Assembly: GCA_021608145.1 (NCBI GenBank) | Contig: JAKIHM010000002.1 | Coordinates: 1-64,000 of the forward strand | Length of the DNA: 64,000 bases | Source of the DNA: Thermovorax subterraneus | GTDB taxonomy: Bacteria; Bacillota; Thermosediminibacteria; Thermosediminibacterales; Thermosediminibacteraceae | Direction: 5' to 3' | Shown here: positions 1 through 64,000 of the stretch, piece by piece | Layout: each line of letters begins with the position of its first letter | How positions within the stretch are numbered: the first letter of the stretch is position 1 | The notes under the pieces: generated by a model | The model's database searches: none | Told to the model about the DNA's origin: nothing | What the model saw: the letters and a program-made list of their open reading frames with translations, nothing else | Program-made: the position numbers and the translations under genes

Positions 1-138
1 TACAATCACTTAAAGCCTCATGAGGCTTTCAATGGCAAAGCACCTGTACCCCTTAAAGATAAGCATGATAGACAGGTCGATAATTGGGCTAAACTGATTC
101 AGTGGATTGTTGAGTCTAATCAAACTCAGAAATCTTGA
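1..138 (+). pseudogene. C-terminal end of an integrase-core transposase (partial, cut by window edge)
   Basis: Frame 1 is open from the first base to a TGA at 136-138 and gives 45 residues. They start YNHLKPHEAFNGKAPVP, which matches the usual C-terminal end of rve/integrase-core transposases (a YN-x-RPH-x-AL-x-G-x-TP-like pattern). Whether the element is intact upstream cannot be seen. It lies just downstream of dprA on the opposite strand, where topA is common in relatives, so it may mark a rearrangement breakpoint. Confidence 0.55.
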
Positions 139-307
139 CAAGCTTTATACGGTAAACTAGACTGAATTTAAAAACAGTCTTTTTACCGAAAGGGTGAAGT
201 ATGCCTTTTTTTCCATAAAAGCTTAGGTATTATTTATTTTCATGGTTTCTTCTAACTCCAACTTTTGCTCTTTTGATTTGCCAACTACTACCTGCTAATT
301 CCATTTT
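139..307. other. AT-rich intergenic stretch with no gene seen
   Basis: No coding frame or clear terminator was recognised between the transposase end and dprA. A segment around 181-201 (TTTTTACCGAAAGGGTGAAG) resembles the right arm of an inverted repeat at 9771-9791, so it may be a mobile-element end remnant. Confidence 0.3.
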
Positions 308-1390
308 TTAGGGAATCCTCATATTCTTATTTGACGCTACCAATAATGTTATCAAATTTTTCAATTGAAGCCGTGTTATTATGGCGTTTATTTCACCAGG
401 AGGCTTATTCGTCTTCTGCACTATAAATTCTATATTAACGGGAGTATAATCTATCAAGTCTAATACTTCCGATTCCTCTAACGTAAGATCGGGCTTTTTT
501 ATTTCCTCTGGTTCATTCTTCCTTAAATTCAGTTCTTCCAATATATCGTTTGCACATTCCACTAATTTCGCTCCCTGCTTTATGAGCTTGTGAGTGCCGC
601 GGCTGTAAGGGCTAAACACACTCCCGGGCACCGCAAAAACGTCCCTGCCCTGCTCTAAAGCAAAATCGGCAGTAATAAGCGAACCGCTTTTTTCAGCAGC
701 TTCTACCACCAGCGTTCCCTTCGTCATACCGCTTATAATTCTATTTCTAGCAGGAAAATTGGATGGTAAGGGTTTCGAATTGGCAGGAAAGCTGGTAATG
801 ACACACCCATTTTTAATTATCTTTTTCATAAGTTCGTAGTTTTCCGGGGGATAAACAACGTCTATACCGCATCCCAGAACGGCCGTGGTGGGGCCGCCAG
901 CTTTTAGAGCGCCTTTATGGGCAAAAGAGTCTATGCCCCGGGCCATCCCGCTTACGACGTTTATATTGAATTCTGCAAGTTCTCCAGCTATTTGCTCCGC
1001 TACTTTTTGCCCATAAGATGTGGGCTTTCGCGTCCCCACTATCGCAATAGATTCCATATTCAACACAGATGCTTCTCCCAGAACGTAAAGTACCACCGGT
1101 GGATCATAAATTTCCGCCAAAAGCCGGGGATACTCTTCGTCTTCGATGGTTATTATTTTGGCTCCGAGTTTTTTTATCCTTTCTATCTCATCGAAAGGAT
1201 TAACTTTTTTTCTGAATTCCAATATTACATCGCATATTTGTGGAGTAATGCCAGGAGCATCCATCAATCTTTCTCTCGTCGCGTTCATAAAATCCGAATA
1301 GGTATTAAAGCAATTTAATAATCCCCTTATCCTCACTGGCCCGAGGTAGGGGATCATATTCAGAGCCACCAACAACTCAAGTTCCGCCAT
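308..1390 (-). CDS. dprA: DNA-processing protein DprA
   Basis: DprA binds single-stranded DNA and loads RecA during natural transformation; it acts in the cytoplasm. The 360-residue product has the expected order: an N-terminal helix-hairpin-helix-like region, a Rossmann-fold DprA core with VGTRKPTSYG, SGMARGIDSFAHKGAL, LGCGIDVVYPPEN and PARNRIISG, then a C-terminal winged-helix region. The start chosen is the second ATG at 1390, which puts GAGGG six bases upstream; the first ATG at 1396 directly abuts that motif. It follows cobO by 17 bp and forms a unit with comM and cobO. The comM-dprA pairing is typical and suggests a competence role. Confidence 0.95.
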   Translation of the reverse strand: MAELELLVALNMIPYLGPVRIRGLLNCFNTYSDFMNATRERLMDAPGITPQICDVILEFRKKVNPFDEIERIKKLGAKIITIEDEEYPRLLAEIYDPPVVLYVLGEASVLNMESIAIVGTRKPTSYGQKVAEQIAGELAEFNINVVSGMARGIDSFAHKGALKAGGPTTAVLGCGIDVVYPPENYELMKKIIKNGCVITSFPANSKPLPSNFPARNRIISGMTKGTLVVEAAEKSGSLITADFALEQGRDVFAVPGSVFSPYSRGTHKLIKQGAKLVECANDILEELNLRKNEPEEIKKPDLTLEESEVLDLIDYTPVNIEFIVQKTNKPPGEINAIITRLQLKNLITLLVASNKNMRIP

Positions 1391-1407
1391 TAGCATCCCT
1401 CAGTACA

Positions 1408-1935
1408 TTAGTATTCTATCCCAGGTTGCGCTGTTATGCCTTTTTTATAATGGTGCTTTATCTCTTTTACTTCACTCACCATGTCAGCTTTTTCCATCAA
1501 TTTTTCCGTAGCATAACGACCCGTCAGTACCAACGTGGTCCTCTCGGGTTTTAAATCTATCAAATTCAGAACCTCTTCTTCGGGTATCAGGCCGTAATCT
1601 ACGGCCACGTTTATTTCATCAAGTATGACAAGGTCATACTCTCCACTGGAAATGATATCTTTGGCCAATTCAATACCTTCTCTTGCAATTTTCAAATCTT
1701 CCGGGGCGGGATTTCCCTTTTTAACGAAACAATCTCTCCCCTTTTGAACCAGCTGGAAGTTGGGTAAATACTTTGCAGCCTGTACTTCACCGTAATCGGG
1801 ACTCCCCTTCATGAACTGAATCATATATACTTTTTCCCCGTGTCCGATTGCCCTCAAAGCCAACCCAAAAGCCGCGGTAGTCTTGCCCTTGCCATTTCCC
1901 GTATAAACCAAAACCAGTCCCTTTTTGGATTTCAC
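1408..1935 (-). CDS. cobO: cob(I)yrinic acid a,c-diamide adenosyltransferase (corrinoid adenosyltransferase)
   Basis: This enzyme transfers the adenosyl group of ATP to reduced corrinoids to make adenosylcobalamin. The P-loop TGNGKGKTTAA lies near the N terminus, and DLVILDEINVAVDYGLI and TLVLTGRYA are characteristic of the CobA/CobO/BtuR family. Length is about 175 residues, which is normal. A GTG at 1935 is preceded by AAAGGAG eight bases away, so it is preferred over the upstream ATG at 1968. It sits between comM and dprA, which is an unusual place; no other cobalamin genes are nearby, so it may act in salvage. Confidence 0.93.
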   Translation of the reverse strand: MKSKKGLVLVYTGNGKGKTTAAFGLALRAIGHGEKVYMIQFMKGSPDYGEVQAAKYLPNFQLVQKGRDCFVKKGNPAPEDLKIAREGIELAKDIISSGEYDLVILDEINVAVDYGLIPEEEVLNLIDLKPERTTLVLTGRYATEKLMEKADMVSEVKEIKHHYKKGITAQPGIEY

Positions 1936-2056
1936 ATGTATCACTCCTTTAACAAAAAATGATAACATATATTCCCTTTTTGGTCAAAGATTGTTGGGAC
2001 AAAACATCGCTTGTCACAAAATAGTATTTTTTGCTATGTCCCGGGAAATTTTTCCC

Positions 2057-3589
2057 TCATACTTTTAAATATTGGAAGTATTTATCCAGGTTCCTAAATT
2101 GCAAGGCCTCGGCCAGGTGGATTTCCTTAATATTTTCCGACTGATCCAAATCCGCTATGGTCCTCGCCACCTTCAGAATTTTATTGTAAGCCCTTGCACT
2201 TAACTTTAACTTTTCGAAAGCCTCCTTCATTAAAAGTTTTTCACCCTTGCCCAGCTTGCAGTATTTATTTACCATAGCCGGGGTAAGCTGGGAATTATAA
2301 AAAACGTTTCGCCCCTTATAACGCATAAGCTGCATGCTTCTTGCCACTTCAACCCTTTTTCTTATTGTGGCCGAATCCGTAGAGTTGACTTTTTCCAAAT
2401 CGGAAAACGCAACGGGTAAAACACCAACCTGCATATCTATCCTATCGAGCAGCGGCCCTGAGATTTTACTCAAATAACTATGCACTTTGTGTGGCGGGCA
2501 GGAACATTCGTGGAAAGGGTCCTGAAAATATCCACACGGACATGGATTCATAGCAGCAACCAGCATGAAACTTGCAGGATAGGTAACCGTCGCGTTCATT
2601 CTCGAAATGGTTATCTTGCCTTCTTCCAGCGGTTCGCGAAGTAGTTCCAAAATTTCCTTCGAGAATTCCGGCAACTCGTCTAAAAATAAAACACCGTGGT
2701 GTGCAAGGCTTATTTCGCCAGGCCTTGGTATTCGACCGCCACCCACCAACCCCACCGGGGTAATACTGTGGTGGGGTGCCCTGAACGGCCTGGTTTTTAT
2801 CAAAGAAGATTTGCCCCCCAAAAGCCCGGCAATGCTGTAAATTTTTGTTAATTCTAAGGATTCTTCAAAAGTCATAGAAGGTAAAATCGTTGGAATGCGC
2901 TTTGCTATCATTGTCTTGCCTGAACCGGGAGGCCCAACCATTATGAGGTTGTGATGGCCGGCTGCCGCTATTTCCAAAGCTCTTTTTATAACCTCCTGCC
3001 CTTTTACATCCGAAAAGTCACCTTCGAAATTCGAGTCAAATTCGTCCTGAGCTTTAGCCACAACTCCCTCTGGCTTATACTCCCCTTTAAAATATCCTAC
3101 TGCCTCTTTCAAACTTCTTACACCTATTACTTCTATATCTTTAATCACAGCCGCTTCCTCTGCGTTTTCAAAAGGTATAACTATCCCTTTTAAATCCTTT
3201 TGCTTTACCTCAATAGCCATCGGCAATATTCCATTTATCGGTCTTACCCTTCCATCTAGGGAGAGTTCCCCTACAATCGCGTATCCTTCCAGGGCACCAA
3301 CCGGAATCTGCTCCGTTGCGGCTAATATGCCCAACGCAATCGGAAGATCAAAATGAGGGCCTTCTTTTTTAACGTCAGCCGGTGCAAGATTGAGTGTAAT
3401 TCTTTTTATTGGGAAATCAAAATCCTGATTTTTTATAGCTGCCCTCACCCGCTCCCGCGACTCCATGACTGCCGTATCTGGAAGTCCAACAATCATGAAA
3501 TTAGGAAGTCCGTTTGATATATATACCTCCACATCGACAATAAAACTTTCGATGCCGTATATGGCGCAGCTTTTTAACGAAGCAAGCAT
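2057..3589 (-). CDS. comM: YifB/ComM-family Mg-chelatase-like AAA+ ATPase
   Basis: ComM is a hexameric AAA+ helicase that promotes branch migration during natural transformation, although many Firmicute homologues are untested. The N-terminal ChlI/Lon-like domain spans about residues 1-170. The AAA+ domain contains GPPGSGKTMIAKR (Walker A) and GVLFLDELPEF (Walker B), and the C-terminal Mg-chelatase domain follows with cysteines (NPCPCGYFQDPFHECSC). The start at 3589 has AGGAGG five bases upstream and gives about 510 residues, the usual length. It heads comM-cobO-dprA. Confidence 0.94.
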   Translation of the reverse strand: MLASLKSCAIYGIESFIVDVEVYISNGLPNFMIVGLPDTAVMESRERVRAAIKNQDFDFPIKRITLNLAPADVKKEGPHFDLPIALGILAATEQIPVGALEGYAIVGELSLDGRVRPINGILPMAIEVKQKDLKGIVIPFENAEEAAVIKDIEVIGVRSLKEAVGYFKGEYKPEGVVAKAQDEFDSNFEGDFSDVKGQEVIKRALEIAAAGHHNLIMVGPPGSGKTMIAKRIPTILPSMTFEESLELTKIYSIAGLLGGKSSLIKTRPFRAPHHSITPVGLVGGGRIPRPGEISLAHHGVLFLDELPEFSKEILELLREPLEEGKITISRMNATVTYPASFMLVAAMNPCPCGYFQDPFHECSCPPHKVHSYLSKISGPLLDRIDMQVGVLPVAFSDLEKVNSTDSATIRKRVEVARSMQLMRYKGRNVFYNSQLTPAMVNKYCKLGKGEKLLMKEAFEKLKLSARAYNKILKVARTIADLDQSENIKEIHLAEALQFRNLDKYFQYLKV

Positions 3590-3840
3590 TTTGTCCTCCT
3601 GTTTTTCCTTGATAAGCAAACTATTTTCTAAAATTCGCCATAATTATGGATTTTCCTTCTGGAAAATGAAAAATTGTTTGGGTATATTACTACTCTTACA
3701 GTAAAACAGTAAAAGCAGATGGTCACAAAAAAATAATGACCTCACCCTCTTCCAGCAGGTCGAGTTAAAACTCTGAAGGAGAGGCAAGGCCAATTAATAC
3801 AATTTTATCCGCCGGTAAAGCAATCTTATTTCCAAACTAA
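3590..3840. other. intergenic region, no gene seen
   Basis: About 250 bases between comM and the aroM relic hold no convincing reading frame. A short hairpin GGTCA/TGACC with an A-rich loop lies at 3720-3741. It presumably contains the comM promoter, but no box was clear enough to call. Confidence 0.3.
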
Positions 3841-4082
3841 TTAACTTGCTACCTTAGCCACTATTGAGCGTGCTAGTATTACAGGTTTTTTTAAAATTTT
3901 TGAACTAACTCTTTCAGTTGAAACGTATACCCCTTGCAGTCCACCAAAACCATATCAACATCTGAATCTCTCAACAATTTTGCCGCTCTTTCTAAATCCT
4001 CCATTTGCCTATAAGGCGACGCCGGCGTTACAATGTCAATAGCGGCATTAAAAATGACTGACATATCCAATCTGTCTTGCAA
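3841..4082 (-). pseudogene. AroM-family C-terminal fragment, frameshifted
   Basis: A TTG at 4082 with GGAGGG upstream opens a 63-codon frame whose end (MVLVDCKGYTFQLKELVQKF) matches the C-terminal part of AroM-family proteins. In the next frame the match continues as KKPVILARSIVAKVAS and stops at 3841-3843. A single-base indel in an A4-T4-A7 tract near 3885-3897 explains the break. The N-terminal two thirds of AroM (about 225 residues in E. coli) are missing. It lies 24 bp after the alcohol dehydrogenase on the same strand. AroM function is not well established. Confidence 0.65.
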
Positions 4083-4105
4083 CCGCTCCCTCCATTATTG
4101 CCAAA

Positions 4106-5308
4106 CTAATACAATTTTTCTCCTAAACGTCCTTCATAACTCCTATTAAGTAACTCTACTGCCGCTTCCTTCGTCATCGTACGCTTACACCATCCATAAA
4201 AAGCTGTAATCCATGAACAATTCACCATCATATCAGCCAACTTTGGAATATCCTCTTTCTTGCCAAATGGAGCCCAAGTAGTTGGTAACCCTACATCTTC
4301 TAATAACTGCTTAACCGCGTATACAGCAGCTTGAGCAGCCTCACGAACACTCATACCAGCTGTATTCTGCCCTAATGCCACAGCAATGCGCGCCAACTTC
4401 TCCATACAATGCCCCATGTTATACTCCATAACATAAGGTAAAGCAATTGCACAACCAACTCCATGTGGTATATGATATACAGACCCTAATGTGTGTGCCA
4501 AAGCATGCCCTTCTACTATACCTGGATCATTAAAAGCCATCCCAGCCATCATTGATGCATACGCCATTTTAACTCGAGCTTCTAAATTATTCCCTTCATA
4601 AACCGCTACTGGTAAAGCCTCAGCTATAAATTCTATCGCTTTCAAAGCAATTGCATCAGTAAGAGGATTCTCTTGCTTAGCCATCATAGTCTCAATTGCA
4701 TGGGCTAAAGCATCTGCACCTGTAGAAGCTGTCACCTTCGGTGGCATGCTTACAGTAAGTGTCGGATCTACTAGTGCTAAATCAGGCAGAATATAAGGTG
4801 TGGCAAAAAATCCTTTTATCCCATCTTTCGCAAAAGTAATTACTGAATACATCGTACATTCGGTACCCGTACCCGATGTGGTAGGAATTGCAATAATAGG
4901 TGCACCCTTTTTGGGGAAGCTAGTAGTAACCAAATAATCTGCTGTCTTACCCGGTAACACTAAAAGTTGAGCAACTACTTTTGCAATATCAATGGAACTT
5001 CCTCCACCTAACCCAATTACAAAGTCGCCTTTTTCTTTGCGGGCAAATTCAGCAGCCTGATCGCACACTATATCATCTGGTTCAGGCTTAGCTTGATCAA
5101 AAATAACAACTTCAAAACCTTCCTTTTTTAGAGCTTGTGATACCCTCTCTGCACTTCCTGTCTGCACTATTACAGGATCAGTAACAATTACGCCTTTCCC
5201 CGTTATGCCCATGTCCTTGATGTAACGTTCTAAATTATCAACCGCATTAACACCAAAAACAACTTTCTGTGGAGTATAATACTCTACCACCTTCAACATC
5301 GGAAACAT
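4106..5308 (-). CDS. iron-containing alcohol dehydrogenase
   Basis: This is a group III NAD(P)-dependent alcohol dehydrogenase of the Fe-ADH/lactaldehyde reductase type. The nucleotide-binding GLGGGSSIDIAK lies around residue 95. IPTTSGTGTE and DALAHAIE follow, and metal-ligand histidines sit in EGHALAHTLGSVYHIPHG. The start at 5308 has AAGGAGG ten bases upstream; the longer frame to 5377 lacks a ribosome site. Length is 400 residues, normal for the family. Substrate cannot be inferred. Third codon positions look more AT-rich than in comM or dprA, and flanking IS and aroM relics suggest acquisition. Confidence 0.9.
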   Translation of the reverse strand: MFPMLKVVEYYTPQKVVFGVNAVDNLERYIKDMGITGKGVIVTDPVIVQTGSAERVSQALKKEGFEVVIFDQAKPEPDDIVCDQAAEFARKEKGDFVIGLGGGSSIDIAKVVAQLLVLPGKTADYLVTTSFPKKGAPIIAIPTTSGTGTECTMYSVITFAKDGIKGFFATPYILPDLALVDPTLTVSMPPKVTASTGADALAHAIETMMAKQENPLTDAIALKAIEFIAEALPVAVYEGNNLEARVKMAYASMMAGMAFNDPGIVEGHALAHTLGSVYHIPHGVGCAIALPYVMEYNMGHCMEKLARIAVALGQNTAGMSVREAAQAAVYAVKQLLEDVGLPTTWAPFGKKEDIPKLADMMVNCSWITAFYGWCKRTMTKEAAVELLNRSYEGRLGEKLY

Positions 5309-5515
5309 ACAAACACACCCTCCTTGTACGATATAGTTAAGTGAAATTAGGTCATTTAAAGTTTTTTTGACAAACACACAGGAATTCTGATAAAACTTAG
5401 CTAATATCTCTCTAAGTGGCAGGGGACTTCGATCTACCTCCTTGGGAAGTTCTTTTGCTGTCCCGAAATTTAGAATGAAACCCCTTCTCTATGAGATGTC
5501 TCGAATGAGCACGTT

Positions 5516-6064
5516 GTGGATGTAGCTTGCTGTATGCCTCGAGTTACGCGTAAGGTTAAGACTTATAGAGGATTGCGGGAACCCTGCCTAAAATTTAGTG
5601 AAAGCGAGGATATAAATTATGATCTATGGCGGTATTATGTGGCTAAACACAGTCACGAAGTATGCCTCGTAAATGACTCCGGTGATATATTCCTAAAGAT
5701 GCATCTAGATAATAACCATAAAGGTATGAATAAGCTTTTGCAGACACTGGAAAGACTCGGTTTAAAGCCTGATTTAGATGCTACAGTCAGGGCTTCAGGA
5801 TTGTTTGAGGGTACTCGTAACCGTATGTCCAAACGCGGTTCTCCTGTTTTAAGAAACAGCTTGTGGTTAGCCGCTATTTCAGCCCGCCGATTTAACCCGA
5901 AGTTGAGGGCTTATTATGAGCAAAAACGCAGCCAGGGAAAGCACTCGAATGCTGCTACAGGAGCCGTTGCAAGAAAACTTGTTCACCTAATTTATTCTCT
6001 CTGGAAGGATAATCGGCCGTATGACCCGGATTATCAATGGTCTCCTCCCGGCAAAAATGCGTGA
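5516..6064 (+). pseudogene. internally deleted IS110-family transposase
   Basis: About residues 42-88 (VAKHSHEVCLVNDSGDIF... through LERLGLKPD) resemble the N-terminal DEDD domain of IS110 transposases. The sequence then jumps straight to the C-terminal Transposase_20 domain (VRASGLFEGTRNRMSKRGSP, ARRFNPKLRAYYEQKRSQGK, ATGAVARKLVHLIYSLWKDN). Roughly 200 residues that normally lie between, including catalytic acidic residues, are missing. The first 40 residues are not recognisable as IS110. The product cannot be an active recombinase. Confidence 0.75.
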
Positions 6065-6155
6065 ACAGAATTTCTATGCGATTGTCAAGAAATTTTCGCT
6101 TTAGCCTATTGACTTTTCATAGCACGTCTTTACTTTTTAATTTTAGTAGGTCTTT

Positions 6156-6193
6156 GCAGAATCCCAAAATCCCTATGGATTAAGGGATTCTGC
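6156..6193. repeat. perfect 10-bp inverted repeat with nested 5-bp stem
   Basis: GCAGAATCCC at 6156-6165 pairs with GGGATTCTGC at 6184-6193. Inside, AATCC pairs with GGATT around a CTAT loop, separated by a symmetric AA/AA internal loop. It starts about 90 bp downstream of the IS110 relic. There is no U-tract, so it is not a standard terminator. It may be an IS end or part of a mobile-element RNA. Confidence 0.6.
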
Positions 6194-6277
6194 TATATAT
6201 TTTCACCGGAATTCCTCCTCTTTAGTCAATTTAATTTTTTTATAGGAGAAATCCAAAATCGAAATGGAGGAGGTCCC

Positions 6278-6546
6278 ATGAAAATCAAAGCTAAACAATT
6301 GTCTCTCTCACATTTATGATAATGTCAAATCTTTTTGGGAGAGGATAAACTAAGTTTATTAAACTCTTTGAATCTTTTATTGTTTGAATCTTTTTGTTTT
6401 AATCTTTTATTGTTTTATTCTGAAATTGTTCTATCTTAATTTTTATTATTACTTCCGTTTTGGATACCATAGGAAATTTCGTCTCGAGTTTATGCTTTAT
6501 ATCCTTATAATTCAAAAAATCCTTTCCACATTCAATTGCTCATAAT
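6278..6546 (+). pseudogene. degenerate N-terminal remnant of an IS4/IS1634-like transposase
   Basis: An ATG at 6278 follows GGAGGAGG and reads MKIKAKQLSLSHL before a stop. Shifted frames continue with DNVKSFWER, TKFIKLFESFI and, near 6465-6546, HRKFRLEFMLYILIIQKIL. Together these resemble the N terminus of DDE transposases that begin MKI-x-x-KQLSL-x-DIY and carry GR-x-R-x-L-x-SML-x-x-I-IQKIL. Several frameshifts and stops make it non-functional. Family assignment is from memory of the pattern only. Confidence 0.45.
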
Positions 6547-6895
6547 ATATCCTTTATCTGTATAGTATCTGTATAGAGAATATAGAAAACTTTTTTAGAT
6601 TGCCAGCCTTTCTCAACCCCCTAGATTTTTGATTAAAGACTAATATTATTTTTTCCTCCTGAAAGAACCACAATAAACCTCCTCTAACAAGACTAAAAAT
6701 TTCTAGAGCAAAAAAATATTTTTTCTATAATCCATTCTTTTGTTTAAGAATCAATATTGTAATTCTAATGTAAAAACTACACTACCAAAACGTCGAGGTA
6801 AAAACAAAACAAATAAACAATTCAAATAGGCATTGTAAAATTTAAGTAGATAGAAAAGGAAGGAAGAAGGTATTTAAAAGTAAAAAAAAAAAAAA
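6547..6895. other. AT-rich region without recognisable gene
   Basis: No frame of useful length is seen on either strand. A run of 16 A occurs at 6882-6897. The base composition is much more AT-rich than the flanking core genes, in keeping with decayed mobile DNA. Confidence 0.4.
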
Positions 6896-6951
6896 AAGAC
6901 TTCATCAAAATAAAAAACAACACCGAATAACAAAAAGGAGCGTGAAGTCTT

Positions 6952-7111
6952 ATGGTAAATCCCTTCTTCTCCACAATTGACTCCGAAAGCAAAAACTTTT
7001 ATGAACCTGAACAAGAATAAGCGAGTTATCTCAAAGAGTTACCTACAATGTCACCAAGTTAGCAAAACTAAAGGCTCAAACCTGCTAAATAATAGAAGAG
7101 CATTCCTGTAA
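6952..7111 (+). pseudogene. short decayed ORF, probable transposase N-terminus
   Basis: An ATG at 6952 preceded by AAGGAG opens MVNPFFSTIDSESKNFYEPEQE and meets a stop. A one-base shift continues with KRVISKSYLQCHQVSKTKG and NLLNNRRAFL before two stops at 7109-7114. The start lies directly after the 3' arm of an inverted repeat (6896-6904 with 6943-6951), as in the other transposase relics nearby. I do not recognise the family; mobile origin is inferred from context. Confidence 0.3.
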
Positions 7112-7141
7112 TAAATTGAAATAGCCTTTGTAAACTAAAAA

Positions 7142-7187
7142 CCCTCCTGGTAAAAAAGAAATAGGAAACACCAATCAACCAGGAGGG
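7142..7187 (+). repeat. 10-bp inverted repeat overlapping the Shine-Dalgarno of an IS110 relic
   Basis: CCCTCCTGGT at 7142-7151 pairs perfectly with ACCAGGAGGG at 7178-7187. The right arm contains the ribosome site AGGAGG for the ATG at 7196, so folding would block initiation. The segment from 7137 resembles one at 9741, suggesting an element end. Confidence 0.65.
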
Positions 7188-7195
7188 CGAAAGAC

Positions 7196-7470
7196 ATGAA
7201 CAAAATTGAAAAACTCCTCTTAGTCCATGGTTCAGATTTAATTTTCGTTGGGATTGACGTAGCGAAAAAGAACCACTATGCAAGAATCATAGACCACATC
7301 GGACTCGAACCGGTAAAACCTTTCAAGTTTAATAATAGCAAAGTATGGATACTTTTGTCTAGTCTCAAAAATACTGGAAGCCAAAGAAAAATCGAAAGCG
7401 ACAAGGGTAATAATAGGCTTTGAACCCAGCGGCCATTACTGGAAGCCCCTAACTTGGTTTTTAATAGGCA
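7196..7470 (+). pseudogene. N-terminal fragment of a second IS110-family transposase, frameshifted
   Basis: The ATG at 7196 leads into FVGIDVAKKNHYARI, the first acidic motif of the DEDD domain of IS110 transposases. The frame is lost around residue 50. In another frame RVIIGFEPSGHYWKPLTWFL continues the family pattern (the E-x-(S/T)-GHYW motif) and then stops near 7470. Everything downstream is missing, and an inverted-repeat element starts at 7488. It is a different copy from the IS110 relic at 5516. Confidence 0.7.
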
Positions 7471-7487
7471 AATGATATTAAAATTTT

Positions 7488-7996
7488 GATTCTAGTGTAG
7501 AAACTTAATTTTAAAATCGCCTCACCCATAAACTTGCAAAATTATTAAGGTTATTTTGCACAATCACTTATGAATTATCACTTGACTCTCATTTTATACT
7601 GATTTCAGGTAGTGTTTTTTTAACTTGCTCCAGCCCCTTTTTAAGGCTGAATTGGTCCCTTCTATCGCTGCTCTTTTGCTCCGGGAAGTTAGGCTGCCCG
7701 TATCGCTATACAGGACTGAAAAGGTTTTTTCGTCGATGTTGCATAAGACGTATTTATTGAGTGTGGGTGCCCACGATTTTTCGAGTTCGGTCTTTATTCT
7801 TGAGTCCATAAAATTGGTGCTTTCAAATAATGTTTCCTACGGTTATGATTGTTTCCTCTAAACAATTGTAACACCCCTATTTACTAGGGTTCTTTCATCC
7901 TCAATTTTAGGCATAAGTTTCCGATGAGTTTCATTTATTCGCTGTTTCGTATTTTATGCTTTGCGGGAAAGGAAAAGGGGTTTTTACACTAGAATC
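7488..7996. mobile_element. 509-bp deletion derivative of an IS with 17-bp terminal inverted repeats
   Basis: GATTCTAGTGTAGAAAC at 7488-7504 is the inverse of 7980-7996 with one mismatch. TTTT flanks both ends and could be a 4-bp target duplication, though it is low-complexity. Inside is only a C-terminal transposase fragment on the minus strand, so the unit is non-autonomous but has both ends. It lies directly after the second IS110 relic. Confidence 0.65.
7594..7809 (-). pseudogene. C-terminal DDE transposase fragment inside the 509-bp element
   Basis: The 71-codon frame contains SKRAAIEGTNSALKRG, a signature close to the C terminus of IS1182-like DDE transposases, where an (R/E)-x-x-IEGTNSALKR motif holds the catalytic glutamate region. 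The N-terminal bulk and the usual end after KLRVRG are absent. It belongs to the element bounded by 7488-7504 and 7980-7996. Confidence 0.55.
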
Positions 7997-8054
7997 TTTT
8001 GTTGTACAAAACAAAAAGCACCTAGTATTAATCATAACCAGGTGCCTCCTGTCT

Positions 8055-8112
8055 AAGTAGATATACCTTCAAACAGCCTGTATTTTGGGCCAACATAGGG
8101 ATATACCTACTT
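8055..8112. repeat. imperfect inverted repeat in relic DNA
   Basis: AAGTAGATATACC at 8055-8067 is nearly the inverse of GGGATATACCTACTT at 8098-8112. A 6-bp stem GCACCT/AGGTGC lies just to the left (about 8018-8045). No gene is seen between 7997 and 8235. These may be ends of another decayed element. Confidence 0.35.
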
Positions 8113-8235
8113 GACATATGCTTCGGCAGCCCGGCAGGGATAGAAATCATTTTTTACCTTATTGCAAAGGGTGGGTATCCCTGGGATATTATGGATATGG
8201 AACACCAAAAACCAATTAAGGAGGGAACCAACCCA

Positions 8236-8398
8236 ATGACATTATATCAAAAATTTAAAGCTTCGGGTAGTCCCCAGGCTATTGCTGCTTGTGGCGGCAT
8301 GGCTTAGAGCTTTCGGTGTAAAACATCAACTTTTCTTCCAGACAGATAACGGAGCAGAGTTTGGAGGCAGTGCCACTTCTCGCAAAAGAAAACTCTAA
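8236..8398 (+). pseudogene. deleted integrase-core transposase relic
   Basis: An ATG at 8236 with AAGGAGGG upstream reads MTLYQKFKASGSPQAIAACG and stops. An overlapping frame gives WLRAFGVKHQLFFQTDNGAEFGG and ends at 8396-8398. The QTDNGAEF segment is the second catalytic aspartate motif of rve-type integrase cores. Start and core have been brought together by deletion. It might belong to the same family as the fragment at 1-138, but they do not overlap, so this cannot be shown. Confidence 0.55.
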
Positions 8399-8429
8399 TT
8401 GTAAAATTAAATGCAACACCAAAAAATAG

Positions 8430-9726
<1,297 letters not shown>

Positions 9727-9740
9727 TGTGCCGCGTCAAC

Positions 9741-9791
9741 AAAAACCCTCCCTAGTAAAAAAGAAAAGCACTTTTACCCGGAAGGGTGATT
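9741..9791. repeat. imperfect 16-bp inverted repeat between convergent glpX and prsA
   Basis: ACCCTCCCTAGTAAAA (9745-9760) matches the inverse of TTTTACCCGGAAGGGT (9773-9788) at 13 of 16 positions. It could fold in transcripts from either gene, but it lacks a U-tract. Its left half closely resembles 7137-7162 upstream of the IS110 relic, so it may be a solo element end rather than a native terminator. Confidence 0.45.
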
Positions 9792-9796
9792 TATTG

Positions 9797-10675
9797 TTAA
9801 TCTGTCAAATAATTTTCTACTTTATATTGTTCGTAAAGCCCTTGCATCCATGTATCGTATTGTTCCTGAACCTTTTGGTTTAAAAGGATCTCCTTTATCT
9901 TTTCCCTGCTTTCATCAAAATTGGCTTGTTTCGCTTCTTTTATTTCTTCGACCTTTATGATATGATAACCATACTGCGTCTTCACAGGAGAACTGAATTC
10001 ACCCTCTTTAAGTGAAAATGCCACATCTTCAAATTCCTTTACCATTTCGCCCCTTTTAAAAAACCCCAGGTCTCCACCTTGATTTTTTGTCGTTTCATCT
10101 TCTGAGTATTCACTTGCTAGTTTAGAAAAATCTTCTCCGCTATTCAATCTTTTATAGATTTCATTGGCAGTTTTTTCGTCATCTACTAATATATGTCTTG
10201 CTCTTATTTCTTTTTCCTGCGAAAAGTATTCTTTATTTTCTTCAAAATACTCCTTTAACTCTTCTTCTGAAATCTTTATTTTAGGTTCAAGAAGTTTCTT
10301 TACTTTTATTTGCATCGCTATATCTTTTTTATAATCTTCCAGTGAATAACCACTCAATTGTAAATTCTTAATAAATGCTTCTTTACCACCATAGTATTCA
10401 TAGACTTTCTCAAGTTCTCTCTCTATGTCTTCGTCGGAGACTTTTATATTCTGCTTCTTTGCCTCTAAATCTATGATTTTTTGCGCTATCAAATATTCAA
10501 GTGCTTGTTTTCCTATTGATTTTACCATTACATCATAAAGCTGATCCTTGCTTATCCTTTCATCACCTACTTTCGCCACGATTTCCTTTCCAGAATTGTT
10601 ATTGTTGCATCCTGCAAGAGTAACTAATAAAAAAACCGCCATAATTATCAAGATAACCGGCCTTATTTTTGTCAT
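9797..10675 (-). CDS. prsA: PrsA-like peptidyl-prolyl isomerase lipoprotein
   Basis: This is an extracytoplasmic foldase anchored to the membrane. The signal peptide ends in the lipobox LAGC around residue 23. A SurA-N-like chaperone region follows, and then a parvulin rotamase domain at about residues 155-250 ([54 protein letters not shown]). Length of 292 residues is typical of PrsA. It follows the AEC transporter gene by 22 bp on the same strand. Confidence 0.9.
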
Positions 10676-10697
10676 AATAAAAAATCACTCCCATTTT

Positions 10698-11648
10698 TCA
10701 TATTTTTTCTACCAAAATCATTAAAATCGGCATCATCACGATGCTAAACAATGTGGTATAAGATATTACATTCACCGCAAATTCATAATCTGCTCCGTAA
10801 ACCCTAGCAAGAATAGAAGTATTTACCATTACAGGCATAGCAGACATAATTATAAAGACATCTCTCATCAATTTGGGAATTTTTATTAAAATACTTAACG
10901 CAACTACCAACAAGGGCGCAAAGAAAAATCTGCCTAAAAAAACCAGTAAAGTCTCACAATTAAACTCAAACTTTTCCCTCCCCATAAGATACATTACTGT
11001 GCCAACATAAAAAAGAGAAAGCGGAGTAGTTAAGTCTCCAATCATTTTAAAACTTTTAAAGATAAAGTTTGGTGGACTTACATCAAAGATTACTAAAATC
11101 AATCCGGAGATAAAACCCAAAACTGGGGGGTTTAATATCCTCTTCAAAGTGGTCAAACTAAAAAAAGATTCCCCACTTTCCTTAGAAACGTCTTTTGCTA
11201 TGCCATAAGCTCCAAGAGTCCACCATAAAAAAGTGCTTGGAATATAATAAATAAGAGAGTAAGGTATCGCCTCCTCACCAAACAAAGCTTGAGACAAAGG
11301 AAGACCGACAAAAATTGAATTAGAAAACGTAAACGTAGCAGCAAATACGCCTCTTTTGCTCCTTTCCACTTTAAATAGCACTGCGAATGCATAAGCTATA
11401 ACGTACAATAGAATAATTGAAAAAAAAGGTATCATTAATCCCCTCGCATAATTTAGAAGCTCCTCTTTTGTTAAAGTAGAAATTATATTTACCACTAGAT
11501 TTAGCGGAAAGGACACATAAAGCACTATCTTAACAAATAAATCCGCCGCCCTTTCATCAAACCATCTTATCTTTGCAAGATAATATCCTACTGCTAAAAT
11601 CAAAAATACAACTAAAACTCCCTGCAACGAAGAAAGAAAGGTTTGCAT
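10698..11648 (-). CDS. AEC-family (auxin efflux carrier-like) transporter
   Basis: About 316 residues with roughly ten hydrophobic segments (for example GVLVVFLILAVGYYLA and DVFIIMSAMPVMVNTSILA) fit the AEC/membrane-transport PF03547 family of bacterial organic-acid or unknown-substrate exporters. The start at 11648 has GAGGAGG upstream with good spacing; the ATG at 11672 does not. It precedes prsA. Substrate cannot be inferred. Confidence 0.85.
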   Translation of the reverse strand: MQTFLSSLQGVLVVFLILAVGYYLAKIRWFDERAADLFVKIVLYVSFPLNLVVNIISTLTKEELLNYARGLMIPFFSIILLYVIAYAFAVLFKVERSKRGVFAATFTFSNSIFVGLPLSQALFGEEAIPYSLIYYIPSTFLWWTLGAYGIAKDVSKESGESFFSLTTLKRILNPPVLGFISGLILVIFDVSPPNFIFKSFKMIGDLTTPLSLFYVGTVMYLMGREKFEFNCETLLVFLGRFFFAPLLVVALSILIKIPKLMRDVFIIMSAMPVMVNTSILARVYGADYEFAVNVISYTTLFSIVMMPILMILVEKI

Positions 11649-11729
11649 CTTGACCTCCTCGATTTGAGTCATGTATTTTTACGCCTCTTTTTATATTAAC
11701 ATGAAACACAAAAAAATGCAGCATTTAAT

Positions 11730-11768
11730 AAAAAAAACCGTTTTCAGGGTTTAAAATCCCCAAAACGG
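11730..11768 (-). terminator. intrinsic terminator after metF
   Basis: Read on the minus strand, CCGTTTTGGGG and CCCTGAAAACGG form a GC-capped stem (11738-11768), followed by eight T (11730-11737). It lies 11 bp beyond the metF stop codon. Confidence 0.85.
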
Positions 11769-11779
11769 CCTAAAATTTA

Positions 11780-13339
11780 TTATTTTTTCTTCTTTTCAAC
11801 CCGCTCTATCCCTAGTTTTTTTGCAGAGTGGTCGCGGCCTAAATAGTAATTAAGCCAAGATGATGTCTGGAATAAATCCCAGTTTGGCGGCGGTATTATG
11901 TCGCCATCAAGCTCTTTTTCCTTTCCATAACGTTTCAGGCGTGCATAAGCGCGCACGTAGGCGCATTTTTTCTTGTTGGGATAAACCTCGCACCACCCCA
12001 TGTAGCTTCCGCCACACGCACCATTTCTCTGATTTTTCGGACACTGGGACATGGGGCAAACGTACGCCAGATCCATCAAGGCGCAGTCACCGCAATCGTG
12101 GCAATCGTACAGGCAAACTTTGGTCAGATGCTCAAAAGCATGGTAAGGCCTTTCTAGGCTGGTACCATCGACCCTTTTGGCTATTCCTCTCATCAGTCCC
12201 CATAGAGGTGCTCCCGGCTCCAACATTAACTTGTGGGTCAGAATCGAAAGGGGATATACGAATTCTACTTTGGCATCCAGCGGCCTATTTTTCCGATTAA
12301 CTGGCTCTGGCTTGTTGAGACCCGTTTTTTCATCCTTTTCGTAATAGTAAAACCCGCCTGGAATCGGAAAGTCAAACTCGTGTATGAAGTCCATCCAGTT
12401 TTTGCTCAATTCTTCTCCTTTTTCGATAATATATTCCACATCTTCGTATTTTACGTTGTGTCCTCCAATATGAACACCATCGTAACCCATGCCTTTCATA
12501 AAGGCATACATTTTGGCAGCCCTGTCCAGTCGGGCCTGCCGTCCTTTATCAGGGGACTGGGCTTCCTCTTCGAGCTTGGCCAACAATTTATCAGTAACCA
12601 CACAGCCCGGAATCTTATTTTTATTCATTATTCTGGCCGTAGCGAGGGGTAAAACGTAGATATTTCCAACTACTGGAATATCCCACCCCTGCTGGCGTAT
12701 AAACTGAATTACTTCGTGAAACTTTCTCGCATCATACCCCAGCTGAGTGACAATAAACTGCGCTCCAGCTTTTACTTTCTTTTTTAACTTATAATATTGG
12801 ACCACCTGCTCCGCTTCGGTGGCCTTGAATGGAGACACCACTGCTCCCGCAAAGAAATCGCTGGGCTGATGCTTAACTGTTCCTTTAGTTCCTTTATATT
12901 CAAGTCCTCGGTTCATCTTAGAAATTAAGTCAAGAACGTGAATTGGGTCCACGTCAAATACGGGTCTTGGCCTCCCCGCATAACCCGATACCGGATAATC
13001 GCCTGTCATGACGAGTAGATTTCTGACGCCCGCCCTGTCCAATGCATAAAGCTGACTTTCTATCTGACTGCGGTTTCGGTCCTTGCACGTAAAATGTACC
13101 AGCGGCTCAATACCCTTTTTAAGCACCTCTACTGCTAGATAGTCAGGCAACATGGCTGGATTGCCGCCCGGATTATCGGTCAACGTTAAGGCATGGACTT
13201 TGCCCCCTTTTGCCGCTGCTTCCGCGGCCTCAAGAGCTTCTTCTATTGACTTTTCCCGCGCTCCTCTTCCGGGCACCAATTCCCATGTCACAGAAAATAA
13301 GTTCTTGTCAAGAAGCGACTCTTTGAAGCGATTCTCCAC
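11780..13339 (-). CDS. methylenetetrahydrofolate reductase with fused cysteine-rich MetV-like C-terminal domain
   Basis: The N-terminal part (about residues 1-330) has the MetF TIM-barrel pattern: TWELVPGRG near the start, HALTLTDNPGG, VRNLLVMTGDYP, and QFIVTQLGYDARKFHEVIQ. The C-terminal part (about 390-490) is rich in cysteine: CLYDCHDCGDCALMDLAYVC, then CPMSQCPKNQRNGACGGSYMGWCEV. That fits the MTHFR C-terminal domain (PF12225), known as separate MetV in acetogens. The GTG at 13339 has AAAGGAG eight bases upstream and is preferred. It stands alone, with no Wood-Ljungdahl genes adjacent. It reduces methylene- to methyl-tetrahydrofolate; the electron donor is unknown. Confidence 0.88.
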   Translation of the reverse strand: MENRFKESLLDKNLFSVTWELVPGRGAREKSIEEALEAAEAAAKGGKVHALTLTDNPGGNPAMLPDYLAVEVLKKGIEPLVHFTCKDRNRSQIESQLYALDRAGVRNLLVMTGDYPVSGYAGRPRPVFDVDPIHVLDLISKMNRGLEYKGTKGTVKHQPSDFFAGAVVSPFKATEAEQVVQYYKLKKKVKAGAQFIVTQLGYDARKFHEVIQFIRQQGWDIPVVGNIYVLPLATARIMNKNKIPGCVVTDKLLAKLEEEAQSPDKGRQARLDRAAKMYAFMKGMGYDGVHIGGHNVKYEDVEYIIEKGEELSKNWMDFIHEFDFPIPGGFYYYEKDEKTGLNKPEPVNRKNRPLDAKVEFVYPLSILTHKLMLEPGAPLWGLMRGIAKRVDGTSLERPYHAFEHLTKVCLYDCHDCGDCALMDLAYVCPMSQCPKNQRNGACGGSYMGWCEVYPNKKKCAYVRAYARLKRYGKEKELDGDIIPPPNWDLFQTSSWLNYYLGRDHSAKKLGIERVEKKKK

Positions 13340-13492
13340 TTGACTCACTCCTTTCTCTAAAAACCTCATCTCACCAATGAAAGATGTGAATAATTGTATA
13401 TAACTGTCTAATTAAATTATATCAACATTTAATATATTCTACAATAAGCAATATTTCACAAGTATTCTCATATTATAGTCAATAAATAGCTT

Positions 13493-13846
13493 TTAAAAGG
13501 CATTTTTTATATGTGTAAGTTCCTCTAAAGCTCCATTGGCCATTTTAATTTCTATAACATCAAACCTCAAATTACATACGAACTCATCATATTCATTTAA
13601 AAAACTTAGTGATACTGACCTTATTTTCCTTTGTTTTTTTATATCAACAGCTTCTATACCCCTTCCGAAAACGTCAGAAGTCCTGGTTTTGACTTCGATA
13701 AAAACCAGCGTATTATTTTCTTTTGCTATTATGTCTATTTCCCCGTATCTTGTTCGATAATTGACCTTTACAATTTCGTAGTTATTTGCTTTTAAATAAT
13801 CAACGGCATATTTTTCTCCAACATCACCCCGCTTTTTACGTTCCAA
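13493..13846 (-). CDS. YraN/UPF0102 family protein
   Basis: 117 residues with the Holliday-resolvase-like nuclease fold motif GEIDIIA followed by VFIEVKTRT, the E-x-D...E-V-K pattern of the family. Function is not established. The start is a TTG at 13846, which overlaps the end of rnhB by 11 bp, so the two are probably translationally coupled. It ends the rimM-trmD-rplS-rbgA-rnhB-yraN run. Confidence 0.9.
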   Translation of the reverse strand: MERKKRGDVGEKYAVDYLKANNYEIVKVNYRTRYGEIDIIAKENNTLVFIEVKTRTSDVFGRGIEAVDIKKQRKIRSVSLSFLNEYDEFVCNLRFDVIEIKMANGALEELTHIKNAF

Positions 13847-14483
13847 TGAAATCCCAGCCTTTTACAGAAAAACTCCTTCTGTGTACCGGCGAAAGGCCGT
13901 ATTTCTTGATGGATTCGACATGCTTTTTAGTGCAGTACCCTTTGTTGTTCCAAAAGTCATAGTATGGATATAATTTATGGTAATCTCTCATTATCCTATC
14001 TCTTTCTACCTTTGCCACAATTGAAGCTGCAGCTATCGAAGCACACAGCCTATCTCCTTGCACGACTTTTTCTTGCGGCAACTCGATTCCCGGAATTACC
14101 AGCGCATCCACCAACACATAATCAGGCTTAACAGGGAGACCTTCCACCGCATTTTTCATAGCAAGCAAAGTCGCATTTAAAATATTGTACCTATCTATGT
14201 ATTTTTCGTCTACCACCGAATAGTTAACCGCCACGGCCTTTTGTTTTATTTCCTCGTAGACTTTTTCCCGCTTGCCTTCGGAAAGGAGCTTCGAATCTTT
14301 AAGATGCATTATAAAAACGTTTAGAGGGAGAATGACGGCGGCAGCCACCACAGGTCCGGCCAAAGGTCCCCTTCCGGCTTCATCCACTCCTGCGATGTAG
14401 CGGTAGCCTTTTTCAGCAAGCATCCTCTCCCGAGCAAAGAGTTCGTATATCCTCTTTTTTTCTTCCTCCAAGTTAATTTTCAT
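13836..14483 (-). CDS. rnhB: ribonuclease HII
   Basis: RNase HII removes ribonucleotides embedded in DNA. The active-site signature YIAGVDEAGRGPLAGPVVAAA is at about residues 27-47, and further acidic residues are in YVLVDAL and in the segment after DRLCASIAAASIVAKVERD. Length 215 is normal. It begins one base after the rbgA stop, with GGGGGATATAA as ribosome site. Confidence 0.96.
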   Translation of the reverse strand: MKINLEEEKKRIYELFARERMLAEKGYRYIAGVDEAGRGPLAGPVVAAAVILPLNVFIMHLKDSKLLSEGKREKVYEEIKQKAVAVNYSVVDEKYIDRYNILNATLLAMKNAVEGLPVKPDYVLVDALVIPGIELPQEKVVQGDRLCASIAAASIVAKVERDRIMRDYHKLYPYYDFWNNKGYCTKKHVESIKKYGLSPVHRRSFSVKGWDFIGT

Positions 14484-15350
14484 TTAAATTATATCCCCCT
14501 TTTGCATTCTTTCATTTTCAAAAATCAGGTCTTCGTCTTCAGCCGGCTTTTCCAGAGAAATCCTTCCTATTTTCCCGTCCTGGAATTCTTTTAAGAGAGT
14601 TTTCGCCGCTCTCAGAGTATCAGGCCTGCCGCCCGAAATTACATGCCCTCTGTTTTTTGCAATTTGCTCCAAAACGGCAATTGGGCTTTGCTGAATCTCT
14701 ATTTTGTAACGGGACGACAGTTTTTCGGGATGGTTTTTTACTAAAAACTCAACTAGTTTAAGACTTACTCTTTCCACATCCAACAGTTCTTCCTTAATAC
14801 ACCCTAAAAAAGCAAGTTTCAGTCCTACCGATTCTTGTTCTATCTTAGGCCACAAAATTCCCGGCGTATCCAAAAGCTCGAGTTTATCTGTGGCCTTGAG
14901 CCACATTTTCCCCCGGGTTATCCCGGGCTTATTTCCTGTCTTTGCCGCCTTTTTCCCGACAATTTGGTTGATGAACGAAGACTTGCCGACATTCGGCACT
15001 CCAACTACTATACCCCTCAAAGGCCTTTTTACCTTTTTTGAAAAATCCTGAATCATTTCGTCCAGTTCCTTGAAACCTACTTTGTTCCGGGAGTTTACGC
15101 TAACCGAAACCAGGCCTTTCTCAGCAAAATAAATTCCCCACAAATCTGTGATCTTTTCTTCAGCCAAATCTGCCTTGTTCATTATCAAAATCAACTTTTT
15201 TGAGCCTATCAGTTCGAAAATATCTGGTATATGGGTGCTTTTAGGTGCCCTTGCATCTACAATCTCCAGCACCAAATCTACCAACTTCAAATTTTCCTTA
15301 ATCATCCGCCGCGTTTTCGCCATGTGACCCGGATACCAATGAATTTGCAC
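14484..15350 (-). CDS. rbgA: ribosome biogenesis GTPase RbgA (YlqF)
   Basis: RbgA is needed for late 50S subunit assembly. It shows the circularly permuted GTPase order: G4 (NKADLAEE, about residue 60) comes before G1 (GVPNVGKSSFINQI, about 120) and G3 (DTPGILWP, about 165). The N terminus IHWYPGHMAKTRRMI is typical. A GTG at 15350 is favoured because AAGGTG lies five bases upstream; the TTG at 15353 is too close. It lies between rplS and rnhB, the usual Firmicute order. Confidence 0.95.
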   Translation of the reverse strand: MQIHWYPGHMAKTRRMIKENLKLVDLVLEIVDARAPKSTHIPDIFELIGSKKLILIMNKADLAEEKITDLWGIYFAEKGLVSVSVNSRNKVGFKELDEMIQDFSKKVKRPLRGIVVGVPNVGKSSFINQIVGKKAAKTGNKPGITRGKMWLKATDKLELLDTPGILWPKIEQESVGLKLAFLGCIKEELLDVERVSLKLVEFLVKNHPEKLSSRYKIEIQQSPIAVLEQIAKNRGHVISGGRPDTLRAAKTLLKEFQDGKIGRISLEKPAEDEDLIFENERMQKGDII

Positions 15351-15392
15351 CAAATCACCTTCCCCGTAAAATTAATAAAAGGGACTGGTCTC

Positions 15393-15737
15393 TCAGTCCC
15401 TCTCCTTGATTCTTGCCGCTTTTCCTTTCAAATTCCTCAAGTAATAAAGTTTTGCCCTTCTTACTTTTCCCCTTTGCACTACCTCAATCTTCTCTATCCG
15501 GGGCGAATGGAGCGGAAATATTCTCTCTACGCCTACTCCATAGGAAACTTTCCTTACAGTAAAGGTTTCCCTCAATCCTCCGCCTTTCCGTGCAATGACC
15601 ACGCCTTCAAAAACCTGAATTCTCTCCCTGTTTCCTTCTACTACTTTGGTGTATACCTTCACGGTATCGCCCGGTCTGAATTCGGGTATGTCCTTTCTCA
15701 TCTGCTCTTCTTCTACTGCCCGAAGCAAGTCCGACAT
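15393..15737 (-). CDS. rplS: 50S ribosomal protein L19
   Basis: 114 residues with the L19 signatures [20 protein letters not shown] and [25 protein letters not shown]19 sits at the 30S-50S interface. GGAGGG precedes the ATG at 15737. It follows trmD as in most bacteria. Confidence 0.98.
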
Positions 15738-15788
15738 GTTCTCCCTCCTTTCTTACATATATGCCAGACCTAATTATAGCACAACCCA

Positions 15789-16532
15789 TTAATCTTGACA
15801 ACCGAATCCCATCTCTTCAAGCAAACTCTTATCCTCTTGTGTGAGTTTCAATTTCTTAAAGAGGTCTGGTCTTTTTTCCAAAGTTCTCCGCAATGCTTCC
15901 TTTCGCCTGAACCTCTCTATTTCCCGGTGGTTTCCGGAAAGCAAAACCTCAGGAACCCTAAGTCCCCTGTAAACCTCAGGCCTGGTGTAGTGTGGGTATT
16001 CCAGAAGACCGCTGCTGAAAGATTCTTCTTTCAACGATTCATTACTTCCTAGTACCCCCGGGACCAATCTAGACGTAGCATCCACTATTGCAAGCGCCGG
16101 AATTTCCCCGCCGGTCAAAACAAAATCTCCCAGGGATATTTCGTCGGTTATTATCGTCTTTACCCTTTCATCTACTCCTTCGTAATGGCCGCATATGAGT
16201 ATTATGTGCTCCTGCTCTGCCAGTTCTCTTGCCATATCCTGGTTGAAGACGGAACCTTGAGGTGAAAGAAGTATAATCTTTCTTTTTTCAGCGTTAACGG
16301 TGCGGGATGCATATTCCACTGCTTCAAAGATTGGTTCCGGCTTCATGACCATTCCAGCGCCCCCGCCGTAAGGGTAATCATCAACTTTCCTGTGCTTATC
16401 TTTCGAAAAATCTCTTATATTCAGGAGTTCTATCCGGACGAGTCCCTTTTCCCTGGCTCTTTTCAATATGCTAACGTCCATAGGCCCCGAAAAAAATTCT
16501 GGGAAAAGGGTCAATATGTGAAATACCAGCAC
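15789..16532 (-). CDS. trmD: tRNA (guanine-N1-)-methyltransferase TrmD
   Basis: TrmD methylates G37 of tRNA and prevents frameshifting. The trefoil-knot SAM site is visible in [21 protein letters not shown] and [20 protein letters not shown]. Length 247 is standard. The GTG start shares one base with the rimM stop (TAGTG), and GGAGGG lies upstream within rimM, so the two are coupled. Confidence 0.97.
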
Positions 16533-17044
16533 TAAAGCATTCCCTCCATAAGTTTGACTGTCATTTTCTTATTTTCAAGGTCTATACTTTTTACTACCTC
16601 CCTTATGGCGGGTATCAATAATTCTCTGCCGCTTTGGAGTTCCACCACGTAAACATCGTTGGCGCCCGTTTTTATTACATCTTTAATACATCCAAGCAGA
16701 ATCCCGTCTTCCTCATTATATACCTCCATGCCTATTATGTCGCAAATAAAATAATGTCCTTTTGGCAGCTTTACCGCGTCTTTTCGATGGACCATGATGT
16801 ATCTATTCCTGAAACTTTCAGCAGAATCCACCGTATCAATCCCCTGCAGTTTTAACACTACAAACCTCTTTTTTAAAAAAATCACCGATTCAATGTCGTA
16901 TGCTTTTAAAGCACCGTCTTCTTCAACGAAAATCGACTTTAACTTTTGATACCGGGTTATATCGTCGGTCAAAGGTTCAATTTTCACTTGGCCTTTAACT
17001 CCCCAAGGGCAAAGCACCTTCCCTATAGTTATATATTCCCTCAA
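16532..17044 (-). CDS. rimM: 16S rRNA processing protein RimM
   Basis: RimM assists 30S head assembly by binding S19. The N-terminal barrel begins [19 protein letters not shown], and a PRC-barrel follows with [16 protein letters not shown] and [18 protein letters not shown]. The only reasonable start is TTG at 17044: an in-frame TGA lies five codons upstream, and no good Shine-Dalgarno is present before it. The leader is the end of the TnpB element, so the native ribosome site may have been lost. Confidence 0.94.
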
Positions 17045-17059
17045 GGGAAAGCCTGGTCA

Positions 17060-17361
17060 TCCAAACTGTGCAAAACTGCAACAGTTTAGACGGCTGGGGT
17101 ATTTTTTACCGCCTTTCAAGTTGCCCCTGCCCCAGCAGGCGGTATTTGGGACAACCATAGCCCCTGCCCCAAGAAGCAGGAACTCGCGCCCCTTACCCGG
17201 GTCTCCCCACTTGCCCCGAATGTAATACTCCCTTCAGGACAGAGATGTCTCTTAAGACTTTCTCAGGGGAGAGTGGCGTTACCACCGCTACCTTGAGAAC
17301 TCGCCAAAGTTTATAGCTTTCGCTATAGGCACCAAGACTTGTTCCATCTAGAGGTCTTGGT
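17060..17361 (-). ncRNA. candidate omega-RNA (TnpB guide RNA) overlapping the 3' end of tnpB
   Basis: On the minus strand a dense set of hairpins begins inside the tnpB frame and continues past its stop. They are an 8-bp stem ACCAAGAC/GTCTTGGT (17354-17361 with 17331-17338), TATAGC-GAAA-GCTATA with a GNRA tetraloop (17312-17327), and two stems CCTGC/GCAGG (17163-17180 and 17126-17139). A 7-bp TACCGCC/GGCGGTA (17107-17113 with 17138-17144) competes with the second CCTGC stem. Last is a 10-bp stem with one bulge around an AAAC loop (17063-17087). TnpB guide RNAs are known to derive from this position. The ends are not determined. Confidence 0.5.
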
Positions 17362-18644
17362 CCCCTCCCTGGCTCACTCCCAAGGCTTTGTAATAGTCTT
17401 ATCGCCCTTTCTATCTCCTGTAGTTGCCTTTTCTTTAGTTGTTTGTTCTTGACCGTTCTATTTACGTACTCTTTTAGTTCTTCCAATTCATCAGCATCTA
17501 ATTCTTTTAGAATTGCCATATACCCTTCGGGAATTTGCTCTTTTAACCCAAGCCCCCTTCTTGCTATGACATACGCTGCTGCCACGTCCTTGCTTATCAT
17601 ATACTGCGGTGCATATTTCAGCATCCCTATCACTGATGTATAGGCAGGATTGACCTCTATGATTTGTATGCCCTTCCTCTTCGCTAAAACCTTGATTTTT
17701 TCCAAAAGCGACCTGTAACCAAAGCTGTGCCTTATCCTCCTCGATTTCCTCCCCGAAAAGTCCCCTCTTTTTCCTTTGTCTCTTATGTCCAATCTTTCGA
17801 TTGCTATTGCTTTTTTCTTTTTTTCTGCTAGCCTTACTACTTCGTGGGCATACTGCCATCTGTAATATTCCCTCTTATTTGAATTGCCACTTGTAAGTTC
17901 GGGCATCGGTATTCTGTCATAACTTGCAAGATTACCGTTCTCATCCGTTTCCGACCACGCTATGTGGTCCGGGTATGCGTTGATGTCTATGCCTATAACC
18001 CCATTTTCTTTTGTTACCGCAACTTCCGGGAAGTTTTCTTCAATCGTAAAGTAAGCATATACCTTCCCGTTTTTGAGCTTTAACTCCACGGAATAAGGCT
18101 GTCCACAAATACTGATTGCCTCAAGCAATTCCTCCCGGCTCTTTCCTTTCTTCCATCCCGCTTGTATGTTTGCATATGCATATTTTCTTTCACCTACGTT
18201 GATTCTAAGTACTGCACTATTTTCATCTATCTCGATCCGTGTATTCAAGTTCCCTTTCTTGCTCTTGTCTCCTCTCGAGAAAAGATTGCCTTTCCTTCTT
18301 TCTTGCCACTCATGTTGCAGCTTCTTATATGCATTTCCGTTTATGTGCCGTTTCTTGAGCTTTTCAAATAAACTCCTGCCGCCAAAGATAACCTTCCTTG
18401 GATTCGCTTGCCTTTCTTTACAGGATTCTAAAACGCTTTTTGCCTTAATTATTGCATCATCTACATACCTCGAATTTAAATTGAAAATCCCTTGCAGTTC
18501 TCTTTTGAGTTCATTTCTGCTTTTACCTTCTAAAAGCCTGTTATATGCGAATCTTGCGCAGGATGACCATCTTCTCATAATGTCTAATACTTCCCGCTTA
18601 TCTTCGCTGCTTTGGAAAATCAGCTTTGCCTGAATTGTTAACAT
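17193..18644 (-). CDS. TnpB-like RuvC nuclease (IS200/IS605-associated), zinc-finger-less
   Basis: TnpB proteins are RNA-guided DNA endonucleases and ancestors of Cas12. All three RuvC acidic residues are visible, counted from the start at 18644: D220 in VIGIDINAYPDHIAW, E283 in AIAIERLDI and D353 in MISKDVAAAYVIARRG. The CxxC zinc finger usually found between RuvC-II and RuvC-III is absent. About the last 70 codons overlap a strongly structured RNA and may not be selected as protein. The start MLTIQAKLIF is chosen for its family-like N terminus; the frame is open to 18746. No TnpA is nearby. It lies between khpA and rimM on the operon strand. Confidence 0.85.
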   Translation of the reverse strand: MLTIQAKLIFQSSEDKREVLDIMRRWSSCARFAYNRLLEGKSRNELKRELQGIFNLNSRYVDDAIIKAKSVLESCKERQANPRKVIFGGRSLFEKLKKRHINGNAYKKLQHEWQERRKGNLFSRGDKSKKGNLNTRIEIDENSAVLRINVGERKYAYANIQAGWKKGKSREELLEAISICGQPYSVELKLKNGKVYAYFTIEENFPEVAVTKENGVIGIDINAYPDHIAWSETDENGNLASYDRIPMPELTSGNSNKREYYRWQYAHEVVRLAEKKKKAIAIERLDIRDKGKRGDFSGRKSRRIRHSFGYRSLLEKIKVLAKRKGIQIIEVNPAYTSVIGMLKYAPQYMISKDVAAAYVIARRGLGLKEQIPEGYMAILKELDADELEELKEYVNRTVKNKQLKKRQLQEIERAIRLLQSLGSEPGRGPRPLDGTSLGAYSESYKLWRVLKVAVVTPLSPEKVLRDISVLKGVLHSGQVGRPG

Positions 18645-18810
18645 GCCTTTACGCACCCCATTGTCAGTTACTACCGCTATAAGATCTCTTGGTAATGCCG
18701 TATATATGTTTTCTTTTTTTGCACACTTAATAATGTCAATTATCATCTAATCGAAATTATACCCTTTTGCATTACTATCTTCAACTGTTGTGACCCTCCT
18801 ATCCTCGAAT

Positions 18811-18836
18811 AAAAGGGTTAGGCAAAACCCTAACCC
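18811..18836 (-). terminator. intrinsic terminator after khpA
   Basis: On the minus strand GGGTTAGG and CCTAACCC form a perfect 8-bp stem (18815-18836) with a six-base loop, followed by TTTTATT. It begins directly after the khpA stop codon and would separate ffh-rpsP-khpA from tnpB and rimM. Confidence 0.8.
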
Positions 18837-19064
18837 TTATAGAATCTCTACGATTACCCTTTTTCCTTCTTTAGCAGCAGCAGCTTTGACTACGGTTCTG
18901 ATGGCTTTTGCTATCCTGCCCTGTTTCCCGATGATTTTGCCCATGTCATCGGGGTGCACCTTTAATTCAATTATTACTGACTGTTCACCTTCCACTCTGT
19001 TTACAGTCACTTCTTCGGGGTGGTCAACCAATGCCTTTGCGATGTATTCTACTAACTCTGTCAA
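18837..19064 (-). CDS. khpA: KH-domain RNA-binding protein KhpA
   Basis: 75 residues forming a single KH domain with the [16 protein letters not shown] loop. KhpA binds RNA, often with KhpB/Jag, and affects cell division and elongation in Gram-positives. The TTG at 19064 follows AGGAGGAATG. It lies 19 bp after rpsP, the conserved position. Confidence 0.94.
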
Positions 19065-19083
19065 GGTTCATTCCTCCTTCGCT

Positions 19084-19368
19084 TTAAGAATTTTTTTCGG
19101 CATTTGTCTTCTGAGATTTATATTTTTCAAGCAGGCCTGTGATCTTGAATAATTGCTTTACGCTATCGGTCGGTTGGGCACCCTTCCTCATCCAATCCAG
19201 AGCCTTTTCTTCATCGATTTTTATTTCGGCAGGATCGGTGAGGGGGTTGTAATAACCGATTTCCTCTATAAACCTTCCGTCTCGCGGACTTCTGCTATCC
19301 GCCACGACGATCCGGTAAAAGGGCCTTTTCTTTGCCCCCATGCGCCTCAATCTTATCCTTACCGCCAT
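19084..19368 (-). CDS. rpsP: 30S ribosomal protein S16
   Basis: 94 residues beginning [20 protein letters not shown] and continuing with [22 protein letters not shown], the S16 signature. GAAGGAGG precedes the start. It lies between ffh and khpA. Confidence 0.98.
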
Positions 19369-19393
19369 CTGTCACTTCACCTCCTTCTGTTAG

Positions 19394-20737
19394 TTAAAAG
19401 AAAGGCAATCTAAATCTGCCTTTTTTTCTTCCTTTTTCTAGGTCACTCAGTTGTTTCATGAGTTTTCTCGTCTGCTCGAATTGCTTCAAAAGCCTGTTTA
19501 CATCTTGAACGGAAGTTCCGCTGCCCATGGCGATTCTTCTTCGCCTGCTACCGTTTATGATGCTGGGATTGCGGCGTTCCTCTTTAGTCATGGAGTTGAT
19601 AATGGCTTCTATGTGCACCAGTTCTTTTTCGTTGAATTCTACCCCCTGTAATTTTTGAGGAGAAAACCCCGGAATCATGCTCATTATCTGGTCAAGAGAA
19701 CCCATTTTTCTTACCTGTTTTATCTGTTCAAGAAAATCCTCTAATGTAAATTCTTCCTTCCTAATCTTTTCTTCAAGTTGCCTTGCTTTTTCTTGGTCTA
19801 TCGCCGAGGTGGCCTTCTCTATCAGGCTAAGCACATCGCCCATTCCCAATATCCTAGAAGCCATCCTGTCGGGATAAAATGGCTCCAGGTCGGTAAGCTT
19901 TTCACCTACGCCTATAAATTTTATCGGGCAACCCGTTACCGCCTTTATCGAGAGCGCCGCCCCTCCCCTCGCATCACCGTCGAGCTTGGTCAAAATCAAG
20001 CCTGTCAGATGCAACCTGCTATGAAAGGTCTCGGCCACGTTTACCGCGTCCTGTCCGGTCATGCTGTCAACCACCAGCAGAATCTCGTTGGGCGTTACAG
20101 CTTCTTTTATTCGTTCCAGCTCCTCCATCAATTCGTCGTCTATGTGGAGGCGGCCAGCTGTATCTATGATGACAACGTCGTTGCCGTGGCGATGGGCATG
20201 TTCTAAAGCTGCTTTGGAAATAGCCACCGGATCCTGTTCTCCTGCTGTAAAAACCGGCAATCCAACCTTTTCTCCTACCACTTGAAGCTGTTTTATGGCA
20301 GCCGGCCGGTATATATCGGCAGCTACTAAAAGCGGTCTTTTGCCCACTTTGGAAAGATAAAGCCCTAGTTTTCCGCAAGTGGTAGTTTTCCCCGACCCCT
20401 GAAGGCCCACCATCATAAAAACGCTTACCTTGGACTGCGAAAAATTCAATTTGGTATCTTTAGGCCCCATTAACTGTATAAGTTCGTCGTGGACTATTTT
20501 TATTACCTGTTGAGCAGGGGTCAGGCTCTCCATCACTTCCTGGCCTACAGCCCGTTCGGTGACTTTTTGCACAAAGTCCTTGACTACCTTGTAGTTTACA
20601 TCGGCTTCTAAGAGGGCCAACCTAATTTCTCTCATTGCCTGCTTTACATCGGCTTCCGACAATTTGCCCTTCCCTCTCAGCCTTTTGAAAACCACTTCTA
20701 ATTTCTGAGTTAAGGCTTCGAAAGCCAAATTATTCAC
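19394..20737 (-). CDS. ffh: signal recognition particle protein Ffh
   Basis: Ffh is the SRP GTPase that targets membrane proteins together with 4.5S RNA and FtsY. The NG domain (residues 1-300) has GLQGSGKTTTCGKL, DIYRPAA, DTAGRL and LTKLDGDARGGAA. The methionine-rich M domain follows with MSMIPGF and RRRRIAMGSGTSVQDVNRLLKQF. Length 447 is standard. The GTG start overlaps ylxM by 8 bp. Confidence 0.98.
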   Translation of the reverse strand: MNNLAFEALTQKLEVVFKRLRGKGKLSEADVKQAMREIRLALLEADVNYKVVKDFVQKVTERAVGQEVMESLTPAQQVIKIVHDELIQLMGPKDTKLNFSQSKVSVFMMVGLQGSGKTTTCGKLGLYLSKVGKRPLLVAADIYRPAAIKQLQVVGEKVGLPVFTAGEQDPVAISKAALEHAHRHGNDVVIIDTAGRLHIDDELMEELERIKEAVTPNEILLVVDSMTGQDAVNVAETFHSRLHLTGLILTKLDGDARGGAALSIKAVTGCPIKFIGVGEKLTDLEPFYPDRMASRILGMGDVLSLIEKATSAIDQEKARQLEEKIRKEEFTLEDFLEQIKQVRKMGSLDQIMSMIPGFSPQKLQGVEFNEKELVHIEAIINSMTKEERRNPSIINGSRRRRIAMGSGTSVQDVNRLLKQFEQTRKLMKQLSDLEKGRKKGRFRLPFF

Positions 20738-21089
20738 ACCCTTCTTTAATTAGCGTCGCGAGTTCATTATAAATTTTTTCCAATTTCGCCTTTCCTTCTC
20801 CCATGACAAAGGGTCTCAGTTCTTCTAGGGATTTCAGTATTCTCTCTATATCCCTCGTCATGCTCATAAACCTTTCTACCATGCCCAATTTTTTTTCATA
20901 CTCTTCCAGTAAAGCGGTTGAACGATTCACTACATCGAACACGTTCTGGCGGGTAACACCGTAATTTTCCGCTATCTCGCTCAAAGACCAGTCATTGAAA
21001 AAATGAAGTTCAAAAAATTCCCTTTGTTTCTCTGTTAAAAAAGGACCGTAAAAATCGTACAAAAGGCTTATCCTCACCAAGTCCGGCAT
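20730..21089 (-). CDS. ylxM: YlxM-family helix-turn-helix protein
   Basis: About 119 residues with a sigma-70 region-4-like HTH: LTEKQREFFELHFFNDWSLSEIAENYGVTRQNVFDVV. YlxM (UPF0122) is encoded next to ffh in Firmicutes and is thought to modulate the SRP pathway. The ATG at 21089 has AGGTGA upstream and matches family N-termini, so the longer frame to 21155 is not used. Confidence 0.92.
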   Translation of the reverse strand: MPDLVRISLLYDFYGPFLTEKQREFFELHFFNDWSLSEIAENYGVTRQNVFDVVNRSTALLEEYEKKLGMVERFMSMTRDIERILKSLEELRPFVMGEGKAKLEKIYNELATLIKEGCE

Positions 21090-21163
21090 TTTTTCACCTG
21101 TAAAGGTATAGAACTTTACATACCTAATTTTATACAATTCGCTAATTCCAGTCAACAGAAATT

Positions 21164-22060
21164 TTAAAGTATCGCATCCGCAAAGGCCTTCGGGTCAAAT
21201 TCCTCCAGGTCGTCTATCCCTTCTCCCACACCGGCAAAAAGTACTGGCAGATTCAATTCCGAAGCTATGGCAACGGCTACTCCGCCCTTTGCTGTTCCGT
21301 CTAGTTTTGTTAGCACAATCCCCGATAAATTGACGGCTTCTTTGAAAATCTTCGCTTGAGCTATGGCATTTTGTCCGGTAGTTGCATCTAATACCAGCAG
21401 ACTAACTATTCTTGCTTCAGGGTACTCCTTTTCGCTGACTCTGTAGAGCTTTTTCAACTCCTCCATCAAATTTTTCTTCGTATGGAGCCTGCCAGCCGTA
21501 TCGCAGATTATTATATCAGCCCGTCTGGCTTTCCCGGCTTGAATGGCATCAAACAGCACCGCCGCCGGGTCGGACCCTTCTTGATGTTTAACGACATCCA
21601 CGCCAGCTCTCTGTCCCCAAATAGAAAGCTGTTCAGCAGCAGCAGCCCTAAAGGTGTCGGATGCCGCAAGAATTACCTTTTTGCCCTGAACCTTGAATTT
21701 ATAGGCCAGCTTCCCTATGGTAGTGGTTTTTCCCACCCCATTAACCCCTACCACGAGGATTATTGTCGGAGGAACTATTTCCAATTTTTCCGCCGGAAAC
21801 ACCTTTATTATTTCCTCTTTTAAGGCCTCTTTCAATTCTTCTGGCAAGCGTATCTTTTCCGTCTTTACTTTCTCCTTAAGATTCGATAAAAGCTTTTCCG
21901 AAGCGCTTACGCCGATGTCGGCACTAATTAATACTTCTTCAAGTTCTTCTAGCGTATCTTCATCAATTTTTGCAGACAATTTTATAATACCTTCTATCTT
22001 TTCCGCCAACTGATTCCTAGTCTTTACAAGGCTTTGTTTTAAGCGTTCAAAAAATCCCAT
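21164..22060 (-). CDS. ftsY: signal recognition particle receptor FtsY
   Basis: The SRP receptor GTPase docks ribosome-SRP complexes at the membrane. VGVNGVGKTTTIGKLA, AASDTFRAAAAEQL, CDTAGRLHTKKNLMEEL and LTKLDGTAKGGVAVAIA are the GTPase motifs. The acidic A domain is very short, as in many Firmicutes (298 residues). The start at 22060 has AAAGGGG upstream. It lies between smc and ylxM. Confidence 0.98.
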   Translation of the reverse strand: MGFFERLKQSLVKTRNQLAEKIEGIIKLSAKIDEDTLEELEEVLISADIGVSASEKLLSNLKEKVKTEKIRLPEELKEALKEEIIKVFPAEKLEIVPPTIILVVGVNGVGKTTTIGKLAYKFKVQGKKVILAASDTFRAAAAEQLSIWGQRAGVDVVKHQEGSDPAAVLFDAIQAGKARRADIIICDTAGRLHTKKNLMEELKKLYRVSEKEYPEARIVSLLVLDATTGQNAIAQAKIFKEAVNLSGIVLTKLDGTAKGGVAVAIASELNLPVLFAGVGEGIDDLEEFDPKAFADAIL

Positions 22061-22079
22061 TTTTTTACCCCTTTCTTTT

Positions 22080-25000
22080 TTATTCCAGTTTAACTGCAAT
22101 CAATTTCGATACCGCCGTTTCTTCCATGGTTACACCGTAAAGGGCATCGGCCACTTCCATCGTGCCTTTCCTGTGGGTGATTATTATCACCTGTGTATGT
22201 TCGGATATTTTTTTCAAATACCGTGTAAATCTATCTATGTTTGCATCGTCCAAAGCTGCCTCAATCTCATCCAAAATGCAAAATGGAGTTGATTTTATAT
22301 TTAATATCGAAAAAAGCAGGGCAATGGCTGCAAGAGCCCTCTCACCTCCAGAAAGCAGCGACAGATTCTGTAATTTTTTCCCCGGAGGTTGGACTTTTAT
22401 TTCTATTCCCGCCTCAAGAGGTTTCGACTCATCCGTCAAAATTAATTCTGCCTTGCCACCACCGAAAAGCTCGGCAAAGACCTTTTGAAATTCCTCCTTT
22501 ATCTTCTTGAAGGTTTCTAAAAACATCTCTTCCATAGTTTTTGTCAAATCATCGATAAGGTCGTCGAGTTTCATCTTGGCATCTAAAAGGTCATCCCTTT
22601 GGACTTTCATAAAGTCATATCTTGATTTTAAATTTTCGTAGTCTTCGATAGCGCTCATGTTGACCGCGCCGAGCCCTTCAATTTTATTTTTAATCGAGAA
22701 AAGCTCCTCCTTTATTCTTTCGCCATCTGAAGTTTTTTGTCTTAAATCCATTGCACTTTTTAAAGAAAGAGAATATCTTTCCGCAAGAGTCTTTTCTATA
22801 TGCTCTACCTCAACCTTGAGCGAAGCCTGCTTTACTTTTGCTTCGCTCAAGGAAACCTCCCTTCTCCTTTCCTCCCTCTCAATATCGGCTAGATTTTTCG
22901 CCAAAGCATCTATTTCGTCTTCAAGTTTTGTCTTGTCGTACTCGAGGTTTTCAATGACTTTCTTTAAAACGTCCTGTTCTTCCAATATACCTTTTAAACA
23001 AACTTCCATTTTGTTTATCTTGCTTGAAGTAGAGGCGATTTCTTGCTCTAGCTTACCAATACTATTTACTAGTTCATTCTGCTCTTTTTCCCATTCGCTT
23101 ACATTCTGCTCTAAATGTTGAATCTGATACTTCAAACTCAATTCTTCTTGCTTTAATCCATTCAAAAATAGCCTCAAGTCCTTTACTTCCTTTTCGATAG
23201 CCTCCATTGACTTTAACCTTTCCTCTATTTCCCGTTTTAGATTCTCGACTTTGCGCTCCCGTTCCCTGCTTTCTTCCTCAATAGAATTTTTATCCCTTTC
23301 CACCTTATCAATTTCCTGTTCTATCTCCCTTAATTCTTCCTCTATTTGTCTTTTTTCGAGATTTAAAATTTTTTCTCTTTCCTGCCGCTCTCGTAAAAGT
23401 CCTTTTTTCCCCGCTATTTCCCTTTCTTGCGCTGCTATATCCGCATTGCAAGAATTTAGGATTTTCCCTAATTCATCGATGGATTTTTGAGTATCGCGGA
23501 TTCTTTCTTCTATCCCGGCAATCTTGTTTTTTAACTCATAAATTTTCGCTTCTTCTTGAATAATTTTCTCTTTAATCTCTTCAAATTCCCTTTTTTTGGC
23601 CAGGATAAGACTTGCTTTCTTTATGCTTCCGCCCGTTATCGAACCCCCAGGATTTATTATCTCTCCTTCTAAAGTTACTACTTTAAGGCCGAAATCCGTT
23701 TTTTTTGCAATTTCCAGAGCGCTGTCAACATCCTCCGCCACAATCACCCTACCCAGTAGATGTAGTAAAACCGGCATGAATTTTTCTTCATAATTTATTA
23801 ATTCGCAGGCTACACCCAAACAGCCGGACTGGTCAAGAACCCACTTTTCATGGGAACTCAAGACCCTCGGCCGTACCGATGTAAGGGGAAGAAACGTCAC
23901 ACGGCCAAGACTATTCTTTTTCAAGTATTCTATAGCTTTTTTCGCGGTTTGTTCATTTTCACATACTACGTTTTGTATTGCTCCTCCTAACGCAGATTCG
24001 ATAGCAGTTTCCAACCTCTCGCTCACCTTTATGATTTCCGCAACGGTACCGTAAATGCCCTCTATGTAAATCCTTCCCGACTTAATATGGAAAAGGAGAT
24101 TCCTTACCCCCTGCTGATAGCCTTCATAGTTTTGGTTTACTTCCTCTAAGATTTTGTACCGGGATTTTAATTCGTTATAAGATATAATTTTTTGTTGCAA
24201 CAATCTGCTGCTTTCGCGGTATTCGCGGGTATAATTATCCAGATTTCTTTTTTCCGATTCGATTTTTTCGTTGACTTTCTTTATTTTTTCCCTGACATCG
24301 GACAGCCTTTTTTCCGCATTCTCCAGCTCCTGCAATGTCAGAGAATTGGCCTCTTTTATGCCTTTCAATTCTTGGTCAATCTGCATCAAACGCTTCTTAA
24401 TATTGCTTTTCATCGTACTTAAGCTTGCAATGGTATTTTTTATTTTCGAAGCGGAATTCAGAAGGTCTATCACATCGCCTTTTAAGTTTTCCATTTCCTG
24501 CTGCCTTTCTCTTATACCGCTTCCCAACCTCGCCAACTCTTCTTCTTTTATTCGCAATTGAGCATTAGTTTTGTTTATCTCTTTTATCTTTTGCTCTAGT
24601 TTTTCTAAATTAGCGCAGAACTGCTTTTTTGCACCATCCAACTTAGCTTTCAATATATCCATTTTCTGAGAAGCAATGTCCAAATCTTCTCTTAGCTTTT
24701 GCAATCTTTCTTCCTGCCACTTTTTTTCTTTTTCCAGTTCTATTTTCTTTGTCCTTTTATCATAAAACCCTGCTTTAAGTTTTTCGTATTCTCCTTTCAT
24801 TTTTTGAAGTTCTTCCTTGACTTGAACCATCCTATTTTCTATAGATGCTCTTTTATCTCTTATTTCTACCAAGGCAGCTTCCTCTTTTGTTAGCGCTTCC
24901 TCTATTTTCTTCAATTTTTCGCTTATTTTTTCATATTCCAGAAGGAGCAAATTAACCTCCAATAACTTTTGCCTTTCCGTCAATTCCTTATATTCCAACG

Positions 25001-25634
25001 CCTTCATCCTCTGAACATACAACGTATCCAGCTGTACTTTTATTTCCGATAAAATGTCGTCTACCCTGGCCAAATTCGCCATTGTTTCTTCGAGCTTTTT
25101 TTCCGCTTCTCTTTTCCTTACTTTATGTTTCATAATACCTGCGGTTTCCTCGAAAATCAGCCTTCTTTCTTCAGGTCTTGCCATCAAAAATTCATCTACT
25201 TCTCCCTGGCTTATTATCGAATAACCGTCTTTCCCTATACCGGTATCCATGAAAAGCTCCTGTATGTCCTTTAACCTGCAAGGAACTTTGTTTAAATAAA
25301 ATTCGCTTTCTCCCGAACGGAACGTCCTTCGGGTTATGCAAACCTCTGAATATTCCAGTGGAAGGAGATAATCCGAGTTGTCCAGGACTACAGAGACCTC
25401 TGCCATACCCATGGGTTTTCTTTTCTGGCTGCCTGCAAATATGACATCCTCCAATTTTGACCCTCTTAAAGTTTTAATGCTCTGTTCACCCAAAACCCAT
25501 CTTACGGCATCGGTAATGTTGCTTTTTCCACTGCCATTCGGGCCGATTATGGCGTTGATTCCTGGCTCAAATTCTATTTCCGTCCTGTCCGCGAAAGATT
25601 TAAAACCGTGAATTTCGATTTTCTTCAGGTACAA
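22080..25634 (-). CDS. smc: chromosome segregation protein SMC
   Basis: SMC forms the condensin ring that organises the chromosome. Walker A is GPNGSGKSNITDAVRW at about residue 32. Two long coiled coils surround a hinge near residues 500-660, and the C-terminal head has LSLLSGGERALAAIALLFS and the Walker B FCILDEIEAALDDAN. The 1184-residue length is standard. The start is a TTG at 25634 (MYLKKIEIHGFKSF), ten bases after AGGAGG; the earlier TTG at 25643 is too close to that site. Confidence 0.98.
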   Translation of the reverse strand: MYLKKIEIHGFKSFADRTEIEFEPGINAIIGPNGSGKSNITDAVRWVLGEQSIKTLRGSKLEDVIFAGSQKRKPMGMAEVSVVLDNSDYLLPLEYSEVCITRRTFRSGESEFYLNKVPCRLKDIQELFMDTGIGKDGYSIISQGEVDEFLMARPEERRLIFEETAGIMKHKVRKREAEKKLEETMANLARVDDILSEIKVQLDTLYVQRMKALEYKELTERQKLLEVNLLLLEYEKISEKLKKIEEALTKEEAALVEIRDKRASIENRMVQVKEELQKMKGEYEKLKAGFYDKRTKKIELEKEKKWQEERLQKLREDLDIASQKMDILKAKLDGAKKQFCANLEKLEQKIKEINKTNAQLRIKEEELARLGSGIRERQQEMENLKGDVIDLLNSASKIKNTIASLSTMKSNIKKRLMQIDQELKGIKEANSLTLQELENAEKRLSDVREKIKKVNEKIESEKRNLDNYTREYRESSRLLQQKIISYNELKSRYKILEEVNQNYEGYQQGVRNLLFHIKSGRIYIEGIYGTVAEIIKVSERLETAIESALGGAIQNVVCENEQTAKKAIEYLKKNSLGRVTFLPLTSVRPRVLSSHEKWVLDQSGCLGVACELINYEEKFMPVLLHLLGRVIVAEDVDSALEIAKKTDFGLKVVTLEGEIINPGGSITGGSIKKASLILAKKREFEEIKEKIIQEEAKIYELKNKIAGIEERIRDTQKSIDELGKILNSCNADIAAQEREIAGKKGLLRERQEREKILNLEKRQIEEELREIEQEIDKVERDKNSIEEESRERERKVENLKREIEERLKSMEAIEKEVKDLRLFLNGLKQEELSLKYQIQHLEQNVSEWEKEQNELVNSIGKLEQEIASTSSKINKMEVCLKGILEEQDVLKKVIENLEYDKTKLEDEIDALAKNLADIEREERRREVSLSEAKVKQASLKVEVEHIEKTLAERYSLSLKSAMDLRQKTSDGERIKEELFSIKNKIEGLGAVNMSAIEDYENLKSRYDFMKVQRDDLLDAKMKLDDLIDDLTKTMEEMFLETFKKIKEEFQKVFAELFGGGKAELILTDESKPLEAGIEIKVQPPGKKLQNLSLLSGGERALAAIALLFSILNIKSTPFCILDEIEAALDDANIDRFTRYLKKISEHTQVIIITHRKGTMEVADALYGVTMEETAVSKLIAVKLE

Positions 25635-25702
25635 AAAGGGCAAACCTCCTTTTTTCTCTTAGGTTGACCTTTTTACCCTTTTGATTTTACCATACAAACA
25701 GG

Positions 25703-25739
25703 CAAATAAAAATACCTGTCTTAGAAAAGACAGGTATTT
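25703..25739 (-). terminator. intrinsic terminator after spoVS
   Basis: On the minus strand AAATACCTGTCT and AGACAGGTATTT form a 12-bp stem with a six-base loop (25710-25739), followed by a T-rich tract. It implies that smc has its own promoter; an extended -10-like TGGTAAAAT lies at about 25684-25692 on the minus strand. Confidence 0.8.
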
Positions 25740-25762
25740 CATTCCATCATGACTTCACAATT

Positions 25763-26023
25763 TTAACGGGGTTCTACTATAAATTTAATTGCTGTTCTTT
25801 CTTCACCATCAATTTCAATCTCTGCAAAGGCAGGCACAGTAACCAAGTCGATACCATTGGGAGCCACAAAACCTCTGGTAATTGCTATTGCCTTTACAGC
25901 TTGGTTTACGGCTCCAGCTCCCACCGCCTGAAGCTCAGCTACTCCCTTCTCCCTCAGGACGGCTGCCAGAGCACCAGCAACGGCCTTGGGTTTTGATTGC
26001 GCTGATACTTTTAGTACTTCCAT
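25763..26023 (-). CDS. spoVS: stage V sporulation protein S
   Basis: 86 residues, MEVLKVSAQSKPKAVAGALA and GAGAVNQAVKAIAITRGFVAPNGIDL, clearly SpoVS. It is a small dimeric Alba-like protein that affects spore coat assembly and septation. It sits alone between rnc and smc with its own promoter and terminator. Confidence 0.97.
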   Translation of the reverse strand: MEVLKVSAQSKPKAVAGALAAVLREKGVAELQAVGAGAVNQAVKAIAITRGFVAPNGIDLVTVPAFAEIEIDGEERTAIKFIVEPR

Positions 26024-26059
26024 TCTACATATACCCCCTTAATTTTTTTTATTTAATAT

Positions 26060-26086
26060 ATTCTATAAGTTACACAAAATTCCTTC
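26060..26086 (-). promoter_or_regulatory. sigma-H-type promoter of spoVS
   Basis: On the minus strand GAAGGAATT (26078-26086) fits the sigma-H -35 consensus RNAGGAWWW, and ATAGAAT (26060-26066) fits the -10 RNNGAAT. The 11-bp spacer is as expected. spoVS of Bacillus is known to be under sigma-H. Confidence 0.7.
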
Positions 26087-26099
26087 TAAGATTACAACA

Positions 26100-26825
26100 T
26101 CATCTTATTATATTTCTGTTCTTTAAGAATCGTATCGCCGATTTTGCTGCATCCTGTTCCGCTTCTTTCTTGCTTTTGCCGCATCCTTTTCCCAACACGT
26201 TATCCTTCCAGGTAACCTCTACAAAGAAGGTCTTGTCGTGGTCTGGTCCTTCCTCTTTTACTACATTATAAGTTATTTTGTCGGGCGATATCCTCTGCAG
26301 CATCTCCTGGAGAAAGGTCTTATAATCGTTTGACAATTTACCCGCCTCAGCCTTTGCCACGATGCTTTTAAATTTGTTTTTAATGAAGGCCGACACAACC
26401 TCCATACCCCTATCAAGGTACATAGCACCTACAAGGGCCTCAAAGGCATCGGCGAGGATCGATTCTTTTTTTCTGCCCCCGGTAACCTCTTCACCTTTCC
26501 CGATTATCAGGTAATCCCCCAAGCTCAGCTCGCGTGAAAGCGCTGCCAAGCTCTCTTCACAAACGAGGAGCGCTCGAAATTTCGTCAGTTCTCCTTCGGT
26601 ATAGTTCGGGTATTCTTTGTAAATCCATTCGCTTATTATTAATTCTAACACTGCATCTCCCAAAAATTCAAGTCTTTGGTTATGCACATTATGAGGCAAA
26701 CCCCTCTCGTAAGCATACGATGGATGAATCAAGGCTTGGTTTAAAATATTCACATCTTCAAAATTTACCCCAAGGATTTCCTCAAGTTTCCTTAATTGTT
26801 CTTTCCTTTTTTCATCGATAACCAT
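26100..26825 (-). CDS. rnc: ribonuclease III
   Basis: RNase III cleaves double-stranded RNA, including rRNA precursors. The catalytic motif QRLEFLGDAVLEL, the second acidic patch ILADAFEALVGAMYLDRG, and a C-terminal dsRBD (YKTFLQEMLQRI, GCGKSKKEAEQDAAKSAI) are all present. Length is about 241. Two adjacent ATGs (26828 and 26825) follow AGAGG; the second has better spacing. It follows fabF by about 20 bp. Confidence 0.97.
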   Translation of the reverse strand: MVIDEKRKEQLRKLEEILGVNFEDVNILNQALIHPSYAYERGLPHNVHNQRLEFLGDAVLELIISEWIYKEYPNYTEGELTKFRALLVCEESLAALSRELSLGDYLIIGKGEEVTGGRKKESILADAFEALVGAMYLDRGMEVVSAFIKNKFKSIVAKAEAGKLSNDYKTFLQEMLQRISPDKITYNVVKEEGPDHDKTFFVEVTWKDNVLGKGCGKSKKEAEQDAAKSAIRFLKNRNIIR

Positions 26826-26846
26826 CATAAAACCTCTTTGCAAAAG

Positions 26847-28091
26847 CTAATCCTGCACTTTTCCTATTAGTATAGTGGCGTTGTGGCCTCCAAATCCCAT
26901 CGAATTCGAAAGGGCGTAATTTACTTTTTTCTTTATCGAAATATTAGGCACATAGTTCAAATCGCAATCCGGATCTGGTATTTCATAATTTATGGTCGGA
27001 TGGACTTCGTCGGTATAAACTGTCAACACTGTAGCTATCGCTTCTACGGCTCCAGCCGCTCCTAACAAGTGTCCCGTCATTGATTTAGTGGAGCTTATCA
27101 AAATTTTATATGCGTGCTCTCCAAATACGCTTTTTATGGCTAGGGTTTCGAATTTGTCATTGAGAGGGGTTGAAGTGCCGTGAGCGTTGATATAATCCAC
27201 TTCTTCGGGTTTAATCCCGGCGTCTTCGATAGCTGCCAGCATCGCCCTCTTTGTTCCTTCTCCTTCCGGCGCCGGCTGCGTAAGGTGATATGCATCGGCG
27301 GTAGCTCCATAGCCCAATATTTCCGCGTAAATACGGGCACCCCTTTTCTTTGCGTGTTCTAGTGTTTCTAGCACTAATACCCCAGCGCCCTCACCCATTA
27401 CAAATCCGTCTCTTTCTTTATCAAAGGGCCTGCTTGCCTTTGCTGGTTCCTCATTTCTGGTAGAAAGTGCTTTCATTGCAGAAAACCCCGCAAGGGCAAG
27501 CGGTGTTACGGGCGCTTCGGCTCCACCTGCCAGTATAACGTCCGCTTCGCCGTTTTGAAGCATCCTGAACGCTTGGCCAATAGCGGTGGTACCTGATGCG
27601 CAGGCAGTAGTCACTGTAAAATTGGGTCCTTTAAGGTTAAAAAACATCGAAATCTGTCCCGATGCCATGTTGGAAATCAGCATAGGTATGAAAAAGGGGC
27701 TCACGCGCTTGTTGCCTTTCTCCAGCAAAACCTTGTGCTGTTCTTCCCAGGTCTCTATGCCTCCTATGCCGCACCCCATGACCACACCCATCCTCGTCGG
27801 ATCGAGCGCTTCGATGTCCAGTCTTGCATCATCTATTGCCATTTTTGCAGCACCTATGGAAAATTGAGTAAATCTATCAAGCCTTTTTAATTCTTTTCTT
27901 TCGATAAATTCTTCCGGGTTATAATCTTTTACTTCCCCAGCAATCCTCGTTGGAAAATCATCGCATTCAAAGCGCGTAATATAATCAATGCCCGATTTTC
28001 CTTCCAAAAGGGAATTCCAAAACTTATCCTTTCCTGTGCCGACAGGAGATATGACCCCCAAGCCTGTAACGACCACTCTTCGTTTTTCCAT
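26847..28091 (-). CDS. fabF: beta-ketoacyl-ACP synthase II
   Basis: FabF condenses malonyl-ACP with acyl-ACP in fatty-acid elongation. The catalytic Cys-His-His triad is seen in TVTTACASGTTAIGQ, YINAHGTSTPLND and STKSMTGHLLGAAG. Length 414 is standard. GGAGGA precedes the start. It follows acpP across a stem-loop. Confidence 0.97.
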   Translation of the reverse strand: MEKRRVVVTGLGVISPVGTGKDKFWNSLLEGKSGIDYITRFECDDFPTRIAGEVKDYNPEEFIERKELKRLDRFTQFSIGAAKMAIDDARLDIEALDPTRMGVVMGCGIGGIETWEEQHKVLLEKGNKRVSPFFIPMLISNMASGQISMFFNLKGPNFTVTTACASGTTAIGQAFRMLQNGEADVILAGGAEAPVTPLALAGFSAMKALSTRNEEPAKASRPFDKERDGFVMGEGAGVLVLETLEHAKKRGARIYAEILGYGATADAYHLTQPAPEGEGTKRAMLAAIEDAGIKPEEVDYINAHGTSTPLNDKFETLAIKSVFGEHAYKILISSTKSMTGHLLGAAGAVEAIATVLTVYTDEVHPTINYEIPDPDCDLNYVPNISIKKKVNYALSNSMGFGGHNATILIGKVQD

Positions 28092-28124
28092 TATTATTCT
28101 CCTCCAAACCTTGCTATATTCAAA

Positions 28125-28155
28125 GTAAGTCCCGCGACGGTATCACGGGACTTAC
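28125..28155 (-). promoter_or_regulatory. stem-loop between acpP and fabF
   Basis: GTAAGTCCCG (28125-28134) pairs perfectly with CGGGACTTAC (28146-28155) around an 11-base loop, 10 bp past the acpP stop. Only a weak T-tract follows (TTTG), so it may be a leaky terminator or a stability element that keeps acpP mRNA in excess. Confidence 0.6.
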
Positions 28156-28164
28156 GAATAGACT

Positions 28165-28398
28165 CTATGAGATACGGTTTTTTATGTAATCTACAGCATC
28201 TTGAACGGTTTTTATCTTTTCGGCGTCTTCATCGGGAATTTCCAGGTCAAATTCTTCTTCAAACGCCATGATCAATTCCACGATGTCCAAGGAGTCCGCG
28301 CCCAGGTCATCGATAAATGAAGCTTCAGGAACCACTTCATCCTCATCGATGCCCAATTGGTCAGCAATAATCCTCTTTATTTTCTCCAGTACCTCCAT
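28165..28398 (-). CDS. acpP: acyl carrier protein
   Basis: 77 residues with the phosphopantetheine attachment site [21 protein letters not shown], the serine in DSL carrying the prosthetic group. It is highly acidic as expected. GGAAGGGGG precedes the ATG. It is encoded between fabG and fabF. Confidence 0.98.
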
Positions 28399-28470
28399 CG
28401 ATTCACCCCCTTCCTATGGAGTGAAATTGTCCTGTCTACCTTACATTAGTGTATTCCTTATTCTAAAATA

Positions 28471-29217
28471 TTATAAAGTGAGGCCACCGTCAATAGCGAT
28501 AATCTGGCCCGTTATGTAATTTGCCTCTTCCGAAGCCAAGAAAGCTACCAAATTTGCCACGTCATCAGGCTCACCTAGCCTTCTGAGCGGGATTTTTTCG
28601 ATAATTGAAGCCTCCTTACTTTTCATTATTATTTCGGCGGTCATATCGGTCCTTATAAAGCCAGGCGCTACTGCATTTACCGTAATCCCGCGGCTCCCTA
28701 GCTCTTTTGCCAGCGATTTTGTAAATCCGATTATCCCAGCTTTTGCAGCAGCGTAATTAGCCTGCCCTGGGTTTCCGTAAAGGCCTACAATTGAAGAAAT
28801 GGTTATTATCCTTCCCCAGCGTTGTTTTACCATATATCTTACCGCATTTTTGGTGGTATTAAATATGCCTTTAAGATTAGTGTTTATTACATCGTCCCAA
28901 TCCTTTTCACTCATCCTAAGTATAAGTCCATCCCTTGTAATGCCCGCGTTGTTTACCAATATATCTATCCTGCCAAATTTCTCGTAAATTTCCTCTACCA
29001 TTCTTGAAGCCTCTTCATAGTCTGCTACATCAGCTATAAAGGCTAAGGCTTCGCCATTTAGGCTCTCTATCTCCGACACCACTTTTTTTGCAAGCTCTTC
29101 ATTTGACTTATAATTTATCACCACTTTTGCGCCAAGCCTAGCTAGTTTAATACTTATGCTTCTCCCTATCCCCCTAGAACCTCCGGTTACCAAACAAACC
29201 TTGCCTGACAAATCCAT
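28471..29217 (-). CDS. fabG: 3-oxoacyl-ACP reductase
   Basis: FabG is an NADPH-dependent short-chain dehydrogenase that reduces 3-oxoacyl-ACP. VTGGSRGIGRSI is the cofactor loop, ILVNNAGITRDGL the NNAG motif, and the active site has S (SSIVGLYG) and YAAAKAG. Length 248 is standard. Its start overlaps the fabD stop by one base. Confidence 0.97.
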   Translation of the reverse strand: MDLSGKVCLVTGGSRGIGRSISIKLARLGAKVVINYKSNEELAKKVVSEIESLNGEALAFIADVADYEEASRMVEEIYEKFGRIDILVNNAGITRDGLILRMSEKDWDDVINTNLKGIFNTTKNAVRYMVKQRWGRIITISSIVGLYGNPGQANYAAAKAGIIGFTKSLAKELGSRGITVNAVAPGFIRTDMTAEIIMKSKEASIIEKIPLRRLGEPDDVANLVAFLASEEANYITGQIIAIDGGLTL

Positions 29218-30158
29218 TACCTATTCCCCCTAAAATAGTTCATCACGTTGGCTAGGGACTCAGAATCCTCTACATTTAAGGTAGTAAGGCTTCGGTCGAT
29301 TTTCTTCACCAAGCCAGAAAGCGCTCTCCCCGGCCCTAATTCCACGAAGGTGTCTACTCCCAATTCTTTCATCTTAATGATACTGTCTTCCCACAGCACC
29401 GGCGAGCTGACCTGTTTTATCAAAAGCTCTTTAATCTGGGCAGAGTCTTTTACTACTTCTGCCGTAACGTTAGAAATTACTGGAATTTTAGGGGACTTAA
29501 TGTTTATTTTCTCTAGCTCTATTTCTAGTTTTTCGCCGGCAGGTTTAAGCAGGCTGCAGTGAAAAGGCGCACTGACCGGAAGCATAACCGCCTTTTTAGC
29601 CCCTTTTTCTCTTGCTATTTTTAATGCTTTTTCCACGGCCTTTACATGACCCGATACTACAGTCTGGTCGGGGCTGTTGAAATTGGCCGCCTCTACCACT
29701 CCTTCATCGGAAGCAAGCTTGCAAACTTCCAGAACCACCCGCCTTTCGAGGCCGATTATAGCCGCCATAGTTCCCTCTCCTAACGGCACAGCTTCCTGCA
29801 TGTAAATCCCGCGTTTTCTCACTACCCTCACGGCATCCTCAAAGTCCAGGGACTCTGCAGCCACCAGTGCAGAATATTCTCCAAGGCTCAAACCCGCCAC
29901 CACATCAGGCACTATACCTTCTTCTTTTAATAGAAAATAACATGCCAGGCTATGGGTCAATATGGCCGGTTGAGTATTAGCGGTCTCCTTTAACTTTTCC
30001 TCAGGTCCGTAAAAGCATATATCGGAAATTCTATAGCCCAAAGCTTCATCTGCCTTTTCGAAGACCTTTTTGGCTCTTTCGAAGTTTTTTACAAGATCCA
30101 TTCCCATACCTACGTACTGAGCGCCCTGTCCCGCAAACAAGAAAGCCACTTTTCCCAT
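29217..30158 (-). CDS. fabD: malonyl-CoA:ACP transacylase
   Basis: FabD loads malonyl groups onto ACP. FLFAGQGAQYVGMG, the nucleophile elbow VAGLSLGEYSAL and the histidine region SAPFHCSLLKPAGEKL are visible. Length 313 is standard. GGAGGTATTG lies before the start. It lies between fabK and fabG. Confidence 0.97.
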   Translation of the reverse strand: MGKVAFLFAGQGAQYVGMGMDLVKNFERAKKVFEKADEALGYRISDICFYGPEEKLKETANTQPAILTHSLACYFLLKEEGIVPDVVAGLSLGEYSALVAAESLDFEDAVRVVRKRGIYMQEAVPLGEGTMAAIIGLERRVVLEVCKLASDEGVVEAANFNSPDQTVVSGHVKAVEKALKIAREKGAKKAVMLPVSAPFHCSLLKPAGEKLEIELEKINIKSPKIPVISNVTAEVVKDSAQIKELLIKQVSSPVLWEDSIIKMKELGVDTFVELGPGRALSGLVKKIDRSLTTLNVEDSESLANVMNYFRGNR

Positions 30159-30161
30159 AGA

Positions 30162-31106
30162 TCAATACCTCCACTTTGATGCCATATCATCCAGCAGCTT
30201 TTTAGCGCCTTCAATGATTTCCTCTATTATTTCCTTCACAGGCTTTATATCGTTTATTAAACCGGCGATTTGTCCTGCCATTAAAGAACCGTATTCCGCA
30301 TCGCCTTCAACAGCAGCTTTCAGCCTCCCCGTTCCCAGGGCTTCGTATTCCTCTTTTTCCGCACCTTTCTTTTCGAGGAGTTCGAACTCCCTCGCCAGCT
30401 TGTTTTTCAGCACCCTGACAGGGTGTCCCGTGGGTCTTCCTGTAACTACCGTGCTCCTGTCAGTGGCCCTCAAAACTGCGTTTTTGTAATTTTCGTGGAT
30501 AGTGCATTCTGCCGAACACAGGAATCTTGTTCCCATCTGTACACCCTTTGCCCCCAGGGCCAAAGCAGCCAGGAACCCCCTGGCATCGGCTATACCTCCG
30601 GCTGCTATCACCGGTATCTTTACGGCATCAACTACCTGCGGGACCAGCGCCATAGTAGTTATCTCTCCTATATGGCCACCGCACTCCATCCCCTCAGCTA
30701 TAACCGCGTCTACACCCGTTTTCTCGAGTCTTTGGGCCAGCGCCACCGATGCCACCACCGGGATTACTTTCACCCCTGCTTCTTTCAAACGGGGTATGTA
30801 TTTCCCCGGATTCCCTGCTCCTGTGGTAATTACGGGCACCTTTTCTTCGATTATAACCTCCATTACTTCGTCCACGAAAGGAGACATGAAATACACGTTT
30901 ACTCCAAAGGGTTTGTCGGTGAGGTTTCTCACCTTTTTTATTTCATGCCTTACTATTTCGGGCGGAGCGTTTCCAGCTCCTATAATGCCCAGTCCTCCCG
31001 CATTTGAAGTAGCCGCCGCCAATTCGGCAGTTGCAACCCAGGCCATCCCACCTTGGATTATGGGATATTTAATTCCGAGCAAATCGCATATCTCCGTGTG
31101 GAACAT
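30162..31106 (-). CDS. fabK: enoyl-ACP reductase II (FMN-dependent)
   Basis: FabK is the flavin enoyl reductase that replaces FabI in some Firmicutes. It has the nitronate-monooxygenase fold: GIKYPIIQGGMAWVA at the start, IAEGMECGGHIGEITT, VIAAGGIADARG, and GVQMGTRFLCSAECTIHENYK. The fab context and CSAEC(T) motif favour FabK over a nitronate oxidase. The ATG at 31106 has GGGGGAG upstream and is preferred to 31142. Confidence 0.94.
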   Translation of the reverse strand: MFHTEICDLLGIKYPIIQGGMAWVATAELAAATSNAGGLGIIGAGNAPPEIVRHEIKKVRNLTDKPFGVNVYFMSPFVDEVMEVIIEEKVPVITTGAGNPGKYIPRLKEAGVKVIPVVASVALAQRLEKTGVDAVIAEGMECGGHIGEITTMALVPQVVDAVKIPVIAAGGIADARGFLAALALGAKGVQMGTRFLCSAECTIHENYKNAVLRATDRSTVVTGRPTGHPVRVLKNKLAREFELLEKKGAEKEEYEALGTGRLKAAVEGDAEYGSLMAGQIAGLINDIKPVKEIIEEIIEGAKKLLDDMASKWRY

Positions 31107-31143
31107 CTTACTCCCCCTAATCTTCCAATTTAAACTAAGCATT

Positions 31144-32124
31144 TTACAAACTCCATTCTATTAGGTTCGCTCCCCATGTAAGGCCAGCTCCAAAACCGAC
31201 CAGCACCACCTTATCTCCTTTTTTAATTTTTCTCGCTTTATAGGCCTCATAAAGGGCTACCGGTATTGATGCTGCAGACATGTTGCCGTACCTGTCGATG
31301 TTCACCATTACTTTTTCTTTTGATATATTGAGCCGTCTCGTCGCTGCCTCGATAATCCTCACATTTGCCTGGTGAGGCACCACAAGGTCTACATCTTGAG
31401 GAGTCAAGTTTGCTTTTTCCAAAACTTTTCTTGTGGATTCTTCCATTATCTTGACCGCGAATTTAAAAACTTCATTGCCGTTCATTTTTATAAAATGCTT
31501 TCTTTCCTTTATCGTATCAAAGCTGGCCGGCTCCTTTGAACCCCCGGCAGGGATGAATAACAAATCTTTTCCTCCGCCATCTGCACCCAAGATGCTTTCT
31601 AAAATTCCTCCACTTTCAACTGCACTCACCACAGCTGCACCCGCCCCATCGCCAAAGAGAACACAAGTATTTCTGTCCTGCCAGTCAACGATTTTTGAAA
31701 GAATTTCCGCGCCAAACACCAAGACGTTGCGGTACATACCACTTGCAACAAACTGGGCAGCTACCGTTAAAGCATATATAAAGCCGGTGCAGCCTGCCGA
31801 AAGGTCGAAAGCCGCCGCTCTCGTGGCTTTTATCTCATGCTGTACAATACACGCCGTTGATGGAAACATCATATCTGGAGTAACAGTGGCTCCTATTATC
31901 AAATCCAGGTCTTCTGGTTTTACGCCTGCCATTTCGATAGCTTCTCGTGCTGCTTTAGCAGCCAGGTCCGATGTGGCCATATCTTCATCTGCAATTCTTC
32001 TAAAAGAAATTCCCGTCCTTTCTCTTATCCATTCATCCGATGTTTCCACCATTTTCTCTAAATCTTGATTTGTCAGAACCCTTTCAGGAACGTATGAACC
32101 AAGTCCTATTATTCCTGGCCTCAT
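31144..32124 (-). CDS. fabH: beta-ketoacyl-ACP synthase III
   Basis: FabH starts fatty-acid synthesis from acetyl- or branched acyl-CoA. The Cys-His-Asn triad lies in FDLSAGCTGFIYALT, LVVPHQANVRI and RYGNMSAASIPVAL. Length 326 is standard. Its ATG overlaps the plsX stop (ATGA). Confidence 0.97.
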   Translation of the reverse strand: MRPGIIGLGSYVPERVLTNQDLEKMVETSDEWIRERTGISFRRIADEDMATSDLAAKAAREAIEMAGVKPEDLDLIIGATVTPDMMFPSTACIVQHEIKATRAAAFDLSAGCTGFIYALTVAAQFVASGMYRNVLVFGAEILSKIVDWQDRNTCVLFGDGAGAAVVSAVESGGILESILGADGGGKDLLFIPAGGSKEPASFDTIKERKHFIKMNGNEVFKFAVKIMEESTRKVLEKANLTPQDVDLVVPHQANVRIIEAATRRLNISKEKVMVNIDRYGNMSAASIPVALYEAYKARKIKKGDKVVLVGFGAGLTWGANLIEWSL

Positions 32125-33125
32125 AAAAACTTTATCTCTCCTTCTATTTCCTTTATCGCTTCTTTAAGTTCAAAAAGTATATCATTTTCCACAAACTTCT
32201 TTGCAACTTTTATCCCATTAAATATGGCCTTCTGGTCCGATGAGCCATGGCACTTCACGAGAATCCCGTCAAGCCCGAGGAACATTGCCCCGCCGTATTC
32301 GGAATAATCCATCTTGGCTTTTACCGCATTAAAAACTGGTTTAATCAGTAAAGCTCCCAGTGTATATGTAATATTTCTCTTAATCTCATCTTTTAACTGG
32401 TCAAGTAAAAAAAATCCCAATCCTTCCACAGTTTTTAGGAAAATGTTTCCGGTAAATCCATCGCAAACCACTACATCGAAATTGCCATCGAAAAAGTCCC
32501 TTGGTTCCACATTTCCGCAAAAGTTGATATTTTTAAGCTCTTTCAACATCCCGTAGGCTGCCTTCACAAGACTATTTCCCTTTTCCTCCTCAACACCTAT
32601 GTTGAGAAGTCCAACCTTGGGACTTTCCACTCCCATAATTTCCCGGTAATAGATGCTACCCATTACGGCAAACTGGACTAAGTTTTTTGGCTTACATTCG
32701 CTGTTGGCTCCAATATCTAGTAAGAGCGCCGGCTTTTTTCTCGTGGGAAACATCGTCGCGATAGCAGGTCTGTCAATGCCTTCAAACCTCCCTAATGTAA
32801 ATAACCCACCCGCCATAAGCGCACCGGTACTTCCCGCTGAGACCATCGCTTTGCCATAACCTTCCTTGAGTAACCTCAATCCTTTTGGAATCGATGCATT
32901 TTTTTTGGTCCTTACAGCCGCAACTGGCGACTCGTCGTTGTCGATGACCTCCTGGGCGTTCACTATTTCGATTCTCGGGTCATCCCCATCTAAATACAGT
33001 TTTATTTTTTCTTCGTTTCCGACAAGGACGATGTTTATTCCCAGCTCCTTCGCAGCATTTAAAGCACCTAAAACCACCTCGCCCGGAGCGTGGTCTCCGC
33101 CCATGGCATCAACGATTATTCTCAT
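32121..33125 (-). CDS. plsX: phosphate acyltransferase PlsX
   Basis: PlsX converts acyl-ACP to acyl-phosphate for phospholipid synthesis. [17 protein letters not shown] at the N terminus, [14 protein letters not shown] and [16 protein letters not shown] are typical. Length 334. Its ATG overlaps the fapR stop by four bases. Confidence 0.97.
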
Positions 33126-33697
33126 ACACTCACCCCGCCGTCTAGTGATACCAAGATGAATTTTCCTCTAAATACTTCTTTTTGCCTATCGTATACTCGG
33201 ACGAAGACGAAATGCTTATTTTGGCGGACTCTAGTAACTTCCGCCTTCGCAATTAGTTTTTGTCCTGCAAAAACCGGAGATTTGTACTTTATATTGGCCA
33301 CGCCGGTAAGAGCCACATTCGCATCTATTACCGCTATAGCCAAAGAATTTGCCTGGGCAAATATGAACTCGCCTCTCACTATCTTTGTTTTCTCAAAAGC
33401 CATTTCTTCGGTAGTTTCCAGTATAGAAATCCCTCTTTTGCCCAGCTCCAAGTCCACCAGTTCCCCGATAATCTCCTTAATCCCTATGGACTTTACCTTC
33501 GCGTAATTTTCCTGGGCTACCGCTTTTATCCTTTCTCTGAGCTCCGGAATCTTAAGTTCCATCCGGTCCAGCCTAATGGTCTGCACGCTGACTTTAAATT
33601 TTTCCGCGAGTTCTTCATCAGTTAAAAAAGGGTCATCAGCCAGCAAATTTTGGAGCTCTTTTTGTCTTTCTTTTTTTGACAACCCTTTCTTTGGCAA
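33122..33697 (-). CDS. fapR: transcription factor FapR
   Basis: FapR represses fatty-acid and phospholipid genes and is released by malonyl-CoA. An N-terminal helix-turn-helix ([22 protein letters not shown]) is joined to a C-terminal hot-dog effector domain ([31 protein letters not shown]). A TTG at 33697 ([15 protein letters not shown]) with AAGGTGG five bases upstream is the likely start; the frame extends to 33718. It heads the plsX-fab operon and is probably autoregulated. Confidence 0.94.
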
Positions 33698-33724
33698 TAC
33701 TACCACCTTCACTATCACTTGCTT

Positions 33725-33741
33725 TTAACACCAGCTATTAA
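33725..33741 (-). promoter_or_regulatory. candidate FapR operator
   Basis: TTAATAGCTGGTGTTAA on the minus strand is an imperfect 17-bp palindrome, within a larger CTTTTAA/TTAAAAG dyad. It resembles known FapR sites (TTAGTACCTGrTACTAA-like). It starts one base after the -10 box, so bound FapR would block initiation. Confidence 0.6.
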
Positions 33742-33742
33742 A

Positions 33743-33771
33743 AGTATATATTATTTTTATTTTAATATCAA
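33743..33771 (-). promoter_or_regulatory. sigma-A promoter of the fapR operon
   Basis: On the minus strand TTGATA (33766-33771) and TATACT (33743-33748) are separated by exactly 17 bp. Confidence 0.75.
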
Positions 33772-33786
33772 CCCTCTTGCATAAAA

Positions 33787-33838
33787 TAAGTAAAAAAATA
33801 AGAGGGAGGAAAAATTTGTTTATCCTCCCTCTTATTTT
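33787..33838 (-). terminator. intrinsic terminator after rpmF
   Basis: On the minus strand AATAAGAGGGAGGA and TCCTCCCTCTTATT form a stem of about 14-16 bp, followed by a run of T. It starts about 17 bp past the rpmF stop and isolates it from fapR. Confidence 0.88.
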
Positions 33839-33854
33839 TATTTGAAATTTAAAA

Positions 33855-34037
33855 TTACTCGGCCTCAACTTGGACAACTTGACGTCCTTTATAATACCCG
33901 CAATTCGGGCAGACCCTGTGAGGCAATTTTACGTGATGGCAATGAGGACATTCGTTCAAAGACGGCAAAGCCAATTTCCACTGGGCCCTGCGCTTTGCAG
34001 TTCTTGCCTTTGAAAACCGGCGCTTTGGATTGGCCAC
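33855..34037 (-). CDS. rpmF: 50S ribosomal protein L32
   Basis: 60 residues starting MANPKRRFSKARTAKRRAQW with a zinc ribbon CPHCHHVKLPHRVCPNCGYY. The GTG at 34037 has AGGAGGT seven bases upstream. It is paired with the DUF177 gene as in most bacteria. Confidence 0.97.
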   Translation of the reverse strand: MANPKRRFSKARTAKRRAQWKLALPSLNECPHCHHVKLPHRVCPNCGYYKGRQVVQVEAE

Positions 34038-34049
34038 ATTCCACACCTC

Positions 34050-34568
34050 CTACTCACGATTGTTGGAATCTAACAATTTTTCCAGCACCCGCAATCTCGG
34101 GTCCACATTCGCCTTCCTGCACCCGCACTCACCAAGGTTTAAATCAGCACCGCAATAAGGACATAATCCTCTGCAATCAGGCGAACATAAAATTTTGCTC
34201 GGCAGATTTAATATTATCTCGTTGACTACGGGCATGGCAAGGTCAATAGTATCTTCTTGTATGAGAAAAACCTCATCCTCGTTGGTATATTTTTCCGGAT
34301 TTTCACTGAACTTAAAGTTGTAACCGAGTTTTACTTCAAGACGTGTCTTTGCAAGGCAGCGATAGCATCTGTCCTCGATGGCAGTAGAAATCTCCCCCCA
34401 CGCCCCAATAAGACCTTTCCCCAAGTTTTCGACTCTCCCGCGCACGCTGACGGGCTTTATAAACACTAAATTTTCCCCTTTAAATTCTATACGCCCTACC
34501 TTTTCTTCTACTTCGAAATCAAACCCATCGCCTACTTTTTGCTTAATACCCTCAATGGAAAGTTTCAA
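34050..34568 (-). CDS. DUF177 (YceD/YlbN) family protein
   Basis: 172 residues; C-terminal cysteines in LCSPDCRGLCPYCGADLN and LGECGC fit the DUF177 pattern. The family is linked to 23S rRNA or L32 metabolism through its constant neighbour rpmF, which follows here by 12 bp. Exact role is unknown. Confidence 0.92.
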   Translation of the reverse strand: MKLSIEGIKQKVGDGFDFEVEEKVGRIEFKGENLVFIKPVSVRGRVENLGKGLIGAWGEISTAIEDRCYRCLAKTRLEVKLGYNFKFSENPEKYTNEDEVFLIQEDTIDLAMPVVNEIILNLPSKILCSPDCRGLCPYCGADLNLGECGCRKANVDPRLRVLEKLLDSNNRE

Positions 34569-34635
34569 TAATTTTTCACCTCATTTAAAAATCAGCTCAT
34601 TTTATTATATGAATTTCAAAAAACTATGTCAAGGC

Positions 34636-35826
34636 CTATATGAGGGCAACAGTATCTCTCGCGATCATAAGTTCTTCATTTGTGGGGATTACCAGGACTT
34701 TCGTTTTAGAACCTTCAGCTGAAATATCTGCTTCCCTTCCTCTTATATTGTTCTTTTCTTCATCTATTTTAATTCCAAAGTAGTCCATATCCTCGCATAT
34801 CATCCTTCTTACTACCGAAGAATTTTCACCTATGCCTCCTGTAAATACCACCGCATCCAGCCCGTTCATGGCAGCCGCATACGCACCTATATATTTTTTA
34901 GCCTGATAAGCAAAAACCTTAAGGGCCAGCTTTGCCCTGTGATTCCCTTCTTCTGCTGCTTTTTCTATATCCCTGAAGTCGCTGCTCACTCCTGAAATGC
35001 CCAACACCCCGCACTTCTTGTTCAGATAATCATTTATTTTTTCTATGGAAACCTCCTCTTTTTCCATTATGAATATGGGCAGGTATGGGTCTATGCTTCC
35101 GCAGCGAGTTCCCATCGTTATTCCTTCTAGGGGCGTAAATCCCATGCTGTTTTCTACTGATTTTCCTCCGTCTACAGCCGTTATGCTAGACCCGTTGCCA
35201 AGGTGCAGCGTCACCAGCTTTAAAGTCTCAATAGGCCGGTTTAACAACGCTGCCGCCCTCATCGAAACATACCTGTGCGACGTGCCGTGAAAGCCGTACC
35301 GCCTCACCGAATACTTTTCGTAAAGTTCGTATGGCACGCCGTAAATATACGCATGTTCGGGCATAGTCTGATGAAAAGCAGTATCGAACACACCAACCAT
35401 CGGCACATCGGGCAGGAGCTCCTTCACCGCTTCTATACCCCAGATATTTGGCGGATTGTGTAATGGCGCAAGGTTAATGCATTCTTTTAACGTCTCTATG
35501 ACTTTATCGTCTATCCTCACCGAACCTGAGAATTTTTCACCACCGTGAACAACCCGGTGCCCTACTGCCGTTATCTCCTTAATATCTTTAATAACTCCGT
35601 ATTCTTCATGTAAAAGAGCATCGATCATCAATTTGACAGCTACTTTGTGGTTTGGAACTTCTGCCTTGATTTCTACTTTATCTTTAGAAGCAGGCTGATG
35701 CTTCAAGATCGAGCCTTCAAGTCCTATTCTTTCTACCAATCCCTTTGCAAGCACCGACTCGTCTTCCATGTTAAAAAGCTGGTATTTCAGCGAAGAGCTG
35801 CCGCAGTTAATTACCAGTACCTTCAT
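34636..35826 (-). CDS. ackA: acetate kinase
   Basis: Acetate kinase makes ATP from acetyl phosphate. [51 protein letters not shown] and [13 protein letters not shown] are the ASKHA-fold motifs. Length 396 is standard. AGGAGGAACTGGG precedes the ATG. It lies 33 bp after pta. Confidence 0.98.
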
Positions 35827-35859
35827 TCCCAGTTCCTCCTTTAAATCTTCACTTAATTT

Positions 35860-36858
35860 TTATAAATCTGCGCTGTTAGCCTGCAGTGCTGTAATCGCAG
35901 CCACATTCACAATGTCATCCACGCTGCATCCGCGGGACAGGTCGTTTATCGGCTTTGCAAGCCCCTGGCTTATTGGGCCAACGGCTTCGGCTTTTGCCAA
36001 TCTCTGAACGAGCTTGTACCCTATGTTTCCTGCGTTCAGGTCCGGGAAGATCAAAATATTTGCTCTTCCAGCCACAATGCTGTCCGGCGCCTTAGTCTTC
36101 GCAACCTTTGGAACCAGTGCCGCATCCGCCTGCAACTCGCCATCAACCTTTAACTCAGGAGCCTTTTCTTTTAGTAACCTCGTAGCCTCAACCACCTTAT
36201 CCACCATTTCGTGCTGTGCGCTCCCTCTTGTTGAAAAAGAAAGCATCGCAATATAAGGCTCTTCGTCCATGAGGGCTTTCCATGTTCTAGAAGATGCTAT
36301 CGCAATTTCCGCAAGCTGTTTTGCATCGGGATTGGGGTTGATGGCACAATCTGCAAAAAGCATTACACCGTTTGCTCCGAACTCGCAGTTCGGCACGACC
36401 ATCATGAAAGCGCTGGATACCACGCTAACTCCGGGCGCGGTCTTTATCACCTGAAAAGCAGGCCTAAAAACATCGGCCGTCGCCGTTATCGCTCCAGCTA
36501 CCATTCCGTCAACATCATTTGCTTTTACCATCATAGTTCCAAACCATATCGGGTCTTTTACGAGCTCCTCGGCCTTTTCCTCTGTCATCCCTTTCTCTTT
36601 CCGTAAATCATAAAGGAGCGATGCATAGTCCTTTGCCTTGGACGAAGATGTAGGGTCTATGATTTCTATGCCGGAAATATCGCCTCCTTGCGCCTTTTCT
36701 TTAATTTTATCCTCATTCCCCAATAAAATTACGTTCGCCAACTTCTCCTGGCGAATTACGATAGCCGCCTGGACCACCCTTTCATCGTGGCCCTCTGCTA
36801 AAACCACCGTCTTTTTTGTACCTTTGGCCCGTTCCCTTATCTTTTGAATGAGATCCAT
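35860..36858 (-). CDS. pta: phosphate acetyltransferase
   Basis: Pta interconverts acetyl-CoA and acetyl phosphate. This is the short form (332 residues) with only the catalytic domain: [54 protein letters not shown] and [18 protein letters not shown]. It forms pta-ackA, the acetate-producing energy pathway of a fermenter or acetogen. Confidence 0.97.
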
Positions 36859-36990
36859 GACATTTTAACTCCTTTCCTTTAAAATTTTTATTTGGTTCAT
36901 CAAAGTAGTATCTCCAAAAACAAATCACATGAAAAATACTGTCGAATATCCGAAGGTAGAAATTCTACAAAAAGTACTCTTTTCCTCTAT

Positions 36991-37017
36991 TTGAAAAAAA
37001 TTAAGTTGTTATATAAT
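36991..37017 (+). promoter_or_regulatory. probable sigma-A promoter of tmcAL
   Basis: TTGAAA (36991-36996) and a perfect TATAAT (37012-37017) are separated by 15 bp, slightly short. The ATG follows 29 bp later. The 188-bp gap to divergent pta has no gene. Confidence 0.5.
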
Positions 37018-37046
37018 AGTAGTGAACTATACGGGAGGTATGCTCG

Positions 37047-38300
37047 ATGAAAATAGTCGGTGTCATTGCTGAATACAATCCCTTTCACAAAGGCCATCTA
37101 TATCACCTGAGCAAAATACGTTCCGATTTTAAACCTGACGGAATCTTGTGTGTCATGAGCGGCAACTTTGTTCAAAGAGGAGAACCTGCAATTTTCGACA
37201 AATGGGCCAGAGCTAAAATGGCCCTCGGGGGTGGAGCCGACCTAGTTTTCGAGATACCCACCTGTTTTGCCTCATCAACGGCAGAAGTATTTGCAGAAGC
37301 TTCTGTGAAACTACTAAATTCTACCGGTCTTGTGAATTATTTGAGTTTCGGAATTGAGGAGTATAAAATAGAAGAGCTCGATATTATCTCCGATATTCTT
37401 TACCAAGAACCCGCTGCTTTTAAAAGTTTAATAAAGAATTATTTAAAAGAAGGGCTTTCATTCCCATCCGCCAGAGAGAAGGCTCTGATAGAACTTTTTT
37501 CCAGTAGAATTCCCGAAAATGAGCTAAAGCACATATCGGACTTGCTAAAAAAGCCTAATTTTATCCTTGCAGTCGAATACGTTAAGGCCATTAAAAGATA
37601 CAATATGAACATAGAAATATTGCCGATTAAAAGAGAAGGTGCTGGATACCATGAAAAAGATTTTAATAAGAAATACCCAAGTGCCAGCGCCATAAGAGAA
37701 TTTCTCAAAAAAAGTCACGATGTAGAAATTTACGATTTTCTTTCTTCAGCAATTCCCGATCACTGTGTAGAAATAATAAAAAACGAGATCGACAAAGGAA
37801 AGGGTCCCGTTTTTTTGGAGAACTTCGAACTTTTGCTTTTAGGCATATTACGAAGGAGCCTTAAGGAAGAGCTATCGTCTTTTTTCGATATAAATGAAGG
37901 CTTAGAAAATCGCATAAAAAAGGCTGCCAAAAAAGCCTCTAGCCTTAATGAATTGATAGGGGCAATAAAATCCAAAAGATATCCCGAGACCAGAGTCCAG
38001 AGAATTCTGATCCATATCCTACTAAACATAGAAAAAGAATTGGTTTCAAGCAAAACGCCGCTTTACCTACGGGTTTTGGGATTTTCCAAAAGAGGTCTTG
38101 AAATTTTACGGGAAATCAAAAAGCAAAGCGAGTTGCCCGTAATAACCCGAGCTGCCGAACACAAAAAATTACCGGGTATTGCCCGGCGAATGTTCGAAAT
38201 CGACTTATTAGCTTCTGACATATACTCTCTTGCCATGCCATCAAAAAATAACAGGCAAGGAGGGCGCGATTTTAAAATGGAAGTAATTCGGCAGTTATAA
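37047..38300 (+). CDS. tmcAL: tRNA(Met) cytidine acetate ligase TmcAL
   Basis: TmcAL (YlbM) activates acetate with ATP to acetylate C34 of elongator tRNA-Met. The nucleotidyltransferase motif GVIAEYNPFHKGHLYHL and MSGNFVQRGEPAIFDKWARA are diagnostic. Length 417 is standard. CGGGAGGT precedes the ATG. It converges on the ylbL-like gene, overlapping it by 6 bp. Acetate from the adjacent pta-ackA pathway would be its substrate. Confidence 0.94.
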   Translation: MKIVGVIAEYNPFHKGHLYHLSKIRSDFKPDGILCVMSGNFVQRGEPAIFDKWARAKMALGGGADLVFEIPTCFASSTAEVFAEASVKLLNSTGLVNYLSFGIEEYKIEELDIISDILYQEPAAFKSLIKNYLKEGLSFPSAREKALIELFSSRIPENELKHISDLLKKPNFILAVEYVKAIKRYNMNIEILPIKREGAGYHEKDFNKKYPSASAIREFLKKSHDVEIYDFLSSAIPDHCVEIIKNEIDKGKGPVFLENFELLLLGILRRSLKEELSSFFDINEGLENRIKKAAKKASSLNELIGAIKSKRYPETRVQRILIHILLNIEKELVSSKTPLYLRVLGFSKRGLEILREIKKQSELPVITRAAEHKKLPGIARRMFEIDLLASDIYSLAMPSKNNRQGGRDFKMEVIRQL

Positions 38301-39299
38301 ATTCTCAAGATAATCCAAAACATCTTCCAAGGTCTTTACGGGAACCAATTTTATGCCAAGATTACCAGCCACTCGCCTTGCTTCTTCGGCATTATTTTCT
38401 GGCACAAAAAATATCTCTGCCCCATCTCTTTTTGCAGCAGCAACCTTTTGCACCACACCGCCGATTTCCCCTACTCTCTCATCAAGGCTTATGGTGCCAG
38501 TTCCGGCAATCTTTTTGCCTTTAGTCAAATCTCCAGGCGTTAACTGATTTAAGATCTCTAAAGTAAACATCACACCTGCGGAAGGGCCGCCTATATCGCC
38601 CGTATTAATCTTTATATCTAGCGGGAGGATAGGTTTCCAATCTAAAGTCGTTATAAAAACTCCTATTATGGGCTTACCTTTTTCGGTCTTGCTTTCGATA
38701 GTTGGAACTTCCAGTGACAATTTCCTTCCTTTTCTTACGATTTCCAGGTTCACCTTCTCGCCTATTTTGTGTTTGGTAACTAAATTAATCACTTCCTCGG
38801 CAAGGTTCACCTTAACGCCGTCCACAGCAGTAATTATGTCATCCGGCAATAAAAGACCTTTTGCAGGGCTGTCTTCCATCACTTCTACAACTCTTGCTCC
38901 TTTCCCCAAAATCTCAGGTTTATATCCTGCTCGTTTTAAAGCTACAATTTCCGCTATTTTCTGGCTTTCTTCCATCCATTGTTTCATATAATCCATGTAT
39001 TTTTTCATGTCCATACCCGGAGGAATAACCTTTTCTCTTTTTTCGATGTTGACATAAGGATGAAATGCCGCATAAAAAGCTAGAGGTATGTTCAAAGGCC
39101 TTGTTGACACCGTAGTCAGCAGGAAGGCCCCTTTTTCATTTTTCTCACCCTGTTCTACCTCTATAATTTCTTTTAAATCGACTGTCACTCCGGGAGCTAC
39201 AAGGGTATAATTATTCGCTATGTAAAAATTTATCGCAAGAAGCACTAGAGCAACTGCGATAAGCAAAAAACGCCTTTTCAAAAAAAAATCTCGCTTCAT
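38295..39299 (-). CDS. YlbL/SepM-like PDZ and Lon-type membrane protease
   Basis: About 334 residues: an N-terminal membrane anchor (RFLLIAVALVLLAINFYIA), a PDZ domain (VVEVMEDSPAKGLLLPDDIIT), then a Lon-like domain with catalytic serine in GDIGGPSAGVMFTLEILNQL and lysine in VVQKVAAAKRDGA. The start at 39299 overlaps the stop of the patatin gene (ATGA). YlbL in Bacillus takes part in the DNA-damage response by cleaving a division inhibitor. Confidence 0.9.
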   Translation of the reverse strand: MKRDFFLKRRFLLIAVALVLLAINFYIANNYTLVAPGVTVDLKEIIEVEQGEKNEKGAFLLTTVSTRPLNIPLAFYAAFHPYVNIEKREKVIPPGMDMKKYMDYMKQWMEESQKIAEIVALKRAGYKPEILGKGARVVEVMEDSPAKGLLLPDDIITAVDGVKVNLAEEVINLVTKHKIGEKVNLEIVRKGRKLSLEVPTIESKTEKGKPIIGVFITTLDWKPILPLDIKINTGDIGGPSAGVMFTLEILNQLTPGDLTKGKKIAGTGTISLDERVGEIGGVVQKVAAAKRDGAEIFFVPENNAEEARRVAGNLGIKLVPVKTLEDVLDYLENL

Positions 39300-40093
39300 C
39301 TTTTTTCGCCCTTTCTTCCTAAAATCGTTAGTATCTCCGGCATAACAGCTTCGGTTGCCCGCATTCCTTCGCGAATGCATTTTTCCGGCTCGCTGAAGGC
39401 AAGGGGGTTCACGCTTTCTAAATTCGGAGTTATTAGAACATCACAGTCATATTTTTTCAAAATTTGGATTTCCCTTTCCATAACTTCGAATGTATGGAAA
39501 ATAATACCATATATATTGCTCAGCGAAGTTCCTGAGCTAAAACCTAATTCAACCCCTATTACCACATCAGCTCCCATTTCGCGCGCCGCACGGCCCGGGA
39601 CCCTTTCAAGAACACCTCCATCTACTAAAACCATCCCATCCGCCATCACAGGGCAAAAAATACCGGGGATGGCTATACTCGCCCTGACGGCCAGAGCTAC
39701 ATTTCCTTCTTTTAGCAAGACCAGTCTTTTGGACTTCAGGTCGGTAGCCACCACACCCAGTGGTATATTTAGTTCGTCAAAATTCCTATTTTTTGTAAGC
39801 AGTCTCAACATCTCTTCTATTTTATTTCCCGCAATTAATCCGAGCCTTGGAAAAGTGATATCAACAAAATGCCTTCTTTTAATATGATAAGCCAAAGATT
39901 CGATATAATTCACCTTCACTCCCGAAGCATAAAGGGCCCCTATTAAGCTGCCTATGCTGGAACCCGTAATGATATCGATGGGAATCCTATGTTTTTCCAG
40001 AACCTTTATAACACCTATGTGTGCATATCCTTTAGCAGCCCCGGAACCCAGTGCAAGACCTACCTTAGGCCTTCTCTCCAACTCCTTCCTCAT
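39296..40093 (-). CDS. patatin-like phospholipase (RssA/YlbK family)
   Basis: 265 residues with the oxyanion hole LALGSGAAKGYAHIG, nucleophile elbow GSSIGSLIGALYASG, and catalytic aspartate DGGVLERVPGRAAREMGAD. A serine hydrolase of the patatin family; substrate unknown. The start ATG directly follows GAAGGG, so a TTG four codons in is a possible alternative. It is coupled to the ylbL-like gene. Confidence 0.88.
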   Translation of the reverse strand: MRKELERRPKVGLALGSGAAKGYAHIGVIKVLEKHRIPIDIITGSSIGSLIGALYASGVKVNYIESLAYHIKRRHFVDITFPRLGLIAGNKIEEMLRLLTKNRNFDELNIPLGVVATDLKSKRLVLLKEGNVALAVRASIAIPGIFCPVMADGMVLVDGGVLERVPGRAAREMGADVVIGVELGFSSGTSLSNIYGIIFHTFEVMEREIQILKKYDCDVLITPNLESVNPLAFSEPEKCIREGMRATEAVMPEILTILGRKGEKR

Positions 40094-40174
40094 CCCTTCT
40101 TTTAAAGAATATGTGCGTCTTTCCGAAAATATATATTAAATAGATTGTGAAGAAACTTATTAGGAGGCCTAAAA

Positions 40175-41434
40175 ATGAGATTAAGAATTCCAAAAAGTAA
40201 AGTAGCTAAGTTGAGTCAGATGATCCTTCCTGCCGTTGCAGTCATGATAACAATTGCCATAATTCGCTTCCCTCAAGAGGCTTTTCAAGCGGCTTTCGAA
40301 GGATTAGACGTGTGGTTCAATATCGTTCTTCCGGCCCTGCTCCCCTTTTTTATAGGCTCTCAGTTGCTCATGGGGCTAGGGGTTGTCCATTTTATGGGAG
40401 TTCTCCTTGAACCTCTAATGCGGCCCCTTTTCAATGTCCCCGGCGCAGGTTCTTTCGTCATGGCCATGGGACTCGCAAGCGGCTATCCTCTAGGGGCGAT
40501 GCTTACAGCAAAACTTGTAAAAAGGCGGCTTTGCAATGCTCGGGAAGCCGAGCGTCTGGTATCATTCAGCAATACTGCTGATCCTCTTTTTATGGTTGGA
40601 GCAGTAGCAGTGGGGATGTTCAAGGACGTCCGCGTAGGGTCGGTCATAGCCTTATCCCATTACATTTCAGCATTCCTCGTAGGTATCATAATGCGCTTTT
40701 ATTCCCCGAAATCAGAAAAAACTCCACAGATGGCATCCGAAAGAAAAAGCGAAAGTATAATGTTGAAGGCCACCCGAGAGCTTTTGAGGGCCCGTAAAGA
40801 AGATGCAAGACCCTTGGGCCAACTTTTGGGCGATTGTATTAAGGATTCTATAAATTCCCTATTGCTCATCCTCGGTTTTATCATCCTCTTTTCTGTCGTT
40901 ATCAGAATAATAACGGTTGCCGGGTTTGTAAACATGCTAGTTCCGGCAATTAACGTATTGTTGAAGTTCTTCAGCCTTGATGAAAATTTATCTCCTGCTA
41001 TAATCAGCGGTATTTTTGAAATAACTTTGGGGACCAAACTCGCAAGTTCTGCCGACGCCCCTTTTATTCAAAGAGTCATTGTCGCTAGCGCCATAATAGC
41101 CTGGAGTGGTATATCGGTACACTTCCAAGTAATGAGCATGTTGAGCAACACCGATGTGAAAATCTTCCCTTACATAATGGCAAGAGCCTTACACGCTCTT
41201 TTAGCCGGCTTTGTAACTTACATCATTATGGCAATTCCCATTGAAGGTTTCGTCTCGTGGTCCATGCCCGTCTTCGCCATAGCCCCTGCAAGAAATTCTG
41301 AAAGCTGGCTGAACATTTTAGCCGTTTCAAGCCAGGTATTTATGTCCCTCTTTAGCTTGTTTGTTTTATTCTCAATAATACTTTATCTCGTTAAAGGTTT
41401 TGAAATAATAACGTTTAAGGTCATAAAAAAATAG
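40175..41434 (+). CDS. ylbJ: YlbJ sporulation integral membrane protein
   Basis: 419 residues with about eight to ten hydrophobic segments and the nucleoside-recognition-domain pattern (LPALLPFFIGSQLLMGLGVV, GLASGYPLGAMLTAKL, SFSNTADPLFMVGAVAVGMF). YlbJ is a spore-cortex/lipid-related sporulation protein of unknown transport substrate. AGGAGG precedes the ATG. It is divergent from the patatin gene. Confidence 0.9.
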   Translation: MRLRIPKSKVAKLSQMILPAVAVMITIAIIRFPQEAFQAAFEGLDVWFNIVLPALLPFFIGSQLLMGLGVVHFMGVLLEPLMRPLFNVPGAGSFVMAMGLASGYPLGAMLTAKLVKRRLCNAREAERLVSFSNTADPLFMVGAVAVGMFKDVRVGSVIALSHYISAFLVGIIMRFYSPKSEKTPQMASERKSESIMLKATRELLRARKEDARPLGQLLGDCIKDSINSLLLILGFIILFSVVIRIITVAGFVNMLVPAINVLLKFFSLDENLSPAIISGIFEITLGTKLASSADAPFIQRVIVASAIIAWSGISVHFQVMSMLSNTDVKIFPYIMARALHALLAGFVTYIIMAIPIEGFVSWSMPVFAIAPARNSESWLNILAVSSQVFMSLFSLFVLFSIILYLVKGFEIITFKVIKK

Positions 41435-41436
41435 AC

Positions 41437-41883
41437 TCAGATCTTTTGATTTAACTCTTCCCGTCCCTCTCTGACTGAAGTTAAAATTTTCTCGAGGTAC
41501 TTTTCCAGCTGCGCCAGCACTTCGTCGGCATATTTGTTCGCTCCCACCCTTATTTCTCTTGCTGCCTTTTTAGAAGCAGCTAAAATTTCCTCCGACTTTT
41601 CGCGAGCTATCTTGACTATCTCGTTTTGATCTACCATCTTCTCAATATGCTCTTTTGCTTCCTTTATTATCATCTCTCCCTCTTTTTGAGCTTCAACCAA
41701 GATTCGCTGCCTTTCTTCAACAATTTTTTTTGCCTTTTTTATGTCTTCAGGCAACGCTTTTACCATCTCGTCCAACAAAGTTAAAATTTTTTCCTGGTCT
41801 ATTATCACCTTGTTTGAAAAGGGGATTCTTGAACCTTCGTTTATCAGATTTTGCAATCTTTCTATGTAATCGTAAAAATCCAT
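41437..41883 (-). CDS. coiled-coil protein, F0 subunit b/V-ATPase H-like
   Basis: 148 charged residues, mostly predicted helix or coiled coil (AKKIVEERQRILVEAQKEGE, IAREKSEEILAASKKAAREI). Homologues next to coaD in Firmicutes are annotated as ATPase or DivIVA-like, but no catalytic motif is visible. Function unknown. GGAGGG precedes the ATG. It follows coaD by 25 bp on the same strand. Confidence 0.8.
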   Translation of the reverse strand: MDFYDYIERLQNLINEGSRIPFSNKVIIDQEKILTLLDEMVKALPEDIKKAKKIVEERQRILVEAQKEGEMIIKEAKEHIEKMVDQNEIVKIAREKSEEILAASKKAAREIRVGANKYADEVLAQLEKYLEKILTSVREGREELNQKI

Positions 41884-41908
41884 CAGCCCAACCCTCCAAA
41901 AGAAATAA

Positions 41909-42394
41909 TTAACCTTTTCTTGTAAACTTTTCCCTTAATTTTTCCTCTACTGCAGGGGGCACTAGGTCTTTTACACATCCTCCGAAGCTTGCAACTTCCC
42001 TCACTATGCTCGAACTCAGAAAAGAATATTTCGTATTTGTCATAATGAAGACAGTTTCTATATCTTTATAAAGTTTCTTGTTCATCAAAGCCATTTGTAG
42101 TTCGTACTCAAAATCAGAAACCGCCCTCAATCCCTTTATTATAATTTTAGCATTTCTCTTTCGGGCAAAATCCACGAGCAAGCCGCTAAAATGATCCACT
42201 TCCACATTGTCCAGGTGACTTACCGCATCCTTTATCATTTCTATTCGTTCTTCTACCGTGAATAGTGATTTTTTGTTCGGGTTTTTTAAAACAGCGACTA
42301 TGAGCCGGTCAAAAATCTTTGAACCTCTCTCGATAATATCTAGATGGCCGTTAGTGATGGGGTCAAAACTCCCAGGATATATGGCAACGGACAT
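41909..42394 (-). CDS. coaD: phosphopantetheine adenylyltransferase
   Basis: CoaD makes dephospho-CoA. [18 protein letters not shown] contains the (T/N)GHxD nucleotidyltransferase motif, and [18 protein letters not shown] the ISSS-like loop. Length 161 is standard. It starts one base after the rsmD stop region, the usual rsmD-coaD pair. Confidence 0.98.
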
Positions 42395-42395
42395 T

Positions 42396-42950
42396 TTACT
42401 TCACTCCTGTAAAAAAAGATAACTTTGTAATGCCATACTTTTTTTCTTTGTAACATGTCAATTCACGTGGTACCTTTATAATCTCCGATACCGAATGCTG
42501 AACAACTATAATAAAATCCGGCCTTAAAAGTTTTGAGTAGGATAAAATTTCCAGACAATTAGACGCATATCCCTTGTTATAAGGAGGGTCTAGAAAGATT
42601 ATATCATACATCGCATTTATACTTTCGAGTTTTCTCATTCCCTTTAAAAAATCGGATTTTATTATCATGCCTTTTTCAGAAATTCCCAAGTTATTTAGGT
42701 TTTCTTTTATCACCCTGCATGCAAAACCGCTCTTTTCAATAAAGGCCGCTTTTTCCGCTCCACGGCTTAAAGCCTCTATTCCAACGCTTCCTGTGCCGGC
42801 AAAAATATCTAAAAAGCTGCAGTTTAATATTCTTTCACCCAAAATGTTGAAAAGAGATTCCCTCACAATATCGGATGTTGGCCTTGTTTTTTCTCCGGGA
42901 AGGGATTTAATCCTCCTTCCCCTAAACATTCCACCTGTTATCCTCATCAT
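42396..42950 (-). CDS. rsmD: 16S rRNA (guanine-966-N2)-methyltransferase RsmD
   Basis: SAM-binding [20 protein letters not shown] and catalytic [13 protein letters not shown] are visible, with the N-terminal [20 protein letters not shown] typical of RsmD. Length is about 184. Two adjacent ATGs (42950 and 42947) are possible starts. Confidence 0.96.
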
Positions 42951-43102
42951 TATAATTTTCACCCTTTAATAGGCCTAGTATTATTCTAACATATTCATCG
43001 GTTATTTCAATAAAATACGTATAAAACAGTTAAAAAATGATAAAAATATAATTGAAAAATAAAATCCCCATAAGCTCTTCCTCCGGTTTCTCCTCTCCCA
43101 GC

Positions 43103-43136
43103 GCCGGCGCAAAAAGCGCCGGCATCAAATTTTGAT
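43103..43136. repeat. GC-rich perfect hairpin followed by a small palindrome
   Basis: GCCGGCGC and GCGCCGGC form an 8-bp stem with a five-A loop (43103-43123). ATCAAATTTTGAT follows directly. There is no U-tract on either side. It lies in the 240-bp gap between rsmD and the SASP gene, where no other gene is seen. Confidence 0.6.
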
Positions 43137-43147
43137 TTTAGAACACA

Positions 43148-43188
43148 CAAAGAAAGAACAGACTCTATTTTCATAGAGCCTGTTCTTT
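43148..43188 (-). terminator. intrinsic terminator after the SASP gene
   Basis: On the minus strand AAAGAACAG-x-CTCTA pairs with TAGAG-x-CTGTTCTTT (43153-43188), one mismatch, followed by TCTTTGTG. It lies 13 bp past the stop. Confidence 0.75.
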
Positions 43189-43200
43189 ACTTATATTATT

Positions 43201-43425
43201 TTAGTGAGTGGTCTGTCCACCACTTATTCGCTTTTCATAATCCTCAATCATCTTGCGCACCATGTGACCGCCGACAGCACCGCAATCCCTAGCCGAGTAG
43301 TTGCCCCAGTATCCATCGGGAGGAGCGGTAATTCCAACTTCGCGTGCGACTTCGGCTTTGAATTGTTCCATTGCCTTATAAGCTTCGGGAACCACGAGTT
43401 TATTTCTCTTTTGTCCAAGACCCAT
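43201..43425 (-). CDS. alpha/beta-type small acid-soluble spore protein
   Basis: 74 residues with KAEVAREVGI, containing the E-V site cut by germination protease, and GYWGNYSARDCGAVGGHMVRKMI, the DNA-binding SASP motif. It coats spore DNA and protects it. The start at 43425 has AAAGGAGGTGATT upstream. It is transcribed alone. Confidence 0.95.
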   Translation of the reverse strand: MGLGQKRNKLVVPEAYKAMEQFKAEVAREVGITAPPDGYWGNYSARDCGAVGGHMVRKMIEDYEKRISGGQTTH

Positions 43426-43551
43426 CTTAATCACCTCCTTTGTCTTTCTACTCTTAATATAACCTGAGTAAAAGTCCAAAATACTAGAACTATCTGCCTG
43501 AAAAACCAGCACATGTATAAATAAATTACTTATTTTTCTAATTATTATTTT

Positions 43552-45582
43552 TTAAATTATTTTTAATTTTTCTTCTATCGCTTTTCGAATCCCTGCAAAT
43601 TCAGAAGTCGATAGCAAATCCCTGTCTATTATTTCGGCCGCCAGAGATTTTGTGGTTTCCAGAATCCGAATGTCTCTAATGAGAGGGACAAACTTGAATT
43701 CCGGCAGGCCATGCTGCCTAATGCCGAGGAATTCGCCGGGTCCCCTTATTTCCAGGTCTTTCTGAGCTATTTCAAAACCATTATGACTCTTCATCATGAA
43801 GTTTAGTCTTGCCCTTACGTTTCTGTCCTTAGAACCGGTTATGAAAATGCAGTACGATTTAAGATTGCTTCTCCCCACCCTGCCTCGAAGCTGATGGAGT
43901 TGTGCAAGGCCAAAGCGTTCCGCATTTTCAACTACCATAACAGTAGCCGAAGGCACATCCACCCCTACTTCTATAACTGTTGTGGCCACCAAAACGTCAA
44001 TTCGCCTGGCGCAGAAGTCCTTCATAACGTTGTCTTTTTCCTCGGCCTTCATTTTTCCGTGCAAAACACCTATATTAAGGTGGGGGAACTTTTCTGCCAA
44101 TTCCCTGCCAATTTCATCTACGCTTGCAAGTCCCAATTCGCTTTCCTCCACTGCCGGGCATACCACATAGGCCTGATGGCCTTTTTTAACTTCCGCTTCA
44201 ACGAACTTGTACACTTTATGCCTCATGCTATCATCTACCACAAAAGTTTCCACCTTTTGACGGCCTTCCGGCATGGTATCTATTATTGAAATATCCAAAT
44301 CCGAATAAATGGTAAGCGCCAGCGTCCTTGGAATTGGAGTGGCGCTCATTACAATGACGTCCGGGTAATGCCCCTTCTTAACCAAAGACTCCCTCTGCCT
44401 CACACCGAAACGGTGCTGTTCGTCGGTTATTACCATCCCCAGTCGATTAAATTTTATGTCGTCCTGGATGATGGCATGGGTTCCCACAATAATCTTTACG
44501 GAACCGTTTTCGAGTCCTTCCAAAACTCTCTTTTTTTCCGACTTAGGCATGTCCCCTTTTAAAACTTCCACCCTTATTCCCAGGGGTTCTAAATATCTCT
44601 TCAACGTGGTAGCGTGTTGTATTGCGAGGATTTCCGTCGGCACCATAAAAGCACCCTGGTAGCCGTTTTTTGCTGCAAGATAAAGGGCTATGGTCGCAAC
44701 AACAGTTTTGCCCGAGCCTACATCCCCCTGGATTAGGCGGTTCATTACGCGTTCGCTTTGCAAATCCGAAATTATATCCATCACAACTTTTTCCTGGCCT
44801 TTGGTCAGGGAAAAAGGCAGGTTTTTCAAAAACGGCGTTATATCAAAATCCACGTATTTATTTTTTCTTTTTTCGCCCATTATATGCCTTTTTGTTACCA
44901 TCATGGCAAGCTGAAAGACCAGGAGTTCCTCGAAGGCCAATCTTTCTTGAGCTCGCCTTAGTTCTTCCCAGCTTTCCGGAAAATGGATATTTTTCAGTGC
45001 GTGCAATTTCGGCATAAGTTTATACTTCTTCAAAATGCTCAAAGGCAAAACTTCTTCTATTTTCAAATCCTCCTGGAAGACATTTTTTACTATTTTCCTT
45101 AGAATTTTTTGTGTAAGACCTCTTGTCAAGGGATATACCGGACATATTTTCGTATAGTCCAAGCTTTCGATTTCATCGAACCTCTGCCACTCGGGGTTTG
45201 TAATTTCGTACTCCCCAAAATTTTTCTTAATTTTTCCGACCAAAATAAGCTTGTCTCCGGGTTTGAAGGTATCCTTCATGTACGGTTGATTAAAAAAAAC
45301 GGCAAAGCCTTTTCGCTTGCCATCGGTCACGGGTATTTTTACTATTTTCATTCTCGAGCGGGTGGCCACCTCATGACCCTTTTCCGTAACTATACAGGGG
45401 AAAGCAGATAAGTTTTCTCTGCCAATCCCTTGCTCAAAATTTAGCGGTGTAAGGTCCAGATAGCGCCTCGGCAACAAATAAAGAAGGTCAAAAACCGTAT
45501 TAACGCCGAGAGAGCGAAGCAGTTTTGCCCTGGAAGGTCCTACTCCTTTTATGTATTGGACCTCTTTTGTTAAATCCAACAT
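43552..45582 (-). CDS. recG: ATP-dependent DNA helicase RecG
   Basis: RecG remodels stalled forks. The N-terminal wedge/OB domain begins VQYIKGVGPSRAKLLRSLGV. Helicase motifs are IQGDVGSGKTVVA, ITDEQHRFGVRQR, VMSATPIPRTLAL and LHQLRGRVGRS. Length 676 is normal. The ATG at 45582 has GAGG upstream. It lies 12 bp after the FakA-like gene. Confidence 0.98.
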   Translation of the reverse strand: MLDLTKEVQYIKGVGPSRAKLLRSLGVNTVFDLLYLLPRRYLDLTPLNFEQGIGRENLSAFPCIVTEKGHEVATRSRMKIVKIPVTDGKRKGFAVFFNQPYMKDTFKPGDKLILVGKIKKNFGEYEITNPEWQRFDEIESLDYTKICPVYPLTRGLTQKILRKIVKNVFQEDLKIEEVLPLSILKKYKLMPKLHALKNIHFPESWEELRRAQERLAFEELLVFQLAMMVTKRHIMGEKRKNKYVDFDITPFLKNLPFSLTKGQEKVVMDIISDLQSERVMNRLIQGDVGSGKTVVATIALYLAAKNGYQGAFMVPTEILAIQHATTLKRYLEPLGIRVEVLKGDMPKSEKKRVLEGLENGSVKIIVGTHAIIQDDIKFNRLGMVITDEQHRFGVRQRESLVKKGHYPDVIVMSATPIPRTLALTIYSDLDISIIDTMPEGRQKVETFVVDDSMRHKVYKFVEAEVKKGHQAYVVCPAVEESELGLASVDEIGRELAEKFPHLNIGVLHGKMKAEEKDNVMKDFCARRIDVLVATTVIEVGVDVPSATVMVVENAERFGLAQLHQLRGRVGRSNLKSYCIFITGSKDRNVRARLNFMMKSHNGFEIAQKDLEIRGPGEFLGIRQHGLPEFKFVPLIRDIRILETTKSLAAEIIDRDLLSTSEFAGIRKAIEEKLKII

Positions 45583-45594
45583 CCTCACCTCTGA

Positions 45595-47253
45595 CTATTC
45601 AAGAGAAACTATATAGTAGTAAAGGCTCTGGCCGCCCCTGTAAATTTCCACTTCAAAATCCGGATACCTTTCTGCCACTTTTCTCGCAATTTCTTCGGCT
45701 TCTTCCTGCGTTACTTTTTCTCCGTAATAGAAAGTGAGCATTCCGGATTGCTTTTTCTTTGCCATTTTTTGCACCAATTCTTCCAGAACCTTTTGCCTTT
45801 CGTTTCCAATTACTACCAGTTCACCGTCCATTATGCCCAGCATGTCACCCTCTTTTATTGCAGTGCCGTTCCACTTCGAATCCCTGGCCGCGAAGGTGAC
45901 CTCACCAGTTATTACATTTTTTAGAGAATCGCTCATCCTTTTTATGTTTTCTTCAGGACCAGAGTTCGGGTCGTACGCCAAAAGGGCCGAAATCCCCTGC
46001 GGAATTGACTTAGTAGGCACTACGTAAACTTTTTTGTTGGTTAAATTTCTGACCTGCTCTGCGGTTAGAATAATATTCTTGTTGTTGGGAAGGATTATAA
46101 TGTTGGGAGATTTTTGTTCCTCCACGGCTGCTAAAATTTTCTCGATGCTCGGGTTCATGCTCTGGCCGCCTTCGATAATAACGCCGGCACCAATGCTTTT
46201 AAATATCTCTTTCAATCCTTCTCCCGAAACCACCGCCACTATTTCGGTATCCTTAACTTCCACGGCGGCGTCGTCGTGGTCGGCGCTCTGATCTGCGGAA
46301 GTTCTCACGAATTCTTCGTGCTGCAATTTCATATTGTCTATTTTCACTTTCGTAAGTTCGCCCCACTTGAGGGCCTTCTCTAAGACGTCGCCGGGATGAT
46401 TTGTGTGCACGTGGATTTTTATTACATTGTTCATCCCCGTAATCAAAAGGGAATCTCCAAGGACTGAAATTTGAGATTTTAAGTCTTCCAAATCTACTTC
46501 GGGTTTTTCTGTTTGCAAAATTAATTCAGTACAGTATATATATTCTATATCCTCTACATTCAAACGTCCCTGTTCTTTTTCTTTTTCTTTTTCTAATATT
46601 AATTCTTCGTCTTCATATTCCTCTAGCATGTTCGGATTTTTCAAAACTTGCAAAAATCCTTCCAGCAGAATTATTAAACCTTTTCCACCGGCGTCTACAA
46701 CCCCCGCCTCCTTCAAAATCGGCAGCATTTCGGGGGTTTTGTCGAGTATTTTTTTAGCGTGTTCTATTGTCTTTTCCAAATTATTCACTATGTCCATCGA
46801 TTTTTTCGTTTCATGCAGCATCCGTTCCGCCGCTTCTCTCGCAACCGTAAGAATAGTTCCTTCCACAGGCCTTAATACCGCCTTATAGGCTTCCTCGACG
46901 CCTTTTTTAAAAGCAGCCGCGAGTTCCTTCGAATTTAATGAATTTTTGCCTTCAGCCACACCAGCCGCAAATCCCCTGAACAATTGGGACAAAATTACCC
47001 CCGAGTTTCCTCTTGCTCCCATTAGTGCACCCCACGCAGCAGCATCTACGATGCGTTTTAGGTCGTCGCTTTTTATTTTTGCCGCCTCTGCCACCGCTTG
47101 TTCCATTGTTAACGACATATTAGTTCCGGTGTCTCCATCCGGCACCGGATAAACATTGAGAGAATCTACTACCTTTTTATTTCGTTCCAACATTCGTGCA
47201 GAGTGTATGAGTGCTTTCCTAAACAATGTACCATCAATATTTTCCAGCGACAA
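45595..47253 (-). CDS. DAK2/DegV-type kinase (YloV, FakA-like)
   Basis: 552 residues: an N-terminal DhaL/DAK2 kinase domain with SLNVYPVPDGDTGTNMSLTM and GARGNSGVILSQLFRG, a middle linker, and the C-terminal YloV/FakA domain (HVHTNHPGDVLEKALKWGEL). FakA phosphorylates fatty acids bound to FakB. The TTG start has GGAGGT eight bases upstream. It follows yloU by 21 bp, the conserved pair. Confidence 0.92.
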   Translation of the reverse strand: MSLENIDGTLFRKALIHSARMLERNKKVVDSLNVYPVPDGDTGTNMSLTMEQAVAEAAKIKSDDLKRIVDAAAWGALMGARGNSGVILSQLFRGFAAGVAEGKNSLNSKELAAAFKKGVEEAYKAVLRPVEGTILTVAREAAERMLHETKKSMDIVNNLEKTIEHAKKILDKTPEMLPILKEAGVVDAGGKGLIILLEGFLQVLKNPNMLEEYEDEELILEKEKEKEQGRLNVEDIEYIYCTELILQTEKPEVDLEDLKSQISVLGDSLLITGMNNVIKIHVHTNHPGDVLEKALKWGELTKVKIDNMKLQHEEFVRTSADQSADHDDAAVEVKDTEIVAVVSGEGLKEIFKSIGAGVIIEGGQSMNPSIEKILAAVEEQKSPNIIILPNNKNIILTAEQVRNLTNKKVYVVPTKSIPQGISALLAYDPNSGPEENIKRMSDSLKNVITGEVTFAARDSKWNGTAIKEGDMLGIMDGELVVIGNERQKVLEELVQKMAKKKQSGMLTFYYGEKVTQEEAEEIARKVAERYPDFEVEIYRGGQSLYYYIVSLE

Positions 47254-47274
47254 TTAGACAACCTCCCCCATGGA

Positions 47275-47631
47275 CTATTTCACTCGCACGCTTTGAACAA
47301 AAACGTTAACTTTATCTGGCGCAAATCCTAAAAATCTTTTCAGCGAATAATGAACTTTTTCTATCACATTGTTGGCGACTTCACTTATCTTCGTGCCGTA
47401 CTGGACAGCAATGTAAAGGTCGATAATCAATTCATCTTCCGTCACCTTGACTTCCACGCCTTTCCCCAAATTCTCCCTGCCTAGAAGATCTACTATGCCG
47501 TCACTAACCTTTCTCGGAACCATGCCGACCAAACCGTAGCTTTCTATCGCCGCATTGCCAGCGAGGACGGCTATTACTTCCTTCGAAATGTGTATACTCC
47601 CAAGGGAGTTTTTAATAATATTTTTCACCAT
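47275..47631 (-). CDS. Asp23/Gls24 family protein (YloU)
   Basis: 118 residues with GSIHISKEVIAVLAGNAAIESYGLVGM and IDLYIAVQYGTKISEVANNV, the Asp23 pattern. These are envelope-associated proteins; in Staphylococcus, Asp23 is membrane-tethered. Paired with the YloV-type kinase. GGAGG precedes the ATG. Confidence 0.94.
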   Translation of the reverse strand: MVKNIIKNSLGSIHISKEVIAVLAGNAAIESYGLVGMVPRKVSDGIVDLLGRENLGKGVEVKVTEDELIIDLYIAVQYGTKISEVANNVIEKVHYSLKRFLGFAPDKVNVFVQSVRVK

Positions 47632-47781
47632 CCAGCCTCCCTTTAGCTAATAAACATTCTATTAACAGATTCATTATAATATATTTTAAGCTCTTATTCC
47701 AGGTTTATTGCACAAGACCTGTTCGATGTGATAAAATTAGTTTGTATTTTGTTTAATAATGAGTGGACAGGAGGTGGAACC

Positions 47782-47970
47782 ATGGCCAAATGCGAGATTT
47801 GCGGGAAAGTGCCAAGGACAGGAATGCAGGTGAGCCATTCCAACATCCATACTAAGAGGACCTGGTCGCCTAATATCCAGAGAGTAAGAGCCCTCGTGGA
47901 CGGTGTGCCAAAGCGAATAAAAGTATGCACACGCTGCTTGCGCTCAGGAAAAGTAAAAAGGGCAGAATAA
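47782..47970 (+). CDS. rpmB: 50S ribosomal protein L28
   Basis: 62 residues: [20 protein letters not shown] and [20 protein letters not shown], with zinc-binding CxxC pairs (CEIC and CTRC). AGGAGGTGGAACC precedes the ATG at 47782. It is divergent from yloU and convergent with spoVM. Confidence 0.97.
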
Positions 47971-47973
47971 AAA

Positions 47974-48002
47974 AGCGTGCCGACAAGCACGCTCTTTTTA
48001 TT
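47974..48002 (+). terminator. intrinsic terminator of rpmB
   Basis: AGCGTGC and GCACGCT form a 7-bp stem with a six-base loop (47974-47993), followed by CTTTTTATT. The T-tract overlaps the last codons of spoVM on the other strand. Confidence 0.88.
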
Positions 48003-48084
48003 CCTCACGCGAAAAAATGCTCAATATTTTTCTTACTATTTTCCCTAGCTTTTTAGGTAATTTAAACACGTAAATTTTAACCAT
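47998..48084 (-). CDS. spoVM: stage V sporulation protein M
   Basis: A 28-codon frame, MVKIYVFKLPKKLGK followed by IVRKILSIFSREE, matches SpoVM, the amphipathic helix that recognises the curved forespore membrane and anchors SpoIVA. The KLPK(F/K)LG-x-IVR core, including the helix-breaking proline, is conserved. AAAGGAGG lies eight bases before the ATG. The position beside rpmB is the same as in Bacillus subtilis. It ends inside the rpmB terminator. Confidence 0.9.
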   Translation of the reverse strand: MVKIYVFKLPKKLGKIVRKILSIFSREE

Positions 48085-48099
48085 CCACCCTGCCTCCTT

Positions 48100-48246
48100 T
48101 CACCAGTTTTGTTGGTACATTACAAGACCAAACCATATTAAAAAAATACCTACAGCCATCATCCAAATCCAAGAAGGTAGGCGGGTGATAAGAATAACCG
48201 AACCTGTAAAAGCCGCTATAATCCCGAGTATTTTTTTAACATTCAT
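48100..48246 (-). CDS. 48-aa small membrane protein upstream of spoVM
   Basis: ATG at 48246 starts MNVKKILGIIAAFTGSVILI, then TRLPSWIWMMAVGIFLIWFG and LVMYQQNW, stopping at 48100. Two hydrophobic segments joined by TRLPSW suggest a helical hairpin in the membrane. Only 15 bp separate it from spoVM, so they are probably co-transcribed. I do not recognise the family. A GGGGGTGATCC ribosome-site-like stretch lies upstream, followed by a small TCCGG/CCGGA hairpin ending at the ATG. Confidence 0.65.
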   Translation of the reverse strand: MNVKKILGIIAAFTGSVILITRLPSWIWMMAVGIFLIWFGLVMYQQNW

Positions 48247-48323
48247 CCGGAGTCCCACCGGATCACCCCCGCGGCAGAATCCTTCATGAGATATTTATAT
48301 TCCAATAAGAAAGCTTTTGATAC

Positions 48324-48346
48324 AAAAAAACCCCCTATACTGGGGG
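48324..48346 (-). terminator. intrinsic terminator at the end of rpe
   Basis: On the minus strand CCCCC and GGGGG form the stem (48331-48346) followed by seven T. The rpe stop codon (TAG) lies within the hairpin. It ends the long yicC-to-rpe transcription run before spoVM. Confidence 0.85.
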
Positions 48347-48991
48347 TAAATTTTTAAGCTGTCGGATGACGCTGGCTGGATCTTGGGAATTGTAAATTGC
48401 AGATCCGGCTACGATGATGTCCGCCCCGGCTTTGACGATTTCTCGTGCATTTTTTTCATTTATTCCACCATCTACCTGAATTAGCACGTCAAGATTTTTC
48501 GATACTATTTTATCTTTTAGTTTATTTATTTTGTTCAGCATTCCCTTGATAAAAGTCTGACCGCCAAACCCCGGATTCACGGTCATTATCAATACCATAT
48601 AGACATCTTCCAGTATATAATCTAATGCGCTCAAAGGGGTCGACGGGTTTAAAGCCACCGCAGGCAAAGCACCCTTTTCTTTGATGGTCTGAATCAAGCG
48701 GTGTATATGAATCGTCGATTCCACGTGAACCGTCAAGATATCGGCCCCGGATTTTATAAAATCTTCCACGTACCTTTCGGGGTTAGTTATCATCAAATGG
48801 ACATCGAAAGGGAGTGAACTCTTTTTCCGTAAACAGGATATCACCGGGGGACCTATTGTTATATTGGGAACGAAATGACCGTCCATAACATCTATGTGCA
48901 ACATGTCCGCGCCCGCTTCTTCCACTTTTTTCACTTCATCGTAAAGCCTGCTGAAATCAGCAGATAATATAGATGGTGCGACCTTTATCAT
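48335..48991 (-). CDS. rpe: ribulose-phosphate 3-epimerase
   Basis: Rpe interconverts ribulose 5-phosphate and xylulose 5-phosphate. MLHIDVMDGHFVPNITIGP, VHVEST, MTVNPGFGGQTFI and IQVDGGINEKNA are the TIM-barrel metal and phosphate sites. Length 218. It follows prkC by 8 bp; the rsgA gene that lies between them in Bacillus is missing. Confidence 0.97.
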   Translation of the reverse strand: MIKVAPSILSADFSRLYDEVKKVEEAGADMLHIDVMDGHFVPNITIGPPVISCLRKKSSLPFDVHLMITNPERYVEDFIKSGADILTVHVESTIHIHRLIQTIKEKGALPAVALNPSTPLSALDYILEDVYMVLIMTVNPGFGGQTFIKGMLNKINKLKDKIVSKNLDVLIQVDGGINEKNAREIVKAGADIIVAGSAIYNSQDPASVIRQLKNLPPV

Positions 48992-48998
48992 TGTGACA

Positions 48999-50867
48999 TC
49001 AACCTCTTAAATTTTCTTCAGAATAAAGCACATCGTCTATCCATATCCTAACCTTGATAGAACCCACTCCTTCTATTGGAACTACAAGTGGGCTATCTTC
49101 CGGGGTATGTCTTTTATTATAAACTACCCTGGTTCCCAATTCATCGGTAATCTCGATTTTTACGGTAAACTCCGGCGGCTGTGCCGGAAGCGGAATAGAA
49201 ATATTGACTCTCTTCACTTCTGGAGGACCGCTGCTTACAATAAGATTTACCGCATCCTGCTCTTTTATTTCTGCTCCAGGCTTTGGATCTTGATCTATAA
49301 CTGTATTCTTTTTTGCATCGGAAGATTTAAAATCAACCTTACCTAGATTCAACTTGTTATTTTCAAGTTCCTTCCTTGCTTCCTCTAAATCCTTTCCTAT
49401 GAGAAGCGGCACATTTATTTTTTTCTCCCGTGGCCCTAGGCTCACTACGTAGCTGATCTCGGTACCTTCAGGGACTTGTAGCCCTTCTCTCGGGTTTTGG
49501 TCAATCACTACTCCTTCGGGATACTCGTCCGAATACTCTTCTTTCCTTTCCCCCACTTTGAATTTATTGCTTTCAATGAGATTTATAGCGTCTATTTCAG
49601 TAAGTCCGATTAACCTTGGAACTCCCTGCGTTTTAGGCCCTTTGCTTACGATTAGTCCTATCGGTGGATGGTTGATTTTTACAACGGTGCCGCCTTTCGG
49701 CTCCTGGTCGATTACCTGCCCCGCAGGTTCATCGGAAAAGACTCTGTCTATCACTTCGGCTTTCAGACCTTTCTCCTGTAGTTTTCTTATTGCCTCTTCC
49801 TCACTATAGCCTATTACGTTCGGCACCATCACTTCAGGAACGTAGAAATACTTGCGCGCTATCACCATTCCTAAATAAGAAAAAGCCGCGAATAGAATTA
49901 CAAGCATCAGAGCAACAGCAAGCCCTCTTAAAAAGTTCGGACTTTCTTTTCGCCCTTTTTCTTGGCTTTTTAAAACGGGCTTCTTTAGATGCTCCGACTC
50001 GAGAATCATAGTTTTTTCGAGTTCCGATGGCTTGAAGTTCAGCACTTCCAAATTTTTTTCGGCTTTCGTAAGTTCCCTTTTTAGTTCTGATACCTTTTGG
50101 AATCTTTCATCAGGAGATTTAGAAATGCACTTCATTACTATCTTTTCAAGAGCAAGAGGAAATCCCGGAATCAACTGAGAAATTAGTTTTGGTTCTTCCT
50201 GAATATGCTTTAACGCAACAGCAACAGGGCTGTCGCCATCAAACGGCACGCGTCCTGTAAGGGCTTCGTAGAGAAGTACCCCTAGCGAATAAATGTCGCT
50301 CCTTTCATCGACAAAACCTCCTCTTGCCTGTTCCGGCGAAAGGTAATGTGCCGAACCTATAAGCCCTCCGGTATTGGTTATCGTAGAACCCGTGGAGGCC
50401 CTTGCTATGCCGAAATCCGTTACCTTTACCATTCCTTCAGGAGTAATTATTATGTTGTGTGGTTTTATATCCCTGTGAACTATTTTATTTTTGTGGGCGC
50501 ATTCAAGCGCATCGCAAATCTGCTTTGCTATTTCTATCACCTTTGAAGGAGACAGGGGCGCTTCTTGCCTTATAAGCTCCTTTAAGGTCTTACCTTCCAC
50601 GTATTCCATCACAATATAATAAATTCCGTCTTCCTGGCCGACATCGTAGATGTTCACGATATTCGGGTGCGAAAGGCTGGCTGCTGCCTGGGCTTCCCTC
50701 CGGAATCTCATGACAAAATTTTCGTCGTGGGAGTATTCGGACCTCAAAACCTTTATCGCAACAATCCTGTTAAGGAGGGTGCACCTGGCCTTATAAACTA
50801 CGGCCATTCCTCCCCCACCTATTTCTTCCAAAACGACATACCTGTTTCCTAACGTTTTTCCTATCAT
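48999..50867 (-). CDS. prkC: PASTA-domain serine/threonine kinase PrkC
   Basis: A membrane kinase that senses muropeptides and controls growth and spore germination. The kinase domain (about 10-270) has GGGGMAVVYKA, VHRDIKPHNII and VTDFGIA. A single transmembrane segment (LAVALMLVILFAAFSYLGMV) is near 315-335. Three PASTA repeats follow (VPNVIGYSEEEAIRKL, VPRLIGLTEIDAINLI, VPLLIGKDLEEARKEL) and a C-terminal beta-rich tail of about 75 residues. It lies after stp. Confidence 0.96.
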   Translation of the reverse strand: MIGKTLGNRYVVLEEIGGGGMAVVYKARCTLLNRIVAIKVLRSEYSHDENFVMRFRREAQAAASLSHPNIVNIYDVGQEDGIYYIVMEYVEGKTLKELIRQEAPLSPSKVIEIAKQICDALECAHKNKIVHRDIKPHNIIITPEGMVKVTDFGIARASTGSTITNTGGLIGSAHYLSPEQARGGFVDERSDIYSLGVLLYEALTGRVPFDGDSPVAVALKHIQEEPKLISQLIPGFPLALEKIVMKCISKSPDERFQKVSELKRELTKAEKNLEVLNFKPSELEKTMILESEHLKKPVLKSQEKGRKESPNFLRGLAVALMLVILFAAFSYLGMVIARKYFYVPEVMVPNVIGYSEEEAIRKLQEKGLKAEVIDRVFSDEPAGQVIDQEPKGGTVVKINHPPIGLIVSKGPKTQGVPRLIGLTEIDAINLIESNKFKVGERKEEYSDEYPEGVVIDQNPREGLQVPEGTEISYVVSLGPREKKINVPLLIGKDLEEARKELENNKLNLGKVDFKSSDAKKNTVIDQDPKPGAEIKEQDAVNLIVSSGPPEVKRVNISIPLPAQPPEFTVKIEITDELGTRVVYNKRHTPEDSPLVVPIEGVGSIKVRIWIDDVLYSEENLRG

Positions 50868-50886
50868 AATTTATCACTTCTCCATA

Positions 50887-51621
50887 TTAGTCAACAAGTA
50901 TGAGCTCTACGGTAATATTATCGTGACCGCCCAGGTTGTTTGCGGCATGTACCAGTCTCTCGGCGGCCACCTCAACACTATCAGCGTTCAAAATTATCTC
51001 CTTTATCCTTTCGTCGTCCAGCATGTTTGTCAGGCCGTCACTGCAAAGCAGGAAAATATCGCCGCTTTTATACTCGTAATCCGATATATCCACGTCCACT
51101 TTATCATCCACGCCCAAAGCTCTCGTTATTACGTTCCGCATCGGATGGTATTTTATTTCTTGAGCCGTCAGCCTGCCTTCTTCCATAAGCTGCCATACTA
51201 ATGAGTGATCCTTGGTCAGCTGGCGCAAATGACCACTCCGCAACATGTAAGCGCGGCTATCCCCTACATGGCCTATGTAAACCCTGCCGTCTTTAAAGAG
51301 AGCGAGTGTGGCAGTAGTTCCCATTCCAGCCCATTCCTCCGATTCAAGGGAGGTTTTATATATTTTTTCGTTAGCGGCCATAAATGCCTCTTTAATCAGT
51401 AACGCCACATCGTCTTGAAAAGATTTGGCATCATATTTGGTTTTGATATAAGAAGAAATTTCTTCCACCGCCAGCCGACTCGCTACTTCTCCGGCATTAT
51501 GACCTCCCATGCCGTCCGCCACTATGAAAAGCAACGGCTCATTCATATCTTCCGGAATATAAAAGGCATCCTCGTTGTTGGGCCTTACCCTGCCCTTGTC
51601 ACTTTTTGCGCAATGAATCAT
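50887..51621 (-). CDS. stp: PP2C-type serine/threonine phosphatase
   Basis: Reverses PrkC phosphorylation. Metal-binding motifs RPNNEDAFYI, VADGMGGHNAGEVAS, GHVGDSRAYML, LLCSDGLTNML and HDNITVELI are all present. Length 244. The ATG overlaps the rlmN stop (ATGA). Confidence 0.96.
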   Translation of the reverse strand: MIHCAKSDKGRVRPNNEDAFYIPEDMNEPLLFIVADGMGGHNAGEVASRLAVEEISSYIKTKYDAKSFQDDVALLIKEAFMAANEKIYKTSLESEEWAGMGTTATLALFKDGRVYIGHVGDSRAYMLRSGHLRQLTKDHSLVWQLMEEGRLTAQEIKYHPMRNVITRALGVDDKVDVDISDYEYKSGDIFLLCSDGLTNMLDDERIKEIILNADSVEVAAERLVHAANNLGGHDNITVELILVD

Positions 51622-52658
51622 TTTTTCACCTCATTGAGAAAGCTTCTCCGCAGTTGACCGCAGGCAGCCTCGATGTCGGCTCCCATTTCCTGCCTTACAG
51701 TAACCGAAATGCCGTAATTCTTCAAAATTTCTTCAAAGAGCTTGATGCGTTCATTCGCACTTCTTTCAAAAAACCTTTCTCTCACCGGGTTCAGCGGTAT
51801 AAGATTTACGTGGCAAAGAATACCTTTTAACAAATGCGCGAGTTTAACCGCACACTCCTTGGAATCATTGACGCCGGATATCATGGTGTATTCGAAGGTT
51901 ATGCGCCTTTTAGTTTTTATTATATAATATTTGCACGCATCTAACAATTCCATTATCGGGTATCGGCGATTTATCGGAACTAGCCTGTCCCTCAATTCAT
52001 CAAAAGGAGCGTGGAGCGACACAGAAAGCGTTATCGGCAGCTTTTCTTCGGCAAGGCGCTTTATCCCGGGTACTATCCCGCAAGTAGAAACGCTCACCCT
52101 CCTGTAGCTCATGTTGAAAGCCAAATTTGAGTTTATTATCCGTAAAAACTTTATTAGCTCATCGTAGTTTAGAAGCGGTTCGCCGCTACCCATAACTACC
52201 ACGTGGCTTATCCTTTTTTTTATGTCTTCCTGAATTACAAGCACTTGGTCAACCATTTCTCCGGCAGTTAAATTCCTCCTAAAACCTCCTATGGTGGAAG
52301 CACAAAAAGCGCAACCCATGGGACATCCGACCTGGCTTGAAACGCATACGGTAATACCATAGTCATGCTCCATCTTCACACTCTCGATAACTTCGCCGTC
52401 TTGGAGCAAAAGGAGGTATTTTACAGTTTCATCCTTTTGCGACTCGAACTTCCGGTGGATTTTTATCTTGCCCACATAACAAATCTCTTTTAACTTTGCA
52501 GCAAGGCTTTTTGGTATATCGGTCATTTTGTCGAAATCCTCGACCCCTTTGTAAATCCATCGAAAAATCTGCCTTGCCCTGTAAGCAGGTTCACCTAAAG
52601 GCCTTAAAAAATCCTGAAGCTCTTCTACGGTCATTCCTTTTAGATCCGTCCTCGGCAT
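51618..52658 (-). CDS. rlmN: dual-specificity RNA methyltransferase RlmN
   Basis: A radical-SAM enzyme that methylates A2503 of 23S rRNA and A37 of tRNAs. The cluster motif is CPMGCAFCASTIGG, MGSGEPLLNYDEL is the GEP motif, and the second catalytic cysteine is in DIEAACGQLR near the C terminus. Length 346 is standard. Confidence 0.97.
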   Translation of the reverse strand: MPRTDLKGMTVEELQDFLRPLGEPAYRARQIFRWIYKGVEDFDKMTDIPKSLAAKLKEICYVGKIKIHRKFESQKDETVKYLLLLQDGEVIESVKMEHDYGITVCVSSQVGCPMGCAFCASTIGGFRRNLTAGEMVDQVLVIQEDIKKRISHVVVMGSGEPLLNYDELIKFLRIINSNLAFNMSYRRVSVSTCGIVPGIKRLAEEKLPITLSVSLHAPFDELRDRLVPINRRYPIMELLDACKYYIIKTKRRITFEYTMISGVNDSKECAVKLAHLLKGILCHVNLIPLNPVRERFFERSANERIKLFEEILKNYGISVTVRQEMGADIEAACGQLRRSFLNEVKK

Positions 52659-52672
52659 AAAAAACTACCCCT

Positions 52673-54019
52673 TTATTGTCTTCTTACCAACCTCGCGATA
52701 AAAAACCCGTCCATTCCGTGTACATTCGGATATATTTGTATATATCCGTACGGTTCTTTTAACTCGCCGGAAAGGGCCTTCGGCAGAAACGGTCTTATAT
52801 CGTCCGGTTCAAAATCCCGGTTTTCCTGCAGGAATTTCTCTATGACCTTTTCGTTTTCCTCCGGCTCTATGCTGCAGGTGCTGTAAACTATAGCGCCGCC
52901 TGGCTTTACGTACTTAGAAGAAGCACTTAAAAGTTCAAACTGCTCCCTTTTCAAATTGATAACATCCTCCGGCTTTTTTGTCCATTTTATATCCGGCTTT
53001 CTTCTAATTACTCCCAGTCCGCTGCAGGGTGCATCCACCAGCACCTTGTCAAACTGCTCGAAACTTTTCGTATCGGGGATTTTCGCATCCCTTACTTCGG
53101 GATGAACTATAGTGACGCCCAACCTGCGGCAAGTTTCTTTCAAAAGTTCAATTCTGTGGGGATGAAGGTCCCACGCGTGTATTCTACCCGTATTTTTCAT
53201 GAGCTGCGCAATGTGGGTCGTCTTCCCTCCGGGAGCTGCCGCCACATCCAGCACTTTTTCACCGCCTTTCGCCCCCAAGACCCTCGCCACCAGCATCGAG
53301 CTTTCATCTTGGGGCTGAAAATAACCGCTTTTAAAACTTTCAAGCCGGGTTAAAGGCGGTCCGTCTTCGATGTAAAGGGCTTCCTCGAGGAAAAGCCCGG
53401 AGCTCAATTTTACTCCTTCTTTATTCAAAAGACTTTTTAAATCATCTTTTTTTATCTTTAATTCGTTGACCCGAACACATAACTTTGGCTTTTCATTGAA
53501 TGCACTAAGCAAGGACTCGGTAAAATCAAATCCGAAAAGTTCAATCCATCTTCGGACCATCCACTCTGGAAAGGAATAATAGATGGAAAGATATCTTACC
53601 GGCTCTTTTGCCGGCTCAGGATAATCTATGCCGTCTTTATTTCTTATCACGTTTCTTAAAATGCCGTTGACGAAACCCGCTGCCCTTTTGCCGAAAGATT
53701 TTGCCACGTCTACCGACTCATTGACAGCGGCGTAATCGGGGATTTTGTCCAGAAACAATATTTGATAAAGACCTACCCTCAAGCTATTCAACACCACGGG
53801 ATGTATGCTGCTTATCTTTGCCTTCGAAAACTTTGAAAGCACGTAGTCGAGCCTCACCCTGTATTTTACTACACCATACACCAGTTCTGTAATGAGGGCT
53901 CTGTCCTCCTCTTCGATTTCAGGAGTCAAATGCCGGTTTAAAGCAAGATTCGAGTAGGACCCTTTTTCCACCTCAGTGAGTATTTTCACGGCAATTGCAC
54001 GAGGACTTTTATTTTTCAT
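52673..54019 (-). CDS. rsmB: 16S rRNA (cytosine-967-C5)-methyltransferase RsmB
   Basis: An N-terminal NusB-like RNA-binding domain (VDYVLSKFSKAKI region) is joined to a SAM methyltransferase with VLDVAAAPGGKTTHIA, DAPCSGLGVIRRKPDI and the catalytic YSTCSIEPEENE. Length 448 is standard. It follows DUF116 by 5 bp. Confidence 0.97.
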   Translation of the reverse strand: MKNKSPRAIAVKILTEVEKGSYSNLALNRHLTPEIEEEDRALITELVYGVVKYRVRLDYVLSKFSKAKISSIHPVVLNSLRVGLYQILFLDKIPDYAAVNESVDVAKSFGKRAAGFVNGILRNVIRNKDGIDYPEPAKEPVRYLSIYYSFPEWMVRRWIELFGFDFTESLLSAFNEKPKLCVRVNELKIKKDDLKSLLNKEGVKLSSGLFLEEALYIEDGPPLTRLESFKSGYFQPQDESSMLVARVLGAKGGEKVLDVAAAPGGKTTHIAQLMKNTGRIHAWDLHPHRIELLKETCRRLGVTIVHPEVRDAKIPDTKSFEQFDKVLVDAPCSGLGVIRRKPDIKWTKKPEDVINLKREQFELLSASSKYVKPGGAIVYSTCSIEPEENEKVIEKFLQENRDFEPDDIRPFLPKALSGELKEPYGYIQIYPNVHGMDGFFIARLVRRQ

Positions 54020-54024
54020 CTATT

Positions 54025-54798
54025 TTACTCCCTTTCCCTTCCAATGAGAAAAAAATCCAGGGCTTCTTCGACATTTTTAACATCCACCCTTGTATTTACG
54101 CATGGTCCTTCAGGCCTTATATTTAATATGCCCAAAACCGGAATCGGATTTGTGTCAAGAATTCCTTCGGAAAGATCCCTCTCGCAGGCGATGGCGACAA
54201 TTGCCTTCGGCCTGAAATCCATCACTATCTTTCTCGCCAGCGTCCCCCCGGTGGCCACAGCCAATCTTACCCCTTTTTCTTCAGCAAGAGTAACAAGCTT
54301 TTCTATGTCGCACCTTCCGCAACGCCTGCAATTCGACACATCGGCCGTAATTTTATAGGGGCAATCCCACCGCTGGAGACAGTGGGGTGCCAATACCAGT
54401 ATATCCTCCGGTTTTATTTTGTAATTCTTGGTTTTTACCAGATTATTGTTTACCTCTATGTAGGAACTTTTTATTATATCCTTAGGTATGTGAAGCAGCT
54501 TCCCCAAAGCAATCGTGATAGGAAAAAGCAAGTTCAAGGAAAAATTTATCAACCGTTCCAATCCAAAAAAACCTTTTACGTGCCACAAAGTCAGCACCGT
54601 CGCTGCAAGGCCCAGGCTCAGAACAACAATAAGTATAGCCAATACCAACAAAACCGTAAGTAACATCCACTTGTAAAAGTGGGTAAACTTATTTAGGTAA
54701 AGTGCCACACCTGCCGTCGCCAAAGCCGATAATATGGCAATACTAACCAGAAGTAGACTTATATATATCCTTTTTTTAGTCTTCCTTATTTCCATCAT
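54025..54798 (-). CDS. DUF116 membrane protein
   Basis: 257 residues. Three N-terminal hydrophobic segments are followed by a soluble domain with HCLQRWDCPYKITADVSNC and RRCGRCDIEKLV, a cysteine pattern that could bind metal. The family lies in this fmt-rsmB position in many Firmicutes. Function unknown. It overlaps the end of fmt by 23 bp. Confidence 0.88.
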   Translation of the reverse strand: MMEIRKTKKRIYISLLLVSIAILSALATAGVALYLNKFTHFYKWMLLTVLLVLAILIVVLSLGLAATVLTLWHVKGFFGLERLINFSLNLLFPITIALGKLLHIPKDIIKSSYIEVNNNLVKTKNYKIKPEDILVLAPHCLQRWDCPYKITADVSNCRRCGRCDIEKLVTLAEEKGVRLAVATGGTLARKIVMDFRPKAIVAIACERDLSEGILDTNPIPVLGILNIRPEGPCVNTRVDVKNVEEALDFFLIGRERE

Positions 54799-55729
54799 TG
54801 GAAAAAAACTCTCCCTCGGCTATCGAATGTCCCCGCAAATATTCGGCGGCGGACATCCTTTTCTTTCCCGCTTCCTGCAGCTCGGTAATCAACAAAACTC
54901 CATCGCCGGTTCCTACTAATATTCCGCGCTCTTTATCGATTCCCAGCACCCTCCCCGGCTCCCCGCTTTCTCCCGTAGCGTAAATTTCAGCCCTCCAGAT
55001 TTTCAGCTCCATACCCCTCCTGAAGGTAAAAGCGCCGGGCCAGGGCTGCACCCCCCGTATAAGATCGTAAATGGCTTTGGTGGTGTTTTTCCAGTCAATC
55101 CTCGCATCTTCCTTCTTTAAAACCGGAGCGTACGTCGCTTCAGCATGGTTCTGCGGTACTCTGATTATATCTTTGGCTTTAATTTTTTCAAGGGTTTCCA
55201 AAAGAAGTTCGCTGCCAACTTTTGACAGCACTTCGGACAGCTCAACGGCAGACCATTCAGGGTCAATTACTACCTCTTTTTGGAGAAAGATATCGCCTGT
55301 GTCCATGCCTTCGTCCATCCACACAGTGGTAACTCCAGTTTTTTCCTCTCCATTTATAATTGCCCATTGAATCGGAGCCGCTCCCCTGTATTTTGGTAGA
55401 AGCGAGGCATGTACATTGATGCAACCTATAGATGGAATGCGAAGCACCGAAGGCGGCAAGATCTGACCATAAGCTACTACCACAAATAGCTCGGGGGCAA
55501 GAGATTCCAGCACTTTCACGAATGACTCGTTCCTTATTTTTTCGGGCTGGTACACCCTTATTCCGTATTTTTCTGCTTTCACCTTGACCGGAGGAGGGGT
55601 AAGGGTGCGCTTTCTCCCCTTCGGCCTGTCAGGCTGAGTCACCACCGCAAGCACATCGTAGCCGTGTTCGACGAGAGCATCGAGGGAAGGCAGAGCAAAG
55701 TCCGGAGTGCCCATAAAGATTACTTTCAT
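54776..55729 (-). CDS. fmt: methionyl-tRNA formyltransferase
   Basis: Formylates initiator tRNA. VIFMGTPDFALPSLDAL, NVHASLLPKYRGAAPIQWAI and GVTTVWMDEGMDTGDI are visible, with an OB-like C-terminal domain. Length about 317. The ATG at 55729 is preferred to 55735 because GAGGG lies six bases before it. It follows def. Confidence 0.97.
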   Translation of the reverse strand: MKVIFMGTPDFALPSLDALVEHGYDVLAVVTQPDRPKGRKRTLTPPPVKVKAEKYGIRVYQPEKIRNESFVKVLESLAPELFVVVAYGQILPPSVLRIPSIGCINVHASLLPKYRGAAPIQWAIINGEEKTGVTTVWMDEGMDTGDIFLQKEVVIDPEWSAVELSEVLSKVGSELLLETLEKIKAKDIIRVPQNHAEATYAPVLKKEDARIDWKNTTKAIYDLIRGVQPWPGAFTFRRGMELKIWRAEIYATGESGEPGRVLGIDKERGILVGTGDGVLLITELQEAGKKRMSAAEYLRGHSIAEGEFFSNDGNKED

Positions 55730-55731
55730 AA

Positions 55732-56199
55732 TCATCCCTCTTCGCTATCTTCATCGATTATCCTTTGTGCTCTGTCTATAAAGAGTATGCCATCCAAGTG
55801 GTCTATCTCGTGGCAGAGGGCCCTTGCCAGCAAGTCCTCTCCCACAAGTTCTATGAATTCCCCTTTAGAATTTTGAGCCTTGACCTTTACCTTTTTTGGC
55901 CTTGCTACTTCTCCTGTAATTCCGGGGATACTCAAGCATCCTTCGACGCCGACCACCTCTCCCTCCTCGGCTATTATTTCAGGGTTTACAAGTTCTATCA
56001 ATCCTTCTCCAACATCTATCACCACAACCCTTTTTAATATGCCAACCTGAGGAGCTGCAAGCCCTACGCCGTTAGCCCATTTCATCGTTTCCGCCATGTC
56101 TACAATCAGCTCTTTTAGCTTCTCATCGAATATGGTCACCTTCTTGGATTTTTTCCGCAAAACTTCGTCTCCCAGCTGGCGTATTTTCCTGATAGCCAT
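55732..56199 (-). CDS. def: peptide deformylase
   Basis: Removes the N-formyl group from nascent proteins. The three motifs [18 protein letters not shown] and CHEIDHLDG supply the metal ligands (Cys, His, His) and catalytic Glu. Length 155. GGAGGTTG precedes the ATG. It lies between priA and fmt. Confidence 0.98.
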
Positions 56200-56213
56200 T
56201 TTTCAACCTCCGT

Positions 56214-58412
56214 TCACATCAAATCTTGAGGGTCCATATCCCAGCTCAGGTAAATTTTTCTGTCAAAGCCCTTCAAATTTTTCAAGATATCTCCGGCTTT
56301 AATTAAGCTTTCCTGCTTACTGCTTTTCAGCAAAATGTTGTACCGAAAGTTGTCCTTTACTTTAAACCGCGGTGCCGGAATTGGCCCTAGTATTTTAACC
56401 TGCGGCACTTTTTCTTCAAGAATTTTTTTGACTTTAAACGCCGCTGCCTCAACTTGAGCAAGATCAGTGCCTGTAAAAGTCAGGTTCATCAAAAAATAAA
56501 AAGGCGGATATTCAAACTTCTTTCTATTGATGAGCTCCTCCTTGTAGAAATCTTTGAATTTATATTGGCAGGCAGCTTTTATAGCCAAAGATTCGGGACA
56601 ATACGTCTGCACTATCACTTTTCCGGGGATATCCCCTCTGCCGGCTCTGCCGGCCACCTGACTTATAAGCTGAAAGGTTCTTTCTCCGGCTCTAAAGTCA
56701 GGCAGGTTAAGGGTAACATCGGCTGCAATAATGCCGACCAGCGACACCCGCGGAAAATCAAGGCCCTTTGCTATGGACTGGGTGCCCACCAGAACCTGGG
56801 CTTTACCCGATTTAAATTCCCAGAGCATTTTTTCAAGCGCACCTTTTCTGGAGGTAGAATCGGCGTCAACCCTAATCACCTTGACCCCGGGGTAACGGCT
56901 TTTGATTTCCTGCTCAACCTTCTCAGTCCCCGCTCCGAAGTAACGGATATTGCGGCTGTCGCATTTCGGACAGGTATCTGGAGCGTCTACTTGAAATCCG
57001 CAGTAATGACATTTCCCCTTTTTGTCGCTCATATGATACGTGAGGGAAATATCGCAGTGGGGGCATTTCAGCACATAACCGCAATCTCTGCAAAGTACGA
57101 AGGTGGAATGTCCCCGCCGGTTGAGAAAAAGGATCACCTGTTCACCGCGGGATAGAGCGGAATCCATCTCCGAGCACAGCTTCCTGCTGAAAATGTGCTT
57201 GTTTCCGGATTTCAGTTCTTCCCTCATGTCTACGATTTCTATGGGGGGAAGCGGTTTTCCCGTCACCCGCCGGGTCAATTTTAAAAGAGCAAACTCTCCT
57301 TTTATGGCCTTGTAAAAGGATTCTACCGAAGGCGTTGCGCTGCCATAAACAACGGCTGCTCCCTGAATCTCCGCGCGGAACCGCACAACCTGCCTTGCAT
57401 CGTAAAAAGGAAATTCCATCTGCTTGTAGGAAGATTCGTGTTCTTCATCGACGATTATCAACCCTAAATCCCTGATTGGCGCGAAAACCGCCGACCTTGC
57501 ACCGATGGTAATATCGGCATCTCCTTTATAAACTCTGTACCACTCCCGGAACCTTTCTCCATCGGAAAGCCTGCTGTGGAGCACGGCCACTTTTCCCGGA
57601 AACCTTTCGTGAAACCTTTCAGTCATTTGAGGCGTTAGAGATATTTCAGGTACCAGAACCAGCGCCTTTTTACCTTTTGCGAGCACATTCTCTATAGCCT
57701 TAATATATACCTCAGTTTTTCCGCTACCCGTTATCCCGAAAAGAAGCACCGGCTTGTTTTCTTCTTCCATGTTTCGTTTTATTTCATTTAGAGCTTTTGC
57801 CTGTTCAAACGTTAACCTTGGAAAAGCAGATTTCGGGCTATCTTCCCGACATGAGGGATTTTCGATTTTTACCCTGAATTCTCTTTTTACAAACCCTTTT
57901 TTCATCAAAGACGAAAGGGCCCCTTTAACCTTCGAATGGGGTAAACCCAGTATTTTCGAAATATCCTCCGAAGTAATCGAACCCGCATCCCTTATAACGC
58001 AGAAGACTTCCTTTTGAATTTCTGACCTGAAGCTTTCGATCTTCCCCGCTTCCGTTGCCGAATATAAAGACTCCTTTGGCAGGCCGACATCCGGAGGCAG
58101 CATTAGCTTTAAAAAGTCTCTAATATTTGCTGCATAATACTTCGCCAGACGTCCAGCCAGTTCCAGCATAAATTGCGGCAGCACAAACCGTTCATCCACC
58201 GCCGAAATTTCTTTCAAACAAAAATCGCAATTTGCGTCTTCTTTTTTCAAAAAGCGTACAACCACCCCGTTCACGGTTTTGTTGTTGAAAGGGACCCTTA
58301 CCTTGCTACCCACCTGTATCTTCTCTTTTAAGTGTTCGGGAACGATGTAATAATACTCGCCTTTTATGGCAGGGTGCTTTGCGTCAACAGCAACCTCCGC
58401 CAGCTCGTTCAA
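56214..58412 (-). CDS. priA: primosomal protein N' (PriA helicase)
   Basis: Restarts replication at abandoned forks. The DNA-binding domain is followed by GITGSGKTEVYIKAIE (Walker A), VDEEHESSYKQ (Walker B), a cysteine-rich zinc region (CRDCGYVLKCPHCD, CHYCGF and CPKCDSRN) and VAGRAGRGDIPG. The start is a TTG at 58412 six bases after GGAGGG. Length about 732. Confidence 0.97.
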   Translation of the reverse strand: MNELAEVAVDAKHPAIKGEYYYIVPEHLKEKIQVGSKVRVPFNNKTVNGVVVRFLKKEDANCDFCLKEISAVDERFVLPQFMLELAGRLAKYYAANIRDFLKLMLPPDVGLPKESLYSATEAGKIESFRSEIQKEVFCVIRDAGSITSEDISKILGLPHSKVKGALSSLMKKGFVKREFRVKIENPSCREDSPKSAFPRLTFEQAKALNEIKRNMEEENKPVLLFGITGSGKTEVYIKAIENVLAKGKKALVLVPEISLTPQMTERFHERFPGKVAVLHSRLSDGERFREWYRVYKGDADITIGARSAVFAPIRDLGLIIVDEEHESSYKQMEFPFYDARQVVRFRAEIQGAAVVYGSATPSVESFYKAIKGEFALLKLTRRVTGKPLPPIEIVDMREELKSGNKHIFSRKLCSEMDSALSRGEQVILFLNRRGHSTFVLCRDCGYVLKCPHCDISLTYHMSDKKGKCHYCGFQVDAPDTCPKCDSRNIRYFGAGTEKVEQEIKSRYPGVKVIRVDADSTSRKGALEKMLWEFKSGKAQVLVGTQSIAKGLDFPRVSLVGIIAADVTLNLPDFRAGERTFQLISQVAGRAGRGDIPGKVIVQTYCPESLAIKAACQYKFKDFYKEELINRKKFEYPPFYFLMNLTFTGTDLAQVEAAAFKVKKILEEKVPQVKILGPIPAPRFKVKDNFRYNILLKSSKQESLIKAGDILKNLKGFDRKIYLSWDMDPQDLM

Positions 58413-58432
58413 AAAAATCCCTCCAGCAAAAA

Positions 58433-59638
58433 TCAATTTTTTAGAAGTTTTACCACTCTGTCCAGAATGACATGCGCCAGTTCTTTTTTGGTCATTTTGG
58501 GAATTTCTTCAGCAGAACCATCCTTGTAATATATCCTGACGATATTTGTGTCAACTTCAAAACCAGCCCCTTCTGCAGTTACATCATTGACGACGATAAG
58601 ATCGAGATTTTTCTTGTTGAGTTTTTCCACGGCATTTTCCTTAATCTCGTCCGTCTCGGCGGCAAAACCCACAAGAAGCTGCTTTTGTTTTTTTTCTCCC
58701 AACTCCTTTAAAATATCCGGATTTTTCTCCAGTTCGAGGGTCATCGCAGTCGCACTATCCTTCTTTTTTATCTTGTGCTCCGAGTAATTTTTCGGCCTGA
58801 AGTCCGAAACAGCCGCCGCTTTTATTACCACATCGCTCCAGGGAAAATATTCTAGAACACATTCCCGCATTTCCAGTGCCGTATTGACCCTGATGTACTT
58901 ATAAAGTCCTGACGGTTGCGGAAGGCAGGTAGGTCCAGAAATAAGTATAACCTCACCACCGCGTTCCACAGCAGCCTCCGCCAGTGCGTAACCCATTTTG
59001 CCGGAAGAGCGGTTTGAAATAAACCTCACCGGGTCGATGGGTTCTCTGGTGGGGCCAGCGGTAATGAGGATTTTTTTATTTTGAAGGTCACCGCAAACTC
59101 CAGCCAGTCTTTCTATAACTTTTAATATTTTTTCAGGCTCAGGGAACCTACCTTTCCCTGAATAGCCGCAAGCCAAAAAGCCTTCATCGGGTTCCATCAC
59201 GTAAAAACCTTTTTCCTTAAGGAAGCTTATGTTTTGCTGAGTGATCGGGTTCAAGTACATATTTACATTCATAGCCGGCACCACCAAAACTTTCGCCTGG
59301 GTTGCCAGGACCGAAGCAGTCAACATATCATCGGCGATGCCGGCTGCCATTTTTGCAATTACATTGGCTGTGGCCGGAGCGATTACGAAAAGGTCCGCCC
59401 TGTCGGCAAGGGAGACATGCTCCACTTCCCAGCGAACCGGTTTTTCAAACATGTCGGTAACAACGGGATTACCGGAAAGCACCTGAAAAGTCAAAGGTGT
59501 GACGAATTCCTTGGCAGAGCTGGTCATTACGACTTGAACCTCTGCTCCCCTTTTTTTTAAAAGTCTCACCAACTCTGCGGCTTTGTAAGCCGCTATGCTG
59601 CCCGTCACACCCAAAACGATGAATTTATCCTGCAACAT
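58433..59638 (-). CDS. coaBC: bifunctional phosphopantothenoylcysteine decarboxylase/synthetase
   Basis: Carries out two CoA steps. The N-terminal flavin CoaC domain has GVTGSIAAYKAAELVRLLKK, VEHVSLADRADLFVIAPATA and PAMNVNMYLNP. The C-terminal CoaB domain has ITAGPTREPIDPVRFISNRSSG. Length 401. It lies between rpoZ and priA. Confidence 0.97.
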   Translation of the reverse strand: MLQDKFIVLGVTGSIAAYKAAELVRLLKKRGAEVQVVMTSSAKEFVTPLTFQVLSGNPVVTDMFEKPVRWEVEHVSLADRADLFVIAPATANVIAKMAAGIADDMLTASVLATQAKVLVVPAMNVNMYLNPITQQNISFLKEKGFYVMEPDEGFLACGYSGKGRFPEPEKILKVIERLAGVCGDLQNKKILITAGPTREPIDPVRFISNRSSGKMGYALAEAAVERGGEVILISGPTCLPQPSGLYKYIRVNTALEMRECVLEYFPWSDVVIKAAAVSDFRPKNYSEHKIKKKDSATAMTLELEKNPDILKELGEKKQKQLLVGFAAETDEIKENAVEKLNKKNLDLIVVNDVTAEGAGFEVDTNIVRIYYKDGSAEEIPKMTKKELAHVILDRVVKLLKN

Positions 59639-59649
59639 AATCTTTCCAC

Positions 59650-59856
59650 CTACTTATTTCCGGAAACGGGGGGCTCTATTTTTATCTTCCCCGAGTCTAG
59701 CTCAAAAAGGGCAATGGAAACCGGCTTTGTGGTCTTTACGTCCACAAGTTTGGGCGAACCTTCAACGAGCTGCCTTGCACGCTTTGCCGCTGCTACAACG
59801 AGAGCGTACTTGCTCTCGTATTTGCTGGTTAACGAATCTATAGACGGATACATCAT
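59650..59856 (-). CDS. rpoZ: RNA polymerase omega subunit
   Basis: About 68 residues: MYPSIDSLTSKYESKYALVV and AAKRARQLVEGSP are the omega signature. Start at 59856 (or the next ATG at 59853), ten bases after AAGGAGG. It overlaps the end of gmk and is coupled with it. Confidence 0.95.
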   Translation of the reverse strand: MMYPSIDSLTSKYESKYALVVAAAKRARQLVEGSPKLVDVKTTKPVSIALFELDSGKIKIEPPVSGNK

Positions 59857-60473
59857 AATTTGCACCCCTCCTTGCATACCAACTGCAACAGTTCTTTATT
59901 TCTTACGACTTTACACCTTTCAGCCACAATTATCGACTCTAACTTTTTCACCGCTTCCTCCAGGACATCGTTTACAACCGCATAATCGTAGTCGTACATG
60001 GCTTTCAGTTCTTCTTCGGCACTCTTTACCCTCAGGTCAAAAGATTCCTTGCTTTCGCTTCCCCGCTTTATTATTCGATTTTTCAATTCTTCAATGTCGG
60101 GCGGCAAAATGAATATAAAAATAGCATCGGGGCAATTTTCCTTCACCTGTCTTGCCCCTTGAATGTCTATCTCCAAAATGACGTCTTTGCCCTGTTTCAA
60201 ATGTTCCTCTACGAATTTTTTGGGAGTTCCGTAATAATTATTGTAAACTTTAGCCCACTCCAGGAACTCGCCCTTTTCTACCATTTTTTTGAAATTTTCT
60301 TCATCGGTGAAGTAGTAGCTGACACCGTTTACTTCCCCGGGCCTTGGTGGCCTGGTCGTCACGGAAACCGAAAGCACAAGTTCAGGCCTTCTCTTCAGCA
60401 GCTGACTACACAAAGTCCCCTTCCCAGCTCCCGAAGGCCCGGACAGCACTATTAACATCCCTTTCTTGGACAT
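59853..60473 (-). CDS. gmk: guanylate kinase
   Basis: Phosphorylates GMP. The P-loop LSGPSGAGKGTLCSQLL, SVTTRPPRPGEVNGVSYYF and EFLEWAKVYNNYYGTPK are standard. Length 206. It follows remA by 13 bp. Confidence 0.98.
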   Translation of the reverse strand: MSKKGMLIVLSGPSGAGKGTLCSQLLKRRPELVLSVSVTTRPPRPGEVNGVSYYFTDEENFKKMVEKGEFLEWAKVYNNYYGTPKKFVEEHLKQGKDVILEIDIQGARQVKENCPDAIFIFILPPDIEELKNRIIKRGSESKESFDLRVKSAEEELKAMYDYDYAVVNDVLEEAVKKLESIIVAERCKVVRNKELLQLVCKEGCKL

Positions 60474-60486
60474 GATGATTTCTCTC

Positions 60487-60756
60487 CTATATTTCTTCTA
60501 CTTCTTCTTCAATATCTTTGTTGTTCAGCCGGTTAGCCACGGTTTCCGGCTGTACGGCAGATAGGATCACATGATCGCTGTCTGTTATTATGACCGCACG
60601 GGTGCGCCTTCCGTAGGTCGCGTCTATTAGCATACCCCTGTCGCGGGCTTCCTGGATTATGCGCTTTATCGGAGCAGATTCTGGACTTACAATAGCAATG
60701 ATTCTGTTTGCAGAAACTATGTTGCCGAATCCTATGTTTACAAGTTTTATTTCCAC
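60487..60756 (-). CDS. remA: RemA-family DNA-binding regulator (DUF370)
   Basis: 89 residues: [20 protein letters not shown] and [20 protein letters not shown]. RemA (YlzA) activates matrix genes in Bacillus and forms octameric rings. GTG start with GGAGGG six bases upstream. It lies between yicC and gmk. Confidence 0.95.
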
Positions 60757-60776
60757 AACATTCCCTCCTGATAAAA

Positions 60777-61650
60777 TTATTCAATATTCTGCAGTTGTTC
60801 CCTTATTTTCTCCAGTTCGCTTTTTATTTCTATTATTTCTCTCGTTATATTGTAGTCTGCGGATTTAGACGCAATAGTATTGACTTCCCTGAAAATCTCC
60901 TGGGCCAAAAAATCCATTTTTTTGCCCAAAACTTCATCAGCGTTCCCCATACTTTTAAATTGGACAATGTGACTTTCTATCCTCACAATTTCCTCGCTAA
61001 TATCGGACCTCTCTGCAAAAATCACAACTTCAGCTTCCAATCTCTCTTCGTTCAGCTCCAAGCCTTCTTTTATCTTTTTCACTTTTTGCTGGAGCTTCTT
61101 GCGATATTCTTCGATCATTACATCAGACCTCATCTTTATGTTTCTGACCCTCTCCATGATGACATCGAGCCTGGATGAAATGTCACGCCATAGATTATTC
61201 CCTTCCTTAGTCCTCATTTCAATAAGGTTATCCACCGCTTCTTCGAGCGCCTTTTTAAGTTCTGGCCACAGTTCTTCTTCCTCAGGAAACTGCTCTTCAA
61301 CTGTAAAAAGCTCCGGCATCATGGAAAGCAAAGAAAGTGTTACCGGTCCCTCGAAGCCCACCTCTTCCTTCAATTCCACCAACTTTTTATAATAGCTCGC
61401 CGCTGCCTGTTTGTCAATTTTTATGTCTACAGGCAACGTTTCCGAAGAATAGTTTACGAAAACATCGATCCGCCCCCGACTTATGCGCTCCTTGATATAG
61501 TTTCTTATCTTCTCTTCCAAAAAAAAACCACTGGCGGGGCAATTTCACGTATATTTCCAAAAAGCGGTGATTTATCGATTTCAGTTCAACTTCCCAGGTA
61601 ACTTTGCCGCAGCTTCTTCCGCGCCCATAGCCGGTCATGCTTCTTATCAT
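60777..61650 (-). pseudogene. yicC: YicC-family endoribonuclease gene interrupted by a frameshift
   Basis: The N-terminal part starts at 61650 (MIRSMTGYGRGRSCGKVTWE, RFLEIYVKLPRQW) and the rest lies in another frame (EEKIRNYIKERISRGRIDVF through the C terminus at 60777). The junction is a run of nine T on the minus strand (61519-61527). Removing one T joins the frames as QWFFLEEKIRNY, matching the family. The C-terminal DUF1732 region is intact. It could be a mutation, an assembly error or slippage-rescued expression. Confidence 0.85.
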
Positions 61651-61679
61651 AATAACCAACCCTTCAAAAACCTTCAAAA

Positions 61680-62849
61680 TCAAAAGCTCAAGCTTTCTTT
61701 AATCCGCCTCATGGCCTCCTTCAGCCTTTCATCTGGCGTTGTAAGCGAAATTCTCACGTAGCCCTCACCGTAATCTCCGTAACCGACTCCCGGCGTTACG
61801 ACCACCGCCGCCCTTTCAATGAGCATTTCCGCAAAAGATTGAGATGTATAGCCTTCAGGGACCGGCACCCAAACGTAAAACGTCCCCTTCGGAGGTTCCA
61901 CCTCAAGGCCTATTCCCTTTAAAGTCTCTACGACTAGGTTACGCCTTTTTTCAAACACAGACAGCATTTCATTCACGCTGTCCTGCGGCCCTAAAAGCGC
62001 TTCAATGCCGGCTTTTTGAATTGCGGTAAATTGCCCCGAGTCTATATTTGTCTTGATAATTCCCAATGCGGATATTATATCCCTGTTTCCAACCGCATAT
62101 CCAATTCTCCAGCCGGTCATGCGGTAAGGCTTTGAAAGAGAGCCGAATTCTATCCCAATATCCATTGCTCCTTTTACGGAAAGAAGGCTGGGAGCTTTGT
62201 ATCCGTCAAAAGTAATATCAACATAAGCGCTGTCGTGGCAAATTATTATATCGTAAGTTTTTGCAAATTCCACAGCTTCTTCAAAAAATTTCTCATCCGC
62301 CACGGCAGCGGTCGGGTTATTCGGATAGCAAAGGAACATCAGCTTTGCCTTCTTTGCCACTTCCGTATCTATCTCTGAAAAATCCGGAAGGAAATTGTTT
62401 TCTTTCAGCAAGGGCATTGGATAGGGTATCCCACCAGCGAACAATGTGGCGGTTTTATAAACCGGGTATCCTGGATCTGGAATTAGAGCATAATCTCCGG
62501 GGTCGATAAAGGCGAAAAATATATGAGCAATACCTTCTTTTGAACCTATAAGGGCCATTACTTCGGATTGGGGGTCCAGTTCCACGCCGAACCTCCTTTT
62601 ATAATATGTAGCCACCGCTTCTCTAAACTCCAGCGACCCCTCGTAAGCCGGATATTTATGGCATTCCGGGTCATTAGCGGCTCTTTCTAGCGCTTTTACG
62701 ATATGAGGCGGTGTGGGTAAATCGGGATCGCCCACTCCCAAACTAATTACGTCTACTCCTTTCATCTTGAGTTCGGCTATTTTTTTGTCTATCTGTGCAA
62801 AAAGGTAAGGCGGTATTTTTTTTATGCGTTCTGCAATCCTCAAATTCAT
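61680..62849 (-). CDS. dapL: LL-diaminopimelate aminotransferase
   Basis: A PLP class I aminotransferase that converts tetrahydrodipicolinate to LL-DAP in one step. [36 protein letters not shown] and the PLP lysine in [19 protein letters not shown] are visible. Length 389. Neighbouring dapF supports the lysine/peptidoglycan role rather than a general aminotransferase. GGAGG is very near the ATG, so the TTG two codons on is a possible start. Confidence 0.9.
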
Positions 62850-62884
62850 CTCCTCCGTTCGTTTAGATTTTATTCATATTTTAT

Positions 62885-63727
62885 TTATAACATATTTAGG
62901 TCTATCTCGCCGGTATATACTTCTTTGGCAGGTCCAGTCATGTAAACCCTTCCATTATCTTCTACCTCTATGTACAGTTCTCCCCCCGGCAGGTTCACCG
63001 TCACTTTAGGACCGGTCAGCCCCTTTTTGTAGGCCGCGACCGCCGATGCACACGCCCCAGTACCACAGGCCATTGTAAGGCCTGCACCTCTTTCCCATAC
63101 TCTCATTTTCAAAAAATCTCGCCCTTTTACCTGAACAAACTCTACGTTTGTTTTTTTTGGGAAAAACGGATGCTTTTCTATTTTAGGCCCCAACTTTTCT
63201 ACCGGAAAACCATCCACATCGTCCACGAAAATCACGCAGTGGGGATTGCCCATCGAAACTCCCGTAAATTTAAACCCTTGGCCGTCCACTTCGATGTCAA
63301 GGTCCACAGCCTCTTCTTTTGCATCTTCTATCAACGGGACATCTTTAGGCTTCAAGCTGTAGTACCCCATATCTACCCTTACACTTTCTACCTGATCGTC
63401 TTTAACTATAACCTGCGGTTTTATGATGCCCGCCAAGGTTTCTACCGTCATATCCGTCTTTTTTACAAGTCCTCTTGAAAATGCGTACCGGGCAAAACAG
63501 CGTATTCCGTTTCCGCACATATCTGCTTCGCTGCCGTCGCTATTTATGATCCTCATCTTGAGGTCCGCTTTTTCAGACGGGAGCACCAGCAGTATACCGT
63601 CGGCTCCTATTCCCCGGTGTCTGTCACATATTTTTGCCGCCTTATCAAATATTATTCTCACATCTTCTATAAAACCATTTACGACAATAAAATCGTTTCC
63701 CAGACCGTGCATCTTAGTAAACTTCAT
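62885..63727 (-). CDS. dapF: diaminopimelate epimerase
   Basis: Converts LL-DAP to meso-DAP for peptidoglycan and lysine. The two catalytic cysteines are in SEADMCGNGIRCFARYA and MACGTGACASAVAA, and the N terminus FTKMHGLGNDFIVVN is typical. Length 280. It is the first gene of the minus-strand run. Confidence 0.97.
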   Translation of the reverse strand: MKFTKMHGLGNDFIVVNGFIEDVRIIFDKAAKICDRHRGIGADGILLVLPSEKADLKMRIINSDGSEADMCGNGIRCFARYAFSRGLVKKTDMTVETLAGIIKPQVIVKDDQVESVRVDMGYYSLKPKDVPLIEDAKEEAVDLDIEVDGQGFKFTGVSMGNPHCVIFVDDVDGFPVEKLGPKIEKHPFFPKKTNVEFVQVKGRDFLKMRVWERGAGLTMACGTGACASAVAAYKKGLTGPKVTVNLPGGELYIEVEDNGRVYMTGPAKEVYTGEIDLNML

Positions 63728-63772
63728 ATTACGCTATCACCCTCAATCTTTCTTGAAAAATCATTATTAACT

Positions 63773-63801
63773 ATTATACCACCTAATTCCTATTAAAACA
63801 A
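63773..63801 (-). promoter_or_regulatory. sigma-A promoter of dapF
   Basis: On the minus strand TTGTTT (63796-63801) and TATAAT (63773-63778) are spaced by exactly 17 bp. Confidence 0.7.
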
Positions 63802-63813
63802 TATATTCATTTA

Positions 63814-63822
63814 TGGTATACT
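63814..63822 (+). promoter_or_regulatory. extended -10 promoter of rqcH
   Basis: TGGTATACT carries a TGn extension before TATACT (63817-63822). No good -35 is seen. The ATG follows about 30 bp later. Confidence 0.45.
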
Positions 63823-63852
63823 AAAAGCAGCCTAACATAAAGGGGGACGACC

Positions 63853-64000
63853 ATGCCATTCGACGGAATTGTATTAAACGCAGTTATAGGCGAACTGAAA
63901 AAATGTTTAATCGGAGGAAAAATCGATAAAGTATACCAGCCGGACAAAAGCGAAATCCTGCTTTGTATAAGGCGGTACAAGGAAGAAAAAAAGCTCCTTA
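63853..64000 (+). CDS. rqcH: Rqc2/NFACT-family protein RqcH, 5' part only
   Basis: The first 49 residues, MPFDGIVLNAVIGELKKCLI and GGKIDKVYQPDKSEILLCIR, match the N-terminal NFACT-N domain of RqcH (fibronectin-binding A). RqcH adds alanine tails to stalled peptides on 50S subunits. GGGGG lies before the ATG. The gene is cut by the window end. Confidence 0.9.
   Translation, partial: MPFDGIVLNAVIGELKKCLIGGKIDKVYQPDKSEILLCIRRYKEEKKLL

What the first reader, a model, noticed from the sequence alone, without database searches (positions are those of the whole stretch)
17193..18644. TnpB-like nuclease without zinc finger, inserted between khpA and rimM
The RuvC triad D220/E283/D353 is intact, but the cysteine zinc finger between RuvC-II and III is absent, and no TnpA transposase is nearby. 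The gene sits in a core translation cluster in the sense orientation. This points to a minimal RNA-guided nuclease lineage, or a domesticated copy.
Basis: partly seen in the sequence, partly recalled or inferred. Interest (0 to 1): 0.7.

Follow-up and report, generated by a model that had tools for sequence, protein, structure and literature searches.

The report
Zinc-finger-less TnpB element at ribosome-binding sites
This is a jumping gene, not a resident core gene: a cut-down IS607-type element that carries a likely RNA-guided DNA-cutting enzyme (TnpB) lacking its usual zinc finger, and members of its family repeatedly land exactly between a gene's ribosome-binding site and its start codon.

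Summary
A 483-aa TnpB-like protein lies on the minus strand (17193-18644). Its RuvC triad D220/E283/D353 is conserved, and no cysteine lies between RuvC-II and RuvC-III.

It is not a domesticated core gene. It is the cargo of a 1,743-bp IS607-family insertion (17052-18794) with related copies elsewhere in the same genome, and sister species have the clean empty site. tnpA is missing because of an internal deletion. Full-length relatives keep an intact IS607 serine transposase, and several other copies share the deletion.

The zinc finger is missing across a whole clade, while eight ordinary zinc-ribbon TnpBs occur in the same genome. The fold matches Cas12f and TnpB. dN/dS is 0.11-0.19. The right end encodes a ~230-nt structured RNA with strong covariation and a double pseudoknot, overlapping the gene's 3' end: a candidate omegaRNA absent from Rfam.

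New observation: 28 of about 37 left flanks are exactly GGAGG, and many right flanks put a start codon 4-10 nt downstream. The element targets Shine-Dalgarno sites, so the likely TAM is GGAGG, close to the AGGAG/GAGGG TAMs known for RAGATH-18 IS607 TnpBs.

Cleavage is inferred, not shown. Verdict: new variant of a known kind.

The parts
17052..18794 (-). Whole IS607-family element, tnpA-deleted derivative, 1743 bp (left end GTCACAACAGTTGAAG..., right end ...TTTGGATGACCAGG)
   Evidence: Ends fixed by comparison with related copies and by empty sites ..GGATAGGAGG|CTTTCCC.. in sister species.
17193..18644 (-). tnpB, 483 aa, RuvC D220/E283/D353, no zinc ribbon; short predicted helix (336-348) where the ribbon would be
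   Evidence: dN/dS 0.11-0.19 between copies.
18645..18746 (-). 34-codon in-frame remnant of the tnpA gene, fused upstream of the native tnpB start
   Evidence: Left end to tnpB start is 145 bp here and in L002 and L026, against 627 bp in L060; intact 197-aa IS607 TnpA in L066/L069 overlaps the tnpB start.
17052..17283 (-). Candidate omegaRNA scaffold (about 232 nt), overlapping the last ~91 nt of tnpB; double pseudoknot
   Evidence: 68 pairs, 98% of cells paired, 21 pairs with two-sided changes against 11.5 in shuffles, 0 of 500 shuffles as high; synonymous rate mostly depressed in the overlapping codons; no Rfam family.
17032..17051 (-). Predicted guide (20 nt CTTTCCCTTGAGGGAATATA) = SD-start spacer and start codon region of rimM
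   Evidence: Immediately 3' of the right end; 19/20 identical to the empty site of sister genome G002, adjacent to GGAGG. Guide length taken from published TnpB guides.
18795..18799 (-). GGAGG: target site and predicted TAM; was the Shine-Dalgarno sequence of rimM before insertion
   Evidence: Exact GGAGG in 28 of ~37 left flanks; empty site GGAGG-CTTTCCC-TTG.
18756..18784 (-). Sigma-70-like promoter in the left end, TTGAAG-N17-TATAAT
   Evidence: 10 of 12 matches; hit count in the region does not exceed shuffles, so consensus only; similar sequence recurs in related left ends.
16532..17044 (-). rimM, the gene whose SD was separated from its TTG start (host flank)
   Evidence: TIGR02273, 150 bits.
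18837..19064 (-). khpA (KH-domain protein) (host flank)
Evidence: the adjacent rpsP-khpA segment is conserved in 5 of 5 genomes of the genus.

Best explanation
A tnpA-deleted IS607-family insertion. Its TnpB is an RNA-guided RuvC nuclease of a lineage that has lost the zinc ribbon. The tnpB transcript is processed into a ~230-nt omegaRNA whose 3' end is the host sequence just beyond the right end (the guide). The RNP recognises GGAGG plus the guide match, that is, the empty insertion site, and cuts it; repair from a copy that holds the element then restores the element. The GG at the right end and in GGAGG is the serine-transposase crossover dinucleotide, so insertion is clean. The copy has lost its own transposase and, if it still moves, must be mobilised in trans. 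Shown from sequence: element ends, empty sites, multi-copy nature, deletion, RuvC residues, fold prediction, RNA structure, GGAGG target bias, purifying selection. Inferred: omegaRNA processing, cleavage, TAM requirement, homing, mobilisation in trans.
For: Related copies in the same genome with common ends; empty sites in three same-genus genomes; full-length relatives with IS607 TnpA, NF033518 226 bits against cut-off 110; shared internal deletion; D-E-D triad; fold match to Cas12f1 (Z 17.8), ISDra2 TnpB (Z 14.2) and ISFba1 TnpB (Z 12.4); dN/dS 0.11-0.19, also between copies sharing the deletion; covarying RNA at the right end, 0/500 shuffles; GGAGG left flank, with characterised IS607 TnpBs using AGGAG or GAGGG as TAM (PMC11061315) and IS607 TnpA using a GG crossover (PMC4058570; PMC6188088); guide 19/20 identical to an empty site.
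Against: No experiment. No PDB chain matches convincingly by single-sequence search and the profile reaches a Cas12f only weakly. No intact cognate TnpA in this genome; the nearest, from H-type elements, are 42-49% identical to the L066 TnpA. Intact full-length copies in this genome differ from it by about 10-15% in protein, so amplification is not recent. Guide length and 5' end of the RNA are not determined. The left-flank bias could come from TnpA target choice rather than from TnpB.
Confidence: 0.82

Rival explanations
1. A domesticated TnpB (TldR-like or host-adopted) retained in the translation operon for a host function such as regulating rimM.
For: Sense orientation in a core operon, no tnpA in the copy, purifying selection, a second genome (G004) occupied at the same site.
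Against: Related copies at unrelated sites in one genome; site empty in three same-genus genomes; intact D-E-D triad, unlike nuclease-dead TldR; selection equally strong between copies at other sites.
Confidence: 0.05
2. A decaying, inactive relic: the tnpA-less copy no longer makes a functional RNP and persists by drift.
For: tnpA lost; many truncated or frameshifted copies in these genomes.
Against: dN/dS 0.17, 0.14 and 0.18 for the window copy against L002, L026 and L029, which share the deletion; ORF and all helices of the RNA intact in this copy.
Confidence: 0.1
3. The GGAGG bias reflects only the target preference of TnpA and purifying selection against intragenic insertions; TnpB has another TAM or none.
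For: [quoted passage not shown] intragenic insertions would be purged.
Against: Published IS607 insertions show only a (G)GG preference, whereas here five bases are nearly fixed; related IS607 TnpBs have a similar G-rich TAM. Start codons are enriched even over GGAGG sites in the window, though purging of intragenic insertions could also cause that.
Confidence: 0.25

Closest known systems
IS607-family elements (IS607, IS1535, ISC1926)
   Same: Serine transposase tnpA overlapping tnpB, GG crossover, no target duplication beyond it
   Different: Window copy has lost tnpA; target is GGAGG rather than (G)GG; TnpB lacks the zinc ribbon
RAGATH-18-guided IS607 TnpBs (ISFba1, 387 aa; PMC11061315)
   Same: IS607 TnpB, G-rich TAM (AGGAG/GAGGG), right-end guide RNA with pseudoknots, same fold (8iaz, Z 12.4)
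   Different: RNA not detected by any Rfam model; RNA overlaps the ORF here but is separate there; 483 aa; no significant PDB sequence match to it
ISDra2 TnpB / Cas12f1
   Same: Whole-chain fold (Z 14.2 and 16-18), RuvC D-E-D, RNA overlapping the ORF 3' end as in IS605 TnpBs
   Different: No zinc ribbon; serine rather than Y1 transposase partner; GGAGG rather than AT-rich target
TIGR01765/TIGR01766 'TnpB-related' proteins of thermophilic Clostridia (Thermoanaerobacter/Caldanaerobacter)
   Same: This is the sequence family to which it belongs, with 59-91% identical relatives
   Different: Not described, as far as I could find, as a zinc-finger-less IS607 lineage with an omegaRNA and Shine-Dalgarno target

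Membership tests
IS607 family | tnpA encodes a serine recombinase with N-terminal MerR-type HTH, overlapping tnpB | tested here: met
   Met in full-length relatives L066 and L069 (Resolvase + MerR; NF033518); in the window copy tnpA is deleted to a remnant.
IS607 family | GG crossover and no target duplication beyond it | tested here: met
   Empty versus filled site, GGAGG|CTTT and CCAGG|CTTT.
TnpB | RuvC D-E-D triad | tested here: met
   D220/E283/D353 conserved.
TnpB | C4 zinc ribbon between RuvC-II and RuvC-III (present in typical members) | tested here: not met
   No cysteines there; PF07282 matches only 28 of 60 positions; control genes match fully. The literature says 'many' rather than all TnpBs have it, so it is filed as a variant lineage, not a typical member.
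TnpB | Curated RNA-guided TnpB model NF040570 | tested here: inconclusive
   E=2e-18 but 66.8 bits against a cut-off of 100.
TnpB | TnpB/Cas12f fold | tested here: met
   AF2 pLDDT 80.9, pTM 0.64; Cas12f1 Z 17.8, ISDra2 TnpB Z 14.2.
TnpB | Right-end guide RNA (omegaRNA) | tested here: inconclusive
   Conserved structure shown by covariation; expression, processing and TnpB binding not testable here.
TnpB | RNA-guided cleavage of the empty site next to a TAM | not testable with these tools
   GGAGG inferred from insertion sites.
RAGATH-18 IS607 TnpB group | RAGATH-18 RNA downstream of tnpB | tested here: not met
   No Rfam match at gathering threshold over the window, and no plausible match at a permissive threshold over the element.
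TldR (nuclease-dead TnpB) | Loss of RuvC catalytic residues | tested here: not met
   Triad intact.

The most novel reading that the evidence does not exclude
Zinc-finger-less IS607 TnpBs use the Shine-Dalgarno sequence itself as TAM and target, so the whole clade homes to ribosome-binding sites of arbitrary genes, including essential ones, and its guides are start-codon regions; the loss of the ribbon marks a distinct nuclease architecture in which a short helix replaces it.
Probability: 0.45. Interest if true: 0.65.

Novelty: new variant of a known kind. Interest (0 to 1): 0.5.

Why it matters
It gives a coherent clade of likely RNA-guided nucleases from thermophiles without the zinc ribbon that typical TnpBs carry, with a predicted guide RNA, TAM and guide that can be tested directly. 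It also suggests that ribosome-binding sites are a recurrent landing place for this kind of mobile element, and raises the question of how cells survive loss of the SD in front of genes such as metG, rho and rimM.

Tried and rejected
IS200/IS605 (Y1) origin: Y1 transposases exist in the genome, but the relatives' tnpA is an IS607 serine transposase. IStron (group I intron rescue): no intron in Rfam scans. RAGATH-18 RNA: no match. Domestication: rejected by copies and empty sites. Surrogate SD supplied by the right end: predicted anti-SD pairing falls from -13.0 to -3.1 kcal/mol at rimM, and over 40 sites to a mean of -5.1 against -3.4 for random 21-mers, so the right end does not restore a strong SD. 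PDB sequence hits to cytochrome c555 and the PADLOC 'Csx1' hit were set aside as spurious or mislabelled. One left-end search used wrong coordinates and its empty result means nothing. One RNA alignment (A3) contained a wrong stretch and was replaced by A4. A first left-flank script had a faulty pattern and was replaced. The main phylogenetic survey of TnpB/Cas12 (PNAS 2023, known to me from memory) is not in the paper library, so prior description of this clade cannot be excluded.

Full report
OBSERVATION. The gene is real and lies on the minus strand. The triad D220/E283/D353 is intact; D220 and D353 are invariant in 16 close relatives, and E283 is kept except in one gapped sequence. There is no zinc finger: the protein has only C29, C75 and C180, and the Pfam TNB/zinc-ribbon model matches just its first 28 of 60 positions. 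As a control, the same genome has eight genes that match the whole ribbon model, six of which were read out and show CxxC...CxxC.

IT IS A MOBILE ELEMENT. Related copies (about 80-95% protein identity, many truncated) lie at unrelated places in this genome and its genus, and 15 right-end matches were found in this genome. Comparing copies and empty sites fixes the ends: sister species read GGATAGGAGG|CTTTCCCTTGAG where the window reads GGATAGGAGG|GTCACAACAG...GATGACCAGG|CTTTCCCTTGAG. Three of five genomes of the genus have the empty site, and one other (G004) is also filled. The element is 17052-18794.

WHICH FAMILY. Full-length relatives in other thermophiles carry an intact 197-aa transposase overlapping the tnpB start, with MerR and resolvase domains, assigned to IS607 by a curated model at 226 bits against a cut-off of 110. 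The clean GG junction is the IS607 signature (PMC4058570; PMC6188088). In the window copy the left end lies 145 bp before tnpB rather than 627 bp as in L060: tnpA was lost by an internal deletion that several other copies share. This explains the missing transposase without domestication.

THE PROTEIN LINEAGE. Relatives occur in Fervidicola, Caldanaerobacter, Thermoanaerobacter, Thermodesulfobacterium and records named Caldisericum, and none has the ribbon. A profile found further groups: a D-type with the RuvC-III aspartate, to which the window belongs, and an H-type in which that position is histidine. In a tree with six ribbon-bearing TnpBs from the same genome, all ribbon-less proteins fall on one side of a branch with support 100/99, and the D-type at 98/99; long branches and the small outgroup limit this. 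The predicted structure (pLDDT 80.9, pTM 0.64) has a short helix at 336-348 where the ribbon would be and aligns over most of its length with Cas12f1 (Z 17.8), ISDra2 TnpB (14.2) and ISFba1 TnpB (12.4), and over the RuvC part with RuvC resolvases. dN/dS is 0.11-0.19 between copies, including those sharing the tnpA deletion.

THE RNA. The last ~230 bp of the element are conserved and fold into nine helices including two pseudoknotted ones: 98% of cells paired, 21 pairs with changes on both sides against 11.5 expected, none of 500 shuffles as high, and slid controls far lower. Relatedness of the sequences can inflate such shuffles, but the counts of pairs and types are the more robust measures. 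The RNA overlaps the end of tnpB, and synonymous change drops there (for example dS 0.23 against 1.51 between window and L066), though not evenly in every pair. No Rfam family matches plausibly. This is a candidate omegaRNA; its ends and expression are not shown.

THE TARGET. After removing three false hits, 28 of about 37 left flanks are exactly GGAGG and several of the rest differ by one base. Of 71 distinct right junctions, 56 have a start codon 2-13 nt downstream followed by an open frame; with ATG only at 4-10 nt, 35 of 71 (49%). GGAGG sites in the window give 28% and 11% on the same criteria (binomial p below 1e-15, taking junctions as independent, which they are only roughly). The background is the 64-kb window only. 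Some positives are accidental, for example L002 lies inside a peptidase gene, so the strict count is the safer one. Target genes include rimM, rho, metG, prephenate dehydratase, glucokinase and hisI. Two H-type elements show the same flanks, GAAAGGAGG| on the left and |TGAAGCCGATG or |GCGGACCGTG on the right. Characterised IS607 TnpBs with RAGATH-18 RNA use AGGAG or GAGGG as TAM (PMC11061315), which makes GGAGG a natural TAM here. I found no paper linking TnpB TAMs to Shine-Dalgarno sites, but the library is partial.

MECHANISM. Inference: a promoter-like sequence in the left end drives tnpB, the RNA and probably the downstream gene; the RNP checks for GGAGG plus the start-codon region and cuts the site once it is empty, so that repair brings the element back. 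The window guide matches the empty site of G002 at 19 of 20 bases next to GGAGG. How the host gene is translated after losing its SD is unexplained, since predicted anti-SD pairing drops to near background.

VERDICT. A real, well-supported zinc-finger-less TnpB in a tnpA-deleted IS607 element; a new variant of a known kind, with a target bias for ribosome-binding sites as the most interesting feature.

Noticed in passing
G000:C11:154500-161500 (L047) and C11:271500-278500 (L046), also C10, C19, C42, C5: H-type ribbon-less TnpBs: RuvC-III Asp replaced by His (e.g. VPVHCAAALVIGRR), several next to an intact IS607-type TnpA (open frames of 214-227 aa); same GGAGG target and CCAGG right end in L046/L047.
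   Followed up: partly
G000:C11:323115-324580 and C11:84015-85470: Canonical zinc-ribbon TnpBs next to Y1 transposases (ordinary IS605 elements) coexist in the same genome.
   Followed up: partly
17193-18644: PADLOC model PDLC01039 labelled Csx1 matches at 4.8e-70; the label is probably wrong, since the protein is a TnpB.
   Followed up: no
L073:1247-1300: One copy appears to sit inside a sequence resembling a SAM riboswitch (GAAAGAGCCCGATGAAACCCGGCAACC); recognised by eye only.
   Followed up: no
L028 (G001) upstream of metG, L003 (G000) upstream of rho: Insertions directly before the likely start codons of genes usually essential, leaving CCAGG where a strong SD would be expected; how translation survives is unexplained.
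   Followed up: partly
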